Origin: Candidatus Cottocaccamicrobium excrementipullorum
GTDB taxonomy: Bacteria; Bacillota; Clostridia; Lachnospirales; Lachnospiraceae
DNA length: 56,257 nucleotides
Direction: 5' to 3'
Assembly (NCBI GenBank): GCA_018713255.1
Contig: DVFL01000025.1
Location: 1-56,257 of the forward strand
Of this stretch, positions 1-56,257 are shown in pieces. Below the pieces are notes generated by a model. It searched no databases, was not told the DNA's origin, and saw nothing but the letters and a program-made list of their open reading frames with translations. Within the stretch, counting starts at the first letter, position 1. The number at the start of each line of letters is the position of its first letter. The position numbers and the translations under genes are program-made.

Positions 1-689
1 GGCTCGATGGTAGTAATGGTGTCCGGCGTATCCGTAACAGTGGTTGACGGGGTATCCGTCAGATCCGTATGGGTGGGACCTCCGCCTCCTCCGTTATTTC
101 CTCCGCCGCCACCGCCGTGGCTTCCCCCTCCCGGATTATCCGGGGTATCGGGCTGGCTCTTGGGATAACAGTTTACTTCATAATTCCAGGTGTTGGTCTC
201 CTCATCCAGCACCGGAAGGGTGGTCAGGAAGGGACTCATGGTCACGTTGTCCGACGTCCCCTCTCTCTGGCACACCAGATACAATCCTGTGGACAGGCCG
301 GTGAATCTGGCCTCTCCGTTGGAAGTGGTCTGGACAGCCGTTTCCTCAATCTTCTGATCCAGGGCGTACTGGTCCAGGAGCTGGGAAGCTTTCAGAAGAT
401 CCTCCGCTGTGCTTAAGTGATGGATATCCGCTCCAGAACCCTGGAAACTTTCCGTCAGCTCATAACGCCCCTGGCTTCCGTCCCATTCTCCTGCCTTATA
501 AACGGCAATGGTGGCCGTCTTGTTTGTGGTGGTCTCTTCCACCGTCTTCAAATCAATGGCCAGCGCTCCCTGCCTTGCCGTATCGATTCCTGCTGTGTCC
601 GCAGCAAACACGGCCTGGCAGAAGCATACTGTCATCATCAATGCCGTCAGAAAAGCTGCCATCTTACTTTTTCTTCTTTTCCTGTTCAT
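1..689 (-). CDS. Minor pilin subunit, N-terminal part (3' end outside window)
   Basis: The reading frame opens 26 nt inside the end of the sortase gene and stays open to the window edge (about 229 codons). It begins with a basic stretch (MNRKRRKSK) and a hydrophobic segment ending in VFAAD, a typical signal peptide with a cleavage site near residue 30. The body resembles pilin folds of the prealbumin/Cna-B kind (GLSTGLYLVCQ near residue 130), followed by a proline- and glycine-rich linker and a Thr/Asp-rich stretch near the window edge. AAGGAAG about 5 nt upstream supports this start; an ATG at 662 is the alternative. Its place directly after a class C sortase and a major pilin suggests a minor or basal pilin, but the sorting signal lies beyond the window, so the subunit class is inferred. 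Confidence 0.8.
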   Translation of the reverse strand, partial: MNRKRRKSKMAAFLTALMMTVCFCQAVFAADTAGIDTARQGALAIDLKTVEETTTNKTATIAVYKAGEWDGSQGRYELTESFQGSGADIHHLSTAEDLLKASQLLDQYALDQKIEETAVQTTSNGEARFTGLSTGLYLVCQREGTSDNVTMSPFLTTLPVLDEETNTWNYEVNCYPKSQPDTPDNPGGGSHGGGGGGNNGGGGGPTHTDLTDTPSTTVTDTPDTITTIE

Positions 690-1596
690 GGCTTCCTTCT
701 TTCTTCTCTGTCTTGCTGCCTTCAGCGTTTTTCCCGGTTTTCTTTCCCGGCATCAGAAGTCCCAGCAAAATCGCTGCAGCAAATGCCGTCGCTGCAATTA
801 AGATCCATTGTCTCTCACTCAGGCCGTTTCCACGCTCCTCCGGCGGAAGGTCCGAGTTCTCCGGCGCCGGTTTCATGGGCACCTTTTCTTCATAATTTCC
901 ATCATACTCCACCCTGGTTCCCCGCACCAGAAGCCGGTGGCTGTTAATGCCGTAGGGAGTACAGGTGACCAGAGTGACGTAATTCTCCCCTTGGGTAATC
1001 CCCAGGCTGTCTAACTCTGAGGGAAGTACCGTCTGGATCTGGTCAATTTCATATTCCAGGATGTCTCCCAGAACCCGGATATAAAAGATATCCCCCACCT
1101 CCAGGCGGTCCAGATCCGTAAAGAGTCTGGCGGAGGGAAGTCCCCGGTGGCCGGTAAGGATGGCGTGGGTGCTCTCTCCCCCGATGGGGAGGGAGGAGCC
1201 CAGGTAGTGGCCTGCGGCTACCTGAAGGACGCCCTCGCTGGTGCCGTGGTAGATGGGGAGGTTCACATCAATGGAGGGAATACGGATTACCGCCATGATG
1301 CCGTCCCCGCCTACGTTCAGCAGGGATTCGTAAGGGCTGTCCTCCCGTTCCGTCTCCGCCGTGGCCGCTGCGCTTAAGCTGTTAAACTGGGTGAGATAAG
1401 CGTTGTACGCCGCCGCATCCTCCAGCTCCTGGGAATAGTCCTCCGGGGGAAGTTCTTCCGCCAATTGGTTGTAAGCGGCTATCGCCCTGGAGGAATTCCG
1501 TTCATTCAGATAATCGCTGACGGACGGATACAGAAGGATACCAAGGCCCGCAAGGAAGATTAATCCGATGATGATATTCGCCAGTTTTCGTCTCAT
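664..1596 (-). CDS. Class C (pilin-polymerising) sortase
   Basis: This 310-residue membrane transpeptidase should join pilin subunits through isopeptide bonds at the outer face of the membrane. Visible features are an N-terminal membrane segment (about residues 5-24), a DSPY lid-like motif near residue 87, the catalytic His in TGHRGL (H150), the catalytic Cys in TLVTCTPYG (C212), the Arg nine residues later (R221, HRLLVRG), a second hydrophobic segment near residues 268-287 and a Lys-rich C-terminus. Two membrane segments plus a lid are usual for class C and not for housekeeping class A. It follows the major pilin by about 80 nt and overlaps the next pilin gene by 26 nt, so the three are probably co-transcribed. 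The family call is secure; substrate choice is inferred from the adjacent LPSTG and LPETG proteins. Confidence 0.93.
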   Translation of the reverse strand: MRRKLANIIIGLIFLAGLGILLYPSVSDYLNERNSSRAIAAYNQLAEELPPEDYSQELEDAAAYNAYLTQFNSLSAAATAETEREDSPYESLLNVGGDGIMAVIRIPSIDVNLPIYHGTSEGVLQVAAGHYLGSSLPIGGESTHAILTGHRGLPSARLFTDLDRLEVGDIFYIRVLGDILEYEIDQIQTVLPSELDSLGITQGENYVTLVTCTPYGINSHRLLVRGTRVEYDGNYEEKVPMKPAPENSDLPPEERGNGLSERQWILIAATAFAAAILLGLLMPGKKTGKNAEGSKTEKKEGSHEQEKKKK

Positions 1597-1676
1597 GAGG
1601 GCCTTTCGTTCCTTTCTGTTTGGTAATTTTTGTTACAGTAAATGGTAAATATTTGTGTTGCTAATGTTTTGCTTAA

Positions 1677-3263
1677 TTATGCTCTTTTTCTTCTCACTAC
1701 AAAGAATACTGCGCCTGCCATTAATACGATGCCAGCTGCGTAGAAGATGGTGGTACCGATGCCGCCGGTGGAGGGAAGGGTTGCGCCAGTGCCATTCTCA
1801 ATTTTACCAGATACGGTTCCGTTCCCTGGGGTAGTACTCGTGCTAATTGTATTCTCAACACTTCCAGTTAATCCTGTCATATCGCCATCATCATCATATG
1901 TTGGTGTAATTACAATCTTAACCGGATCTTCTAAGCGATTATAACCAGCGGGTGCTTCGGTTTCCTTTAAATAATAAGTTCCTTGATTTAATCCTTTTAT
2001 TACGATGTTCTCAGTAGCAGAACTAACTATGGTATCACCTGTCGATGCATCGGGATCAACAATATAAGTAGCTGTTTCACCCACTTGACTTACCTTAACT
2101 TCTACAGTGCAGTCCTCATTTGAATACAGCTTAAACTTCGCATTGTCTAACCTTGCCTGTGTATCTTTATCAACTTTATTAATATCTACCGTAAATGTAT
2201 AAACCTTTACGGTTGGGCCAGGCACAGTTCCTGTTCCTGTTCCGTTAGGATCATTAGAAAAGTTTAAATCTACTCTGTTTTCATTTCCTGTCGATCCGAT
2301 TACAGCATTCTCATTTAATTCAGCTTTATACAAAACAGTTATCGTTTCACCACCAGTGGCATTAATCGGATCAGCCTTCACATTATTAATCGTTACAACT
2401 AATTTGTGTCTATATACAGTCCCTTCAACAGGATTCTCAACTACCTGACCGTCCTCGCCAATAGCGTTATAGTCCCAGTCATATCCCGTAATTTCGTTAT
2501 TGCCAATCGAAACCTTAACGATCTCATTATAAGTTAAACCAGCAGATAATGTATCCTCAAATTCAAGCTTGTATGTTTCATAATCATCAAAGGCCGTACC
2601 ACTTGGCAACGTTGCGCTCAATTCAAAATAAATCTCATCTCCAACTTCATAATCTCTTCCATCATCTTCGATAGTCTCTCCATCTTCATTAACTATCTCT
2701 TTGTCAGGGGTCGGTGTATTCACAACCTTCGGAGAAATTTCAACATCTTTCACAACTTCTAAAATTATGCTTGAAATTACATCACTTGCATTGTTAGAAG
2801 TATCTTTGATCAAATAATATCCTGGAGCAGTTACTACAATTGCATTATTTCCAGATGGAACAGTATTGTCGTTTTTCAAATAATCTGATGCTATTCTTGC
2901 GAATTTCTGAATATCCGCATGATCATCCTGGGTAATATTTCCTAATACTTTTGCAACATCAGCAGCAGACACCACAGTATCAGGCTCGGGACTAAAATCT
3001 ATTGTTTCAAATTCTTCTAACTTTAAGTCCGCTAATAACTCCGTTCCATCTACATCAGTTCCCCATTCAATATTGGTTAATGTGTCTTTTCCATCTACAG
3101 CGTCTAAGTTACCAGCAAAAATCTGGTACGCCTTGTAAGTATGGCCCTCAGAAGGGTTAGTGATTGTAATCGTATAAGTATCTGCAGCCATCGCCGGTGC
3201 TGCCATCGCCAGCACCATAATCACGGTTAAGATAAGACTTAAAACTTTTTTCATCTTTTTCAT
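1677..3263 (-). CDS. Major pilin subunit with LPSTG sorting signal
   Basis: This secreted shaft pilin of about 528 residues is expected to be polymerised by the sortase encoded next to it. The start used is the ATG of MKKMKKVLSLIL: an AAGGAAAGGA stretch precedes it and a signal peptide follows directly, ending AMAAD; an upstream in-frame ATG at 3332 would add an implausible 23 residues. The N-terminal domain (FAGNLDAVDG, GYYLIKDTS) matches SpaA-type pilin domains. A PTPDKEIV segment follows in a pilin-motif-like position, then a Cna-B type domain with the E-box YYLKETEAPAGYN. The C-terminus has LPSTGG, a hydrophobic helix and RRKRA. The gene is noticeably more AT-rich than the sortase beside it. 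The role is inferred from family architecture and neighbours. Confidence 0.92.
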   Translation of the reverse strand: MKKMKKVLSLILTVIMVLAMAAPAMAADTYTITITNPSEGHTYKAYQIFAGNLDAVDGKDTLTNIEWGTDVDGTELLADLKLEEFETIDFSPEPDTVVSAADVAKVLGNITQDDHADIQKFARIASDYLKNDNTVPSGNNAIVVTAPGYYLIKDTSNNASDVISSIILEVVKDVEISPKVVNTPTPDKEIVNEDGETIEDDGRDYEVGDEIYFELSATLPSGTAFDDYETYKLEFEDTLSAGLTYNEIVKVSIGNNEITGYDWDYNAIGEDGQVVENPVEGTVYRHKLVVTINNVKADPINATGGETITVLYKAELNENAVIGSTGNENRVDLNFSNDPNGTGTGTVPGPTVKVYTFTVDINKVDKDTQARLDNAKFKLYSNEDCTVEVKVSQVGETATYIVDPDASTGDTIVSSATENIVIKGLNQGTYYLKETEAPAGYNRLEDPVKIVITPTYDDDGDMTGLTGSVENTISTSTTPGNGTVSGKIENGTGATLPSTGGIGTTIFYAAGIVLMAGAVFFVVRRKRA

Positions 3264-3417
3264 AACTTTTCTTTTTCCTTTCCTTGTTTTTTGATAATAT
3301 TTTTCATTCAGAAATTCTGAATGTAGATCCACTTACGTTTTCTTCTCTCCCCTTTCTTCATTATTTCAAGAATTGCATTTTCCTACCTTCTACCACAATT
3401 CTTTGTTTTCTATGTAT

Positions 3418-3447
3418 CTCTGCGAAGGCGGTTGCACCTTCGCAGAG
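3418..3447 (-). other. Strong hairpin between adhesin and major pilin genes
   Basis: An 11-bp perfect inverted repeat (CTCTGCGAAGG / CCTTCGCAGAG, 8-nt loop) sits just after the adhesin stop codon. No U-run follows it on the minus strand, so it does not look like a standard intrinsic terminator. It could be an RNA processing or stabilising element that separates adhesin and pilin expression. Confidence 0.6.
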
Positions 3448-3465
3448 GTAACATCATAAATTTAA

Positions 3466-6400
3466 TCAACGGTCGTTTCTGCGTCTTCTGTTCATATGAA
3501 CTTCAACGCCTGCCATCATTGCAGCAAGGAGAAGAAGCACCCAGCCAAATTCTTTGATTAGACCAAGACCTGGACCGCCGGTTTCGGGGAGTTTAACTCC
3601 AGAAAAATTGTATACTGTCAGGAAATCCTTTCCTTTATCCAAATACTTATCATTATTCATCGAAGAGTTAACAATAAAATTATCAACAAGATTCGAATCA
3701 ACTCCGCCAATCATTCCATAATGACCATAATCATCATTTCCACCAGTAGCATAATTTCCTTTTTGATTAAGCTTTAATTCGATCTTGATTGGTTCAGGAA
3801 GCAGCTCATATCCATCTTCTGTTGCTGTTTCTTTTAAATAATAAATTGTTTCACCATCATTAAGCCATACTGTTTCGCCATTTGTTAACGTTGACTGTCC
3901 ATCATTTAAAAAACCTAATCCAATCTCAATTATGCCATCTGATTTGGGTGAGTAAGATCCAATATAATATTGATCAGCCTCAGTAAATCCTCCTGTTTCA
4001 TTTCCACGATACAATTTAAACGCTACTTTAGAATTGCTGGGAAATGACGATATACCGTCCAATACCTTTTTCACATTTAGTGAATAGTAATAACGATCTA
4101 ACTTCGGAACTCCGATTTCAATATCATCTCCTGTATCCTGGTCTGTATCCACAATACTTTCCGTGTCTCCGTCAATGTCAACATAAGACAAGGCGATCCT
4201 TTTATTTGTATAATCTGCCCAGGTTGAATTTTTAAAATCATCAGCAACCCTTACATAAAAAGTATATTGCTTTTCTTCTCTAGTGATAGTCCCTACATTT
4301 ACTGTGTATGTATTATCATTATGAGAAACATCATCACTATTTTGATAACCAAGCTCTTCCACTTCATCGTCAGAAAGCGCTGTAAATTGTTCTGATAATA
4401 CATCAGTAAAGCTAGCATTTGTACCTGCATACTGAATCTGTTCTGCGATTTCCATCAATACGTCAGATATTTGATCGATATACTCAACATCATAATATCT
4501 ATAATCACTGCTGATTTGCCTTAAATAGCTTGCATCCTCCTCACTCATTTCTATTCCCACGGAATAGATATGAACTCCATAATTTTCTTTTAAATCTTGC
4601 GCTAATGGAACAATTCTATCCGTATCTTCCGAATTCGGCTCATTGGGCACACCATCCGAAATAAAAATCATATATTTATCCCGTCCGTCTCCATACTGAT
4701 CCGCTTTGAAAATATTTTTTGCCATCGTCAGAGCATCATAATAAGATGTTCCTCCAAAAGCATCCGTGATCGCAATTGCTCTTGCCAAATCGCCATTCGT
4801 ATTTTCATCCTCTTTAGAACGAAATCCGACTGAACTTTCTGTATGATTAACTGGATCTCGATTATTGGAGGAAAATGGAACATATGCCACTCGATTATTA
4901 TTATTTTCTGATTCTGTCAAGAATAAATCTACAATCCTTTGAGCAGCTTCCTTTGCCTGTCCCATTCTTTCTGGATATTGCTGTCCTGTGAGTCGATAAC
5001 TCATACTTCCTGATTTATCTAATACCAACATCACATCAACGCCTTGATTTTCCGGTTCACCTTTAACCGTAAGATCAATTCTCGCAATTCCATTCTCATA
5101 ATCCACCCAACTGGCGGTTTTGGTTGCCTCCACATCACCCGGCTGCAATTCTCCGACTGTTCCAGAACCACTTTCTGATGGGCTTACACTATACTCTTCT
5201 TCTTCAGCTTTATAAAGAGCATAAACCCTAGTTCCACCTCTAATATAAGTATTTTCTGAAAAGCCGATCTCCTCGCTGTCCTCACTAAGCTTATTGCTCT
5301 TATTATTATCCATATATACCCATCCATTAAACACAGCCCCATCATATGTTGGAGCATTGTTGCCCCGAGGTATATCGCTTCGCTTAATGTGAGGATTAGT
5401 TGGGCCTCCCGTAATATATACTCGCTTTTCGGTGCTTCCATCTGAAGAAAATTGACCTCCATTTGCATCGAAAATCACATAATTCTTTTTGGTAAATGCA
5501 AAATACACCTCCACATTTCGGCTTTGCAAATCTATATAATCTGTATCCATATTAGCAGATCGTGCAATTCCTTCAAAATCATAAGATGAAGTTAAGCGAA
5601 TTGCTTCCAAATTTTTCATCTCATCATTCTGAAGAACATAAGCTTCATGAAAATAATAATTACTGTTTTTTAAGAAATTACTATTCTCAATAATGTCGTC
5701 CGCCACTTGATGTATCTGCATTGAACTGCCTCGAGTAAAATTAACATTTACATTTCCATTAATACCAATTGACTGACCATCCTCATCAACAATATTAACA
5801 CTTAATGTAACATCATCGTCTCCTGACCAAACCAGAGTATATATACTGAAATGCGACACCTCAGCCTCGATCTCCCGCACGCCTTCATCTCCGCTGATCT
5901 CAATCGCCTGCCGCCCTTCAGTATTCAGCTCAATGTTGTCTGCCGTCAGATGATCCACTACGGGCATTTCTTCGGTTCCGCCTAAGGCAGCCTCTACGGT
6001 TTCCGTAGGCGTTTCCAGAGCGGCGATTTCAATCTTATCCGCTTCTTTGCTGGCTTCTTCAATCCGGTCTCCGGAGAATCTTACAGTAACGTAATTGCTG
6101 TCGCCCCAGGTATTATTAAGCTTCTTGCCGTTGAGCATCAGGTTAATGTCATAGGCCAGTACAGCAGTGATATTGGAGGCTTCTTCTGTCTCCTCTCCCG
6201 TCTCCTCGTCAGCCCGGTCATCTGCATTTTCCTCTGAAGACTCCTCATCATCCAAGAAGATGGCGGCTTCTACTTCTCCTTCCATCTTTGCCCGGACTGC
6301 CGGTTCCACCTGTTCCGTTACCTCTTCTACCGTCAGCTCAGTTCCTGCCGGCAGGATGCCTTCCCTGGCTTCTACGGTAACCGTCACGCCGTTCACCGTC

Positions 6401-8160
6401 TTTTCCTGATGGAACGCGGGATGTGATCCGTTTGCTGATTCCACCATGACGATCTGTACTTCCTGATCTTCTAACACGGATGGAATCGTGTAGTAAACAA
6501 TATCATTCTCTTCGATTTCGCCATCCTGATCCTCTGTAGAAAGGGCATCAGATGGACTGGCGATTCTGGCCCGGAGCGCTTCTGAACGGCTTGCCACAAC
6601 AGAACGATCTGCCTGCTCCAGCGCCTGTCCATTCGCTGTTGCCTGAATAATGGAATAGCCTACCTGAGGCCGGATGCCGAAGGTAACCTGGGCCTCATCC
6701 CGTACCAGTTCCGGAGCCTGAATCAGTTCTGCGGTTCCCACCGGTTCGAAGCTGTATGTAATCAGATGAGCTCCTTCAATCAGCTCTTCTGCGTTCGCTC
6801 CGATTTCTTCCAGGGAAATCACATATGCTCTGGCGGTTACGGTCTCATTTAAGGAAACTGCGTTGTACAGCTTTCCGTCAAGATATCCCTTCTTCTCAAA
6901 GATCTCTTCTTCCGGGCTGAGTTCATCTTCATCCTCATCATCCCCTGTATATTCTTCCTCTGCTTTCTCGTCAGAATCCTGATCTCGTTCTGCCTGAGAA
7001 GAAGAAGCCAGAGAAACCATTACTGACGCAACCTGATTTCGGGATCGGCTCAGCTGAATATTTTCTACTTCTTCTCCTTCGTCTTCCTTCTGCTCTTCTT
7101 GAACAGAAGCTTCTTCCTGATTGGAATCTATCTCATCTTCTCCCTGAACGGCACTCTCTTCCTCTGAAGCCTCCGCTCCTTCTTCTGCCGCATCATCTTC
7201 TTCCGGCTGAATCTCCGGTTCTGCTTCCGTTTCCGGTTCTGCTATCTCTTCCGTTTCTTCCATTCCCTCTGTACTGGCTGGAAGTGTTTCTTCTGGAAGG
7301 ATAACTTCTCCCTGTTCCTGCTGGTTTTCTCCAGGCTCCGATTCTTCAACCGGGGCAGAATCATCAGCAGCGGTTTCTGCAGGAGGCTTTGCATTCTCCT
7401 CCTCATTCTTTCCTTCTGCTGCGCTTTCTTCTGCCGCCAAGGAATCCATGGCTTCTGAACCGTTCATTTCCGCAGCAGACTCAGTGACGTTTTCTTCAGC
7501 TTCATTGCTTCCATTCTCTCCAGAATACATCGGCTCAGACACATCACTGCCTGTCCCGCTGCTGCTTCCTGAACCGCCTCCTGTGATCACTTGAGGAGTT
7601 CCTATTTCAAGGGCTGTTTCAAAGGGCCGCACAGTGGCAAATCCCGTCTGGTACCCATCAATGTTCAGCCGTGCTGCCGCAGGCTCATCATTGCCGTTTA
7701 CATATAAAAATACAAGTTCTTCTTCGCCGGTCAGCGCATAGCTGGCAGGATCTCCATCTTCAGCAATTCGAAGAAACACTCGAAGTTCAATGCTGCCTGT
7801 GCCTTTCACAGTTTCGATTTCAGGAAAAATCTCAAACAACGTCCCATCTGCATCAAGCAGTTTTTCATAATCTTCCACTAGATTTTGATCACTTCCGTTG
7901 ATCTGAAAAAAATCTTCTCCGATTGGTTCGTCATTCTCAATCGCTTCCTCTGCCGCTTTTCGAATATCTTCTACATGCAGACGAAACTCCTCTCTTTCCA
8001 TCTCCGAACCGGCAATAGCGTTAATTGCTGAGCTCCCCATATTGGTAAATGCAATGGAAAAGGCCAGCAGAAATGCCCAGAATCCTTTCGTTTTCCGCCA
8101 TCTCTCCATAGGACTAACGCCTTTTTTCCGGCTTCTTCCTTTCTGCGTTGTTTGACTCAT
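3466..8160 (-). CDS. Giant LPETG-anchored tip adhesin with VWA domain
   Basis: This 1564-residue surface protein is the likely pilus tip. It has a long basic N-terminus with a signal-peptide-like hydrophobic segment (residues 27-50), a mixed domain to about residue 195, a very Glu/Ser-rich low-complexity region (about 205-430), further domains, an InlB-like B-repeat region (YVIFDANGGQFS, near 890), a von Willebrand A domain with MIDAS motif DKSGS (near 1047), a Cna-B type domain with YYLKETATEDGYE, and LPETGG near 1523 followed by a membrane helix and RRRR. Its ATG overlaps the stop of the preceding small ORF (TAATG), implying translational coupling. Codon use shifts near 5.83 kb: the N-terminal half is GC-rich, the VWA half AT-rich. 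VWA tip adhesins normally bind host proteins; the ligand is unknown. Confidence 0.92.
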   Translation of the reverse strand: MSQTTQKGRSRKKGVSPMERWRKTKGFWAFLLAFSIAFTNMGSSAINAIAGSEMEREEFRLHVEDIRKAAEEAIENDEPIGEDFFQINGSDQNLVEDYEKLLDADGTLFEIFPEIETVKGTGSIELRVFLRIAEDGDPASYALTGEEELVFLYVNGNDEPAAARLNIDGYQTGFATVRPFETALEIGTPQVITGGGSGSSSGTGSDVSEPMYSGENGSNEAEENVTESAAEMNGSEAMDSLAAEESAAEGKNEEENAKPPAETAADDSAPVEESEPGENQQEQGEVILPEETLPASTEGMEETEEIAEPETEAEPEIQPEEDDAAEEGAEASEEESAVQGEDEIDSNQEEASVQEEQKEDEGEEVENIQLSRSRNQVASVMVSLASSSQAERDQDSDEKAEEEYTGDDEDEDELSPEEEIFEKKGYLDGKLYNAVSLNETVTARAYVISLEEIGANAEELIEGAHLITYSFEPVGTAELIQAPELVRDEAQVTFGIRPQVGYSIIQATANGQALEQADRSVVASRSEALRARIASPSDALSTEDQDGEIEENDIVYYTIPSVLEDQEVQIVMVESANGSHPAFHQEKTVNGVTVTVEAREGILPAGTELTVEEVTEQVEPAVRAKMEGEVEAAIFLDDEESSEENADDRADEETGEETEEASNITAVLAYDINLMLNGKKLNNTWGDSNYVTVRFSGDRIEEASKEADKIEIAALETPTETVEAALGGTEEMPVVDHLTADNIELNTEGRQAIEISGDEGVREIEAEVSHFSIYTLVWSGDDDVTLSVNIVDEDGQSIGINGNVNVNFTRGSSMQIHQVADDIIENSNFLKNSNYYFHEAYVLQNDEMKNLEAIRLTSSYDFEGIARSANMDTDYIDLQSRNVEVYFAFTKKNYVIFDANGGQFSSDGSTEKRVYITGGPTNPHIKRSDIPRGNNAPTYDGAVFNGWVYMDNNKSNKLSEDSEEIGFSENTYIRGGTRVYALYKAEEEEYSVSPSESGSGTVGELQPGDVEATKTASWVDYENGIARIDLTVKGEPENQGVDVMLVLDKSGSMSYRLTGQQYPERMGQAKEAAQRIVDLFLTESENNNNRVAYVPFSSNNRDPVNHTESSVGFRSKEDENTNGDLARAIAITDAFGGTSYYDALTMAKNIFKADQYGDGRDKYMIFISDGVPNEPNSEDTDRIVPLAQDLKENYGVHIYSVGIEMSEEDASYLRQISSDYRYYDVEYIDQISDVLMEIAEQIQYAGTNASFTDVLSEQFTALSDDEVEELGYQNSDDVSHNDNTYTVNVGTITREEKQYTFYVRVADDFKNSTWADYTNKRIALSYVDIDGDTESIVDTDQDTGDDIEIGVPKLDRYYYSLNVKKVLDGISSFPSNSKVAFKLYRGNETGGFTEADQYYIGSYSPKSDGIIEIGLGFLNDGQSTLTNGETVWLNDGETIYYLKETATEDGYELLPEPIKIELKLNQKGNYATGGNDDYGHYGMIGGVDSNLVDNFIVNSSMNNDKYLDKGKDFLTVYNFSGVKLPETGGPGLGLIKEFGWVLLLLAAMMAGVEVHMNRRRRNDR

Positions 8161-8324
8161 TATTCTCTCCCTTCCCTCTCAATCGCTGCATCCATCAGCC
8201 TGATCAACTCCAGCATGCTGCGGAAGCTTTCCGTCTGGTTGTTGTCAATCCAGGTAACCTGCCCCTGCCAGGTAGCATTCTCCTGGCTGATGATGCGTAC
8301 CACAAATGTATCTTTCCTTTCCAT
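8160..8324 (-). CDS. 54-residue small protein of the pilus operon
   Basis: This short ORF lies in another frame across the end of the regulator gene. It has an ideal ribosome binding site (AGAGGAG, 7 nt before the ATG), and its stop overlaps the adhesin start as TAATG. The product begins MERKDTFVVRIISQEN, contains ATWQGQVTWID and ends in an amphipathic helix-like segment (MLELIRLMDAAIE). It has no signal peptide or membrane segment, so a cytoplasmic role is likely. Strong initiation signals, coupling at both ends and a protein-like composition argue that it is real and not a frameshifted tail of the regulator. I do not know a function. The position suggests a partner of the regulator or a link that sets adhesin translation. 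Confidence 0.75.
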   Translation of the reverse strand: MERKDTFVVRIISQENATWQGQVTWIDNNQTESFRSMLELIRLMDAAIEREGRE

Positions 8325-9546
8325 TCCCGCGCTCCTCTTTTCTGGGGCCTTCCGTCCTCTGTATCAGGAATTCCATGGTCCAGCCATGGCTCTCCTCTGT
8401 TTCCGTCCATTTCCGGTTCAGCCGGTCCGCAATCTTTTTTCCGTCCTTTTCTCTGGCATTGATTAACAGCACCAGGAATTGTTTGCTGCTGTAGCGGGTA
8501 TAGACGTCCCCGCTTCGAATCTCCCCTGCTAAAACCTGTCTGAATCCTTCCATCTTCTCTTCCAGCTGATCTGCCGGTGTATCTTCTTCATTCACCGCTT
8601 CTTCATTCATGGTGCACACCATTAAGGTGGAGGGAACTTTCGACCGCTCTTCCATGCGCACCAGTACCCGGTAGACATCCAGGAAGCTGGGATAACTGCA
8701 GCAATAGGCTCCCTGCCTCTCCTCGTCTTCCATCAGCACGTCCTTAATACCCGTCATGGCATTGGCTAGAAAATACATCTGTCCTCCCCGGTTTCGATAC
8801 CGGGCTACAGTTTTTTCTAAGGTACTGATTCCCAGCTCTTCATAGAAAATATCTGAAGCTTCCTCATAAACTTTCATGGCTTCGTGATACCGGTTTAATG
8901 CCATAAGACAATCAATCTGTACTGCCTGCCACTCATCGTAGGGATGAATCCGACTGGCCATGGTGCACATTTCAAGAAGCTTTTCATACTCGCCCTGATT
9001 CTTCAGCCTGGAACATAAATCGCTTAAACTGTCAAAATACCATTTCTGATAATGAGCTTCTTCTTCCGCCGCCCAGGCCTCTCCGCCCAGCATGGGAAGA
9101 AATTGTCCCCGGTAATTTTGACAATATTCCCATTCCAATCTCTGTTTTTCTTTGGGTTCCGGGCGGTTTCGCATCTGGTCGATCAGCTCGTCCAGAAGGG
9201 CTGTATCCGAAGTCAGATCATAATCCAGAGAAAAATAATACTGACCGTTTTTCTGTACAATATACTTTCCTTCTGGGAAATGCGACCGTTCCATAATCTT
9301 CCTCATGAGATATACCCGCTGCCGGAAATTATTCATTCCTCGCTCCCGGTCTCCGTTCTCTCCCTGCAGGATTTCCAAAAGGTCTTTCCGCTCTACCCCT
9401 CGTCTCCCTGCCTTCAGAAGAACCAGAAGAATCTGCATGGTTTTTGTCTGGGGATTAGCTGAGATCGGCAGTTCTCTGCCCTGGTAACTCAGACTGAATC
9501 CTCCCAAAAACTGAGCATAAAAACCAGTATATGGCCGTTCCTTCAA
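8245..9546 (-). CDS. BTAD-type transcriptional activator (SARP-like), pilus operon regulator
   Basis: This DNA-binding regulator of about 433 residues has a winged-helix segment (LGGFSLSYQGRELPIS through the QRVYLMRKIM region), then a bacterial transcriptional activator domain of helical repeats (EMCTMASRIHPYDEWQAVQIDCLMALNRYHEAMKVY is split here as EMCTMASRIHPYDEW and CLMALNRYHEAMKVY), then a C-terminal domain (LDVYRVLVRMEERS, VYTRYSSKQFLVLL) resembling a degenerate GGDEF-like fold. The start used is TTG at 9546, 7 nt after AAGGGGGG; upstream in-frame codons to 9729 read through a region with regulatory dyads and no plausible protein. It is first in the minus-strand pilus operon and overlaps the next small gene, so control of the operon is the natural inference. 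The inducing signal is unknown. Confidence 0.82.
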   Translation of the reverse strand: MKERPYTGFYAQFLGGFSLSYQGRELPISANPQTKTMQILLVLLKAGRRGVERKDLLEILQGENGDRERGMNNFRQRVYLMRKIMERSHFPEGKYIVQKNGQYYFSLDYDLTSDTALLDELIDQMRNRPEPKEKQRLEWEYCQNYRGQFLPMLGGEAWAAEEEAHYQKWYFDSLSDLCSRLKNQGEYEKLLEMCTMASRIHPYDEWQAVQIDCLMALNRYHEAMKVYEEASDIFYEELGISTLEKTVARYRNRGGQMYFLANAMTGIKDVLMEDEERQGAYCCSYPSFLDVYRVLVRMEERSKVPSTLMVCTMNEEAVNEEDTPADQLEEKMEGFRQVLAGEIRSGDVYTRYSSKQFLVLLINAREKDGKKIADRLNRKWTETEESHGWTMEFLIQRTEGPRKEERGNGKERYICGTHHQPGECYLAGAGYLD

Positions 9547-9581
9547 CCGGATCCCCCCTTCTTCTCTTTTCACATACTTGA

Positions 9582-9603
9582 CAACAAAAGTACACTTTGG
9601 TTG
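9582..9603. promoter_or_regulatory. Dyad operator copy 1 upstream of pilus regulator
   Basis: This copy reads CAAC-A-AAAGT-AC-ACTTT-G-GTTG, a 22-bp near-perfect dyad of pattern CAA-N2-AAAGT-N2-ACTTT-N2-TTG. It lies 36 nt before the regulator's TTG start. A second copy is at 9727-9748; over 26 bp the two agree at 21 positions in direct orientation. Confidence 0.6.
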
Positions 9604-9636
9604 ACATCCTGTCGACCTAAGAGAAGTGGGAAATTT

Positions 9637-9652
9637 ATTCCAAATATGGAAT
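9637..9652. promoter_or_regulatory. 16-bp inverted repeat between the two dyads
   Basis: ATTCCA-AATA-TGGAAT is a perfect inverted repeat with a 4-nt centre, between the two copies of the larger dyad. It may be another protein-binding site or a small hairpin in the regulator leader. No function is assigned. Confidence 0.35.
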
Positions 9653-9726
9653 TTTAAGCCAACGATACTGGATTTTTCCTCAGAAAGTGGAGGGGAGAAC
9701 TGCCAAAAAGGCAAAAAAATGACCGA

Positions 9727-9748
9727 CAATCAAAGTGTACTTTAGTTG
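9727..9748. promoter_or_regulatory. Dyad operator copy 2 upstream of pilus regulator
   Basis: This copy reads CAATC-AAAGT-GT-ACTTT-AGTTG, the same symmetric pattern as copy 1, 145 bp away in the same orientation. A possible minus-strand -10 (TATACT, 9787-9792) lies upstream of it, which would put both copies in the transcribed leader. The -35 of that promoter is poor, as expected if an activator is needed. Confidence 0.6.
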
Positions 9749-9939
9749 ACACTTTACTTGCCGGTTAAATCTTAATCGCTGAAACCAGTATATCATATTG
9801 ACCATTAAGAAAAGCATTTCATCGGCCGTGATTTCGAAATATTTTTCTGTCATTTTAACTTTATTTTGCAGTAAAGACGGAATTGAGGGACTGATGAGAC
9901 ATGGGGATGCTGTCTTTCTGCTTGATCTGAAGGCAGTCC
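9749..9939. other. Intergenic stretch without a supported gene
   Basis: This is part of the roughly 500-bp gap between the regulator and the NusG domain II gene. Short open frames cross it on both strands (9680-9955 minus, 9798-10043 plus), but neither has a ribosome binding site or a recognisable protein. Apart from the dyads and promoters listed separately, I see nothing in it. Confidence 0.5.
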
Positions 9940-9968
9940 TTGCGCCTGAATTCATTCTATTGTATAAT
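9940..9968 (+). promoter_or_regulatory. Promoter of the NusG domain II gene
   Basis: TTGCGC (9940-9945), a 17-bp spacer and TATAAT (9963-9968) form a good housekeeping promoter about 80 nt before the GTG start of the next gene. Confidence 0.6.
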
Positions 9969-9978
9969 GATTTTCACT

Positions 9979-10008
9979 TCTGCCGCCCTTCCATCATAAA
10001 GCGGCAGA
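9979..10008 (+). other. Hairpin in the 5' leader of the NusG domain II gene
   Basis: TCTGCCGC and GCGGCAGA form an 8-bp perfect stem around a 14-nt loop, a few nucleotides after the predicted transcript start. No U-run follows. It may stabilise the mRNA or act as a binding site. Confidence 0.45.
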
Positions 10009-10050
10009 TACCGATCAGCCTGGAGAATTTCCGGAAAGGATGATGAACTT

Positions 10051-10398
10051 GTGAGAAAACAATATAGAAATGAAATTATCCTCGCTGCTCTGCTCCTCTT
10101 AGCGGCTCTGGCCATGTTCCTGTGGCAGAGGGCGAGCCGCAGCCAGACTCCTGCCATGAGGGCGCAGGTCAGCGTTGACGGAGAAATCCGCCAAATCATT
10201 GACTTAAGCCAGGACGGGGAATACACCATTGAAAGCGCCGGAGGCGGAATGAATCATCTGGTGGTAAAAGAGGGGCAGATCTGGTGCGATCAGGCCTCCT
10301 GTCCGGATAAGGTCTGTGTTCACCAGGGAAAGCAGAGTCTGGAAGGGGGCACCATCGTCTGCCTGCCCAACCGGATGATTGTGCAGATCCTGCCCTGA
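10051..10398 (+). CDS. NusG domain II-containing protein
   Basis: This 115-residue protein has one N-terminal membrane segment (IILAALLLLAALAMFLW, about residues 8-25) and a small outer domain with the pattern CDQASCPDKVCVHQG (three Cys near residues 84-94), typical of NusG domain II proteins of Firmicutes. Translation starts at GTG, preceded by GGAAAGGATGATG. It is monocistronic here, between its own promoter and a strong terminator. In many relatives this family sits beside Gx transporter/heptaprenyl diphosphate synthase genes; that partner is absent here. The biochemical role is not established. The Cys cluster may bind metal or be redox active, which is inference. Confidence 0.82.
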   Translation: MRKQYRNEIILAALLLLAALAMFLWQRASRSQTPAMRAQVSVDGEIRQIIDLSQDGEYTIESAGGGMNHLVVKEGQIWCDQASCPDKVCVHQGKQSLEGGTIVCLPNRMIVQILP

Positions 10399-10424
10399 AG
10401 GAAGATTTTTCCCAAAATCAAAGA

Positions 10425-10478
10425 CAGCGGCCTGCGCCGTCAGATGAACCATTTTAACATCTGCGGTGCAGACCGCTG
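10425..10478 (+). terminator. Probable bidirectional terminator
   Basis: A long interrupted stem (CAGCGG.CTGC...CAGATG paired with CATCTG...GCAG.CCGCTG) lies between the convergent NusG-II and GltB-like genes. T-rich sequence follows on the plus strand and weakly on the minus strand. Confidence 0.65.
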
Positions 10479-10518
10479 CCTTAGCTTAATCTTGTATTTT
10501 TTATTGGTTTGTTCTCTT

Positions 10519-11877
10519 TTACTGCTGGCTGGAATTCTCCTCAGAAGCCTTCTTTGTCTCCTCCCAGGCTGTCTCCACCACTTCCTCTTCCTCCGCGGCA
10601 GATAAATCCTCGGTGCTCTTTAATTGTTCTTTCTCAGCTTCTTCTTTTTCTCTCTTTACCACTTCCTGCATGTACCGGTGCATGGACTCGGCCACCACCT
10701 TGCTGTGAGCCACGGCCTCTACTACAGTCCGGGCGCCGTTTACCACATCGCCGGAAGCGAAAATGCCTGGCCGAGTAGTATGTCCCGTATCATCCGCCAC
10801 CAAGAGCCCCTTGGGATTCGCCTCAAGACCCTTGGTCGTGCTGACGATCCTGTTTCTGGGGCCCTGGCTGATGGAAATAATCACGCTGTCTGCAGGATAG
10901 AACTTGTCTGTGCCGGGAATCTCTGTGAGATTGCCTTCCTCGTCCTCCTCAAGATCTCGGAAAATCACTCCATCGTCCTTAATCTCAATGGGCTTTTTAT
11001 TATATTCAAACTCAACGCCTTCCAGCTGGGCATAGCTGAACTCGTAATGGCTGGCCGCTACCTTTTTGGTAATGGAGAAGCAGGTCAGATAACGCACGCC
11101 CTTTCGGATGGCCGTTCTCGCCACGTCCATAGCGGCGTTTCCTGCGCCGATAACGATTACCCGCTCTCCCAGATGATAGCTGTCCGGGTTGTTCAGATAA
11201 TTGATGCCGAAATGAACGTTTCCGAAGGTCTCGCCCTTAATATGCAGCGTTCTCGGATTCCACACGCCGGTGCCGATGAAAATTGCCTTGTAGCCGTCTC
11301 TGAACAAATCGTCAATGCCGATGGCGGCGCCGATGGTGGTATTGGGGCGGATCTTAATGCCTTTCAGCTCCAGATGGCGGTACTCGATGTCGTCCAGCAC
11401 GCTCTTAGGAAGCCTGAACTCAGGAATGCCGTAGCGGAGCACGCCGCCGATCTTATCCTTGCCTTCGAAGATGGTTACCTGGTAACCGTACCGGGCCAGA
11501 ATGATGGCAATGGTGATTCCTGCCGGGCCGGAACCGATGATGGCAACCCTGATTCCATTGGAGGGAGCCGGGCCCTGGGTCATCTTAGAGGCGTAAGTAG
11601 TAGAAATATAGTTCTCTATGGTTGAAAAATGTACCGGAGCGCCTTTTTTCCCCAACACGCAGTGGCCCTCGCACTGGTTCTCATGGTCGCAGACCAGGCT
11701 GCACACCGTCGTCAGAGGATTATTTTCAAAAAGCATTTTTCCTGCTTCATCCAGCTTTTTTTCTTTTAAGAGGCGGATAGCCTCTGGAATATTAGTATTA
11801 ATCGGACATCCCTTCCGACACTGAGGCACCTTACACTGAAGACACCGGTTGGCTTCGTCCATAACATGCAATGCCAT
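10519..11877 (-). CDS. NADPH-dependent glutamate synthase beta chain-like flavoprotein
   Basis: This 452-residue FAD/NAD(P)H oxidoreductase has an N-terminal Cys cluster for iron-sulfur binding (C12, C15, C20, C24 in CLQCKVPQCRKGCP, with further Cys near 59-72), an FAD-binding GSGPAG motif near residue 115, a second dinucleotide site GAGNAA near 245, and the C-terminal FAD motif GIFASGDVV. The family passes electrons from NAD(P)H to a partner: GltA in glutamate synthase, NfnA in transhydrogenase, or other reductases. No large glutamate synthase subunit is adjacent, so the partner is unknown and calling it gltD would be too specific. The last 40 residues are unusually rich in Glu and Lys. AAGGAGGG precedes the ATG. 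A -10-like TAGAAT lies about 40 nt upstream. Confidence 0.85.
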   Translation of the reverse strand: MALHVMDEANRCLQCKVPQCRKGCPINTNIPEAIRLLKEKKLDEAGKMLFENNPLTTVCSLVCDHENQCEGHCVLGKKGAPVHFSTIENYISTTYASKMTQGPAPSNGIRVAIIGSGPAGITIAIILARYGYQVTIFEGKDKIGGVLRYGIPEFRLPKSVLDDIEYRHLELKGIKIRPNTTIGAAIGIDDLFRDGYKAIFIGTGVWNPRTLHIKGETFGNVHFGINYLNNPDSYHLGERVIVIGAGNAAMDVARTAIRKGVRYLTCFSITKKVAASHYEFSYAQLEGVEFEYNKKPIEIKDDGVIFRDLEEDEEGNLTEIPGTDKFYPADSVIISISQGPRNRIVSTTKGLEANPKGLLVADDTGHTTRPGIFASGDVVNGARTVVEAVAHSKVVAESMHRYMQEVVKREKEEAEKEQLKSTEDLSAAEEEEVVETAWEETKKASEENSSQQ

Positions 11878-11993
11878 AGTTAAAAACCCTCCTTATTGTA
11901 TTTCTGGGTTTATTCTATCACGCATTGCTTTTTGAAAACAAGAGGAAAGGGGCAAATTTCTTGTATCTTTTCACAAAATACTGAACATTTTTT

Positions 11994-12007
11994 TCACAAT
12001 TTTGTGA
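11994..12007. promoter_or_regulatory. TCACAA/TTGTGA palindrome upstream of the GltB-like gene
   Basis: TCACAA-TT-TTGTGA is a 14-bp inverted repeat with further TTCACA half-sites around it, about 115 bp upstream of the flavoprotein start and just after the exonuclease stop. It resembles CRP/Rex-like half-sites but the spacing does not match either consensus well. Confidence 0.25.
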
Positions 12008-12035
12008 TTTTTTTCACATTGACTGGCAAGATTCT

Positions 12036-12701
12036 CTACTGATTTCGGGTGTAGCGGCACTCCGGGAAATTGGAACAGCCGTAAAATGCACCGTAACGTC
12101 CCTTCCTGAGCACCAGCTTTCCGCCGCAGACTGGGCAGCGCAGACTTGGGGTTTGATCCTGGCATCTGGCCAGAGCCTCAAAGCACCGCTGGTTCATCAA
12201 ACAGTCTGCCAAAGCCCGGTGGGCGCCTTCTGTGCTGAACCCGAAATAAGCTGCCAGATCCGTCAGCCGGTGATGCGGCAGATCGGGAAGAATCCGCCTG
12301 GACAAGGGGAGAGTATCGATATAATCGTTAGGCAGCTGACGGTGAAGCGTCTGCTCCGCCGCCCGGTACAAAAATTTCATATCAAACGTATGAATATTGT
12401 GCCCTACCAGCACCTGTTTTCCGGAGAAGGAAAGGAATCCTTCCATCGCTTCCGCCAGGCAGGGGGCCTCCGCCACCATCTCGTCGGTAATTCCATTTAC
12501 CGCCGATGCTCCTGGCGGAATTGGGCGGCCGGGATTAACCAAGGTAGAAAAGGTGTCCTTTATCTCTCCGCCTTTTACGGAAACTGCGGAAAGCTCAATG
12601 ATCTGATCCCAGGCTGGGTTCAGTCCCGTCGTTTCCAGGTCGAACACCACATAATCCGGCACATACCCTCCCAGTCGTTTTCCTCTTTTGTATGCTTCCA
12701 T
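12036..12701 (-). CDS. DEDDh 3'-5' exonuclease fused to a topoisomerase-type zinc ribbon
   Basis: This 221-residue protein has a DnaQ/PolC-epsilon type exonuclease domain: Exo I FDLETTG (residues 21-27), Exo II in [12 protein letters not shown] (near 99-110), and the Exo III His-Asp pair in HRALADC (near 161-167). After it comes a C4 zinc ribbon (CPVCGG and later CSNFPEC) like those at the C-terminus of type IA topoisomerases, which bind single-stranded DNA. The predicted role is trimming of DNA 3' ends in repair or proofreading. Its start overlaps the stop of clpA (TAATG), so the two are translationally coupled. AAGGAGA precedes the start. The domain calls are secure; the cellular pathway is not. 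Confidence 0.88.
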
Positions 12702-14974
12702 TATTTTTTGTCTCCTTCTCTTTTTTCACGGAGAACCTCCAGGGAAAGCTTGCCGTCTTTCACCTCCAGGCGGCATCTGCCTCCCCGCTTCAGCGGTCCA
12801 AACAGCAAAAGCTCCGCCAGCAAAGGCTTCACCTCTCCGGTAATCACCCGGTCGATCTCCCTGGCGCCGTATTCCCTGGTAATCCCTGCTTTCTGCACAT
12901 AATCTGCCGCCTCTGGGGCAATAGCCATCTCCACCTTCTTCTCCCGGAGAAGGGCAGACAGCTGATTCAGCTTTTTCCAGGTAATCTGAGAAGCCATGAC
13001 CTCATCCATCGGATGAAACAGCACAATCCGGCTTAACCGGTTGCGGAATTCCGGCTGAAAAGTCCTCTTTACCGCCTCAGAAAGTCCTTCCAGGTTCACC
13101 GCGTCTTTTCCAAATCCAATCTGGCTTTTTCCCAGCTCGCTGGCTCCAGCGTTGGAAGTCATAATCAGAATTATGTTTCTGAAATCTGCTTTTCTTCCCT
13201 GATTATCAGTTAAGGTGGCGTAATCCATCACCTGAAGCAGCACATTGAAAATGTCTGGATGGGCCTTTTCAATCTCGTCCAGCAAAAGAACACCGTAAGG
13301 ATGACGTCTGATCTCCTCCGTGAGAAGCCCTCCTTCTTCATATCCCACATATCCTGCCGGAGCGCCGATCAGTTTAGCCACCGTATGTTTCTCCGCGTAT
13401 TCGCTCATGTCAAACCGAATAAAATCCACCCCAAGCTCAGCAGCCAAAGCTTTGGCCAGCTCTGTTTTTCCCACGCCGGTGGGGCCTACAAACAGAAAAC
13501 TTGCCACCGGCTTGTTTTCTTCATTCAGTCCTGCCCGAGAAAACTTTACCGCATTGGCCACCTCTTCCGCCGCCTGATCCTGGCCGAAAATCACAGTCTT
13601 AAGCCTGCTCTCCAGATGGGCCAGCTTCTCCTGGTCTCCTTTTTCCACTCTGGTTAAGGGCACGCCGCAGATCTGGGACAGCACCTGGTCTACCAGGCCG
13701 CTGCTTACGGTCTGAATCTTCTGGTCCAGGGGATGAAGCCTCCGGTAAGCTCCTGCCTCATCCATCAAATCAATCGCCTTATCCGGCAGAAACCTCTCGT
13801 TCATATACCGGCTGCTTACCTCCGCCACATGCTCCAGCACCCCTTTTGAGTACCGAACGCCGTGGAATTTTTCGTATGATCCTTTCAAGCCCTTCAAGAT
13901 GGCAATGGTTTCTTCTTTGTCCGGCTCCTTAATCTCCACATTTTGAAACCGTCTCACCAGGCCTTTGCTTCCGGAAAAATGCTTCTTGTATTCTTCATAA
14001 GTGGTGGCTCCAATCAACCGGATATGCCCGTCCGCCAGATAAGGCTTCAGCAGATTGGCTGCATCCAGGCTTCCGCCATTTACCGCGCCGGCTCCTACAA
14101 TATTGTGGATCTCATCCAGGTAAAGAATGGGCTTCTCCTCTCCATTTAACCCTTCCATTACCTGCTTAAACCGCTTTTCAAAATCTCCCCTGTACTGCGT
14201 TCCTGCCAGCAGTCCTCCTAAATCCAGGGCATACACCCTGGCGCCTTTTAACGGCTCCGGCACCTGATTTTTAACGATTCTTCTGGCAAGGCCATAGGCC
14301 AGAGCGGTTTTTCCCACTCCCGGCTCTCCTATATGAAGCACATTGTTTTTGTCCTTCCGGCACAGAATCTGTATCGTTCTTTCCAGCTCCTTCTGGCGGC
14401 CGATCAACGGATTTTTTCCCTGGCAGGTCTGGTTCATGTCCTCCAGAAAACTCTTCCATCCTTTCTTTTCTTCAGATCTTCTGGAAGCTTCCTGTTCAGG
14501 CTCTTGATTTCTCTTCGGCTCTGTTCCCGATGCTTCTTCTTCCCTGGCAATGCTGTCCCGGGACATTTCTCCCAGCACATCGGTTAAATCCACCCCCTGG
14601 CTCGCCAGGTAATAAAGACCGTAGCTGTCCTCTAAATGAAGAATAGCCGAGAACAGATGGCTTACGTCCATTCTGGTTCTTCCGCTGGCTTTAGCCTGCT
14701 CTTCCGCCATTTGGAGCACTCTTCCTGCATCTGACGTAAGCCGGATATTCTCTTCATTCTCCCCCAAAACTCCGCACTGCCGTCCCAGATAGTCCAGAAG
14801 ATTCCGGCGAAGAAGCTCAATGTCGCCTCCCGCCCAGCCGTACTCCTGGGAAAAATCTTCGTCAAAGGTCATTCCGTAAATCAAATGTTCTGGTGTAAAA
14901 TAGCGGTGGCGGCCTTTTCTGGCTGCCCCCACCGCTCGTTCCATCACCCTCTGCATATTTGCTGTAAATTCCAT
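12701..14974 (-). CDS. clpA: ClpA-type AAA+ unfoldase of the Clp protease
   Basis: This protein of about 757 residues has a Clp N-domain (residues 1-150), a first AAA module with Walker A GEPGVGKT and Walker B ILYLDEIH, and a second with GPTGVGKT and VLLLDEIE. The loop SQIGFG matches the IGF/IGL element that docks to ClpP. No middle (M) domain of ClpB/ClpC length is seen between the modules, favouring ClpA over ClpC. It feeds substrates to ClpP, which is not in this window. The adjacent clpS encodes its expected adaptor. The start is ATG at 14974; the codon before it is GTG at 14977 and is an equally possible start, with AAAGGAG 12-15 nt upstream. It is coupled to the downstream exonuclease gene. 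Confidence 0.93.
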
Positions 14975-15024
14975 CACTGGCTTTTTGTTCTCCTTTTATT
15001 GTTCAGCCCCTGGCCCCTCATGCT

Positions 15025-15327
15025 TCACTGCATCACCGATGCTTCCGCCTTTAAAGGGTATCCCTCTTCTCTGGCCCAGGATACAGTCTCCCACGCCTTA
15101 GTCTGGGCAATATCTTTAGGATAAATTCCCACGGCAGCACAGCTTCCCTGATGAATATTCATCATGATCGCCGTGGCTTCTTCCTCTGTTTTCTCAAATA
15201 TGGTTACCAGAACCTGGACCACAAAATCCATCGGCGTAAAATCATCATTATAAATGGTCACCTGATACTGCCTCGGCATCTGCACCCGGCTTCTGGTCTC
15301 TTCTCTGAACTGTCCTTTTTCTCCCAT
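15025..15327 (-). CDS. clpS: ClpS adaptor protein
   Basis: This 100-residue protein delivers N-degron substrates to ClpAP. The conserved ClpS core is visible: VTIYNDDFTPMDFVV (residue-binding pocket with NDD), then VLVTIF, the helix with EATAIMMNIHQGS, and G.YPKDIAQTKAWE. The start used is the second Met (MGEKGQFREE), preceded by GGAAGGA; an upstream ATG at 15351 has no proper ribosome binding site but would overlap the preceding dehydrogenase gene. About 50 nt separate it from clpA, so clpS-clpA form one transcription unit, a classic adaptor/unfoldase pair. Confidence 0.92.
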   Translation of the reverse strand: MGEKGQFREETRSRVQMPRQYQVTIYNDDFTPMDFVVQVLVTIFEKTEEEATAIMMNIHQGSCAAVGIYPKDIAQTKAWETVSWAREEGYPLKAEASVMQ

Positions 15328-15343
15328 CTTACTGCATTCCTTC

Positions 15344-16321
15344 CTAAGCATCCTGCCGTCTGGCCAGACCTTGGGGATCTGGATGATTCACCGGCCAGTC
15401 AGGCCTCTGCCCGCCCAGCACTTTAATAATCTGGGACGCAGCCTGGCAGGCCATCTTCTCCATGCATTCTTTCGTATTAGAGGCCATGTGGGGCGTAGCC
15501 GTCACCTGGGGCATGGAAAGAAGGGGATTATCCTGTTTTGGCGGCTCCTTCTCAAACACATCTAAGAAAGCTCCCTGGATCTCGTTAGCCTGAAGGGCTT
15601 TAATCAGCTCCTCTTCTCTCACTACCTCTCCTCTGGCGCAGTTAATCAAGTAAGCCTCTTTCTTCATCATGGCAAATTCCTTTTCCCCCACAAATCCTCT
15701 GGTAGAAGAATTTAAGGGCACATGAAGAGAAAGAAAATCCGCCTGGGAAAAAACCTGGTCCCAGTCCGCCAGCTGAATATACTCCGGCACATCCTCCGGT
15801 TTTCTCCGGACATAGGCAATAATCTTCATGTCCAGGCCGAAATACGCCTTTTTCGCCACCTCTCTGCCTATCCGGCCAAGGCCCACAATTCCCAGCGTCT
15901 TTCCTGCCAAATCCATTCCTTTATGGTTATTTTTATAAAAAAAGTCTCCTTTTTCCAGAGCGCGATTCATTTCCACCGTTCTCCTGGCTGCCGCCAAAAT
16001 GGCTCCCAGGGTAAACTCCGCCACTGAACTGGTGGTAGCGTCCGGCGTATTCGTTACCCAGATTCCCAGCCGGTCCGCTGCTTTCAGATCTACATTATTA
16101 TATCCGGCGCCATGACGGGCTATAATTTTCATATGCTTCCCCGCCTCTAAAATCTCCCGGTCAAATTCTACTGTTCTGAGCAGAACTCCGTCACATTCGG
16201 CAGCCTCCCGAATTAATTCTTCTTTGGAAAGACCAGTTCCCATTCTCACCTTATGCCCGGCCTCTTCAAGCATCCTCACGCCCTCCGGCGCCACTTCCTG
16301 GGGAATCAATATCTTTCCCAT
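15344..16321 (-). CDS. D-2-hydroxyacid dehydrogenase, phosphoglycerate dehydrogenase-like
   Basis: This 325-residue NAD-dependent dehydrogenase shows the Rossmann motif GIVGLGRIGREV (near 145-156), catalytic Arg in NCARGEVV (near 228), Glu in VFEKEPP (near 260), and His in ATPHMAS (near 280). It lacks a C-terminal ACT domain, so it is either a short SerA for serine synthesis or a dehydrogenase for another 2-hydroxyacid. It stands just upstream of clpS in the same direction and the two may be co-transcribed; no metabolic link between them is evident. AAAGG precedes the ATG. Confidence 0.85.
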   Translation of the reverse strand: MGKILIPQEVAPEGVRMLEEAGHKVRMGTGLSKEELIREAAECDGVLLRTVEFDREILEAGKHMKIIARHGAGYNNVDLKAADRLGIWVTNTPDATTSSVAEFTLGAILAAARRTVEMNRALEKGDFFYKNNHKGMDLAGKTLGIVGLGRIGREVAKKAYFGLDMKIIAYVRRKPEDVPEYIQLADWDQVFSQADFLSLHVPLNSSTRGFVGEKEFAMMKKEAYLINCARGEVVREEELIKALQANEIQGAFLDVFEKEPPKQDNPLLSMPQVTATPHMASNTKECMEKMACQAASQIIKVLGGQRPDWPVNHPDPQGLARRQDA

Positions 16322-16468
16322 TATTCTTCAATCCTTTCCCGTTAAAACGCTGAATTTCCGCCGCTTATTCGACGGCGAAAGCAACAGAAAACTTCCTGCG
16401 CCGGCGGCAAAATCTACAGAAATCATTGTAAACAATCTTTGGGTTAATTGCAATAGACTGTAAAAAGC

Positions 16469-16515
16469 AAAAGGAGAACATCTTCAGCTCCATTTACTGA
16501 AAATGTTCTCCTTTT
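16469..16515 (-). terminator. Terminator after the DUF5722 gene
   Basis: AAAAGGAGAACAT and ATGTTCTCCTTTT pair around a 21-nt loop that holds further pairing. On the minus strand the stem is followed by TTTTGCTTTTT, so it ends the DUF5722 transcript. Confidence 0.8.
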
Positions 16516-16544
16516 TATGACTCTGCTCTAGTAAACTTCTGCTG

Positions 16545-18236
16545 TCAGTTCTGGGCCCGACGCTCCAGGCCTTCCCAGCGGAAATTTGGAATCACATCGT
16601 ACCAGTTCTCAATTCCGAGAATCGATTTGGCAAATTCAGATACCTCCAGCGTCTTGGAAGCCCGGTCAATATACCGGTATACTTCATAGCTCATCTTCCG
16701 GTGGGTGGGCACATGACGGTCCGTTCTGGTCATATCGCACTCATACAGTCCGAAGCTGGCAGACAGCTGGGCTTCAGAAGGCGCATCCACCTGCCGGCTC
16801 ATAATAAAAGCGTCAATGTAAGGATTGCTGTCTACAATATAATAAGCATAAGCAATCGCCGCCGCCTGCAGTTCTTCACATTCGCCTCTGGTAGCGCTGG
16901 TAGAAGTAAAGCCCTGTTCTGATAAAATAATATGGCGTACTTCTCCTGATGCCGTCAGCATCTGCGGCTGCTGGAAATAGTCCGTCAGGACGGAAAGATT
17001 AGCAATATTAACAATCGGAGAATCTGCAGACCAGGTTACCAGTCCGGTGGAAAAGTCATCCCAGAACTCAGGTTCCGTAAGAGGCACGGAATAAGGATGA
17101 TAAGCCAATCCCCAGTCCATCTGTCCTCCTGCCGCTACATTGGCGTTAAATTTGGAAATCACATCCATCGCATTGTATTTGGTCGATCCGTCTGCTTCGT
17201 TGTTCCAGTTGTAATCAGTAGAGAAATAAATCCGTGCATTGGCGTTAGTGCTCTTAATGGCGGTATAAAACACCCGGAAAGCCCGCTCATATTCCTTCAC
17301 ATACTGATCCACGTCCATGGGGCCAATATAATTCCAGGCCTGATTATTAATCTCATTGCCGATGATCCAGTTGGAAATGGTGCCGTTTCCCTCAGCGCCG
17401 TAATGCTCTGCCAGGAATGAGGCGATAGCCTTAATATAGTCATAGCCGGCCTCTGTAGATGCATTGAACATATAGTAGTTAACTCCTTCCGTCTGCACCG
17501 TTCCTGGATAATACAGATCAGGAGTGGCATCGTTCCAGCTGTTTAAGATAACAGCGGTAATGGTCAGATCCTTGGCGGACATATTCCGCACAATGGTATC
17601 ATATCGGTCAAAAAGCTCCTGATTAAAGTGATAGGTCTTTCCTTCGTATTCGTAATCAATCCCCTCCCCCAGAATAAACTGGAAAGGCAGATTGATAATT
17701 ACATGCTTTACCCCAAGGCTGAAGGCGTCATCCATCAGTTCCGGTTCAATTAACAGTCCCTTTTTGGTAAGAGGATCCTTGTATGGGTTCTGATTCTCCG
17801 CCACGGCCTCCGGATTCGTAATATAAGCCTGCTGGCTCACCGGCACATAGGTTTCCCCGTTCCACACAGCCACCATAAACTTAGAATACAAACGGCTGTC
17901 GGTGGTTCCTCGATTTAAGGGGATCGTAAAGCTTACTTCCCCTGCTTTCGGCGCCGCGGCAATATAATCCTTCCGTGCGCCAATGCTGTCCTCATAAGGC
18001 TGAAGCTCAAAAAGGTAAAACTGAGAATCGGAACCGCTGATCGAACCAGTATTCCTTCCCGTAATCACAACATTATCTCCTGAAATTACACAAGAAGTAA
18101 TTCCCACCCATTCTGCAGGGGTTTCCGCCGCCCAGGCTGTCCGAAGGCCAGAGTTTAAAAACAGCAGAACAGCTGCCAGAGCTACCCAAATCAGGGCCGG
18201 AATCTTCTTGATCACTTTTTTCAGTACTTCTTTCAT
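16545..18236 (-). CDS. Secreted DUF5722 protein, glycoside hydrolase-like
   Basis: This protein of 563 residues has an N-terminal hydrophobic export segment (ALIWVALAAVLLFLNSG, ending in AWAAE), an N-terminal beta domain, and a TIM-barrel-like domain. The pair IIGNEINN (mid protein) and ILSEQGF (later) resembles the acid/base and nucleophile Glu residues of clan A glycoside hydrolases. I recognise the whole as a DUF5722-type protein. A secreted polysaccharide hydrolase is a reasonable inference; the substrate cannot be read. The start used is the ATG of MKEVLKKVIKK with AAAGGAAA upstream; the frame remains open to 18299, but that extension adds no signal-like sequence. It is probably monocistronic, ending in a strong terminator. 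Confidence 0.78.
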   Translation of the reverse strand: MKEVLKKVIKKIPALIWVALAAVLLFLNSGLRTAWAAETPAEWVGITSCVISGDNVVITGRNTGSISGSDSQFYLFELQPYEDSIGARKDYIAAAPKAGEVSFTIPLNRGTTDSRLYSKFMVAVWNGETYVPVSQQAYITNPEAVAENQNPYKDPLTKKGLLIEPELMDDAFSLGVKHVIINLPFQFILGEGIDYEYEGKTYHFNQELFDRYDTIVRNMSAKDLTITAVILNSWNDATPDLYYPGTVQTEGVNYYMFNASTEAGYDYIKAIASFLAEHYGAEGNGTISNWIIGNEINNQAWNYIGPMDVDQYVKEYERAFRVFYTAIKSTNANARIYFSTDYNWNNEADGSTKYNAMDVISKFNANVAAGGQMDWGLAYHPYSVPLTEPEFWDDFSTGLVTWSADSPIVNIANLSVLTDYFQQPQMLTASGEVRHIILSEQGFTSTSATRGECEELQAAAIAYAYYIVDSNPYIDAFIMSRQVDAPSEAQLSASFGLYECDMTRTDRHVPTHRKMSYEVYRYIDRASKTLEVSEFAKSILGIENWYDVIPNFRWEGLERRAQN

Positions 18237-18351
18237 GGTCTGTTTCCTTTTCCTCCCTTCATGATGCAAGTCACAGCTATTATACAATTTTCCCCCCATA
18301 ATTCAAGGCTCATTCCCCTTAATTTGTCTTACAGTTTCCTTACCGCCCACA

Positions 18352-19017
18352 TCAGATTCCCAGCATCTTCGCGATTTCCAAAGGCTGATCTGCCAAGTAC
18401 TTTGGGTGAAAGGCCTTAAGCTCTTCTCTTCCCCGAAATCCCCATACGGCTCCTGCCGCATCCAGCCCGGCATTGGCCGCCGTCTCCATATCTGTGTTGG
18501 TATCTCCCACATACAGGCACTCTCCCGGCTCCTTCCCCAGCGCCTTCAGCACCATAAAAACCCCCGTCGGGTCGGGTTTCTTGGGAATTCCTTCTTTTTC
18601 TCCTAAAATATAAGAAAAATATCCCTTTCCAAACACCGCTTCCACCGTCTCCACGCCGCGGTCATGAGGTTTGTTGGTGAGCACCGCCAGTTCCATACCC
18701 GCCGCCTTCATCCGATCCAGCAGCTCTTGCATCCCCGGGTAAGATTCCAGGTGATACAGGCAGTTTTCCTTAAACAGCTTTTGATAAAGAGGGAGAGATG
18801 CCTCATAGTAGGCCATCGCCCCTTCGCCGCAGGCTTTTAAGCTTCTCTCCATCTGCTTCTTATATCCATTTCCTACCATATGCTTCATCTGCTCTTCCGT
18901 CAGCGGCCCCAGTCCGAAATGCTCCAGCACCAGGTTAGTCGTATAAGTCAATGCGTGAATCGTATTGATGATGGTTCCGTCCAAATCAAAAATACATGCG
19001 CGATATAAGTTTTTCAT
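18352..19017 (-). CDS. HAD-family phosphatase, phosphoglycolate phosphatase-like
   Basis: This protein of 221 residues carries the HAD motifs in order: FDLDGTIINT (nucleophile Asp near residue 9), VLTNKPHD, a Lys in PKKPDP, and VGDTNTDMETA. The alpha-helical cap after motif I matches Gph/PgmB-type phosphatases. Substrate could be phosphoglycolate, a sugar phosphate or a nucleotide. The start used is the ATG of MKNLYRACIFDLDG with GGAAGGAAA upstream; longer in-frame starts at 19047 or 19107 would add residues without family similarity. It lies about 115 nt upstream of the DUF5722 gene in the same direction. No functional link is visible. Confidence 0.87.
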   Translation of the reverse strand: MKNLYRACIFDLDGTIINTIHALTYTTNLVLEHFGLGPLTEEQMKHMVGNGYKKQMERSLKACGEGAMAYYEASLPLYQKLFKENCLYHLESYPGMQELLDRMKAAGMELAVLTNKPHDRGVETVEAVFGKGYFSYILGEKEGIPKKPDPTGVFMVLKALGKEPGECLYVGDTNTDMETAANAGLDAAGAVWGFRGREELKAFHPKYLADQPLEIAKMLGI

Positions 19018-19142
19018 CTGCGTTTCCTTCCTTTCTTCTTCCAATCGTTTTTCCATATTCCTCCCATAAATCACCTGCATTATAGCATTCCCTTCCAGGC
19101 TTATCAACTATATCCTCCCGCCAGAAAACTTCATGAATCGTC

Positions 19143-19171
19143 TTGACACCTGCAACAAATGCACATACAAT
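19143..19171 (+). promoter_or_regulatory. Promoter of the ABC exporter-marR operon
   Basis: TTGACA (19143-19148), a 17-bp spacer and TACAAT (19166-19171) form a near-consensus promoter. The -10 is overlapped by the 24-bp palindrome at 19168-19191, the arrangement expected for repression by the MarR protein encoded at the end of the operon. Confidence 0.85.
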
Positions 19172-19191
19172 AATTGCATATGCAATTATTG
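19168..19191. promoter_or_regulatory. Perfect 24-bp palindrome, predicted MarR operator
   Basis: The half-site CAATAATTGCAT is followed directly by its exact reverse complement. It covers the -10 element and start point of the exporter promoter. Size, symmetry and location match operators of MarR-family repressors, and one such regulator is the third gene of the operon. Confidence 0.85.
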
Positions 19192-19230
19192 CAAAAGAAA
19201 CAATATAATCAAAGGAGGAATCTCCCAACC

Positions 19231-20955
19231 ATGAAGGAATTTCTGTCTTACCTGAAGCCTTATCGGAAAGACGCCATCCTGGCTGTTTTCTGTATCGAGG
19301 CAGAAACCGTATTTGAGCTGGTAATCCCTCTGGTCATGGCTTCCATTGTAGATGTGGGCGTGGCCACAGGAGACCGGCACTACATTCTCATGCGGGGACT
19401 TCAGATGGTTCTCTTTGCCCTGATTTCCCTGATTCTGGGCCAGGGCGCCGCCACCTTTGCCGCCCGATGCGGCCAGGGGCTGGGCGCGGAAATCCGAAAG
19501 GCGGAATATGCCCGCCTCCAGGAATTTTCCTTTGCCAACACTGATCATTTCAGTGAATCTTCCCTGGTTACCCGCCTGACCAGCGACGTCACCACCATCC
19601 AAAACTCCATTGCCACAGGCATGCGCCCAGGCTTTCGTTCTCCCGTTATGATGCTTACCGCCATGGTAGCTTCTTTCTGGATCAATCCAACCCTGGCCCT
19701 GGTGTTTTTGGTGGCTGCGCCGATTCTGGGCATTCTTCTGTTTATCATTATCAGCCGTGTGCGGCCTTTATACAGCGTAATGCAGGGGGCCATCGACCTG
19801 GTAAACCGGATTATCCAGGAAAACCTGACTGCCATCCGGGTTGTAAAAGCTTACGTCCGGGGAGACTATGAGACAGAAAAATTCCAGGAAGTAAACGCCA
19901 ACCTGCAGAACACCGCCCAGAGCGCTTTCCGTCTGGCTGTTCTGAACATGCCCGCCATGCAGTTCGTCATGTACGGCACCATTCTCGCCATTCTCTGGTT
20001 CGGAGGAAATATGGCGGTGGCGGGAAACATTAAAGTCGGCGAGCTTACCGGATTCTTAAGCTACGTTCTCCAGGTGCTGAACTCCCTGATGATGTTTTCC
20101 AACGTCTTCCTTATGACCACCAGAGCTCTGGCCTCCTGGAAGCGGATCAAGGAAGTGCTGGATGAAGAGATTGATATTAAGGAGGACCGGGCCAGGGACA
20201 TTCAGGTGGAAAAAGGCGATATCCGCTTCGACCACGTTTCTTTTAAGTATCACACTGGAGCGGAAGAATACGTTCTGTCTGACATTTCCTTCCATATTAA
20301 GGCCGGACAGACCGTGGGCATTATTGGACAGACCGGCTCTGCAAAGACTACTCTGGTTCAGCTGATCCCCCGGCTTTATGAGGCCACAGAGGGCACCGTT
20401 TATATTGACGGACATCCTGTGTGGGAATATCCGCTGAAAGGCCTGAGGGATTCCATCGCCATGGTGCTGCAGAAAAATACTTTGTTTTCCGGCACAGTAA
20501 AAGACAATCTCCGCTGGGGCAAGGAAGACGCCACAGATGAAGAGATCGCCGAAGCCTGCCGCATCGCCTGTGTGGATGAGTTCATCGACCGTCTGTCTGA
20601 CGGCTACGATACTGAGATGGGCCAAGGTGGAGTTAACGTATCCGGCGGTCAGAAGCAGCGTCTCTGTATTGCCAGAGCGATTTTAAAGTCTCCTAAAGTA
20701 TTGATTCTGGATGATTCCACCAGCGCCGTGGATACTGCCACCGAGGCAAAAATTCGGGAAGGACTTGCCTCCTTTATGCCGGAAACCACAAAAATTATTA
20801 TTGCACAGCGAATTACTTCTGTACTTCATGCAGATCAGATCCTGATCCTGGACGACGGCCGTCTTAATGCCTGTGGCACCCATGAAACCCTTCTGGCCAC
20901 CAACCAGATTTATCAGGACATTTACTATTCACAGCAGGAAGGAGCGAATCTGTAA
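19231..20955 (+). CDS. ABC exporter half-transporter, subunit 1 (degenerate catalytic site)
   Basis: This half-transporter of 574 residues has an N-terminal six-helix membrane domain (to about residue 320) and a C-terminal ATPase: Walker A GQTGSAKTTL, signature VSGGQKQR, Walker B VLILDDST. The residue after the Walker B Asp is Asp where active exporters have Glu, so one of the two ATP sites in the dimer is probably non-hydrolysing. This is common in heterodimeric multidrug exporters. The start used is the ATG after AAAGGAGG (12 nt); an earlier frame start at 19174 lies inside the operator. It overlaps the second half-transporter gene (TAATG). The likely substrate is a drug, peptide or lipid; the sequence does not decide. 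Confidence 0.92.
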   Translation: MKEFLSYLKPYRKDAILAVFCIEAETVFELVIPLVMASIVDVGVATGDRHYILMRGLQMVLFALISLILGQGAATFAARCGQGLGAEIRKAEYARLQEFSFANTDHFSESSLVTRLTSDVTTIQNSIATGMRPGFRSPVMMLTAMVASFWINPTLALVFLVAAPILGILLFIIISRVRPLYSVMQGAIDLVNRIIQENLTAIRVVKAYVRGDYETEKFQEVNANLQNTAQSAFRLAVLNMPAMQFVMYGTILAILWFGGNMAVAGNIKVGELTGFLSYVLQVLNSLMMFSNVFLMTTRALASWKRIKEVLDEEIDIKEDRARDIQVEKGDIRFDHVSFKYHTGAEEYVLSDISFHIKAGQTVGIIGQTGSAKTTLVQLIPRLYEATEGTVYIDGHPVWEYPLKGLRDSIAMVLQKNTLFSGTVKDNLRWGKEDATDEEIAEACRIACVDEFIDRLSDGYDTEMGQGGVNVSGGQKQRLCIARAILKSPKVLILDDSTSAVDTATEAKIREGLASFMPETTKIIIAQRITSVLHADQILILDDGRLNACGTHETLLATNQIYQDIYYSQQEGANL

Positions 20956-22877
20956 TGGCAAGAGCAGCAAACTACAGCCGGCCTAAAGACACAAAAGGAA
21001 CGATTCTTCAGATGCTTAAGTACCTGGGGCGACATAAATGGTATATGCTGGCCATCGCCCTTTTAGTGGCCATGAGCGCCATGGCCAATATCATGGGAAC
21101 CTATCTGCTGAAGCCGGTAATCAACACCTATATTCTTCCCGGAAATATTTCCGGATTAATCCGCATGCTGATTTTTATGGGACTGATGTACGGCACCGGC
21201 GCCCTGTCCTGCCTGCTGTACAATCAGATGATGGTCATTTTATCTCAGCGGGTGGTCAGTGAGATCCGGTCCGATCTTTTCGTCCACACCCAGAAGCTTC
21301 CTCTGTCATATTTTGACACTCATACTCACGGAGAGCTGATGAGCCGTTTCACCAACGATGTGGATACCATTACCGAAGCCTTAAACAGCAGCTTTACGAT
21401 GATGATCCAAAGCTTTATCACCGTAACCGGAACCATTATCATGCTCCTGGTATTGAGCTGGCGTCTTTCTTTAATCGTACTGTTTTTCATGGGCTGCATG
21501 CTCCTATTTATCCGCTACAACAGCCGGCGCAGCAAAAAATACTTCCGGCAGCAGCAGGCTTATTTAGGAAGCATCAACGGCTTTGTGGAAGAAATGGTGG
21601 CCGGTCAGAAGGTGGAAAAAGTATTCAACCACCAGCCTCAGGATTTTGAGGAATTCTGCCGCCGCAACGAAGCTTACCGGCAGGCAGCCACCAAAGCCTT
21701 AACCTACTCCGGCATGACGGTTCCCACCATCGTTGCCCTGTCCTACATCAACTACGCCGTATCTGCATGTGTAGGCGGACTCTTCGCCCTGGCCGGGCTT
21801 ACCGATCTGGGCAGTCTGGCTTCTTATCTGGTTTATGTCCGTCAGAGCGCCATGCCCATGAACCAGTTTACCCAGCAGATTAATTTCCTGCTGTCCGCTC
21901 TCTCCGGCGCAGAACGGATTTTTGATATGATGAATGAAACCCAGGAAATCGACGAGGGCAGCGTTACTCTCTGCAATGTGGAAAAAGACAGCCAGGGAAA
22001 TTTGCGGGAATGCCGGCACTTTACCCAGGATTTTGCCTGGAAAGTTCCTGCCGGCGTTAATCTGAGCCTGGACGAAACACCTTCTGCAGAAAGTCGGTCC
22101 GGTCAGATTACCCCCGCTCCCGACGGTACCCGTCTGGTTCCTCTTCGGGGAGATGTGCGGTTCCACGATGTTGTCTTTGGCTATACGCCAAAAAAGAAAA
22201 TCCTTAACGGCATCAGCCTTTACGCCAAGCCCGGGCAGAAGATCGCCTTCGTTGGCTCCACCGGCGCCGGGAAAACCACCATTATCAATCTGATCAACCG
22301 GTTTTACGAGATAAATGACGGAGTGATTACCTATGACGGCATTGACATCCGCCAAATCAAAAAAGATGATCTGCGCCGCTCTCTTTCCATGGTAATTCAG
22401 GATACCCACCTGTTTACCGGAACCATTGCCGACAATATCCGTTACGGCCGTTTGGACGCTTCTGACGCAGATGTGATCGAAGCGGCAAAAATCGCCAACG
22501 CCCACTCTTTCATCCGCCGTCTTCCCCAGGGTTATCAAACCGTCCTCCACAGCGACGGAGCCAACCTTTCCCAGGGACAGCGGCAGCTCTTGGCCATCGC
22601 CCGGGCAGCCATCTCCCGCCCTCCCGTGCTGATTTTGGATGAAGCAACCAGCTCCATCGACACCCGGACAGAGCGGCTGATTGAGCAGGGAATGGACGCC
22701 CTGATGGAAGGACGCACCGTTTTCGTCATTGCCCACCGTTTAAGCACTGTCCGCAATTCCAAAGCGATTATGGTTTTGGAAAAAGGCCAAATCATTGAGC
22801 GGGGAAGCCATGAGGAACTGCTGGAACAAAAGGGACGGTATTATCAGCTTTATACCGGTCAGTTTGAGCTGGAATAA
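20955..22877 (+). CDS. ABC exporter half-transporter, subunit 2
   Basis: This half-transporter of 640 residues has a membrane domain (residues 30-330), an insert of about 75 residues before the ATPase (near 345-405), then Walker A GSTGAGKTT, signature LSQGQRQL and canonical Walker B VLILDEAT with the catalytic Glu. Its partner has the canonical signature but a weak Walker B, so together they make one competent and one degenerate ATP site, as in BmrCD or TmrAB type exporters. The start codon overlaps the stop of the partner gene, which favours equal synthesis. Regulation by the downstream MarR gene is inferred from the operator. Confidence 0.93.
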   Translation: MARAANYSRPKDTKGTILQMLKYLGRHKWYMLAIALLVAMSAMANIMGTYLLKPVINTYILPGNISGLIRMLIFMGLMYGTGALSCLLYNQMMVILSQRVVSEIRSDLFVHTQKLPLSYFDTHTHGELMSRFTNDVDTITEALNSSFTMMIQSFITVTGTIIMLLVLSWRLSLIVLFFMGCMLLFIRYNSRRSKKYFRQQQAYLGSINGFVEEMVAGQKVEKVFNHQPQDFEEFCRRNEAYRQAATKALTYSGMTVPTIVALSYINYAVSACVGGLFALAGLTDLGSLASYLVYVRQSAMPMNQFTQQINFLLSALSGAERIFDMMNETQEIDEGSVTLCNVEKDSQGNLRECRHFTQDFAWKVPAGVNLSLDETPSAESRSGQITPAPDGTRLVPLRGDVRFHDVVFGYTPKKKILNGISLYAKPGQKIAFVGSTGAGKTTIINLINRFYEINDGVITYDGIDIRQIKKDDLRRSLSMVIQDTHLFTGTIADNIRYGRLDASDADVIEAAKIANAHSFIRRLPQGYQTVLHSDGANLSQGQRQLLAIARAAISRPPVLILDEATSSIDTRTERLIEQGMDALMEGRTVFVIAHRLSTVRNSKAIMVLEKGQIIERGSHEELLEQKGRYYQLYTGQFELE

Positions 22878-22880
22878 TGC

Positions 22881-22948
22881 GCTCCGTCTGCTCTCTGGCT
22901 TTCCTGCCTCCTGACCTGCACAACACAGGAGGCAAAAAGCCGCGGAGC
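22881..22948 (+). other. Extended hairpin between exporter and marR genes
   Basis: Three nested arms pair across this gap: GCTCCG with CGGAGC, GGCT with AGCC, and GCCTCCTG with CAGGAGGC. No U-run follows on the plus strand, so it is not a clear terminator. It may protect the upstream mRNA or reduce marR expression. Confidence 0.5.
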
Positions 22949-22975
22949 CGGAGATTAAAGGAAGGAGGCGATTGA

Positions 22976-23437
22976 ATGTTTGATAAACATACCTTAATGC
23001 TCCTGATCATCCGGGCGGAAAAGGCCAGAAAAAATGTGATGCAGCCCCTCCTGTCTGATATCGGCCTCACCTTCGGCCAGGGACATGTACGGATTTTAAA
23101 TGCCCTGGCGGCAAAAGATCATGTGTCCCAAAAAGAGCTGGCCAACCGCTGCCATATGGATGTAACCACCATCTCACGAAGTTTAGACAAGCTTGAACAA
23201 TCTGGTTATCTGGTACGGCAGCGGGACCCAGACAGCCGCCGCTCTTTTTTAATCTGCCTGACAGAGGCCGGGCAGGAGGAAGCCAAAAAGGTTAAACAGA
23301 TTTTAGCCCAGGTTGATGATCAGATGTGTACTGGATTTTCTGTGGAAGAAATGACAATTTTCGCGCAATATTTGGAACGTTTCTGCGAAAACCTGGAAAA
23401 TTCGTCATTCATTGACGAAAAAGCAAAAATTGATTGA
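22976..23437 (+). CDS. MarR-family transcriptional regulator
   Basis: This 153-residue dimeric winged-helix regulator shows the MarR core: QGHVRILNALAAKDHVSQKELANR followed by the recognition helix and wing is given here in parts, QKELANRCHMD, TTISRSLDKLEQ, and the wing VRQRDPDSRRS with the conserved DxRS. It is third in the operon with two exporter genes and has its own AAGGAGG site 7 nt before ATG. The perfect palindrome over the operon promoter is the expected target, so it likely represses its own operon until a ligand, probably an exporter substrate, is bound. Ligand identity is unknown. Confidence 0.92.
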   Translation: MFDKHTLMLLIIRAEKARKNVMQPLLSDIGLTFGQGHVRILNALAAKDHVSQKELANRCHMDVTTISRSLDKLEQSGYLVRQRDPDSRRSFLICLTEAGQEEAKKVKQILAQVDDQMCTGFSVEEMTIFAQYLERFCENLENSSFIDEKAKID

Positions 23438-23545
23438 GAGAACAACTGATTTTCTTTTAGCAAGTAGAATTTTACCTTCTTTTTTTATAAATGTTACACA
23501 AAAATGAAATATCATTCGGAAAAAGGCTGTCTGATTTTTCATTTT

Positions 23546-23556
23546 TGTGATACAAT
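23546..23556 (+). promoter_or_regulatory. Extended -10 promoter of glgC
   Basis: TGATACAAT (extended -10, TACAAT at 23551-23556) lies about 38 nt before the glgC start; the -35 is weak. The leader contains AGGGGGT as ribosome binding site. Confidence 0.5.
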
Positions 23557-23593
23557 TTAACAAACAGCATTTTATAAATTCAGGGGGTATAAT

Positions 23594-24802
23594 ATGGCAA
23601 AAGAAATGATTGCAATGCTTCTTGCCGGCGGACAAGGGTCGCGCTTATATGCATTGACCCAGAAGCTGGCAAAACCTGCAGTTCCTTTCGGCGGCAAATA
23701 TCGGATTATCGATTTTCCGCTGTCTAACTGCGTTAATTCCGGTATCGATACCGTAGGTATTCTTACCCAGTATCAGCCGCTGGTTCTGAACGAGTACATC
23801 GGCAACGGACAGCCCTGGGACCTTGACCGTCTCCATGGCGGCGTTCATGTACTTCCGCCTTATCAGCAGGCATCCGGGTCCGATTGGTATAAGGGCACTG
23901 CCAACGCGATTTATCAGAACATTTCCTTCATTGAACGGTACAATCCGCAGTATGTAATCATCCTTTCCGGTGATCAGATCTGCAAGCAAGATTACAGCGA
24001 TTTCCTGAAATTCCATAAGGAAAAGGGCGCTGAATTCAGCGTAGCCGTAATGGAGGTTCCGTGGGAAGAAGCTTCCCGTTTCGGCCTGATGGTTGCCGAT
24101 GAAAATGACAAGATTACAGAGTTCCAGGAGAAACCCAAGGAGCCCAAGTCAAACTTAGCTTCCATGGGTATTTACATCTTTAACTGGGATATCTTAAAGA
24201 AATACCTGATCGAGGATGAAAATGATCCCGAGTCCCAGAACGACTTTGGAAACAACATTATTCCCAATCTTCTCCGTGACGGGCGGAATATGTACGCCTA
24301 CCACTTTGACGGATACTGGAAGGACGTAGGAACCATTACCTCCCTGTGGGAAGCCAATATGGAAGTTCTTGATCCTGAACACAGCGGCATCAACCTGTTC
24401 GATGAGAACTGGAAGATCTACAGCCGCAACAGCGGAAAGCCTGGCCACAAGATCAGCAGAGACGCCGTTGTTGAAAATTCCATGATCACCGACGGCTGCC
24501 GGGTAGACGGCCATGTTAAGCATTCTATTCTGTTCTCCGGCGTTACCGTTGAGGCCGGCGCAGAGATCGAGGATGCCGTAGTGATGGGCGGAACGGTAAT
24601 TAAGGCCGGCGCAGTGGTGAAGCACTGCATCGTAGCAGAAAACGTGGTCATCGGCGAAAACGCCATTGTAGGCGCTATGCCCACAGAAGGCGAAAAGGGC
24701 GTAGCCACAATCGGTTCCGGCGTTTATATTGGAGACAATGCAAAAGTCGGCCCTAATGCCATGGTCAGCAAAAACGTAAAAGGTGGTGAAGAACAATGGT
24801 AA
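23594..24802 (+). CDS. glgC: Glucose-1-phosphate adenylyltransferase, catalytic subunit
   Basis: This 402-residue enzyme makes ADP-glucose from glucose-1-phosphate and ATP, the first committed step of glycogen synthesis. The N-terminal nucleotidyltransferase signature [14 protein letters not shown] is intact, with the substrate-binding region [19 protein letters not shown] given here as [15 protein letters not shown]. The C-terminal third is a left-handed beta helix ([21 protein letters not shown]). The gene overlaps glgD by 7 nt. In Firmicutes GlgC and GlgD form a heterotetramer. No glycogen synthase gene follows, so the rest of the pathway is elsewhere. Confidence 0.96.
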
Positions 24803-25938
24803 ATTCCAACGCAAATGCACTGGGCATTATTTTCCCAAACAGCTATGACAACATGGTACCCGAACTGGTTACAGAGCGCCTGATGGCCTCCATTCCTTTC
24901 GCAAGCCGTTACCGGATGGTAGACTTTATTCTGTCCAGCATGGTTAACTGCGGCATCGGCAACGTTTCCATTATCGTCCGGAAGAATTACCATTCTTTGA
25001 TGGATCACTTAGGCTCCGGCCGTGAATGGGATCTGACCAGAAAGAACGGCGGCTTAAATATTGTTCCTCCTTTCGCAGAGAAAGGGGTTGCCGTATACAA
25101 CGGCCGCGTCGAGGCTCTGGCCAGCATCCTGGATTTCTTAAAATCCCAGAAAGAAAAATATGTGGTAATGTCTGACGCAAACATCGCCGTTAACTTTGAT
25201 TTCAAGGCTCTCATTGACGCTCATGTGGCAAGCGGAGCAGATGTTACCGTAGCTTATAAGGAAGAACCCATTCCGGAAGGCATGATGCAGGCGCCCACTG
25301 TAAGCAAAGATCTGTATTATACCCTGGGCATTGAAGACGGACGGGTAAAGAAGATTTACATCAACTCCAAGGAAGCCGGCGTGCAGAACCTGTCCATGAA
25401 TATTTACATTATGGACAGAGAGCTTCTGATCGACCAGATCAGCACCGCATTCGTTCGGGGCTTCATTTACTTCGAGCGGGATATCCTGGCTCCTCACATT
25501 GATGAGCTGAATATCCAGGCCTTTAAGTTTGATGGATACGTTGCACGGATCAGCGATATGAAGAGCTACTTCGATGAGAATATGAAGATGCTGGATGATG
25601 AGAATCTGGACGCTCTCTTCTCCGCTAATCCGGTTTACACCAAGATTCGTGACGACAACCCCACCCGCTACATCAACGGCGCCTGCGCCAAGAACATTAT
25701 GGCAGCCGATGGCTGTGTAATCGAAGGCGATGTAGCTGACAGCATCCTGTTCAGAGGCGTTAAGATCGCCAAAGGCGCCAAGGTAAGAAACTGCGTGCTG
25801 ATGCAGGGCACTGTTATCGAGGCCGATGCGGATATCGAATATGTGATTACCGATAAGAACGTGACCATCACCGCCGGAAAAGCCTTAAAAGGCTCCGACA
25901 ACTTCCCGGTTTATGTGGCCAAGCATCAGGTAGTATAG
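24796..25938 (+). CDS. glgD: Glucose-1-phosphate adenylyltransferase, GlgD regulatory subunit
   Basis: This 380-residue homologue of GlgC has a nucleotidyltransferase-like domain whose N-terminus ([20 protein letters not shown]) lacks the GGxGxR phosphate-binding motif, and a C-terminal beta helix (VEGD-type repeats such as [17 protein letters not shown]). The loss of the motif is the usual feature of GlgD, which has little or no activity alone and modifies GlgC. It overlaps glgC and is followed by a strong terminator, so the two form one short operon. Confidence 0.95.
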
Positions 25939-25990
25939 GCTGGAGAAGGTCGATTAAGATCCCAGCGGCTGTCTCGCTTAATCTAAAAGA

Positions 25991-26034
25991 AAAACGGAAG
26001 TAATCTCACCTGTACGGCGGCTTACTTCCGTTTT
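25991..26034 (+). terminator. Intrinsic terminator of glgCD
   Basis: AAAACGGAAGTAA and TTACTTCCGTTTT form a 13-bp perfect stem followed by TT, a strong Rho-independent terminator about 50 nt after glgD. Confidence 0.92.
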
Positions 26035-26218
26035 TTGTCGTACTTTAATAACAAGAGTCCAGACGTCATTGCGTTCCTGGAAAATGTCCGTTGCTGCAAT
26101 GTGTCTTATCAATAAAAAGACCACACCAAAAGAAGAATAAGATTAATCCCTGGAATCAACAGCGGGATCAAGGTTTTCAGCCAATATCTTCTGCTCATAC
26201 ACTATTCCTTCTGAAAGA

Positions 26219-27151
26219 TTATTCCACAAACATCGGCGTAGACAAATACCTCTCCCCGGAATCAGGAAGGAGCACCACAATGGTCTTTCCTTTGTTTTCC
26301 GGGCGTTTTCCAGCCTGAAGGGCGGCCCACAGGGCGGCTCCTGAGGAGATTCCTGCCAGGACGCCTTCTTTTCTGGCCAGGCTGCGGCCTGCAGCGTAAG
26401 CATCTTCTTCTGTTACGGTAATCACCTCATCATACACCTTGGTATCCAGCACCTGAGGCACAAAGCCGGCGCCGATTCCCTGAAGGCCGTGAGCTCCTGC
26501 CTTTCCCCCGGAAAGCACCGGAGAAGAAGCCGGCTCAACGGCAATCACCTTCACCTGGGGATTTCTCTCTTTCAGATATTTTCCCACTCCGGTAATGGTT
26601 CCGCCGGTTCCTACCCCCGCCACGAAAATATCCACCTGCCCCTGACTGTCCTCCCAGATTTCCGGTCCGGTGGTGCGGTAATGAGCTTTCCAGTTGGCCG
26701 GGTTGGTAAACTGGCCGGCGATCATGCTTCCTGGTATCTCTTTTTTCAGTTCTTCCGCTTTGGCAATGGCTCCAGCCATGCCTAAGGCCCCATCTGTAAG
26801 CACAAGCTCCGCACCATAGGCGGCAATTAACATCCGCCGCTCCACGCTCATAGTATCTGGCATCACAATAATCGTCCGGTATCCTCTCACGGCAGCAGCT
26901 GCTGCAAGTCCGATTCCTGTATTTCCAGAAGTAGGTTCAATGATCACAGAACCTTCCTTCAGGATTCCTCGCTCCTCGGCGTCCTGGATAATGGCAAGGG
27001 CAACTCTGTCCTTGGCAGAACCGGCCGGATTGAAAGATTCCAGCTTTCCTAAGATCCTGGCTTCAGTTCCCCAGTCTTTTTCCATCTGCGCAAGCTCCAG
27101 CAGCGGAGTTTTTCCAATCAGTTCTTCCATTGACCCATAAATTCTTCCCAT
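26219..27151 (-). CDS. cysK: Cysteine synthase (O-acetylserine sulfhydrylase)
   Basis: This PLP enzyme of 310 residues forms cysteine from O-acetylserine and sulfide. The PLP lysine lies in [12 protein letters not shown], the phosphate-binding loop is GTGGTITG, and the substrate loop [10 protein letters not shown] is intact. Length fits CysK and there is no CBS domain. The start used is the ATG of [11 protein letters not shown], 7 nt after GAGG; a GTG four codons upstream is the alternative. It stands alone between glgD and an AraC regulator on the same strand. The cysteine and methionine transport genes are distant, so no shared operon is implied. Confidence 0.94.
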
Positions 27152-27225
27152 TTTCTTCCTCACTTTCTTACATTCTCACCTTTTGCTTAAAATAGTAAAG
27201 GCCTTTTCTGCGGCCGATCCCCTGC

Positions 27226-28182
27226 CTAAGGACGTCCAGCCCCTTTGACCTTCCGATATTCCGCGGGAGTCTGGCCTAAATGCTTTCGAAACACTTTAAC
27301 AAAATAACTGCTGTCCCTGAATCCACATTGAAAACTGATTTCTTTCACTGATAAGGCGGAATTCAGCAAAAGCTCCTGAGCCCGTCTTAATCGGTACTGA
27401 ATCACATAATTCATGGGTGAGCAGGCATGGTAGCGCTTAAAACAGCGCTCCGCCTCACTCCTGCTGATCCCGGCAGAAGCCGCTACCTCTCCCAGAGAAA
27501 TCGGCTTGTGGTAATTCTCCTGGATAAAGCGAAGGAGCTTCTGCAGACGGATCTGGATCTGCTGGTCTGCAGAAGAAACCCTTTGACGGCGAAACTCCTC
27601 CCGGTGAAGAAAGAGAAGCTTTATCACATGAAACAGATTTTCGTGAACTTCCATTTCCGGACATACGGAAAACTGTTTTTTTACCGCCCCGTAATCCGGC
27701 TCTCCGTCCTGATCCTTTTTTGCTGCCGCCAACAATCCATATACTTTAAGCAAATGCCTGGATACTTCTTCCTGCCACCCTTCCCCCGCTGACACCAAGA
27801 TATACGGAAGCGACGGATCATTGAGAAGATGCCGCAGATACGTTTGAAACAGGGTGCTGGTCATCGGCGCTAATACTTCGCTGGAAAATATAATATTGGG
27901 ACATAAACAGGGTTCATCCGGCATGGCAGCGTTATAACGATGGAGCTGACCTCCGCTGATTAAAATTGATTCTCCTTTTAGCAAAGTGATCTGCTCATTT
28001 CCCACCTGTACTTCAATATCCTGGCTTAACGAGGTGAAAAACTCGTATCCAAAATGCCAGTGCAGAGGCACCTGAAAATCAGGCCACTGCTGGAGATTAT
28101 CTACATAGTACTTTATGGGAAAGAAGGGATCAGGAAAATCAAGGGATTCCTGAAGGTGATGATTCAGAAGCAGTTCATCCAT
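27226..28182 (-). CDS. AraC-family regulator with N-terminal cupin
   Basis: This 318-residue regulator has an N-terminal cupin-like sensor (HWHFGYEFF near residue 42, GESILISGGQLHRY) and a C-terminal pair of helix-turn-helix units (ISLGEVAASAGISRSEAERCFKRY; then VKEISFQCGFRDSSYFVKVFRK, each under the AraC consensus). The cupin usually binds a sugar or other small molecule. It is divergent from an MFS transporter gene with a 160-bp gap holding two inverted repeats, so control of that transporter is the natural inference. Confidence 0.88.
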   Translation of the reverse strand: MDELLLNHHLQESLDFPDPFFPIKYYVDNLQQWPDFQVPLHWHFGYEFFTSLSQDIEVQVGNEQITLLKGESILISGGQLHRYNAAMPDEPCLCPNIIFSSEVLAPMTSTLFQTYLRHLLNDPSLPYILVSAGEGWQEEVSRHLLKVYGLLAAAKKDQDGEPDYGAVKKQFSVCPEMEVHENLFHVIKLLFLHREEFRRQRVSSADQQIQIRLQKLLRFIQENYHKPISLGEVAASAGISRSEAERCFKRYHACSPMNYVIQYRLRRAQELLLNSALSVKEISFQCGFRDSSYFVKVFRKHLGQTPAEYRKVKGAGRP

Positions 28183-28241
28183 TCTCTTTCCGCCCCCTGT
28201 TCTTTTTTGAGTAAATCATACCATGAATCGTGTAAATAATC

Positions 28242-28270
28242 CATAGCATCCCGTTTCCGATGATGCTATG
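28242..28270. promoter_or_regulatory. Inverted repeat in the AraC/MFS divergent region
   Basis: CATAGCATC and GATGCTATG are perfect 9-nt inverted copies separated by 11 nt, about one helical turn centre to arm. The location between an AraC regulator and its likely target suggests a binding site for that regulator. Confidence 0.5.
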
Positions 28271-28282
28271 ATCACATATGGC

Positions 28283-28317
28283 GTGCTTCTGAGAAACTGA
28301 GAATAAGGCAGAAGCAC
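28283..28317 (+). other. Hairpin-forming repeat in the MFS gene leader
   Basis: GTGCTTCTG and CAGAAGCAC pair perfectly around a 17-nt loop, ending 28 nt before the MFS start codon. It may be a second operator or an RNA hairpin upstream of the ribosome binding site. Confidence 0.45.
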
Positions 28318-28345
28318 AGGATCTTAAAGAAAATGGAGGTAAACA

Positions 28346-29536
28346 ATGGCCACACTTCTTCTTTGCTTTATTTATCTATTTTACATCGGTCTGGGGATTC
28401 CCGACTCCCTGCTGGGTTCTGCCTGGCCGGCAATTTACGGAGATTTGCATGTCCCTGTCTCGTATGTCAGCTTAATTTCCGCAACAGTATCAAGCTGTAC
28501 CGTTCTCTCCAGCCTTTTCAGCACAAGGATCATTGCGGCTTTGGGGACAGCCAAGGTTTCTGCCTTTTCCAACGCTTTGACAGCTGCGGCTCTGCTGGGA
28601 TTTTCCTGCTCAAACCATTTTCTCTGGCTCTGCGTCTGTGCCATTCCTCTGGGAATCGGCGCCGGATCCATTGATACTGCGTTAAATCATTACGTCGCTC
28701 TCCATTATAACGCAATGCAGATGAGCTTTCTCCACTGCTTCTACGGCATCGGAGTCAGTCTGAGCCCTTATCTCATGTCTCTGGCCTTGTCTGAGGAAAT
28801 GAACTGGAGGGGAGGATACCGAACAGTTTTTTATCTCCAGCTTGGGATTGCTGTTTTATCCTTCCTCAGCCTGCCGATTTGGAAAAGCGTCAAAACCACC
28901 CAGCAGAAACAGGAAGATACGCTGGTTCTTCCCCTGACCCAAATGCTGAAACGAAAAAAAATATGGGCCTCCTGCGGTGTTTTTGCGGGAATCAGCGCCC
29001 TGGAATCCACCTGTCTGATCTGGGGCAGCACTTACCTGTGGGAATCCGTGGGACTGTCTGCCGAGATGGCCGCTGCCATGATCACCTTTTACTTTGTGGG
29101 AATGACGTTGGGCCGTTTCCTCTCCGGAATCCTCTCCCTGAAGCTTTCTGACTGGCAGATTGTATTTACTGGACAGATTTTCATCTTTCTGGCTGTAGTC
29201 ATCCTTCTGTCCAGCAGATATCCCATTCCTTCTGTTCTGGGACTTTTCCTGATTGGACTGGGCAACGGCCCCATCTTCCCAAACATGACCCATTTAACCC
29301 CGGCTCTCTATCAAAAGAAAGCCTCCCAATCCATTATCGGTGTGGAAATGGCCTTCTCCAATTTAAGTATTATGCTCACTCCTGTGTTGTTCGGAATCCT
29401 TTCCAATCTCATGGGACCTGGAATCTTTCCTGTTTTTCTTCTGGTAATGTTTATGCTCATGAGCGGCTGCACCATAATTCTTAAAACAGGAGACGCATAC
29501 AGCCGTAAAAACAAAAAAGCCCAGGCATTGTCATAA
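28346..29536 (+). CDS. MFS transporter
   Basis: This 396-residue membrane protein has about 12 hydrophobic segments typical of the major facilitator superfamily. The N-terminal half shows a helix ending in GIGAGSIDTALNHYVA, and the second half SGILSLKLSD after transmembrane helix 8, and the pattern GLGNGPIFPNMTHLTPAL near residue 310, resembling sugar and fucose-permease-like transporters. GGAGG precedes the ATG. It is divergent from an AraC regulator. The substrate could be a sugar or other small metabolite; the sequence does not decide. Confidence 0.87.
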   Translation: MATLLLCFIYLFYIGLGIPDSLLGSAWPAIYGDLHVPVSYVSLISATVSSCTVLSSLFSTRIIAALGTAKVSAFSNALTAAALLGFSCSNHFLWLCVCAIPLGIGAGSIDTALNHYVALHYNAMQMSFLHCFYGIGVSLSPYLMSLALSEEMNWRGGYRTVFYLQLGIAVLSFLSLPIWKSVKTTQQKQEDTLVLPLTQMLKRKKIWASCGVFAGISALESTCLIWGSTYLWESVGLSAEMAAAMITFYFVGMTLGRFLSGILSLKLSDWQIVFTGQIFIFLAVVILLSSRYPIPSVLGLFLIGLGNGPIFPNMTHLTPALYQKKASQSIIGVEMAFSNLSIMLTPVLFGILSNLMGPGIFPVFLLVMFMLMSGCTIILKTGDAYSRKNKKAQALS

Positions 29537-29573
29537 CAGACGAGCCTGGAAAGACATTTGCTTTTTCTCTCCT

Positions 29574-29642
29574 GCGAAAAAACGCATTCAGTCCATCTGC
29601 CGCTCTCCAACCCAGCGGAGGCCGGCAACTGCTGAATGCGTT
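29574..29642 (-). terminator. treC: Terminator of the tre operon
   Basis: AACGCATTCAG and CTGAATGCGTT form an 11-bp stem with inner structure. On the minus strand it ends in TTTTTT, so it stops the treB-treC transcript; it may also serve the convergent MFS gene. Confidence 0.8.
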
Positions 29643-29683
29643 ATTCCATGGGATATTCCGTTTTACAAAATTTTATTCCGAGA

Positions 29684-31336
29684 TCAATTCTTTTTTCCCG
29701 TCCGCTTCAGCACGATACTTTCATAAGGACGAAGGCGGCTGATCTCTCCTTTTTCCTGATCCGGATAATTGCTTAACAGTATTTGATACTCTGCTCCGCC
29801 TGCAGGATGGTCCAGCTTCTTTTTTTCATTGCCGAAGTTATTGATCACCACAATCTCCTCGTCTCCTAAGCTCCGGCGATAGGCCAAAATCTGCGGATCC
29901 GTCTCCTCCAGAAATTCAATGTTTCCCTCTGCCACTGCCGGCTCCGCCTTGCGCAGGGCAATCAGCTTCCGGTAGTAATACAGAATAGAATCTTCATCCT
30001 TCATCTCCGCCGCCACATTAATGGTATGATAGTTTTCCGGAATGGAAATCCAGGGCGTCCCATGGGTGAATCCGGCATTTGTCTCTCCGCTCCACTGCAT
30101 AGGCGTTCTTCCGTTGTCCCTAGAACGCTCATTCAAAATATGAAGGGCTTCTTTTGGACTTTTCCCTCGGCGAAGAAGAATCTCGTAATAATTGGTGCTT
30201 TCCACGTCCCGGTACTGGCTGATATCCGTATAGCCGGCATTGGTCATGCCGATCTCTTCCCCCTGGAAAATATAAGGAGTTCCCCGGAGGAGATGAATAG
30301 CGGTGGCCAGCATTTTCGCCGATTCTTTCCAGTAGTTCTCATCGTCGCCGAATCGTGAGACGGCTCTGGGCTGATCGTGATTGCACCAGAACACAGCCTC
30401 CCAGCCATGATGATCGGCCATAGCCTGCTGCCATCCCATCATCAGCTCCTTAAGCTTTCTGTAATCTACAGGCTGAAGCTCCCACTTATCTCCGTTCTTG
30501 TAATCTACTTTCAGATGATGAAAATGGAAGCACATGGCCAGCTCTTTTTCCGCCGGATTGGTGTAACGGATGCAGTTTTCCATGGAGGTGGAAGACATTT
30601 CCCCCACGGTGATCATCTGGTCAATTCCCGTGTCTCTCACCAGTTCCTTTAAGTATTCATGAACATGAGGACCGTCTGTATAGAAACGGCGTCCATCTCC
30701 CTGCAGGTCATTTTCAAACTTTTCCGGCTTGGAAATCAGATTCACCACATCGAATCGGAAGCCCTCCACTCCCTTTTCTTTCCAGAACAGAATCACCTTC
30801 TTTAATTCATCTCGTACCTTGGGATTATCCCAGTTTAAATCCGCCTGAGTCCGGTCAAACAAATGAAGATACCACTTTTTCAAAGAAGGAACGTACTCCC
30901 ATGCGTTTCCCCCGAATTTAGACTCCCAGTTGGTGGGAGGAGTTTCCGGCTCCCCGTCCCGGAAAATGTAATAATTCTGGTACTCTTCATCTCCTGCCAG
31001 CGCCCGCTTAAACCATTGATGCTCTGTGGAAGTATGGTTAAACACCATATCAAACATAACGCCGATTCCTTTTTCCTTAGCCTTCCGAATCAGCTCTTCA
31101 GCGTCCTCCATGGTGCCGAAGGCAGGGTCCACCTGATAGTAATCGGCAACATCGTAGCCGTTGTCCCGCTGGGGCGAAACAAAAAACGGTGTGCTCCACA
31201 CATAATCCACCCCAAGCCATTTCAGATAGTCCAGCTTTTCAATGACTCCCCTCAGATCTCCATATCCATCGCCGTCTGAATCCCGAAAGGATTTCGGGTA
31301 AATCTGGTAAACAACCTTATCCTTCCATGTTCCCAT
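29684..31336 (-). CDS. treC: Alpha,alpha-phosphotrehalase (GH13)
   Basis: This protein of 550 residues is a GH13 enzyme that cleaves trehalose-6-phosphate to glucose and glucose-6-phosphate. GH13 motifs are intact: DMVFNHTS, nucleophile Asp in GFRFDVVN, acid Glu in TVGEMSST, and stabilising Asp in WCNHDQPRA. Oligo-1,6-glucosidases look similar, but the trehalose-type PTS gene upstream and a TreR regulator favour phosphotrehalase. The start used is ATG of MGTWKDKVV, 9 nt after AAGGGAG; upstream ATGs at 31345 and 31357 are alternatives. It is about 100 nt downstream of the PTS gene and ends in a strong terminator. Confidence 0.9.
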   Translation of the reverse strand: MGTWKDKVVYQIYPKSFRDSDGDGYGDLRGVIEKLDYLKWLGVDYVWSTPFFVSPQRDNGYDVADYYQVDPAFGTMEDAEELIRKAKEKGIGVMFDMVFNHTSTEHQWFKRALAGDEEYQNYYIFRDGEPETPPTNWESKFGGNAWEYVPSLKKWYLHLFDRTQADLNWDNPKVRDELKKVILFWKEKGVEGFRFDVVNLISKPEKFENDLQGDGRRFYTDGPHVHEYLKELVRDTGIDQMITVGEMSSTSMENCIRYTNPAEKELAMCFHFHHLKVDYKNGDKWELQPVDYRKLKELMMGWQQAMADHHGWEAVFWCNHDQPRAVSRFGDDENYWKESAKMLATAIHLLRGTPYIFQGEEIGMTNAGYTDISQYRDVESTNYYEILLRRGKSPKEALHILNERSRDNGRTPMQWSGETNAGFTHGTPWISIPENYHTINVAAEMKDEDSILYYYRKLIALRKAEPAVAEGNIEFLEETDPQILAYRRSLGDEEIVVINNFGNEKKKLDHPAGGAEYQILLSNYPDQEKGEISRLRPYESIVLKRTGKKN

Positions 31337-31455
31337 TCTGTCCATCTCCCTTTCCATCGCCGGCGCCTTTTTAGGCCCCGGCTGATTTTATTAAAATTCC
31401 CTTGTGTTCCTTCCCTTATTTTTCTTATCTCCCCATGATTTAAGCATACTTTATC

Positions 31456-33453
31456 TTAATCCTGGTACCGAATAATCTCCGTTTCTTTTGCTTTTGCCTT
31501 CATACCGGTAATCATCTGAATGTTTTTGGCCTTTCCCGCTGCCGTCACCACACAGATAATCGTGTCCGGATAACCGGCCTTCTTGATCTTTTCCCGGTCA
31601 AAACGAATTAACGGATCTCCGGCCTTCACCTTCTGCCCCTCGGTTACCAGATAGGAGAATCCATCTCCTTTCATATTTACCGTATCAAGACCTACATGCA
31701 GAATCAGTTCCATTCCATTATCCATTACCAGACCGCAGGCGTGCTTTGAGTCCTGCATCAGCGCAGTAGCCGTTCCATCTGCCGGAGCGTAAACCATGCC
31801 TTCATCTGGAATAATGGCCAATCCTTCTCCCAGCATTCCGGAAGAAAATACGCCGTCATTTACTTCTGCCAAGGTAATCACCTGGCCGTCTGCATAAGCC
31901 CGAAGAGCTTTCTCCTGACTGGAAGAAGCCTGCTGTGTTGTGGTTTCCCTCTCCTGGGCTGGCTGAACCTCTCCCCCAGATGGAGAAACGGTTTCTGCAG
32001 GATTTACCTGAACCTCTTCTACCAGATGATCAAGAGCCTCCGCTGCAACCCTCTTTCTTCCCACGATCACGGTTAAGATAAAGGGAATGACAATCGCCGC
32101 CGCCATGCTCACAGCAAACGTTCCCATATATTCCGGCTTAATGGAAAGAATTCCAGGAATGCCGCCTACGCCGATGGCATTGGCTGTGGTCTGGGTGGAT
32201 ACGCTGATCATAGCCGCCACAGCAGAGCCAACCATACCGCAGACGAAGGGATATACATGCTTTAAGTTCACGCCGAAAATCGCCGGCTCAGTAACCCCAA
32301 GATAACAGGAAATGCAGGAAGGAATGTTGATTTCCTGGGCCTGGGCATCTTTGCGCTGCAGATAAATCATGGCAAGTACTGCAGAACCCTGGGCAATGTT
32401 GGATAAAGCAATCATGGGCCAGAGCATTGTTCCATTGTAATCAGCGATCAGCTGCAAATCAATGGCGTTGGACATATGATGAAGGCCGGTAATTACCAGC
32501 GGCGCATAAATAAAGCCGAACACTGCGCCGAAGAGAATCTTGAAGGAACCGGTGATTCCTGCATACACCACACTGGAAATGGCAGAACCGATGCGCCAGC
32601 CGATGGGGCCCAGCACAAAATGTGCGGCAATCACTGCCAGCACCAGGCTGCAGAAGGGAACCACCACCATAGAGATCACCTGAGGCGTAATCTTTTTAAA
32701 GAACCGTTCCAGGTAAACCAGACAGAAGGCAGCCAGAATTGCCGGCAGAACCTGAGCCTGATATCCGATCATATTTACATGGAAAAATCCGAAATCCCAG
32801 AAGGGAATCTCCGATGCCGGCGTAGTCGCCACAGAGTAAGCGTTTAACAGCTGTCCAGATACCAGGGTAAGGCCAAGGACGATTCCCAGCATCTGGGTGG
32901 TGCCCATTTTCTTTGTTACCGACCAGCAGATTCCCACTGGCAGCATATGGAACACCGCTTCGCCGATCAGCCACAGAAAGCTGTCCACGCCGCTCCAGAA
33001 CTGGCTGATATCGCAAAGCGTCTTCGTTCCGTTTTCAAACAAATACATGCTGTCGATGCAGTTGCGGAAGCCTAAAATCAGACCGCCGGTGATAATGGCG
33101 GGAATCAAAGGCGCAAATATCTCCGCCAGCGCTGCAATCATCCGCTGCAGCACGTTCTGGTTCTGTTTTGCCGCCTGCTTTACCGCTTCTTTTGAAACCC
33201 CTTCAATTCCGGCAATATTGGTAAAGTCCTGATAAAACTCTGCTACTGTATTGCCGATAATCACCTGGAACTGACCAGCCTGGGTAAAGGTTCCCTTTAC
33301 CACCTTCATCTGTTCAATGCCTTTTACGTCTGCCTTAGACGGGTCGTTCAACACAAAACGCATTCTGGTTACGCAGTGAGAAACTGCCGCAATGTTCTGC
33401 TTTCCGCCGACCAGCTTCAGCAGCTCTTCTGATTCCGCTGAATATTTTCCCAT
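31456..33453 (-). CDS. treB: Trehalose-type PTS transporter EIIBCA
   Basis: This protein of 665 residues contains three PTS domains: EIIB with phospho-Cys in SHCVTRMRF (C27), a ten-segment EIIC membrane domain (about residues 95-465), and after a Gln/Thr/Ser-rich linker a C-terminal EIIA of the glucose type, with active-site His in LHVGLDTVNMKGDGF near residue 585. It imports a disaccharide and phosphorylates it as it enters. The divergent TreR-like regulator and downstream phosphotrehalase make trehalose the likely substrate. The start used is the ATG after GGAGGAGG; the frame open to 33495 runs into an operator. The fused EIIA makes the system independent of a separate glucose EIIA. Confidence 0.9.
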   Translation of the reverse strand: MGKYSAESEELLKLVGGKQNIAAVSHCVTRMRFVLNDPSKADVKGIEQMKVVKGTFTQAGQFQVIIGNTVAEFYQDFTNIAGIEGVSKEAVKQAAKQNQNVLQRMIAALAEIFAPLIPAIITGGLILGFRNCIDSMYLFENGTKTLCDISQFWSGVDSFLWLIGEAVFHMLPVGICWSVTKKMGTTQMLGIVLGLTLVSGQLLNAYSVATTPASEIPFWDFGFFHVNMIGYQAQVLPAILAAFCLVYLERFFKKITPQVISMVVVPFCSLVLAVIAAHFVLGPIGWRIGSAISSVVYAGITGSFKILFGAVFGFIYAPLVITGLHHMSNAIDLQLIADYNGTMLWPMIALSNIAQGSAVLAMIYLQRKDAQAQEINIPSCISCYLGVTEPAIFGVNLKHVYPFVCGMVGSAVAAMISVSTQTTANAIGVGGIPGILSIKPEYMGTFAVSMAAAIVIPFILTVIVGRKRVAAEALDHLVEEVQVNPAETVSPSGGEVQPAQERETTTQQASSSQEKALRAYADGQVITLAEVNDGVFSSGMLGEGLAIIPDEGMVYAPADGTATALMQDSKHACGLVMDNGMELILHVGLDTVNMKGDGFSYLVTEGQKVKAGDPLIRFDREKIKKAGYPDTIICVVTAAGKAKNIQMITGMKAKAKETEIIRYQD

Positions 33454-33494
33454 TTTTTCCTCCTCCAGCTTACTTGTTTTCCGATGGCGCGTCA

Positions 33495-33510
33495 TCTTGT
33501 TTAAACATGT
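33495..33510. promoter_or_regulatory. TreR operator O1
   Basis: TCTTGTTTAAACATGT matches the core TTGTTTAAACA of the other two sites with one imperfect arm. It lies just after the predicted treB start point. Confidence 0.75.
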
Positions 33511-33521
33511 TTGATGATTTA

Positions 33522-33550
33522 TTTATATCACACTTGTTTAAACAAGTCAA
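33522..33550 (-). promoter_or_regulatory. treB promoter with operator inside the spacer
   Basis: On the minus strand TTGACT (33550-33545), a 17-bp spacer and TATAAA (33527-33522) form a promoter. The palindromic operator O2 fills most of the spacer, so a bound repressor would block RNA polymerase. Confidence 0.85.
33532..33547. promoter_or_regulatory. TreR operator O2 (perfect palindrome)
   Basis: ACTTGTTT-AAACAAGT is a perfect 16-bp palindrome inside the treB promoter. It defines the repeat shared with O1 and O3. Confidence 0.88.
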
Positions 33551-33650
33551 TGGATATTTTATGATTTCCAACCTTTTTATTTTTCCCCAAAAATCCGGTT
33601 ATTTTTCCGGCTTTCAGCGGAAAATAACGTAAAATTTGTGCACATTAATC

Positions 33651-33679
33651 TTGACTATCCTTTTCCCCCCTCTTATAAT
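33651..33679 (+). promoter_or_regulatory. treR promoter
   Basis: TTGACT (33651-33656), a 17-bp spacer and TATAAT (33674-33679) form a strong promoter. Operator O3 lies at about +7 to +22, suggesting autorepression. Confidence 0.85.
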
Positions 33680-33691
33680 AATTCTTATCAA

Positions 33692-33707
33692 AGATGTTTA
33701 AACAAGT
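33692..33707. promoter_or_regulatory. TreR operator O3
   Basis: AGATGTTTAAACAAGT shares the core with O1 and O2 and sits between the treR promoter and its ribosome binding site GGAGGAG. Confidence 0.78.
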
Positions 33708-33716
33708 GGAGGAGTT

Positions 33717-34457
33717 ATGCCAAAGTCAAAATTCGAACTCATCTATAAAGATTTGAAACAGAAAATTGAAGAAGAGGAATATGCTTACCAGGAGCTGCTT
33801 CCCTCAGAAAACACCTTGGTTTCCGTCTATGACTGCTCCCGCAATACCATCAGAAGGGCCATCCGCATGCTGGCTGACGACGGTTATGTCCAATCTCTTC
33901 ATGGCAAAGGCGTCCGAGTAATTTATCAGCCCATTCTGCAGACTAATTTTACCATCGGAGGAATTGAATCCTTCAAGGAATCTGCCGCCAGGAACCAGAA
34001 GGAAGCCTTTACAAAAGTAATAAATTTCACGGAAATCATCAGTGATGAACGGATTTACAAAAAAACCGGATTTCTCCCTGGCACCCCTCTTTATTATGTT
34101 CAGCGGGTACGGTACTTAAACGGCATTGCCTTGATTTTCGACATCAACCTGTTTCTCAAATCTGCCGTCCCCGGACTGACGCCGGAAATTTGTCAGCAGT
34201 CCATCTATGACTACATTGAAAACACTTTGGGAATGCAGATCGTCACCAGCAAACGCACTATGACGGTAGAACGATCCACCCCTGCCGATGAAGCGTACCT
34301 GGAATTAAAGGATTACGATTTTCTGGCAGTCATCACCAGCCAGACCTTTAATGCCGACGGCATTATGTTTGAATACACCCAGTCCCGGCATCGGCCGGAT
34401 TACTTTTGCTTTCAAGATACTGCCGTCCGTAAGAAGCGTCAGGATGAAGAAACGTAA
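33717..34457 (+). CDS. treR: GntR-family trehalose operon repressor
   Basis: This 246-residue regulator has an N-terminal GntR winged helix (LLPSENTLVSVYDCSRNTIRRA is described here as PSENTLVSVYDCSRNTIRR, residues 27-45) and a C-terminal UTRA ligand-binding domain (GTPLYYVQRVRYLNG). TreR in Firmicutes senses trehalose-6-phosphate. Divergent position to treB and three copies of the TTGTTTAAACAA-type operator in the gap support the assignment. GGAGGAG lies 2-6 nt before ATG. It is terminated by a strong bidirectional hairpin. Confidence 0.9.
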   Translation: MPKSKFELIYKDLKQKIEEEEYAYQELLPSENTLVSVYDCSRNTIRRAIRMLADDGYVQSLHGKGVRVIYQPILQTNFTIGGIESFKESAARNQKEAFTKVINFTEIISDERIYKKTGFLPGTPLYYVQRVRYLNGIALIFDINLFLKSAVPGLTPEICQQSIYDYIENTLGMQIVTSKRTMTVERSTPADEAYLELKDYDFLAVITSQTFNADGIMFEYTQSRHRPDYFCFQDTAVRKKRQDEET

Positions 34458-34460
34458 ATA

Positions 34461-34524
34461 AAAACGGACCCTCTTTTCACAGACAAGGCAATCCGCCTTA
34501 TTCTGCAAAAAGAAGGTCCGTTTT
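34461..34524 (+). terminator. Bidirectional terminator between treR and a FadR-type gene
   Basis: AAAACGGACC.TCTTTT pairs with AAAAGA.GGTCCGTTTT. A T-run on each side makes it work for both convergent genes. Confidence 0.85.
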
Positions 34525-34554
34525 ATGTTTTCACCTTTCCCCTGGGGAATCTGA

Positions 34555-35262
34555 TTAAATGTCAAATTTTCCTTCCGGGTCCTCTTCTTCAAAGTAATCC
34601 CGGTATTCCACATCAATCTGATGACGCATCCGTTTCATGCTGAAGTATAGATGATCTTTCAGCGCCTCCTCCAGCCCGGATACATCCTTCTGCTCAATCA
34701 ACGCGAAGATGTTTTCATGCTCCTTGATGATTCGGGAAAAGTCTGTCTCTGTGACGAAATCCAGCATCCTGAACCTGGTATAGTGAAGCTGCTGTGCCTG
34801 AAGAATTTCCCACAGCTTCTGTTTTTTGGTCGCCTCAAACCAAACGCTGTGCATCTGGGCATCCAGACGGTAAAACTGCTCCGGCTTAAAATCCGGTTCC
34901 TGAATCAGCGCCTGCTGCTTTCGAATCAAATAACGGATATCTTCCATGACCATAGGCGTGGCAATCTTCATAAAATCCCGAAGCACCATGGTCTCCACCG
35001 CTACCCGCATGTAAATCATCTGTTTGATATTGCTGAGATTTAATAAAGTGACGTAAATTCCCTTATAGGGCACCGTCAAAACAAATCCCTGCTCCTGAAG
35101 AAGGCGCAGAGCGTCCCGAACCGGGGTCCTGGACACGCCAAAGCGCTGACACAGCTCCGTCTCCTTTAATAGCTGTCCCGGCTTTAACTCCAAATCCAGA
35201 ATATCCTGCTTTAAGCTTTCATACACCATTTCTTCTCGATTTTTATATTGATTCTCTGCCAT
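34555..35262 (-). CDS. GntR-family regulator, FadR/FCD subgroup
   Basis: This protein of 235 residues has an N-terminal winged helix (GQLLKETELCQRFGVSRTPV, residues 27-46) and an all-helical FCD domain with the metal ligand pattern around DAQMHSVWFEATK and a later His in EHENIFALIEQ and KDHLYFSM. Such regulators sense small organic acids. The start used is the ATG of MAENQYKNREE after GGGGAG; the frame open to 35340 lacks a site. No metabolic gene is adjacent on the same strand, so its target is unknown. Confidence 0.87.
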   Translation of the reverse strand: MAENQYKNREEMVYESLKQDILDLELKPGQLLKETELCQRFGVSRTPVRDALRLLQEQGFVLTVPYKGIYVTLLNLSNIKQMIYMRVAVETMVLRDFMKIATPMVMEDIRYLIRKQQALIQEPDFKPEQFYRLDAQMHSVWFEATKKQKLWEILQAQQLHYTRFRMLDFVTETDFSRIIKEHENIFALIEQKDVSGLEEALKDHLYFSMKRMRHQIDVEYRDYFEEEDPEGKFDI

Positions 35263-35367
35263 ATGCACTCCCCGATTAACATACAACCTTGTCATATTGA
35301 ACTTATTGTATACAAATTTTCTCTTCTCATCATAGTACATTTTTCAATTCTTGGCAAGAGAAGAAAT

Positions 35368-38300
35368 TTATTCTGGATCAAGCATCTTTAACAAATCTTC
35401 CCTGGTGAGGCTGGACAGGGAAAGGGATCCCTGAGAAATGATCTGATCTGCCAGATTCTTCTTCGCCTCCTGCAGGAAAAGAATATTTTCTTCAATGGTA
35501 TCCTTGGCAATCAGCTTAAATACCGACACCTGCTTTTCCTGACCAATACGGTGCGCCCGGTCTGTGGCCTGGTTTTGAGCCGCCACATTCCACCAGGGAT
35601 CGTAATGAATTACCATATCGGCCGCTGTTAAATTCAAGCCTGTGCCTCCTGCCTTCAGAGAAATCAAAAACACGGAAACTCCATTGTTCTGGAAAGAATC
35701 CACCATTCGAAGTCTCTCCTCCTTGGAAGTGCTTCCCGTCAGCATATAACTGCTGATCTCTTCCTTGGCAAGACGTTTTTCAATGATCTGCAGCATAGAA
35801 GTAAACTGGGAAAACAGAAGAATCTTATGGCCTCCCATCACTCCGTTTTTCACCAAATCCATACAAGTTTCCAGCTTCGCCGAATCGCCCCGGTAGTTTT
35901 CATAGCAAAGTTCAGGGTCACAGCAGATCTGGCGGAGTCTGGTCAGTTCCGCCAAAATTTGGAGTTTTTCTCCTGCAAAGCCTTCATCGCTCTGATTTTC
36001 CAGCTCAGCCTTAAGCTTCGCGGCGCTGGCCAGGTAAAGCTCCCTCTGCCGCCCTTCAAGGCGAGAATAAACCGCCGTTTCCAGTTTATCCGGAAGCTCT
36101 TTTAACACATCCTTCTTCACCCGCCGGAGAATAAAGGGACCGATCAGCCGCTTTAAGTTGGCGGCAGCTTCCCCGTCATTTTCCCGGACAATAGGGCTTT
36201 CATATACCTTCTTAAACCTGGCATAGGTAAAGAGAAAGCCCGGCATCAGATAATCAAAAATACTCCATAGTTCGCCCAGACGGTTCTCTATGGGGGTTCC
36301 GGTCAGCGCAAATCGGGTTTGGGCCTGAACAGATTTCACCGCCCTGGCACTCTGGGTAGCGGCGTTTTTAATATACTGGGCCTCATCGATTACCTGAAAA
36401 CGGAAAGACATCTGCTCATAATGATGAATATCCCGCTTTAACAGATCATAGGAAGTGATCAGAATCTGAATCCCATCCTTTTCCAAAGTCTCAAAAGCCG
36501 TCTCCCGTTCTCCGGCATTTCCTGCAATGGAACGGACCTTAAGCTCCGGAGCAAACTTTCGAAACTCATTTTCCCAGTTATATACAAGAGAAGCCGGACA
36601 GACAATGAGAGAGCGGCGGCGCCCCTCCTCCGAGGAAGAAGGTTCTTCATTCTTTCTGTATTCGTCCACAAAAAGGGAAATAATCTGCACCGTTTTCCCC
36701 AATCCCATGTCATCCGCCAGAATTCCGCCGAATCCATAAGCGTCCAGGGTTCTGAGCCATTTAAAGCCCAGCTTCTGATATCCCCGCAGCACATTCTGCA
36801 GAGAGGAAGGAACAGCAAAATCACTGTCTTCCACATCTTTCATTCCCCTGACCACAGCCTTAAACAGCTGGTCCCGGTAAAAAGCGGTTCCCCCTCCTTC
36901 TTTGAATAAACTGTCCAGAAACAAGGCCCGGTAGGCCGGAAGATGAAGTTCTCCTCCGGCAATTTCCTGGGGGGAAAGAGAAAGTCCCTGCCCCAGCCTC
37001 GCCACTGCCAGAAGACCGTCATCCTCCAGCTTTAAAAATTCTCCTGACTTAAGCCGGTAGAACTTCTTTTTCTCTTCATATGCTTTCAGAATCTTGGATC
37101 TTTCTTCCAGGGTAAGGCCTTCCATGTCCAGCTTAATCTCCAGCCAGCCCCCCTGCATGGAAACAGACGTTTTCACCTCTACCGGAGGACGTATTCTCCA
37201 CCGGCGCACGGTATCGGACACCAGAATTTCTCCCAGCTGGGCAAATTCCGCCATTCCGCTCTCCATCAAATTAAACAGAGCCTGATCGTCATCCTGAATG
37301 ACCAGTTTTTTCCCTTCCGGCTCCTTGTAGCGGAAATACCGGGAAATCACCTGGCTGATCCGGAATTCTCCCGGAACATCCCGGCAGACCGTGCGCGGAA
37401 GCGTTTCATCCTCAATGGGATGAAAGGAATACTCTCCATAGGACAGCACCGGTTCCATTTCCAGCTCTCCCGGCTTGTCTGAGGTAAAATAGAATTTCGC
37501 TTTCAGCGGAACTGACCGGTAATCCTCCCAGTTAATCTCCTGATCGTCAAAAATACAGTACGGTTCGATTTTCTGAAGAACTCTCTCATACAACAGGGGA
37601 ATGTCCTTCTGATTCACCGTTACCGTATGCATCGGACTCCGGCTCATCTCCTCAGCAAACACCCTCATGGTTCGGCTGCATTCTTCATCGCAGCAGTAAA
37701 GTTTCCTGTCATCCCCGGCATATAAATGTTTTTCCCCGAAAATCAGAAAATTCTGAGGATCGAAAGACAGAGCAATTCCATCTCTGCCCTGCTTTACCGC
37801 TTTCACCCGGAATCTGGGATTCTGCCGGCACACCTGAAGAAGCGCTTTTCCTTTTGTCCCGTTTTCCACCTCCAAGATCTGGTTTTCTACAATGGAAAAG
37901 AACCGGTCCCGATTTTCCCGGCTGAGTATCAGCTCCTTAAGAGGCGGCTGAGTATCAAAGGAAGCCCGTTTAAACTGACTGTAGTAATCTCGGTAAACGT
38001 TCACCAGTTCCGCGACGAATTCCACCAGCGGCCGGCTTTCTGGGGTAAATGCATCCAGGCTGTGATAAAAGGCAAAGGTTTTTCCATATTCCACATAAGT
38101 GCCATGGCTCATGGCCTGAGCAAAGGCCGTCAGATCCCGGACAGGATACAGCTTTTCCCGGCCCACCCGGAAATCAGCTTTGAGAAGTTTTCCCTGACCG
38201 CTGATGGAAAGCCGGGGAACAAATCTGATTTCTCCCTCCTGCCCTTCCAGCTGGATCCGGGCCACCTCCCGGTTTGTATACTCCCGAATCATGGAGCGTA

Positions 38301-38562
38301 CCTCCTGGGAAGTAAACACCAGAGCCCCCGTCCGGCTGTCCTGCTTTTTCTCTTTTTTCCGATAAGCCTGCCAGAGAGCGGCCGCATGAGGACACATCCC
38401 CTTCCAGGAATTCCCTTCCGGGCAGCTGCAGCTGTAATCCCGGACTGCATCTCCTTTGCCGTAAAGCTGCACCCGGTACTCTCTGCCGCCGTCTTCCACC
38501 AGCCCCTTTACTCCCACCTCCCCTTTCCAGAAGGTATTTACCGTAAGCTCTTTGATGTTCAA
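35368..38562 (-). CDS. SNF2-family DNA translocase with SWIM zinc finger
   Basis: This 1064-residue helicase-like ATPase has an N-terminal SWIM finger (C45, C47, C57, H59 in CSCPEGNSWKGMCPH), a long SNF2-associated domain, then the two-lobed motor: Walker A DDMGLGKT near residue 620, DEAQ box near 725, and motif VI DRAHRIGQ near 1005. Similar proteins are common in Firmicutes and resemble RapA/SNF2 translocases that remodel protein-DNA complexes. The start codon is TTG, preceded by a G-rich GGAGAGGGGGG site. It lies between a FadR-type regulator and argS on the same strand. The cellular role is not established. Confidence 0.9.
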   Translation of the reverse strand: MNIKELTVNTFWKGEVGVKGLVEDGGREYRVQLYGKGDAVRDYSCSCPEGNSWKGMCPHAAALWQAYRKKEKKQDSRTGALVFTSQEVRSMIREYTNREVARIQLEGQEGEIRFVPRLSISGQGKLLKADFRVGREKLYPVRDLTAFAQAMSHGTYVEYGKTFAFYHSLDAFTPESRPLVEFVAELVNVYRDYYSQFKRASFDTQPPLKELILSRENRDRFFSIVENQILEVENGTKGKALLQVCRQNPRFRVKAVKQGRDGIALSFDPQNFLIFGEKHLYAGDDRKLYCCDEECSRTMRVFAEEMSRSPMHTVTVNQKDIPLLYERVLQKIEPYCIFDDQEINWEDYRSVPLKAKFYFTSDKPGELEMEPVLSYGEYSFHPIEDETLPRTVCRDVPGEFRISQVISRYFRYKEPEGKKLVIQDDDQALFNLMESGMAEFAQLGEILVSDTVRRWRIRPPVEVKTSVSMQGGWLEIKLDMEGLTLEERSKILKAYEEKKKFYRLKSGEFLKLEDDGLLAVARLGQGLSLSPQEIAGGELHLPAYRALFLDSLFKEGGGTAFYRDQLFKAVVRGMKDVEDSDFAVPSSLQNVLRGYQKLGFKWLRTLDAYGFGGILADDMGLGKTVQIISLFVDEYRKNEEPSSSEEGRRRSLIVCPASLVYNWENEFRKFAPELKVRSIAGNAGERETAFETLEKDGIQILITSYDLLKRDIHHYEQMSFRFQVIDEAQYIKNAATQSARAVKSVQAQTRFALTGTPIENRLGELWSIFDYLMPGFLFTYARFKKVYESPIVRENDGEAAANLKRLIGPFILRRVKKDVLKELPDKLETAVYSRLEGRQRELYLASAAKLKAELENQSDEGFAGEKLQILAELTRLRQICCDPELCYENYRGDSAKLETCMDLVKNGVMGGHKILLFSQFTSMLQIIEKRLAKEEISSYMLTGSTSKEERLRMVDSFQNNGVSVFLISLKAGGTGLNLTAADMVIHYDPWWNVAAQNQATDRAHRIGQEKQVSVFKLIAKDTIEENILFLQEAKKNLADQIISQGSLSLSSLTREDLLKMLDPE

Positions 38563-38630
38563 TCAGGTCCCCCCTCTCCATCCGTTCCTCAGCCTCGTCC
38601 TGAAGTCACCCTTCTCCCTGCTCTGTTGTT

Positions 38631-40460
38631 CTACATCCGTTCCGGAGCCTCAAATCCCAGAACATGAATACATTGATTCAGCACATCTTTAGTAAGACTG
38701 ATCAGGCCAATATATCCTGCCTGCTTTTCCTTATCCTCCTCTGCCAGAATCTTTGTGTCATGATAAAACCGGTTAAAGTCATTGGACAGCTCATAAATAT
38801 ACTGGCAGATTTTATGGGGAGCAAGCTCCGCGAAAGCATTCTCCATCACATCGTTATACCGGCTGATCTTCAGCATCAGCGCTTTCTCTCCCTCAGAAGA
38901 AGGCGGAAGAATCTTCGGGCTGCTCTCTCCTCCCTGTTCACGGTATTTATTTAAAATAGAGGTAATTCGCACAATGGTGTATAAAATATAGGGACCTGTA
39001 TTGCCTTCGAAAGAAATAAACCGATCGACGTCAAAAACGTAGTCTTTCGCCGCCTGATTGGAAAGGTCTCCATATTTTAAGGCAGCCAGTCCCACAATCT
39101 CCGCCGTCTTTTTCGCTTCTTCACTGGAAACCGTGCGGTTTTCCATAATCCGATCATAGACAGCCTGATTAATGTCGTCGATCAGATTTTCCAGGCGCAT
39201 CACGCCGCCGTCCCTGGTCTTAAATGGCTTGCCGTCTTTTCCATTCATGGTGCCGAAGCCTAAAAACTTCATGGAAACCTCAGGACGGACGAAGCCTGCC
39301 TTCCTGGCCACTCTGAACACCTGCGTAAAATGAAGTTCCTGGCGCTTGTCTGCAATATAAATATAGGTATCCGGCTTGTAATCCTTCTCCCGCTCAATAA
39401 TCGTTCCCAGATCTGAGGTGGCATAAAGCGCCGCTCCGTCAGATTTCCGCACAATACAAGGCGGAAGCTCCTTGGGATCGCTTTCCTCGGCAATATCCAC
39501 CACCAATGCTCCCTGGCTCTCATAAGCCAGTCCCTTCTCCTCTAATTCACGGATCAAATCGTCAATATAAGGCTGGGCATCGCTCTCTCCCTTCCACAGG
39601 TCGAAGTAAACCTGAAGCCGTCCGTAATTCTTTTTCAGGTCTGCAACTGACAGATTCATAATATGCTTCCAAATGGCCCGGTAGGGTTGATATCCCTCCT
39701 GGAGTCTGCGGGTAGCCAGATGAGCCCGCTCTGCAAACGCCTTGGAAGCCTGCTCCTTCTTCTCAATTTCTTCCTCGCTCATTCCCTGAGCTCTCGCCTC
39801 TTCCGGCTTGAACTTGGATTTTTTGCTGGCGCAGGGGTAGATCTCTTCCAGCTCACTTAAGGTAAAGGGCGCTTCCTTCGGATACTCTCCGGTGAAAGCA
39901 GGATCAAAGTAAGGAAGATCCGGCTTTCTGTCCCGCAGTTCTTCAATAATCAGGCCCATCTGAAGGCCGAAATCTCCCAGGTGCACATCGCCGATCATAT
40001 GGTGGCCCATGGCCTTTCCCATCCGCTTAATGCACTCGCCGATTACCGCTGAACGCAGGTGGCCTACATGGAGAGGCTTGGCCACATTAGCTCCGCCGTA
40101 ATCCACCATAATCGTCTTAGGCTGCAGGCAAAGGTCTAAGCCTAACCGTTCCTGGTCATCAGCCATCTCTTTTAAATAATCGGCCAAAAACTTCTCACTT
40201 AGACGAAGATTAATAAAGCCTGGCATTACTGCCTGACATAAAGAAAACATACTTCCCCCGGACAATTCCTCCACCACCTGGCTGGCAATGTCAATGGGTT
40301 TCTTCCGGTAAGCTTTGGCCGCTGCCATGGCTCCGTTGCACTGGTATTCACACAAATCCGGGCGGTTGGAAAGCACTGCCTTTCCGTATGATGCATCATA
40401 ACCGCAGGCTGAGAACGCCTGCTTCAACTCTCCTTCAATGATGGACAGGATTTTTTTCAT
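38631..40460 (-). CDS. argS: Arginyl-tRNA synthetase
   Basis: This 609-residue class I aminoacyl-tRNA synthetase charges tRNA-Arg. The N-terminal Add-1 domain is followed by the HIGH motif (PLHVGHLRS, near residue 133), the KMSK-region variant (MKFLGFGTMNGKDGKPFKTR, near 395) and the C-terminal anticodon-binding helices ending HVLGFEAPERM. AAAGGAG precedes the ATG. It has its own promoter immediately downstream of the efp terminator. About 68 nt separate it from the SNF2 gene that follows. Confidence 0.96.
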   Translation of the reverse strand: MKKILSIIEGELKQAFSACGYDASYGKAVLSNRPDLCEYQCNGAMAAAKAYRKKPIDIASQVVEELSGGSMFSLCQAVMPGFINLRLSEKFLADYLKEMADDQERLGLDLCLQPKTIMVDYGGANVAKPLHVGHLRSAVIGECIKRMGKAMGHHMIGDVHLGDFGLQMGLIIEELRDRKPDLPYFDPAFTGEYPKEAPFTLSELEEIYPCASKKSKFKPEEARAQGMSEEEIEKKEQASKAFAERAHLATRRLQEGYQPYRAIWKHIMNLSVADLKKNYGRLQVYFDLWKGESDAQPYIDDLIRELEEKGLAYESQGALVVDIAEESDPKELPPCIVRKSDGAALYATSDLGTIIEREKDYKPDTYIYIADKRQELHFTQVFRVARKAGFVRPEVSMKFLGFGTMNGKDGKPFKTRDGGVMRLENLIDDINQAVYDRIMENRTVSSEEAKKTAEIVGLAALKYGDLSNQAAKDYVFDVDRFISFEGNTGPYILYTIVRITSILNKYREQGGESSPKILPPSSEGEKALMLKISRYNDVMENAFAELAPHKICQYIYELSNDFNRFYHDTKILAEEDKEKQAGYIGLISLTKDVLNQCIHVLGFEAPERM

Positions 40461-40506
40461 AGGAATCTCCTTTTTATAAACTATTCAAACTTGACGCTGA
40501 CTATTT

Positions 40507-40535
40507 ATTATACCTGATTTTTCCGCAAAAAACAA
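40507..40535 (-). promoter_or_regulatory. argS promoter
   Basis: On the minus strand TTGTTT (40535-40530), a 17-bp spacer and TATAAT (40512-40507). The -35 overlaps the T-run of the efp terminator. Confidence 0.65.
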
Positions 40536-40562
40536 GGACTGCGCCAGATCTGCGCAGTCCTT
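40534..40562 (-). terminator. efp terminator
   Basis: AAGGACTGCGC and GCGCAGTCCTT form an 11-bp perfect stem; on the minus strand it runs into TTGTTTTTT. Confidence 0.92.
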
Positions 40563-40605
40563 TTCTTGCCTAAATAATACTGTTCAATAAAGAAATAAGC
40601 TTTCC

Positions 40606-41163
40606 TTAGGCTCTTCCCAGATACTCACTGGTTCTGGTATCGATTTTAATCTTATCACCAATGTTGATAAACAGGGGAACAGAAACCTGAGCTCCAGTCT
40701 CCACAATAGCCGGTTTGGAAGCGCCAGTAGCGGTATCGCCCTTAAAGCCTGGCTCAGTCTCAGTTACCTCAAGCTCTACAAACAGAGGAGGTTCAATGGA
40801 GAACACGCTGCCGTTATATGAGCAGACCTTAACCATCTCATTCTCCTTAACGAACTTTAAGGCATCACCTACCAGATCAGAATTTAAAGCGATCTGGTCG
40901 AAGGTCTCAACATTCATGAAATTGTATAAATCTCCGTCAGAGTACAGATACTGCATGTCTACACGGTCAATTCTGGCTGCGGGGAACTTCTCGGTAGGAC
41001 GGAAAGTTCTTTCTACCACACCGCCGTTGATTACATTTTTTAACTTGGTGCGAACGAATGCAGCGCCCTTTCCAGGTTTTACGTGCTGGAACTCCAGAAT
41101 CTGAACAACCTGTCCGTCGATTTCCAGGGTAATGCCGTTTCTAAAATCTCCTGCTGATATCAT
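40606..41163 (-). CDS. efp: Translation elongation factor P
   Basis: This 185-residue protein has the KOW-like N-domain and two OB domains of EF-P, which relieves ribosome stalling at proline runs. The loop that carries the modified residue is visible as [15 protein letters not shown], with Lys at the tip (K32). TAAGGAGG lies before the ATG. It has its own promoter and terminator, so it is monocistronic, although the neighbours aroD, yqeG and nrdR run in the same direction. Confidence 0.97.
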
Positions 41164-41207
41164 AAAGATATTCCTCCTTAAAATACGTACAACTCACTAT
41201 CTTTTAT

Positions 41208-41236
41208 ATTCTATACGATATTCTGTGCATTTTCAA
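41208..41236 (-). promoter_or_regulatory. efp promoter
   Basis: On the minus strand TTGAAA (41236-41231), a 17-bp spacer and TAGAAT (41213-41208), about 45 nt before the efp ATG. Confidence 0.72.
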
Positions 41237-41283
41237 CTGTTTTTTTCTCGAAAATTGCCGCTTTCCAGGCGAAAGGGGCTTTC

Positions 41284-42072
41284 TCATCTTTCGGTCATGG
41301 TCCGATGAACGATTTCCAGGATCTGAGAAAGCTCTCTGGCATCCATCTGTCCTGGGGCTGAAGCCGTCTGGCTGCAGCCAAAGGTCATACAGGAACCGAA
41401 GGTTTCTCCAGCCAGACGGCTGATAATTCCCGTTCCGCCCATGGACATGGTAATTAACGGCCGGCCCGACAGATTATTCCGCATTTTCACCGTAGCCTGG
41501 AGAAGGGCAAGCACATCTTCCGGGCTCCAGGGAGTTACTGCCAGTTTCAGAATATCTCCGCCCCGCTCTTCCATGGCTGCCAGCCTTGCCGTCATCTCTT
41601 CCAGTGGCGGCGTCTTGGTAAAATCGTGGCTGGAGAGAATCACCTTGATTCCCTGGCTGTGCGCCCGGCTAATTAAGGTATCGGTAACCTGCTGCCCTGC
41701 GAAAAATTCAACGTCCACCAGGTCTGCCTGTCCCCCGGCAATCGCCGTTTGAATCAGCGAAAGATAAGCCTCCTGGGGAAAACTGGCCGCTCCGCCTTCT
41801 CCCCTGGTGCGCACAGTAAAAATAATCGGCATCCGATCTCCCAAAATCTGACGAAGAACGGTGAGGCCTTCACTTACCGCCTCCTCCGCTTCCTGAAGGC
41901 CAGATACCTTTTCGTACCAGTCCGCCCTCCATTCCACCAGATCTGCCGGCAGGTGCAGCAGCTCATTGGCCGCCTCAATCAATTCTTTATCATCTTTTGC
42001 CACAATGGGAACGCAGATTTTCGGTCTTCCTTCCCCCAAGACTACGTTTCTTACTTTAACGGGAGCCGTCAT
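41284..42072 (-). CDS. aroD: 3-dehydroquinate dehydratase, type I
   Basis: This 262-residue shikimate-pathway enzyme converts 3-dehydroquinate to 3-dehydroshikimate by a Schiff base mechanism. The catalytic Lys lies in GDILKLAVTP (near 175) and the catalytic His in VILSSHDF (near 149); the N-terminal EWRADWYE segment and C-terminal GQMDARELSQIL are typical. AAGGAGAA precedes ATG. It begins about 20 nt after yqeG and is likely co-transcribed with it. Confidence 0.95.
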   Translation of the reverse strand: MTAPVKVRNVVLGEGRPKICVPIVAKDDKELIEAANELLHLPADLVEWRADWYEKVSGLQEAEEAVSEGLTVLRQILGDRMPIIFTVRTRGEGGAASFPQEAYLSLIQTAIAGGQADLVDVEFFAGQQVTDTLISRAHSQGIKVILSSHDFTKTPPLEEMTARLAAMEERGGDILKLAVTPWSPEDVLALLQATVKMRNNLSGRPLITMSMGGTGIISRLAGETFGSCMTFGCSQTASAPGQMDARELSQILEIVHRTMTER

Positions 42073-42091
42073 ACTCTATTCTCCTTCCTCC

Positions 42092-42619
42092 TTATTTTTT
42101 CGAAAAGCTTATGGGCTGCCCAGGATGACTCCTCTGATAGGCTCGGAGTACAGGACGCTCCAAATACCGTTTCAAAACAATCTGGATCTCCTCTTTCGGA
42201 TTCATGGGGCTGACCAAAATACTGTAAATTCCAGTCCGTCTGGCTCCCCAGATATCGGTAAACAGCTGATCCCCCATGGCTGCCGTACTTTCCGGCGCCG
42301 TTCCCATAAGGGACATCGCTTTCCGATATCCGCCGGTTCTGGGCTTTCCTCCTTTAAATACATAATAAGACCCTACTGCCTGGGCAAAAGCCTTTACCCT
42401 GGGTTCTTTATTATTCGAAAGAAGACAGGTTTTCAGCCCCAGCTCCCGGAAACGGCGAAATAAATTGACCGCCTTTTCATCTGCCGGCGCATCATGAAAA
42501 GCCAGGGTATTATCCACATCAAAAATCAGGCCCTTTATCCCATGGCTTAAAAGCGCCTCATAGGGAAAATCATAGGCGCTGTCCACCCACAAATCGGGAT
42601 AAAACTGTTCCAGTATCAT
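42092..42619 (-). CDS. yqeG: YqeG-family HAD phosphatase (IIIA)
   Basis: This 175-residue HAD-superfamily protein has motif I FDVDNTLAFHD, motif II LLSNNKEPR, Lys in KPRTGGYRKAM, and motif III/IV MGDQLFTDIWGARR. The YqeG group is conserved in Firmicutes; a phosphatidylglycerophosphate phosphatase activity is suggested for relatives. It lies between nrdR and aroD with about 20-25 nt gaps, one probable operon. AAGGAGTT precedes the ATG. Confidence 0.9.
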   Translation of the reverse strand: MILEQFYPDLWVDSAYDFPYEALLSHGIKGLIFDVDNTLAFHDAPADEKAVNLFRRFRELGLKTCLLSNNKEPRVKAFAQAVGSYYVFKGGKPRTGGYRKAMSLMGTAPESTAAMGDQLFTDIWGARRTGIYSILVSPMNPKEEIQIVLKRYLERPVLRAYQRSHPGQPISFSKK

Positions 42620-42643
42620 CGCGCAACTCCTTGCCTGTTTACC

Positions 42644-43096
42644 TTATTTTTTCAGCAGCTTGCCAATTTCTTCGATGAAAGTATTCACATCTTTAAATTC
42701 CCGGTATACTGAGGCAAACCGCACATAAGCCACTTCATCAAGCGTCTGAAGTTTTTTCATGACCAATTCGCCGATCACTGAGGTGGGAACTTCCTTTTCT
42801 TCCATATTAAAGATCTGATTCTCAATCTCATCAATTACCGCCTTAATCTGCTGGGAAGATACGGGACGCTTGTGACAGGAATGAAGAATGCCTGCCTCGA
42901 TCTTAGAGCGGTCATAAACCTCCCTGGAATTATCCTTCTTAATCACCATTAAAGGCATGGTCTCCAGCTTTTCGTAGGTGGTAAACCGCTTTCCGCAGGC
43001 CTCACATTGGCGTCTGCGGCGAATGGAACTGTTGTCATCCGCTGGTCTGGAATCAATTACCTTAGTATCTGCTGCATTACAATACGGGCATTTCAC
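42644..43096 (-). CDS. nrdR: Ribonucleotide reductase repressor NrdR
   Basis: This protein of 150 residues has an N-terminal zinc ribbon (CPYCNAADTKVIDSRP then CEACGKRF) and an ATP-cone domain (VIKKDNSREVYDRSKIEAGI), the standard NrdR layout. It represses ribonucleotide reductase genes in response to dATP/ATP. The start used is GTG at 43096 (product MKCPYC, typical of the family), 7 nt after GGAGG; the ATG at 43102 touches that site. No nrd gene is in the window. Confidence 0.95.
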   Translation of the reverse strand: MKCPYCNAADTKVIDSRPADDNSSIRRRRQCEACGKRFTTYEKLETMPLMVIKKDNSREVYDRSKIEAGILHSCHKRPVSSQQIKAVIDEIENQIFNMEEKEVPTSVIGELVMKKLQTLDEVAYVRFASVYREFKDVNTFIEEIGKLLKK

Positions 43097-43175
43097 GAGC
43101 ATCCCTCCTTTTTATGGATTGTCTTTCATTCATTTTACCTTAGGAGACAATGTTTCGCAAGCAATTTTTCCCAAT

Positions 43176-43436
43176 TTACAGCCCGCATTTGCCGGTTACC
43201 TCTTTTTCATCTACGTCCACCAGAATGATATCCGGCCCAATCTGCTTAATACACCGGTAGGGAATCACATACTCCTTTTCCCGGCCTAAAAATCCGCAGA
43301 TCGTGGCCGGTCCCGGCACGATAATGGCAAGAATACACCCTTTTTCCAGATCAAAATCCACATCTCCCACATATCCCAGTCTGCGGCAGCTGCGGATATT
43401 AATCACTTCCCTGCACTTAATCTCGCAGATCCGCAT
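43176..43436 (-). CDS. YlmC/YmxH-family PRC-barrel protein
   Basis: This protein of 86 residues has the PRC-barrel pattern CREVINIRSCRRLGYVGDVDFD and ends EVTGKCGL; the two parts are CREVINIRSCRR and LGYVGDVDFDL. YlmC/YmxH proteins are conserved in spore-forming Clostridia and Bacilli; the function is unclear although some are linked to sporulation. The start used is the ATG of MRICEIKC after GAGGG; an upstream frame opens at 43505. It precedes nrdR in the same direction with a gap of about 80 nt. Confidence 0.87.
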   Translation of the reverse strand: MRICEIKCREVINIRSCRRLGYVGDVDFDLEKGCILAIIVPGPATICGFLGREKEYVIPYRCIKQIGPDIILVDVDEKEVTGKCGL

Positions 43437-43503
43437 GATTCCCTCTTCTTCCTTCTTTGTTGTAACCAGTATATGCCAAAGGCTTTTCTCCTGTGCATTT
43501 TGC

Positions 43504-43541
43504 AAAAAAAGGCGGCAAAGCCATCAGCCTGCCGCCTCTTT
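43504..43541 (-). terminator. Terminator of metNIQ
   Basis: GGCGGCA and TGCCGCC pair, and on the minus strand TTTTTTT follows. It lies 25 nt after the metQ stop. Confidence 0.9.
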
Positions 43542-43565
43542 TCTTATATTGTTTACCAGTTCTTC

Positions 43566-44474
43566 TTAATCCTCAATGGGAACAACCGCACCCTGATAGG
43601 TAGTTTCGATGAAGGCCTTGATCTCATCACTCTTTAATACTTCAATCAGCGCCTGGATGGATTCTTTGTTCTCATCCCCTTCTCTTACCGCCACCACATT
43701 GGGGTAATTCTGAACAGCCAGAGAATCCTGGGATTCAACTGCAAGGGCATCAGCAACCTTTAACCCTGCATCAATAGCATAGTTTCCATTGATGACTGCA
43801 ATATCTACATCATTGATGGAACGGGGAATCTGAGCCGCTTCAATCTCAACAATTTCCAGATTCTTAGGATTGTCCACGATATCGTTTTTCGTGGCAGTCA
43901 GTCCTGCTCCATCTGCCAGAGTAATCAGCCCCTGATCCTGCAGGAGCAGAAGCGCTCTTGCTTCATTCGTTACATCGTTGGGAACTGCCACGCTGGCGCC
44001 ATCTGCCAGAGACTCCAGATCTGCTGTCTTTCCAGCATAAATGCCGAAGGGCTCATAGTGGATTGCTCCTGCACTCACCAGATGGGTTCCGTGCTGCTCG
44101 TTAAAATCATTCAGATAAGTCAGATGCTGGAAATAGTTTGCATCCAATTCTCCTGACTCCAGCGCATTGTTGGGCTGGATGTAATCGGTGTATTCTTTGA
44201 TCTGCAGATCATAGCCTTTTTCTTTCATCGCCTCCTGAGCCGCTGCAAGAATCTCCGCATGGGGAGCAGGGCTTGCACCTACAATCAAAGTTTCCAGCTC
44301 TCCGCTTGCCGCCTCTTCTGTGGACTCATCAGCAGCTTCTGCCGTCTCAGTCTCTGCTGATGACTCCGCTGCCGTGCTTTCGCTGGTGTTGGTCTCCGTC
44401 TGAGAACCGCCGCAGCCTGCCAGGGCAAATGCCGTCAGAGAGGCTGCCAGGAAAATGCCTAATCTTTTTTTCAT
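43566..44474 (-). CDS. metQ: Methionine ABC transporter substrate-binding lipoprotein
   Basis: This protein of 302 residues has a lipoprotein signal peptide with lipobox LAGCGG (lipid Cys near residue 20), a Glu/Ser/Thr-rich linker, and a periplasmic-binding fold of the NlpA/MetQ family (TLIVGASPAPHAEILAAAQ in two parts, then YIQPNNALESGELDANYFQH). It captures methionine or related compounds outside the cell. The start used is the ATG of MKKRLGIF, after GAGGAGG; the frame is open to 44492. It is the third gene of the metNIQ operon and is followed by the terminator. Confidence 0.95.
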   Translation of the reverse strand: MKKRLGIFLAASLTAFALAGCGGSQTETNTSESTAAESSAETETAEAADESTEEAASGELETLIVGASPAPHAEILAAAQEAMKEKGYDLQIKEYTDYIQPNNALESGELDANYFQHLTYLNDFNEQHGTHLVSAGAIHYEPFGIYAGKTADLESLADGASVAVPNDVTNEARALLLLQDQGLITLADGAGLTATKNDIVDNPKNLEIVEIEAAQIPRSINDVDIAVINGNYAIDAGLKVADALAVESQDSLAVQNYPNVVAVREGDENKESIQALIEVLKSDEIKAFIETTYQGAVVPIED

Positions 44475-44517
44475 GTTGTACTTCCTCCTCATTTCTATGA
44501 TTTCAGCAAGCCGGTTC

Positions 44518-45183
44518 CTAACGGATCCGCTTGTCGCTGACTTTGGATAGCTTCATCCAGGTTTCCTGGATAATCTGAACGATCACCACCAGAATAATCA
44601 CCGTCACGAACATCATGTCGGTTTCATACCGGTAATAACCATAGTTAATGGCGATAGCGCCTAATCCGCCGCCGCCTACAAAACCGGCCATAGCAGAATA
44701 TCCTAACACTGTGGTGATGGAAATAGCCGCTCCCACCAGAAGGCTTGGCTTAGCCTCTGGAAGCAGAACTTTCCAGATAATCTGCCAGGTCGTGGCTCCC
44801 ATAGACTGGGCCGCCTCGATTACGCCGGCGTCCACCTCTTTAAAGGAGGACTCCACCATTCGGGCAATATAGGGAGCTGCTGCCGCAACCAGCGGCGGAA
44901 TCACCGCTTTTGCCCCCAGAGTAGTGCCTACAATAGCCCTGGTCACAGGAATCATCATAATCAACAAAATCATAAAGGGGACAGACCGAAGCAGATTAAT
45001 GATTAACCCCAGTATTTTCTGGAGCACCGGAAAAGGTTTGATTCCATCTGCATCTGTCACCACCAGAATAATTCCTAAGGGAATACCGATCACATAAGCC
45101 AGAAAAGAAGACACAAAGGTCATCAGCAATGTCTCCCAGATTCCCTGCTTCAGCATATCTAAGGTAGCCGCATCCCAAACCAT
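44518..45183 (-). CDS. metI: Methionine ABC transporter permease
   Basis: This 221-residue inner membrane protein has five to six hydrophobic segments and the EAA loop (EAAQSMGATTWQIIWKVLLP) that contacts the ATPase. It begins at the nucleotide after the metN stop codon, with GAGGTAAG inside metN as the ribosome site, so translation is coupled. It forms the channel of the MetNIQ importer. Confidence 0.95.
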   Translation of the reverse strand: MVWDAATLDMLKQGIWETLLMTFVSSFLAYVIGIPLGIILVVTDADGIKPFPVLQKILGLIINLLRSVPFMILLIMMIPVTRAIVGTTLGAKAVIPPLVAAAAPYIARMVESSFKEVDAGVIEAAQSMGATTWQIIWKVLLPEAKPSLLVGAAISITTVLGYSAMAGFVGGGGLGAIAINYGYYRYETDMMFVTVIILVVIVQIIQETWMKLSKVSDKRIR

Positions 45184-46191
45184 TTATCTTACCTCCTCAA
45201 ATGTGACCTTCATGGTCTTTAAGTAATTAATCACCCGTCTGGCTTCCGTCTCATCCTCCGGGATCTGCAGAAGCATCTGGCCCATGGCTTTTCCTCCCAC
45301 ATCCCTGGTCTCTGCATACATGATGTTGACGGGGGTCTTGCAGGCTAATACCAGATTGGAAATCACCGGCTCTGAAGACTCTCTTCCATCAAAAATAATC
45401 CTCAGCTGCCTGTCCTTGCCTAAAGCCACCTGTCTTGCCGCATCGCCTAAAATCAGCTGGCGGCCAATGGGAGTTTTAGGATTAGAAAAGATCTCCGACA
45501 CACTTCCAGATTCTGCAATATGGCTTTGATCAATAATCGCCACCCGGTCGCAGATGGCTTCGATCACCGCCATCTCATGGGTAATCACGATCACCGTTAC
45601 TCCCATCTCCCGGTTGATCTGTTTTAACAGCTCCAGAATCTGCTTTGTAGTATTCGGATCCAGGGCGCTGGTCGCCTCATCGCACAAAAGCACCTTAGGG
45701 TTCGTGGCCATGGCTCTGGCAATGGCCACCCTCTGCTTCTGTCCTCCAGAAAGCTGAGCAGGATAAGCCTTCATCCTGTCCTCCAGGCCCACCATGGCCA
45801 GCAGTTCCTGAGCCCGCTTTTTGGCCTCCTTCTTGGGCGTTCCCACCAACTCCATGGGGAAACACACATTCTGCAGCACATTCCGCTGAGCCAGCAGGTT
45901 AAACTGCTGAAAAATCATGCCCATGTTCCGTCTGGCCTTCCGGATCACTCCCTGGCTTTGCCCAGCCAGGCTGACGCCTTCAAATATCACTGAACCTGAG
46001 GTAGGCGTCTCCAGATAATTAATACAGCGGACCAGCGTGCTCTTTCCTGCTCCAGATAATCCAATAATGCCAAAGATCTCTCCTGGATAAATCTCCAGAT
46101 TAATGTCATCCAGAGCGGTTACCGTTCCGTTTGTGGTTTTAAACTGTTTTCCCAGATTTTTCAGCTGGATAATCGGTTTTCCCTGTTCCAT
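45184..46191 (-). CDS. metN: Methionine ABC transporter ATPase
   Basis: This protein of 335 residues has Walker A GLSGAGKST, signature LSGGQKQR, Walker B VLLCDEAT and a C-terminal NIL domain (about residues 250-335), which in MetN binds methionine and inhibits transport when the cell is supplied. The start used is the ATG of MEQGKPIIQL with GGAG 9 nt before; ATGs at 46218 and 46206 are alternatives without a clear site. It is preceded by a Met-rich leader ORF and a terminator, so expression is probably set by attenuation. Confidence 0.94.
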   Translation of the reverse strand: MEQGKPIIQLKNLGKQFKTTNGTVTALDDINLEIYPGEIFGIIGLSGAGKSTLVRCINYLETPTSGSVIFEGVSLAGQSQGVIRKARRNMGMIFQQFNLLAQRNVLQNVCFPMELVGTPKKEAKKRAQELLAMVGLEDRMKAYPAQLSGGQKQRVAIARAMATNPKVLLCDEATSALDPNTTKQILELLKQINREMGVTVIVITHEMAVIEAICDRVAIIDQSHIAESGSVSEIFSNPKTPIGRQLILGDAARQVALGKDRQLRIIFDGRESSEPVISNLVLACKTPVNIMYAETRDVGGKAMGQMLLQIPEDETEARRVINYLKTMKVTFEEVR

Positions 46192-46218
46192 CCCTTTATT
46201 CTCCATTCTCTGATTCAT

Positions 46219-46307
46219 TGCAACAGTCTAAAACAGACAGTCACAATTCATTAAACCGGTATATGCGGCTTCTCTCACCTTCTGCCGGCCAAAACTTTCC
46301 GCCGGCC
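46219..46307 (-). other. metN leader distal to the attenuator
   Basis: After the terminator the transcript holds two copies of GGCCGGC 17 nt apart, able to pair with each other, then GCCGCATAT, which can pair over 9 nt (one wobble) with ATGTGCGGC in the leader ORF. No S-box or T-box signature was seen. Confidence 0.4.
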
Positions 46308-46345
46308 AAAAGAAAAAGGCCGCAAGCCATGCACAGCCTGCGACC
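46308..46345 (-). terminator. Predicted attenuator terminator upstream of metN
   Basis: GGTCGCAGGC and GCTTGCGGCC form a 10-bp stem (two wobble pairs) around TGTGCATG, followed by TTTTTCTTTT. It lies between the Met-rich leader ORF and metN in the same transcript, about 95 nt after the leader stop, so it would block metN unless overcome. Confidence 0.85.
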
Positions 46346-46440
46346 TGATTTTATGCCTGTCCTCTTTTATCCCTGTCCTTGGACAAGCCTTTGGTTATCA
46401 TTATCACATTCCATACAGACGAATTCTTATGATCGTTTTT

Positions 46441-46521
46441 TCACGCAAACATCATGCCGCACATCATAGCTGCGCCGCACATCATGTTCATATTCATCTG
46501 CATGACCATCATACGATTCAT
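46441..46521 (-). CDS. Methionine-rich leader peptide of metNIQ
   Basis: This is a 26-residue ORF with 12 methionines, at positions 1, 4, 5, 7, 9, 11, 13, 14, 19, 20, 23 and 24; it also has Cys at 15 and 21. Its ribosome binding site AAAGGAG is near perfect and 6 nt or so from the ATG. A consensus promoter lies upstream and an intrinsic terminator downstream, before metN. This is the layout of a leader-peptide attenuator: slow decoding of ATG codons when Met-tRNA is scarce would prevent the terminator forming. The segment ATGATGTGCGGC occurs twice in it. The alternative, a small metal-binding Met/Cys peptide, cannot be excluded but fits the position less well. Confidence 0.82.
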   Translation of the reverse strand: MNRMMVMQMNMNMMCGAAMMCGMMFA

Positions 46522-46592
46522 AAGACTTCTCCTTTCCGGGAAAGATAAGTATTCCCTAGGTACTCGGTAGGAATTGTTTTTCCTTGGACAAG

Positions 46593-46621
46593 ATTGTACC
46601 CCCATGTGTGCCGTTTGTCAA
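46593..46621 (-). promoter_or_regulatory. metNIQ promoter
   Basis: On the minus strand TTGACA (46621-46616), a 17-bp spacer and TACAAT (46598-46593) form a near-consensus promoter. The -35 overlaps the stop end of the upstream fructokinase gene. The predicted start near 46586 gives a leader of about 65 nt before the Met-rich ORF. Confidence 0.88.
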
Positions 46622-47586
46622 GAGTTTTCCATTAATTCTTTTACTTCTTTCTCCTCAGGCATCACCCGGAGCGCCCCTTTTCTGGTGGTTATAATGGAAG
46701 CCGCCGCATTGGCAAAGGAAAGCATCTGTTCAAGCTTCTCCTGATCTAAGCCTTCCAGGCCGTACTTCAGCACAAAATGAAGGCAGCTTCCCCCGAAGGT
46801 GTCGCCAGCTCCAGTGGTTTCAATGGTGTTCTTCTGAAGATAAGGCGCCTTTTCTACCCGCAGATCCTGGTAATAAGCCCGGCTGCCCTCTTTTCCCATG
46901 GACAGAAGGATCAGCGGAATCTGGTAATTCTCCTTCAGCACCTGAATCCCCTCATCAAAATCCTCTTTTCCCGTGAACCACTGGATCTCATTGTCGGAAA
47001 TCTTTAAGATCTGACAATGACGCAGTCCGTAATCCACCTGCTTTTTCGCCTCTTCCAGAGAAGACCACAGGGGAGGCCGCAAATTAGGATCGAAGGAAAT
47101 CAGGCTTCCGCTTTCCTCCGCCAGAGCAATAGCCCGTTTGGTGGCTTCCCTTACCCGATCATGAGTCATGGACAGGGTGCCGAAATGAAAGATCCGGCAC
47201 TGGCCAAACATCTCTTCCTGAAGCTCTTCCGCCGTCAGCATCATATCTGCTCCTGGATTCCGGTAGAAAGAGAAATCTCTGTCTCCTCCAGGAAGAGTCT
47301 CCACAAAGGCCAGGGTAGTTCTGTGATCCGGATCCATCACCAGTCCCCTAGTATCGATGCCCACCTGATCCAGAATTCCCTTCAGCCTGGTGCCGAAAAT
47401 ATCCACGCCTACTTTTCCCACAAAAGCGGTTTTGTGGCCCAGCTTGTTCAGCATTGCCAGCACATTGCAGGGCGCGCCGCCGGGATTGGCCTCGTAAATA
47501 GGATTTCCCTGACTGCTGATTCCGTTTTCTGTAAAGTCAATGAGAAGTTCTCCCAAGGCTACTACATCATACTGCTTTTCCTTCAT
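46618..47586 (-). CDS. PfkB-family sugar kinase, probable fructokinase
   Basis: This 322-residue ribokinase-fold kinase has the N-terminal GG motif (NPGGAPCNVLAML, residues 34-46) and the catalytic signature ETTGAGDTFGGS (near 258-270) with catalytic Asp. The sequence most resembles fructokinases (ScrK), which make fructose-6-phosphate, though 2-keto-3-deoxygluconate or other sugars are possible. GGGAGG lies 9 nt before ATG. No sucrose genes are adjacent. Its stop codon overlaps the -35 of the metNIQ promoter. Confidence 0.88.
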   Translation of the reverse strand: MKEKQYDVVALGELLIDFTENGISSQGNPIYEANPGGAPCNVLAMLNKLGHKTAFVGKVGVDIFGTRLKGILDQVGIDTRGLVMDPDHRTTLAFVETLPGGDRDFSFYRNPGADMMLTAEELQEEMFGQCRIFHFGTLSMTHDRVREATKRAIALAEESGSLISFDPNLRPPLWSSLEEAKKQVDYGLRHCQILKISDNEIQWFTGKEDFDEGIQVLKENYQIPLILLSMGKEGSRAYYQDLRVEKAPYLQKNTIETTGAGDTFGGSCLHFVLKYGLEGLDQEKLEQMLSFANAAASIITTRKGALRVMPEEKEVKELMENS

Positions 47587-47681
47587 CGCTCATACCTCCC
47601 TTTTCTTTGTTCTATGGTATTTCTTTCCCTCGGCAAAGCCATTTTCAGGTTCCAAGGAGCTGCTGTATGGTTAAGGCTGCC

Positions 47682-49085
47682 TTAGCTGCACAAATCCACA
47701 ATGACCTGAGCATAAATCTTTGCCGCCGTAGTTAACTCTTCGATCACTGCGAACTCGTCTGCCCCATGCATCCGATTATCTGTTCCCGGCATGGATGCGC
47801 CGAAAGCGACTCCGTTTTTCAGGTCATGGACGTAAGTTCCTCCGCCCATGGACTGGCAGCTTCCCTTCAGACCAGTGTACTTCTCATATGCAGCCAGAAG
47901 AGTTTTCACAAAGGGGGAATCACCGTCAACATGATGCGGCGGACGCATTGCCTTGGTATGAAGCTCAAAGCCCTTTGCCTCCAGATTCTTCTTTACCACC
48001 TGATATACATTCTCGTCATTGGCGCAGAGCGGGCAGCGGCTGTCAAAGGTAGCGTCCAGACTGGAATCATCCACCGTCAGCAGGCTGAAGGCAAGGGTAA
48101 GCTCTCCAGAGAGCTCATCCTTCATGGCAATGCCAAGAGCCTCTCCCCGGGTATCCCCATGAGGGAATAATTCCGTCAGCGCCTTAAGTGCATCTACCTG
48201 CCCGCAGGGCGCTAAGGGAAGACGCACTAAAAGGGTGAGGAGTCCAGTCAGGGCATTGATTCCCTCCTCCGGCGTAGAGGCATGAGCGCCTTTTCCCTCA
48301 GCAGCGATTTCTGATACGGCTTCTTTCTGGGTAACCACAAAATGAACGCCGGTTTCTTCTTCCACCGCCCGGGCGATTTCCGTTACCTCAGAAAGTTCCA
48401 TTCCCTCTACTGCAGCAAAAGCAGTGCCGGGAACCACATTGGCCTTAATGCCTGCCTGGGCAGAAACCAGGCGGGGAAGCGCCTCGCTGGCTGCAAACTC
48501 GCAGGTGAAATGCCCGTTCATGCTGCCCTTTTCAATGTTGAATACAGGGAAAGAGGAGTCTGGAGAAAAGGTCATGGGCGCTTCCGGTTCCTCATCGTAA
48601 TAATGAGCAATGTCCGAACTTCCGCACTCCTCATCAGTTCCCAGAATCAGGCGGCAGTTTTTCGTCAGGGGGATTCCCAGTTCTTTCACCGCCCTCATTC
48701 CATAAAGAGCAGCCACCGCCGGTCCCTTATCGTCTGCAGTTCCTCTTCCGTAAAGACGGCCGTCCTTCTCCACGGGAGCGAAAGGTTCCGTTACCGTCCA
48801 TCCTTCTCCGCCGGGAACCACATCCAGGTGAGCCAGAATATCCAGATTTCTGGCTCCGTTATTTAAATCAATGGTTCCCACATAATTGTCGTGGTTCTTA
48901 ATGTGAAACCCGTAATGCTCCGCCATTGCCAGGGCTTTAGAAAGCGCCTGGAAAGTGCCTTCGCCGAAGGGCTTTCCTGTTTTATAAGCCATCTTCTCGC
49001 TGTTGATCCGGCACAAGGTGCAGATATCATCCACCATTTCCTGGCGGTGGGCGTCAATATATTGTTCGATTTGTTCTTTATACAT
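47682..49085 (-). CDS. M20-family dipeptidase (PepV/Sapep-like)
   Basis: This protein of 467 residues is a metallopeptidase with metal ligands in HLDVVPGGEGW (His and Asp) and the catalytic YGRGTADDKGP (near residue 115), then GTDEECGSSD with the bridging Glu, and a large lid domain. The length fits Sapep/PepV type dipeptidases. It degrades dipeptides in the cytoplasm. The start used is ATG of MYKEQIEQYID; the frame opens three codons earlier at TTG. AGAGG precedes. The next gene downstream in transcription is a fructokinase about 100 nt on. Confidence 0.92.
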   Translation of the reverse strand: MYKEQIEQYIDAHRQEMVDDICTLCRINSEKMAYKTGKPFGEGTFQALSKALAMAEHYGFHIKNHDNYVGTIDLNNGARNLDILAHLDVVPGGEGWTVTEPFAPVEKDGRLYGRGTADDKGPAVAALYGMRAVKELGIPLTKNCRLILGTDEECGSSDIAHYYDEEPEAPMTFSPDSSFPVFNIEKGSMNGHFTCEFAASEALPRLVSAQAGIKANVVPGTAFAAVEGMELSEVTEIARAVEEETGVHFVVTQKEAVSEIAAEGKGAHASTPEEGINALTGLLTLLVRLPLAPCGQVDALKALTELFPHGDTRGEALGIAMKDELSGELTLAFSLLTVDDSSLDATFDSRCPLCANDENVYQVVKKNLEAKGFELHTKAMRPPHHVDGDSPFVKTLLAAYEKYTGLKGSCQSMGGGTYVHDLKNGVAFGASMPGTDNRMHGADEFAVIEELTTAAKIYAQVIVDLCS

Positions 49086-49141
49086 GATTTCCAACCTCTA
49101 CTTTCTTGATGTTCCCATGATGCCATCCATCTGTCTATTCT

Positions 49142-49588
49142 TTATTTCATCATTTCTCCCAGGATCTGGTTAACCATTTTGCCATCGGCCTTTCCCTTTA
49201 CTCTGGGCATTAAAACTTTCATAATGGCTCCCTTATCCTTAGGACCGGGGTTCTCAATTCCCAGTTCAGAAAGAACTGCGGCAATGACTTCTTTAATCTG
49301 CTCCGGGCTCATATCCTCCGGTGCAAACTCCTTATATACGGCGATTCTGGCAGCAGCTTCCTGGCGGATATCCTCTCTGTCTGCAGGAGCCAGATCATAA
49401 GTTTCCTGAGTGGATTTAATTTCCTTTTTCACCACCGCATTCTCTTCATCCTCTGTAAGAGGCTCTCTCTTGTCAATCTGAGCATTCTTCAATGCGGAAA
49501 GAAGCATGGAAAGAGAATCCTTTCTGGCCTTATCTTTCGCCTTCATCGCCTCAACCATCGCTGCCCGTACCATATCAATCTTACTCAT
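49142..49588 (-). CDS. GatB/YqeY domain protein
   Basis: This protein of 148 residues is a small, all-helical YqeY protein (MSKIDMVRAAMVEAMKAKDK in two parts), with the C-terminal helices similar to the tail domain of GatB, which binds tRNA. Stand-alone YqeY proteins are widespread; the role is not established. The start used is ATG at 49588 after GGAG; the longer frame begins at 49612. It lies between the dipeptidase and prfC on the same strand. Confidence 0.9.
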   Translation of the reverse strand: MSKIDMVRAAMVEAMKAKDKARKDSLSMLLSALKNAQIDKREPLTEDEENAVVKKEIKSTQETYDLAPADREDIRQEAAARIAVYKEFAPEDMSPEQIKEVIAAVLSELGIENPGPKDKGAIMKVLMPRVKGKADGKMVNQILGEMMK

Positions 49589-49642
49589 ATGATGCTCTCC
49601 ATCCTTTCTCAATTCTCCGGATTCAAACTCCCTTGGCTGCTG

Positions 49643-51235
49643 TTATTCTTTTCCGAATTCGCTGAGCACAAGTCCCGGATTCCGTTCTTCTACCATTCCC
49701 ACGCTCCAGCTGTTTACAAACAGCAGCAGCGGGTTGTCCTTAAGGTCCTTAATCCGCTTCATGTCCGAAGTTCCCTGGATCTTCTCCACATCCACCTCCG
49801 TTTTATTGACAATCCAGCGGATATATTCATAGGGAAGCTTCTCCAGCTTCACCTCTACATTATATTCATTTTCCAGGCGGTAAGTAAGTACTTCAAACTG
49901 CAGCTCTCCTACCACCCCTACAATAATCTCTTCCATTCCCGTATTATACTCCTGGAAGATCTGAATAGCGCCCTCCTGGGCAATCTGGGACACACCTTTT
50001 AAAAACTGCTTCCGTTTCATGGTATCCACCTGACGCACTCTGGCAAAATGCTCCGGCGCAAAGGTAGGGATTCCTTCAAACTGGATCTTTTCATTGGAAG
50101 AGCACAAGGTATCTCCAATGGAGAAAATTCCCGGATCAAATACGCCGATAATATCTCCGGCATAAGCTTCTTCCACAATTTTTCTATCCTGAGCCATCAT
50201 CTGCTGAGGCTGGGAAAGGCGAATCTTTTTGCCCCCCTGGATATGGTTAACCTCCATTCCTGCCTCGAACCGCCCGGACACAATCCGCATAAAAGCGATT
50301 CTGTCCCGGTGAGCTTTATTCATATTCGCCTGGATTTTAAACACAAAGGCTGAAAAATCTGGAGAAAAGGGATCTACTACCCCTGTGGTGGTTTTTCTAG
50401 GAAGGGGCGGAGTGGTCATCTGCAGAAAATGCTTTAAGAAGATCTCCACGCCGAAATTCGTCAAAGCTGATCCGAAGAATACGGGAGACAGCTGACCTGC
50501 ACTTACCTTCTCCTGATCAAACTCATCGCTGGCTCCGTCCAGCAGTTCAATCTCGTCCTTCAGCTGCTGATGGAAATCCTCGCCGATCAGAGCGTCCACA
50601 TCGGTGCTGTCCAAAGCAAACTCCTGGTGAGCAATCTCCTTCGCTCCGCCCATGGCAGCAGTAAAGGTGGTAATGGTGCTGGTGCTCCGGTCATAAACGC
50701 CCTTAAAATTCTTGCCGCAGCCAATGGGCCAGTTAATCGGACAGGTACGGATTCCCAGCACATTTTCAATATCGCTCATCAGCTCAAAAGGATCCTTGGC
50801 CTCCCGGTCCATCTTATTAATAAAGGTAAAAATAGGAATGTGGCGCATCACGCAAACTTTAAACAGCTTAATAGTCTGGGCCTCCACACCTTTCGATCCG
50901 TCAATTACCATTACAGCCGAGTCTGCCGCCATCAAAGTTCGGTAAGTATCCTCGGAGAAATCCTGATGGCCTGGGGTATCCAAAATATTGATGCAATATC
51001 CATCATAATTAAACTGAAGGACTGAGGATGTAACGGAAATTCCTCTCTCCTTCTCAATTTCCATCCAGTCTGACACCGCGTGCTTGGCGGCCTTCCGTCC
51101 CTTTACGGTTCCCGCCAGATTAATGGCGCCGCCGTAAAGAAGGAATTTCTCCGTCAAGGTGGTTTTACCCGCATCCGGGTGAGAGATAATGGCAAAGGTT
51201 CTTCGTTTTTTAATTTCTTCTGCTAACGTAGACAA
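49643..51235 (-). CDS. prfC: Peptide chain release factor 3
   Basis: This GTPase of 530 residues recycles release factors RF1 and RF2 from the ribosome. The G1 motif is SHPDAGKTT, G3 is DTPGHQDF, G4 is NKMDREAKD, followed by domain 2 and 3. The start used is TTG (product MSTLAEEIKKRRTF), 8 nt after GGAGG; the longer frame to 51265 adds a non-conserved extension. It is followed by yqeY in the same direction. Confidence 0.95.
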   Translation of the reverse strand: MSTLAEEIKKRRTFAIISHPDAGKTTLTEKFLLYGGAINLAGTVKGRKAAKHAVSDWMEIEKERGISVTSSVLQFNYDGYCINILDTPGHQDFSEDTYRTLMAADSAVMVIDGSKGVEAQTIKLFKVCVMRHIPIFTFINKMDREAKDPFELMSDIENVLGIRTCPINWPIGCGKNFKGVYDRSTSTITTFTAAMGGAKEIAHQEFALDSTDVDALIGEDFHQQLKDEIELLDGASDEFDQEKVSAGQLSPVFFGSALTNFGVEIFLKHFLQMTTPPLPRKTTTGVVDPFSPDFSAFVFKIQANMNKAHRDRIAFMRIVSGRFEAGMEVNHIQGGKKIRLSQPQQMMAQDRKIVEEAYAGDIIGVFDPGIFSIGDTLCSSNEKIQFEGIPTFAPEHFARVRQVDTMKRKQFLKGVSQIAQEGAIQIFQEYNTGMEEIIVGVVGELQFEVLTYRLENEYNVEVKLEKLPYEYIRWIVNKTEVDVEKIQGTSDMKRIKDLKDNPLLLFVNSWSVGMVEERNPGLVLSEFGKE

Positions 51236-51286
51236 AGGGTACGTCCTCCAATTTCTTTCTTTCAATTCTTCTGCCTATCTGACAGA

Positions 51287-52129
51287 TTACTTTTTCATGG
51301 ACAGGCACTGGAAATTCTGTTCCATCCATGCCTTAACCATATCCACCCAAGTGCTGCAGTAGGGCTCAAAATGCCGTTCATTTTCTCCTGCCGTCTCTGC
51401 GGTGGAAAGGGAAAGTCCATGTACTCCCATAGGGTAAATATGCAGTTCAAATTCCACGCCCTGCTCCACAAATGCCTGAGCTAAAAGAAGGCTGTTTTCC
51501 ACTGGAACCGTCTGGTCTGTCCGGGTATGCCACAGAAAAGTCTTCGGCGTATCTGCAGTCACCTGCTTTTCCAGAGAAACCAATTCCAGCGCTTCAGGGT
51601 CATCCGCCTTCTCTCCTAACAGTTCACAGATAGAACGGCGGTGTCCCTTAGGGCCAGAAGAGATTACAGGATAGCCCAGGATCTGTCCATTGGGACGGAT
51701 ATCCTCCGGCTTAAGACCAAGAGGGCCGTATGCCAGCTCCCGGTTCCAAAATACTCCCAGACTTGCCGCCAGATGTCCCCCTGCAGAGAAGCCGCAGGTA
51801 ACAATCTTATCTGGATCAATGTTCCACTGGCTGCTGTTCTTTCTGGCTAAGGCAACCGCACTGGCCAGCTCTAAAAGAGAAGTGGGGAAACGGTTGGGCG
51901 CCACGCTGTACTCCAGCAGACAGGCGCTGCATCCCATAGCCAGAAAACGAAGAAGAATCGGTTCCTTCTCCCGCTCAGAAATCCGGCTGTATCCTCCGCC
52001 TCCGCAGATTATGACTAAAGGCCGCTTCTTCTCCGGCGCTACATTAATATTATCAATCTGATATAAGGTAAGCACTGCCGGTCCCGTCTGCTGTCCCGGC
52101 ACTTCGATGGAAAACTGTTCTAAACGCAT
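51287..52129 (-). CDS. Alpha/beta hydrolase, acetyl esterase-like
   Basis: This 280-residue hydrolase has an oxyanion loop GGGGYSRISERE (near 43-54), the nucleophile elbow GFSAGGHLAAS (Ser near 115), a Asp in HTRTDQTVPVENS and a His in GVHGLSL. The pattern matches acetyl-xylan esterases and similar small-ester hydrolases with no signal peptide, so it acts in the cytoplasm. AAAGGAG precedes the ATG. Neighbours are coaBC and prfC, with no obvious pathway link. Confidence 0.88.
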   Translation of the reverse strand: MRLEQFSIEVPGQQTGPAVLTLYQIDNINVAPEKKRPLVIICGGGGYSRISEREKEPILLRFLAMGCSACLLEYSVAPNRFPTSLLELASAVALARKNSSQWNIDPDKIVTCGFSAGGHLAASLGVFWNRELAYGPLGLKPEDIRPNGQILGYPVISSGPKGHRRSICELLGEKADDPEALELVSLEKQVTADTPKTFLWHTRTDQTVPVENSLLLAQAFVEQGVEFELHIYPMGVHGLSLSTAETAGENERHFEPYCSTWVDMVKAWMEQNFQCLSMKK

Positions 52130-52166
52130 CGGTATACTCCTTTCCTATTGGTCATTGGTAAAAATA

Positions 52167-53351
52167 TCAGCAGAAAATTCGATTAAGGATCTCATGAGCC
52201 GCCTCTTCCTTGGTCATCTTCTCCAGCCTTTCTAGGCCTTTTCGGGTAATCAAGGTAATCACATTCGTATCAACCCCAAAGCCGGCTCCCGGCTCTTTTA
52301 AGCTGTTGGCGGCAATCATGTCTATATTCTTCTTCTCCAGCTTTTTTCTGGAATTTTCAATCAAATTCTCCGTCTCCATGGAGAATCCGCAGAGGAACTG
52401 ATCTTCCCGCCGGTGCTGTCCCAGCCAGGCTAAAATATCATCGGTAGGCTCCAGTTCAAGGCTTAGCTCTCCCCCGGATTTTTTGATTTTATGATCTGCA
52501 ACAGCAGCCGGACGGTAATCTGCCACTGCCGCCGCCTTGATGATGGCGTCCTGCTTCAAAGCCAGCTCAGACACTGCCTGAAACATCTCTTTCGCCGTCT
52601 CCACATAAACCGTCTCCAAGAACCGCGGTGCAGGAAGACTGACCGGACCGGATACCAAAGTCACTTCCGCCCCACGTCTGGCTGCGGCTTTCGCCAGGGC
52701 ATATCCCATCTTTCCGCTGGAATGATTCGTAATAAACCGCACCGGATCAATGGATTCTCTGGTGGGACCTGCGGTGACCAGAATCTTCTTTCCTTCCAGA
52801 TCCTTTGGATATTCAATGGCCTGGCAGATATAATCAAAAAGCTCCTCCGGCTCCGGCATCTTTCCAGCTCCCGTATCTCCACAGGCCAGATGACCTTTTG
52901 CCGGCTGGATAATCTTCATGCCGTAATGCTCAAGAAGCTTTAGATTATCCTGGAGCACAGGATTTTCATACATTCTGGTGTTCATCGCCGGCGCCACAAT
53001 CTTCGGGCACTGGCAGGCCATAGCCGTAGTGGTAAGCATATCATCGCAGATGCCGTGGGCAAGCTTGCCGATCACGTTGGCAGTAGCCGGGGCCACCAAA
53101 AGAAGATCCGCCTTCTTCGCCAGAGACACATGCTCCACTTCAAAAGTAAAATTTCGGTCAAAGGTATCGATGATGCACTTATTTCCGGTTAAGGTTTCAA
53201 AGGTCACTGCCGTAATGAAATTGGCGGCGTTTTCCGTCATGATCACATGGACCTGCGCGCCGCTTTTCACCAGCATGCTGGCCAGATTAGGGATCTTATA
53301 TGCTGCAATTCCGCCGCTTACCCCCAGTATTACCGTTTTTCCTTTCAGCAT
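52167..53351 (-). CDS. coaBC: Bifunctional CoaBC (phosphopantothenoylcysteine synthase/decarboxylase)
   Basis: This protein of 394 residues makes 4'-phosphopantetheine from 4'-phosphopantothenate. The N-terminal flavin-dependent decarboxylase (CoaC) has GVSGGIAAYK, PAMNTRMYENP and CGDTGAGKMPEP; the C-terminal synthase (CoaB) has VTAGPTRESIDPVR and CGFSMETENL. The start used is the ATG of MLKGKTVILG; GGGAGG precedes. It is divergent from coaX, another gene of the same pathway, with overlapping promoters between. Confidence 0.95.
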   Translation of the reverse strand: MLKGKTVILGVSGGIAAYKIPNLASMLVKSGAQVHVIMTENAANFITAVTFETLTGNKCIIDTFDRNFTFEVEHVSLAKKADLLLVAPATANVIGKLAHGICDDMLTTTAMACQCPKIVAPAMNTRMYENPVLQDNLKLLEHYGMKIIQPAKGHLACGDTGAGKMPEPEELFDYICQAIEYPKDLEGKKILVTAGPTRESIDPVRFITNHSSGKMGYALAKAAARRGAEVTLVSGPVSLPAPRFLETVYVETAKEMFQAVSELALKQDAIIKAAAVADYRPAAVADHKIKKSGGELSLELEPTDDILAWLGQHRREDQFLCGFSMETENLIENSRKKLEKKNIDMIAANSLKEPGAGFGVDTNVITLITRKGLERLEKMTKEEAAHEILNRIFC

Positions 53352-53370
53352 CCGATTCCGCCTCCCTGAC

Positions 53371-53400
53371 ATTGTATTTTTCGCCGAAACATGCTACAAT
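53371..53400. promoter_or_regulatory. Symmetric divergent promoter between coaBC and coaX
   Basis: On the plus strand TTGTAT (53372-53377), 17 bp and TACAAT (53395-53400). On the minus strand TTGTAG (53399-53394), 17 bp and TACAAT (53376-53371). The same two blocks thus serve as -35 and -10 in opposite directions. CGAAAC and GTTTCG (53385-53407) form a further inverted repeat. The minus start would lie inside the coaBC ribosome site, so the minus promoter is less certain. Confidence 0.55.
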
Positions 53401-53492
53401 CGTTTCGATTATTTATGACTGATTGTCTGCGGACAAAAGCCCGCTGTTTTGAAGTATAGCATAAAATATTCCTAATGGAAAGGAGTTCCACT

Positions 53493-54266
53493 ATGATTTT
53501 AGCAATTGATATGGGAAATACCAACATCGTTCTGGGAGGCATCGACGAGCATAAAACCTATTTTGTGGAGCGCATCACCACTAATCACGCCAAAACAGAT
53601 CTGGAATACGCGGTGAATTTAAAAGATGTTCTGGAAATCTACAATATCCATCCTGGCCAGATCGAAGGCTCTATCCTGTCCTCCGTAGTTCCCCCTTTAA
53701 ACTCTACCATCCTCCAGGCAGTGGAAAAAATTCTGGGAAAGAAACCCCTCTTAGTGGGCTCCGGCATGAAAACCGGCTTGAATATCCTGATGGACAATCC
53801 GAAAACTGTGGGAAGCGATATGATCGTGGATGCAGTGGCCGCCATTCATGAATATCCCAAGCCGATTATCGTGATTGATATGGGAACGGCCACCACCATG
53901 TCCGTAGTCGATAAACAGGGCAATTATATCGGCGGCGTCATTCTCCCCGGACTCAAGGTATCCCTGGATTCCTTAAGCGGGAAAACCGCTCAGCTTCCCT
54001 ACATCAGCCTGTCCACGCCAGATAAAGTGATCGGGAAAAACACCATTGACTGCATGCGCAGCGGCATTATTTACGGAAATGCTGCCCAGATTGACGGGAT
54101 TATGGACCGGATGGAAGCTGAACTGGGCGAACCGGCCTCTGCGGTGGCCACCGGCGGACTGGCAAAATTTATCACTCCCCTCTGCCGGCACCATGTGGTC
54201 TATGATGATGCTCTGCTGCTGAAAGGGCTTTTAATTTTATATCGGAAAAATACGCAGCATCACTAG
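53493..54266 (+). CDS. coaX: Type III pantothenate kinase
   Basis: This protein of 257 residues phosphorylates pantothenate, the first step to CoA. The ASKHA-fold motifs are DMGNTNIVLG (phosphate 1), DMGTATTMSVVD (phosphate 2) and GGVILPGLKVSLDSLSGKTA (in parts GGVILPGLKVSL and LSGKTAQLP). The start used is ATG of MILAIDMGN, 8 nt after AAAGGAG; the longer frame opens at 53475. It is divergent from coaBC and ends in a strong hairpin. Confidence 0.95.
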   Translation: MILAIDMGNTNIVLGGIDEHKTYFVERITTNHAKTDLEYAVNLKDVLEIYNIHPGQIEGSILSSVVPPLNSTILQAVEKILGKKPLLVGSGMKTGLNILMDNPKTVGSDMIVDAVAAIHEYPKPIIVIDMGTATTMSVVDKQGNYIGGVILPGLKVSLDSLSGKTAQLPYISLSTPDKVIGKNTIDCMRSGIIYGNAAQIDGIMDRMEAELGEPASAVATGGLAKFITPLCRHHVVYDDALLLKGLLILYRKNTQHH

Positions 54267-54338
54267 ATCCTGCCCGGAAAAACTGCGTCTCTTATCCGCC
54301 CCATCCTACACAAACCATTCCTTTCGGGGCCCCTGCAA

Positions 54339-54381
54339 AGCTGCCGGATGGACAACCTCACCGTTTGTCCATCCGGCAGCT
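54339..54381 (+). terminator. Hairpin after coaX
   Basis: AGCTGCCGGATGGACAA and TTGTCCATCCGGCAGCT form a 17-bp perfect stem with a 9-nt loop, between coaX and the sigma factor. The T-run is poor, so termination is likely but not certain. Confidence 0.65.
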
Positions 54382-54435
54382 CCGTCTTTACACGTTTTCT
54401 TCTTGTTTCCATTCTGCAGTATTTTTCCCCCTGAA

Positions 54436-54465
54436 TGCAACTTTTCTTCTGACTCAGCCGTCTAA
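54436..54465 (+). promoter_or_regulatory. ECF-type promoter of the sigma/RsiV operon
   Basis: TGCAAC (54436-54441) and CGTCTAA (54459-54465) with a 17-nt spacer match ECF sigma promoter elements (AAC -35, CGTC -10), just upstream of an ECF sigma gene. This indicates autoregulation. Confidence 0.75.
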
Positions 54466-54489
54466 TGAACAGAAAGGAGGATGGCACAG

Positions 54490-54987
54490 ATGAAAACCAC
54501 TCGCCAACAGGAGACTGAACAAATCCTTCTGGACCATTACCAGCAGCTGTACCGTCTGGCTTTAAGCTACGTGAAAACAGAAGCAGACGCCCTGGATGTG
54601 GTTCAGGAAAGCGCCTACAAAGCTTACCGGGACTGCAGAAAAGTAAACGAAAGTCTCCACCTGAAAACCTGGATTTATCGAATTGTAATCAACACCTCCC
54701 TGGACTTTCTTCGAAAAAAAGGCAGGGAGGTTCCCTTAGAAGAATGGGGACCAGAGCCAGGAAATTCCTCTGCTTATGAAAACCTGGAAGTCATGGAATT
54801 AATCAACCGCCTTTCGGATAAGGAGAAGGCCCTGATTATCCTCCGCTATTTTCAGGACTTAAAACTGGAGGAGATCGCAGAAGTTCTCAATGAAAATGTC
54901 AACACAGTCAAGGCAAGGCTCTACCGCACCTTAAAAAAACTGCGTCTGGAGCTGGAGCCGGAAATGCCCCAGGAGGTGAGCAGATGA
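54490..54987 (+). CDS. ECF sigma factor, SigV-like
   Basis: This protein of 165 residues is an extracytoplasmic-function sigma factor with region 2 (LALSYVKTEADALDVVQES, in the region that binds core and the -10) and region 4 (DKEKALIILRYFQDLKLEEI and VNTVKARLYRTLKKL). It directs RNA polymerase to promoters of the AAC/CGTC type. The start used is the ATG after AAAGGAGG with 9 nt spacing; an ATG at 54481 touches the site. Its stop overlaps the start of the RsiV-like gene (ATGA), so the sigma and its membrane regulator are made together. Confidence 0.9.
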   Translation: MKTTRQQETEQILLDHYQQLYRLALSYVKTEADALDVVQESAYKAYRDCRKVNESLHLKTWIYRIVINTSLDFLRKKGREVPLEEWGPEPGNSSAYENLEVMELINRLSDKEKALIILRYFQDLKLEEIAEVLNENVNTVKARLYRTLKKLRLELEPEMPQEVSR

Positions 54988-55850
54988 AGGATTGGAACGA
55001 ATTAAAACAGCAATACGAACAAATTCCCGTCCCTGCGGAAGCAAGAGAACGAATAAAAATGGGAATTGCCCAGGCTGAACAGGAACAAAAGACGGAGAAA
55101 AAAAGCGCCCCTTCCCTGATTTGGATTAAACGTACCGGAGCCACCGCCGCCGCTTCCCTGGTTTTGATTACCGCTCTGGCCAATATCAGCCCTCAAACGG
55201 CCCAGGCCATGGAAAACATCCCGGTCATTGGAGCCATTGCCCAGATAGTCACCTTCCGCACTTATGAACATCACACTGAAAACACAGAAGCTCTGATAGA
55301 GGTTCCCCAAATCCAGGGAAACGCCGAATCCCCTTCAGCAAACGCGGAAATTCAGGCCTACGCCGACCAGCTCATCGCCACCTATGAGCAGGAACTGCAG
55401 GCATCCCAGGAAGCAGGAAGCTACGCCCTCCATTCCGTCTATGATGTGGTCTTTGAAAACAGCCGGTACCTGTGCATCCGCATCCGCACGACTATGACAA
55501 TAGCCAGCGGAACAGAGTTTGTAAAAATCTTCACGATCAATAAAAACTCGGGAGAAACCGTAAGTCTGAAGGCTCTTCTTGGCAATGATTCCGCCAAACT
55601 GGAAGCCATCAGTGAAAATATTAAAGATCAGATGCGTCAGCAAATGGCCCAGGACGATTCCTTGATCTATTTCCTGGATTCAGATCATCCCCAGGAAGAC
55701 TTCCAAGAACTGACTGGAGAAGAAAGTTATTATTTCAATTCCCAAGGACAGCTGGTGATTGCTTTTGACGAATACCAAGTAGCTCCCGGCTACATGGGCG
55801 CAGTGGAATTTACCATTCCAGAACAGATATCCGGTGATCTGTCCTCCTGA
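54984..55850 (+). CDS. RsiV-like membrane anti-sigma factor with DUF3298 domain
   Basis: This 288-residue protein has a cytoplasmic N-terminus (to about residue 45), one membrane segment (TAAASLVLITALANI, about 52-67), and an outer portion with DUF4163/DUF3298-like domains (YVFENS-type region, then EYQVAPGYMGAVEFTIP near the C-terminus). RsiV in Bacillus holds SigV inactive and is a lysozyme sensor. The genomic pairing with an ECF sigma gene and the ECF promoter support the assignment. Lysozyme as the signal is inferred from the family only, and no cell-wall modification gene is adjacent. Confidence 0.87.
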   Translation: MKDWNELKQQYEQIPVPAEARERIKMGIAQAEQEQKTEKKSAPSLIWIKRTGATAAASLVLITALANISPQTAQAMENIPVIGAIAQIVTFRTYEHHTENTEALIEVPQIQGNAESPSANAEIQAYADQLIATYEQELQASQEAGSYALHSVYDVVFENSRYLCIRIRTTMTIASGTEFVKIFTINKNSGETVSLKALLGNDSAKLEAISENIKDQMRQQMAQDDSLIYFLDSDHPQEDFQELTGEESYYFNSQGQLVIAFDEYQVAPGYMGAVEFTIPEQISGDLSS

Positions 55851-55891
55851 CCTTTACAGAAAAAGTCCGCCGTCTTTCTTGGCAAAAGAAT

Positions 55892-55929
55892 GCCGCTTAA
55901 GGAACGAAATCTTCCATTCCTTAAGCGGC
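55892..55929. terminator. Bidirectional terminator
   Basis: GCCGCTTAAGGAA and TTCCTTAAGCGGC form a 13-bp stem between convergent rsiV-like and aldo/keto reductase genes. T-rich stretches follow on both sides, though short. Confidence 0.8.
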
Positions 55930-55937
55930 TGTTCCTT

Positions 55938-56257
55938 TTATTCGAACGCTTCTTTTGTCTTTTCCAGCCACTGGGTAATTTCAATGTGCTGAGGACACTG
56001 CTCCTCACACTGACGGCAGCCGATACACTGAGAAGCTTTTCCATGTCCGTCCTTGACCAAAGCCTCATAAGCCTCCTTCTGGCTTCCTCTATCCCTGGTC
56101 TGCTCCATCTGGTTATAGAGAGCGAAATAGCGGGGGATAGGAATATTCTGGGGACATCCGTCCACACAGTAGCCGCAGGCTGTACAGGGAATGGCGATGG
56201 TGCTTTTGATGATCTCCCTTACCTTTCCGATTACCTTCTGGCCTTCCTGATCAAGAG
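55938..56257 (-). CDS. C-terminal part of an aldo/keto reductase with two 4Fe-4S motifs
   Basis: The frame is open from its stop to the window edge (about 105 codons), so only the C-terminus is seen; the start lies outside. It carries CTACGYCVDGCP and CIGCRQCEEQCP, two ferredoxin-type clusters, found at the C-terminus of a group of Clostridial aldo/keto reductase-type oxidoreductases. The visible part contains no catalytic residues, so the family call rests on this tail. It is convergent with the rsiV-like gene. Confidence 0.8.
   Translation of the reverse strand, partial: LDQEGQKVIGKVREIIKSTIAIPCTACGYCVDGCPQNIPIPRYFALYNQMEQTRDRGSQKEAYEALVKDGHGKASQCIGCRQCEEQCPQHIEITQWLEKTKEAFE

Follow-up and report, generated by a model that had tools for sequence, protein, structure and literature searches.

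The metNIQ importer operon of the window (the whole stretch of 56,257 nucleotides analysed here) is preceded on the minus strand by a short methionine-rich open reading frame (ORF) and an intrinsic terminator, and this leader is very probably a ribosome-mediated, trp-type transcription attenuator with methionine as the regulatory codon. The trp leader scheme, known from the trp-, his-, thr-, and leu-type attenuators of Proteobacteria, comprises the pairings 1:2, 2:3, and 3:4. Our leader resembles these attenuators in its short ORF with a run of the regulated codon, the corresponding pairings (R1:R2, R2:R3, and R3:R4 in the following), the U-tailed terminator, and the cognate genes downstream. 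It differs from them in that the codon is Met, which is needed for initiation too, in its occurrence in Lachnospiraceae and before importer genes, and in that R1 overlaps the early codons while the stop codon lies at or near R2. A methionine attenuator had been suggested in an initial annotation of this DNA, and the suggestion gains support from the recurring ORF, the terminator, two alternative pairings, and an exchange with methionine T-boxes among relatives. At the level of sequence, the comparison establishes the ORF, its Met codons, its recurrence, its linkage to metN, and three predicted pairings.

The elements lie on the minus strand in the order promoter, AAAGGAG, leader ORF, a 94 nt linker, terminator, metN, metI, and metQ. 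The promoter, TTGACA-17-TACAAT (46621-46593), has 11 of the 12 consensus bases, and transcription probably starts a few bases past 46593. When nine leaders of the genus were aligned on CTTGACAAA, which as the anchor is no evidence itself, the -10 hexamer was TACAAT in seven of the nine and TAAAAT and TAGAAT in the other two. The Shine-Dalgarno (SD) sequence AAAGGAG (46535-46529) stands 7 nt before the ATG at 46521, and the leader ORF of 26 codons plus stop (46521-46441; coding 46521-46444, stop TGA 46443-46441) encodes the peptide MNRMMVMQMNMNMMCGAAMMCGMMFA. Direct reading confirmed promoter, AAAGGAG, and ORF as annotated, including the 12 Met codons at positions 1, 4, 5, 7, 9, 11, 13, 14, 19, 20, 23, and 24. 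By sequence the locus therefore has two features of trp-type leaders, a short ORF with an SD sequence before structural genes and a run of codons for the operon's amino acid (12 of 26 codons are Met before metNIQ). For metN (45184-46218), encoding the ATPase of the methionine ABC importer, the best NCBIfam match was TIGR02314 MetN at 357.8 bits, under the curated cut-off of 499.7; the gene starts at 46218, and the true start may be further in. The permease gene metI (44518-45183) matched NF008049 MetI at 225.5 bits, over the cut-off of 212, while the best matches of metQ (43566-44492), encoding the substrate-binding lipoprotein, were NF008285 MetQ and TIGR00363, both under cut-off.

The Met fraction of 0.22, counted on a 54-aa mechanical ORF that encloses the leader frame, was the joint top value among the 708 ORFs of at least 20 aa in the window, a 23-aa ORF also reaching 0.22. 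The decisive test of a chance origin of such a Met-rich frame is recurrence in relatives. MetN matches were found in 10 of the 11 genomes of the window's genus, its own included, and eight of these ten metN loci carry a Met-rich ORF with an SD sequence; L010 is cut by a contig end and L011 has no ORF. The latter locus (genome G008) retains promoter and terminator before metN, leader ORF and R2 both being absent. A set of 80 titled loci, in which eight genus loci occur again (six of them with ORF), contained a Met-rich ORF upstream of metN in 58 cases, where an ORF counted if it had 4 or more internal Met, a Met share of 14% or more, and an SD-like string; as a search criterion, this string is present in the relatives by construction. 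Under the same criterion the opposite strand gave 0 of 80 and three-base block shuffles gave a mean of 1.6 of 80. Among the 22 titled loci without an ORF at threshold, L047 and L066 are cut short by contig ends, L023 and L064 have T-boxes, L057 has a weaker version, and L016 is L011 again; nothing was recognised in the remaining loci (the Rfam scan covering all except L085 and L086). Lineages without the leader include L021, L022, L063, and L065.

A profile (A2) of 35 leader peptides, themselves taken from beside metN, matched 25 of 396 family genomes (21 of 334 genera) in one place each, and 24 of the 25 matches adjoin metN, the exception being L143 (E 0.002). Since MetN was found at E <= 1e-110 in 85 of 299 family genomes, the leader is thus common yet not universal in the family. 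In 291 genomes drawn from across the class the profile had two matches, both within the family and one of them in the window's own genome. The bare 26-aa peptide, a short single query and weak as such, returned only the own genome from 250 family genomes, and the leader DNA had no match in a plasmid collection. Conservation of a Met-rich ORF and terminator among relatives, which the initial annotation had proposed as a check, is therefore found in many Lachnospiraceae.

In total, 73 distinct leaders had an ORF and a terminator-like site. After 11 were set aside (eight leaders of a second class, L110, L116, and L119), 62 class-1 leaders remained, the terminator coordinates of L003 and L032 being set by hand. 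Within their ORFs, 529 ATGs are in frame compared to 17 and 32 in the other frames, an excess that exists in part by construction because the Met-richest frame was chosen. At least six internal Met were present in 61 of the 62 leaders, though only three were required, and the consensus of 35 peptides reads M.....MQMNM.MM.GM..MCRM..C.K.

At three loci (L023, L064, and L100) a T-box scoring 105-107 bits stands before metN in the leader's place, and its specifier position reads AUG. The specifier register, i.e., the codon directly before the five bases preceding GGAG, was set by six of the 14 T-boxes of the own genome, namely those of ThrRS, ProRS (two), MetRS, PheRS, and IleRS, which read ACC, CCG, CCC, ATG, TTC, and ATC; the second ProRS gene (L154) was named solely by its likeness to L150, and the other eight T-boxes gave no or spurious matches and were unused. 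The AUG specifiers imply that relatives use either a riboswitch binding Met-tRNA or this leader at the same operon. Met T-boxes (RF00230) are like the proposed attenuator in that they would sense tRNA-Met charging and occupy the same place at these three loci, but a T-box binds the tRNA directly and has no leader ORF.

The own genome also has a T-box with an AUG specifier before its MetRS gene and one SAM riboswitch match (RF00162), before metK, so that the leader would be a third kind of Met sensor in one genome. The SAM riboswitch likewise serves methionine-related control, but it binds SAM, and neither RF00162 nor the other Rfam SAM families matched the leader. No Rfam family reached the gathering score in the whole window, and a permissive search of 46180-46640 gave four matches, all far below gathering and none of them S-box or T-box; for RF00230 there was no covariance-model match at gathering in the window or permissively in 46180-46640. 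These searches agree with the absence of S-box and T-box signatures reported earlier. As the leader is long and structured and belongs to no such Rfam family, one might take it for an undescribed riboswitch or a protein-binding element in which the ORF is incidental. This we regard as very improbable: the recurrence of the Met-rich ORF has little or no counterpart in shuffled DNA and on the opposite strand, and R1, R2, R3, and R4 together span the conserved blocks that were observed.

The terminator (R3:R4 plus U-rich tail) occupies 46308-46346 on the minus strand, with a stem of 12 pairs at 46346-46317 and the tail TTTTCTTTT (46316-46308). Stem and U-run stand as first annotated, whereas the length of 10 bp given for the stem does not. 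For 46350-46312 the predicted folding energy is -20.5 kcal/mol (z -4.9), a value that 0 of 200 dinucleotide shuffles equalled. Relatives show a terminator of similar sequence and position, and an intrinsic terminator between ORF and first gene, as in trp-type leaders, is thus a recurring feature.

Comparison of the leaders revealed a recurrent antiterminator between 46416-46397 and 46349-46331. Here R2 (46397-46424, minus strand) pairs through three blocks (46416-46411, 46408-46403, and 46400-46397) with R3 (46331-46349, minus strand; blocks 46331-46336, 46339-46344, and 46346-46349), giving 16 bp at -15.4 kcal/mol, and the stretch from R2 to R3 (46420-46331) folds at -26 kcal/mol (z -3.5). 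From 46346 on, R3 doubles as the terminator's 5' arm and loop; R3 is common to R2:R3 and the terminator, and the two are mutually exclusive, as expected for a trp-type antiterminator. The antiterminator proposed at first, GCGCAGC (46475-46469) with GCTGTGC (46337-46331), can form here (-10.8 kcal/mol) but is not recurrent, GCGCAGC being found in the ORF of only one of the 62 leaders, the window's own, and R2:R3 replaces it.

An R2 element close to UUCAUUUGUAUGGAUUGUGAUU was found in 55 of the 62 class-1 leaders, either between ORF and terminator or overlapping the ORF end; tests on 55 leaders omit L018, L030, L041, L042, L045, L102, and L106, in which R2 was not recognised. The R3 sequence in the leaders is GGUCGCAGGUCUGUG. 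R2 persists in leaders that differ in the reading frame over it and in whether the stop codon is upstream of it, within it, or downstream of it, which argues that its nucleotides matter as RNA. In an alignment of 57 of the 62 leaders (A1, without L030, L041, L042, L045, and L106), 85.1% of 839 R2:R3 cells were paired, compared to at most 51.9% in slid controls. Two-sided changes occurred in five pairs and seven cells; for pairs, the shuffles gave 1.7 and matched the observed count once in 500, while slid controls had up to 4 such pairs and 9 such cells. The covariation score was matched by 36 of 500 shuffles. The duplex energy averaged -12.7 compared to -6.8 with shuffled R2 (62 leaders), and 0 of 20000 partner permutations were as good in total energy, both in the 62 leaders and in the subset of 55. 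R2:R3 was at the 95% mark of shuffles in 45 of 62 leaders (46 of 55 in a second shuffle draw, the small difference being sampling); it missed the mark in 17 of 62, in which the antiterminator is weak. By eye no alternative pairing was found for L030, and L041, L042, and L045 remain outliers. All duplex shuffles (R2:R3, R1:R2, and the second class) preserve base composition only, and the shuffle and permutation tests ignore relatedness, which inflates such tests.

R1, UCAUGCAGAUGAAU (46492-46505, minus strand), spans leader codons 6-10 (V M Q M N) and pairs with R2 as well: 46505-46492 with 46424-46411, 14 bp at -18.7 kcal/mol. Because 46416-46411 is common to R1:R2 and R2:R3, the two pairings are exclusive, and the minimum-energy fold of the whole leader holds R1:R2 and the terminator together. 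R1 covers early codons including the conserved MQMN stretch (AUGCAGAUGAAU). In an alignment of 54 of the 55 leaders (A3, without L005, the start of which is uncertain), 85.5% of 650 R1:R2 cells were paired, compared to at most 48.7% in slid controls. Twelve cells were changed on both sides, compared to 3.6 in shuffles (0 of 500 as high) and at most 9 in slid controls, and none of 500 shuffles had a covariation score as high as the observed 0.160; four pairs were changed on both sides, a number that 24 of 500 shuffles equalled or surpassed and that two slid controls surpassed with 5 and 6. The duplexes were at the 95% mark of shuffles in 46 of 62 leaders, and R1 was the best partner window of R2 in 39 of 55. 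With the stop 8-23 nt before R2 (30 leaders) the mean R1:R2 energy was -18.0, stronger than with the stop 1-6 nt before R2 (-13.4, 13 leaders) or beyond R2 (-13.9, 12 leaders), a difference expected if masking by the ribosome can replace the pairing. A pairing of the ORF end with R2 (R1b:R2) was also considered from the folds; R1:R2 is longer and more general.

These results bear on whether the ORF could be an ordinary small-protein gene with its own terminator, metNIQ being merely downstream. Met- and Cys-rich peptides can bind copper, and a gene for such a metal-binding peptide would look alike as far as ORF and terminator go. It would hardly explain why metN adjoins nearly all profile matches, why antiterminator and R1:R2 pairing recur, why the frame changes at the 3' end of the ORF, or why the leader is swapped with Met T-boxes in relatives, and we consider it extremely improbable.

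The pairings are also found in a second leader class (MRTSF..MC.NMCGMCSMP), present before metN at eight loci including Herbinix (L074, L075, L076, L078, L080, L081, L083, and L115). By eye it differs from class 1, yet the class-1 leaders L060 and L068 also begin with MRTS. In the second class, R1:R2 extends over the start codon and MRTS at -15.9 to -20.2 kcal/mol, with at most 0.5% of shuffles as good, while R2:R3 has -9.8 to -12.4 kcal/mol, values given without a shuffle control. Compensating versions were seen by eye (GAUAAG:CUUAUC and GACGGC:GCUGUC). Since R1 covers the start codon, R1:R2 could also block initiation in this class. Further Met-rich leaders precede metN at L110 and L142; the terminator of L110 is a different one and comes with an apparent antiterminator UGUAUGGU:AUCAUGCG (duplex -13.0 kcal/mol).

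In the proposed attenuator, a ribosome would start the leader ORF after transcription begins. With ample Met-tRNA it would run to the stop, and either R1 would pair with R2 or, in relatives that have their stop codon on R2, the latter would be masked by the ribosome itself; with R2 occupied, R3 would pair with R4, the terminator would form, and metNIQ would stay untranscribed. When elongator Met-tRNA is short, the ribosome would halt on the early Met codons and cover R1, leaving R2 free to pair with R3 before R4 is made, so that no terminator forms and the importer is made. The scheme presumes Met-tRNA as the signal, a coupling of transcription and translation at the leader, and this sign of the response. 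In some Firmicutes transcription is considered to outrun translation, and this would weaken the coupling at the leader.

Ribosome positions were modelled by folding the transcripts of 55 leaders up to R2, with codons 4-16 taken as early Met. Without a ribosome the expected number of R1:R2 pairs averaged 13.5; the mean was 5.4 when a ribosome was placed at the stop, 1.9 when it was on early Met codons, and 12.1 when it was on late ones. The corresponding values for the own leader were 15.7, 14.7, 1.4, and 16.7. In this folding model, an early-Met stall abolishes R1:R2, and in the own leader no other modelled ribosome position prevents R1 from pairing with R2. The low mean of 5.4 at the stop arises from relatives whose stop codon falls on R2, so that R2 is covered directly by the ribosome, and the blocking of R1:R2 by a ribosome on the regulatory codons is a weaker feature in those leaders. 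The free fraction of the R2 core showed a moderate gain, with a mean of 0.44 in the early-Met stall compared to 0.32 with no ribosome and 0.26 at the stop (own leader 0.56, 0.29, and 0.29); relative to the state without ribosome it was freer by 0.1 in 27 of 55 leaders and less free in four. As R1 is masked by construction, this model shows geometry, not kinetics.

When R3 was included in a thermodynamic fold, R2:R3 averaged 7.4 expected pairs in the Met-stalled state and 4.5 both with no ribosome and at the stop, and the Met stall gave fewer R2:R3 pairs than the stop in 13 of 55 leaders. For the own leader the values were 16.3 with no ribosome, 10.6 at the stop, and 16.0 Met-stalled; as a test of the switch, the fold up to R3 did not discriminate the states in the own sequence and was discarded. 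Since the own antiterminator wins even without a ribosome, the off state would have to rest on R1:R2 forming before R3 is transcribed.

Among the amino acids, Met alone makes a codon-stalling leader look self-defeating, as it also starts the peptide, and the present case makes this question testable. With its translation dependent on fMet-tRNA at the start and on Met-tRNA thereafter, the leader might act as a band-pass sensor, a tentative reading that we put at well below even chances: moderate Met shortage would open metNIQ by stalling ribosomes on the many early Met codons, and severe shortage would close it again by stopping initiation, whereupon R1 would pair with R2. Severe starvation is accordingly predicted to stop leader translation and close the switch, Met being also the initiating residue. 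Within the later Met codons lies a weakly supported hairpin (R1a, 46454-46480, minus strand) that folds and perhaps acts as a pause hairpin; compared to codon-order shuffles its z was -0.8 here and -1.2 on average, and below -2 in 14 of 62 leaders.

Besides Met, cysteine stands out as the second commonest residue after the start (9.9% in the 62 leaders), with one to seven Cys per leader (median 3) and at least one in each of the 62. The leader might then be a joint Met/Cys (sulfur amino acid) sensor in which stalling at Cys codons also matters. In line with this, the second leader class reads MC..MCGMCSM and the metL peptide of Streptomyces ends with CMCRRMCAF in the part of the report available (PMC8079986). 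We consider such a joint sensor unlikely, since the Cys codons sit mostly late in the ORF (profile A2), where the modelled late-Met stalls keep R1:R2 (12.1 pairs) and stalls at neighbouring Cys codons would favour termination, and since the UGC codon also falls within the R1a hairpin. The prevalence of Cys, together with the conservation of parts of the peptide at residue level (MQMN, M.MMCRM), would also suit an arrest peptide, in which the nascent Met-rich chain with a ligand (Met or SAM) halts the ribosome and works the same R1/R2/R3/R4 switch. The R1:R2 pairing, however, accounts for MQMN, and the C-terminus of the leader is read in different frames among genus relatives while nucleotides such as TTTGCGTGGAAAA persist, contrary to a defined end motif. 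A ligand-on switch would moreover most simply run the wrong way for an importer, and an arrest peptide appears improbable.

Codon-stalling attenuators are well known for other amino acids and apparently rarely proposed for methionine. A search of the open-licence literature for Met-rich or methionine leader peptides by phrase found none, and subscription literature may hold more. The initial remark that a Met leader peptide would be new needs correction, as a methionine-dependent Met/Cys leader of 29 aa (metL) was predicted before metNIQ of Streptomyces lividans TK24 in a genome reannotation of 2021 (PMC8079986, available part). Both are Met- and Cys-containing leader peptides before metNIQ. 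As far as that part of the report goes, metL differs in being leaderless, in having two internal Met and no typical Rho-independent terminator, and in that no alternative pairings are described (PMC8079986); the two were compared by description. The accessible portion of a 2005 study on Actinobacteria gives no RNA element before Met operons (PMC1262725). Within Firmicutes, a 2010 survey, in its available text, has a T-box before a Met transporter of Lactobacillus sakei (PMC2965389), and a paper on Met transporters of Lactococcus lactis names a "riboswitch" in the title and mentions the T-box 34 times (PMC7058034). According to the same portion of the survey, His leader peptides replace T-boxes before hisS/hisZ in bacilli (PMC2965389); like the present leader these are Firmicutes leader peptides in a T-box's place, but they use histidine codons and belong to other genes.

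The methionine case spans many genera of one family and combines the three exclusive pairings, the two sequence classes, and the exchange with Met T-boxes. The proposed attenuator would predict how these gut bacteria tune methionine uptake, and it bears on transcription-translation coupling in Firmicutes; if true, two classes with the same pairings would show such coupling at Lachnospiraceae leaders.

Some further features were observed around the leader. The upstream ORF (46618-47586) is sugar-kinase-like by eye, and its stop codon falls within the -35 hexamer (46616-46621) of the leader promoter. The sequence TTGTCCAAGGA occurs twice on the minus strand, near the transcript start (46591-46581) and in the linker after R2 (46386-46376), the second copy not being found by eye in the aligned genus leaders. 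Past the promoter (46574-46551, minus strand) stands a short inverted repeat, ATTCCTA...TAGGGAAT. It is retained as CCTA..TAG in eight of the nine aligned genus leaders by eye (not in L009), and CCTA..TAG is also present in L011, which has no leader ORF.
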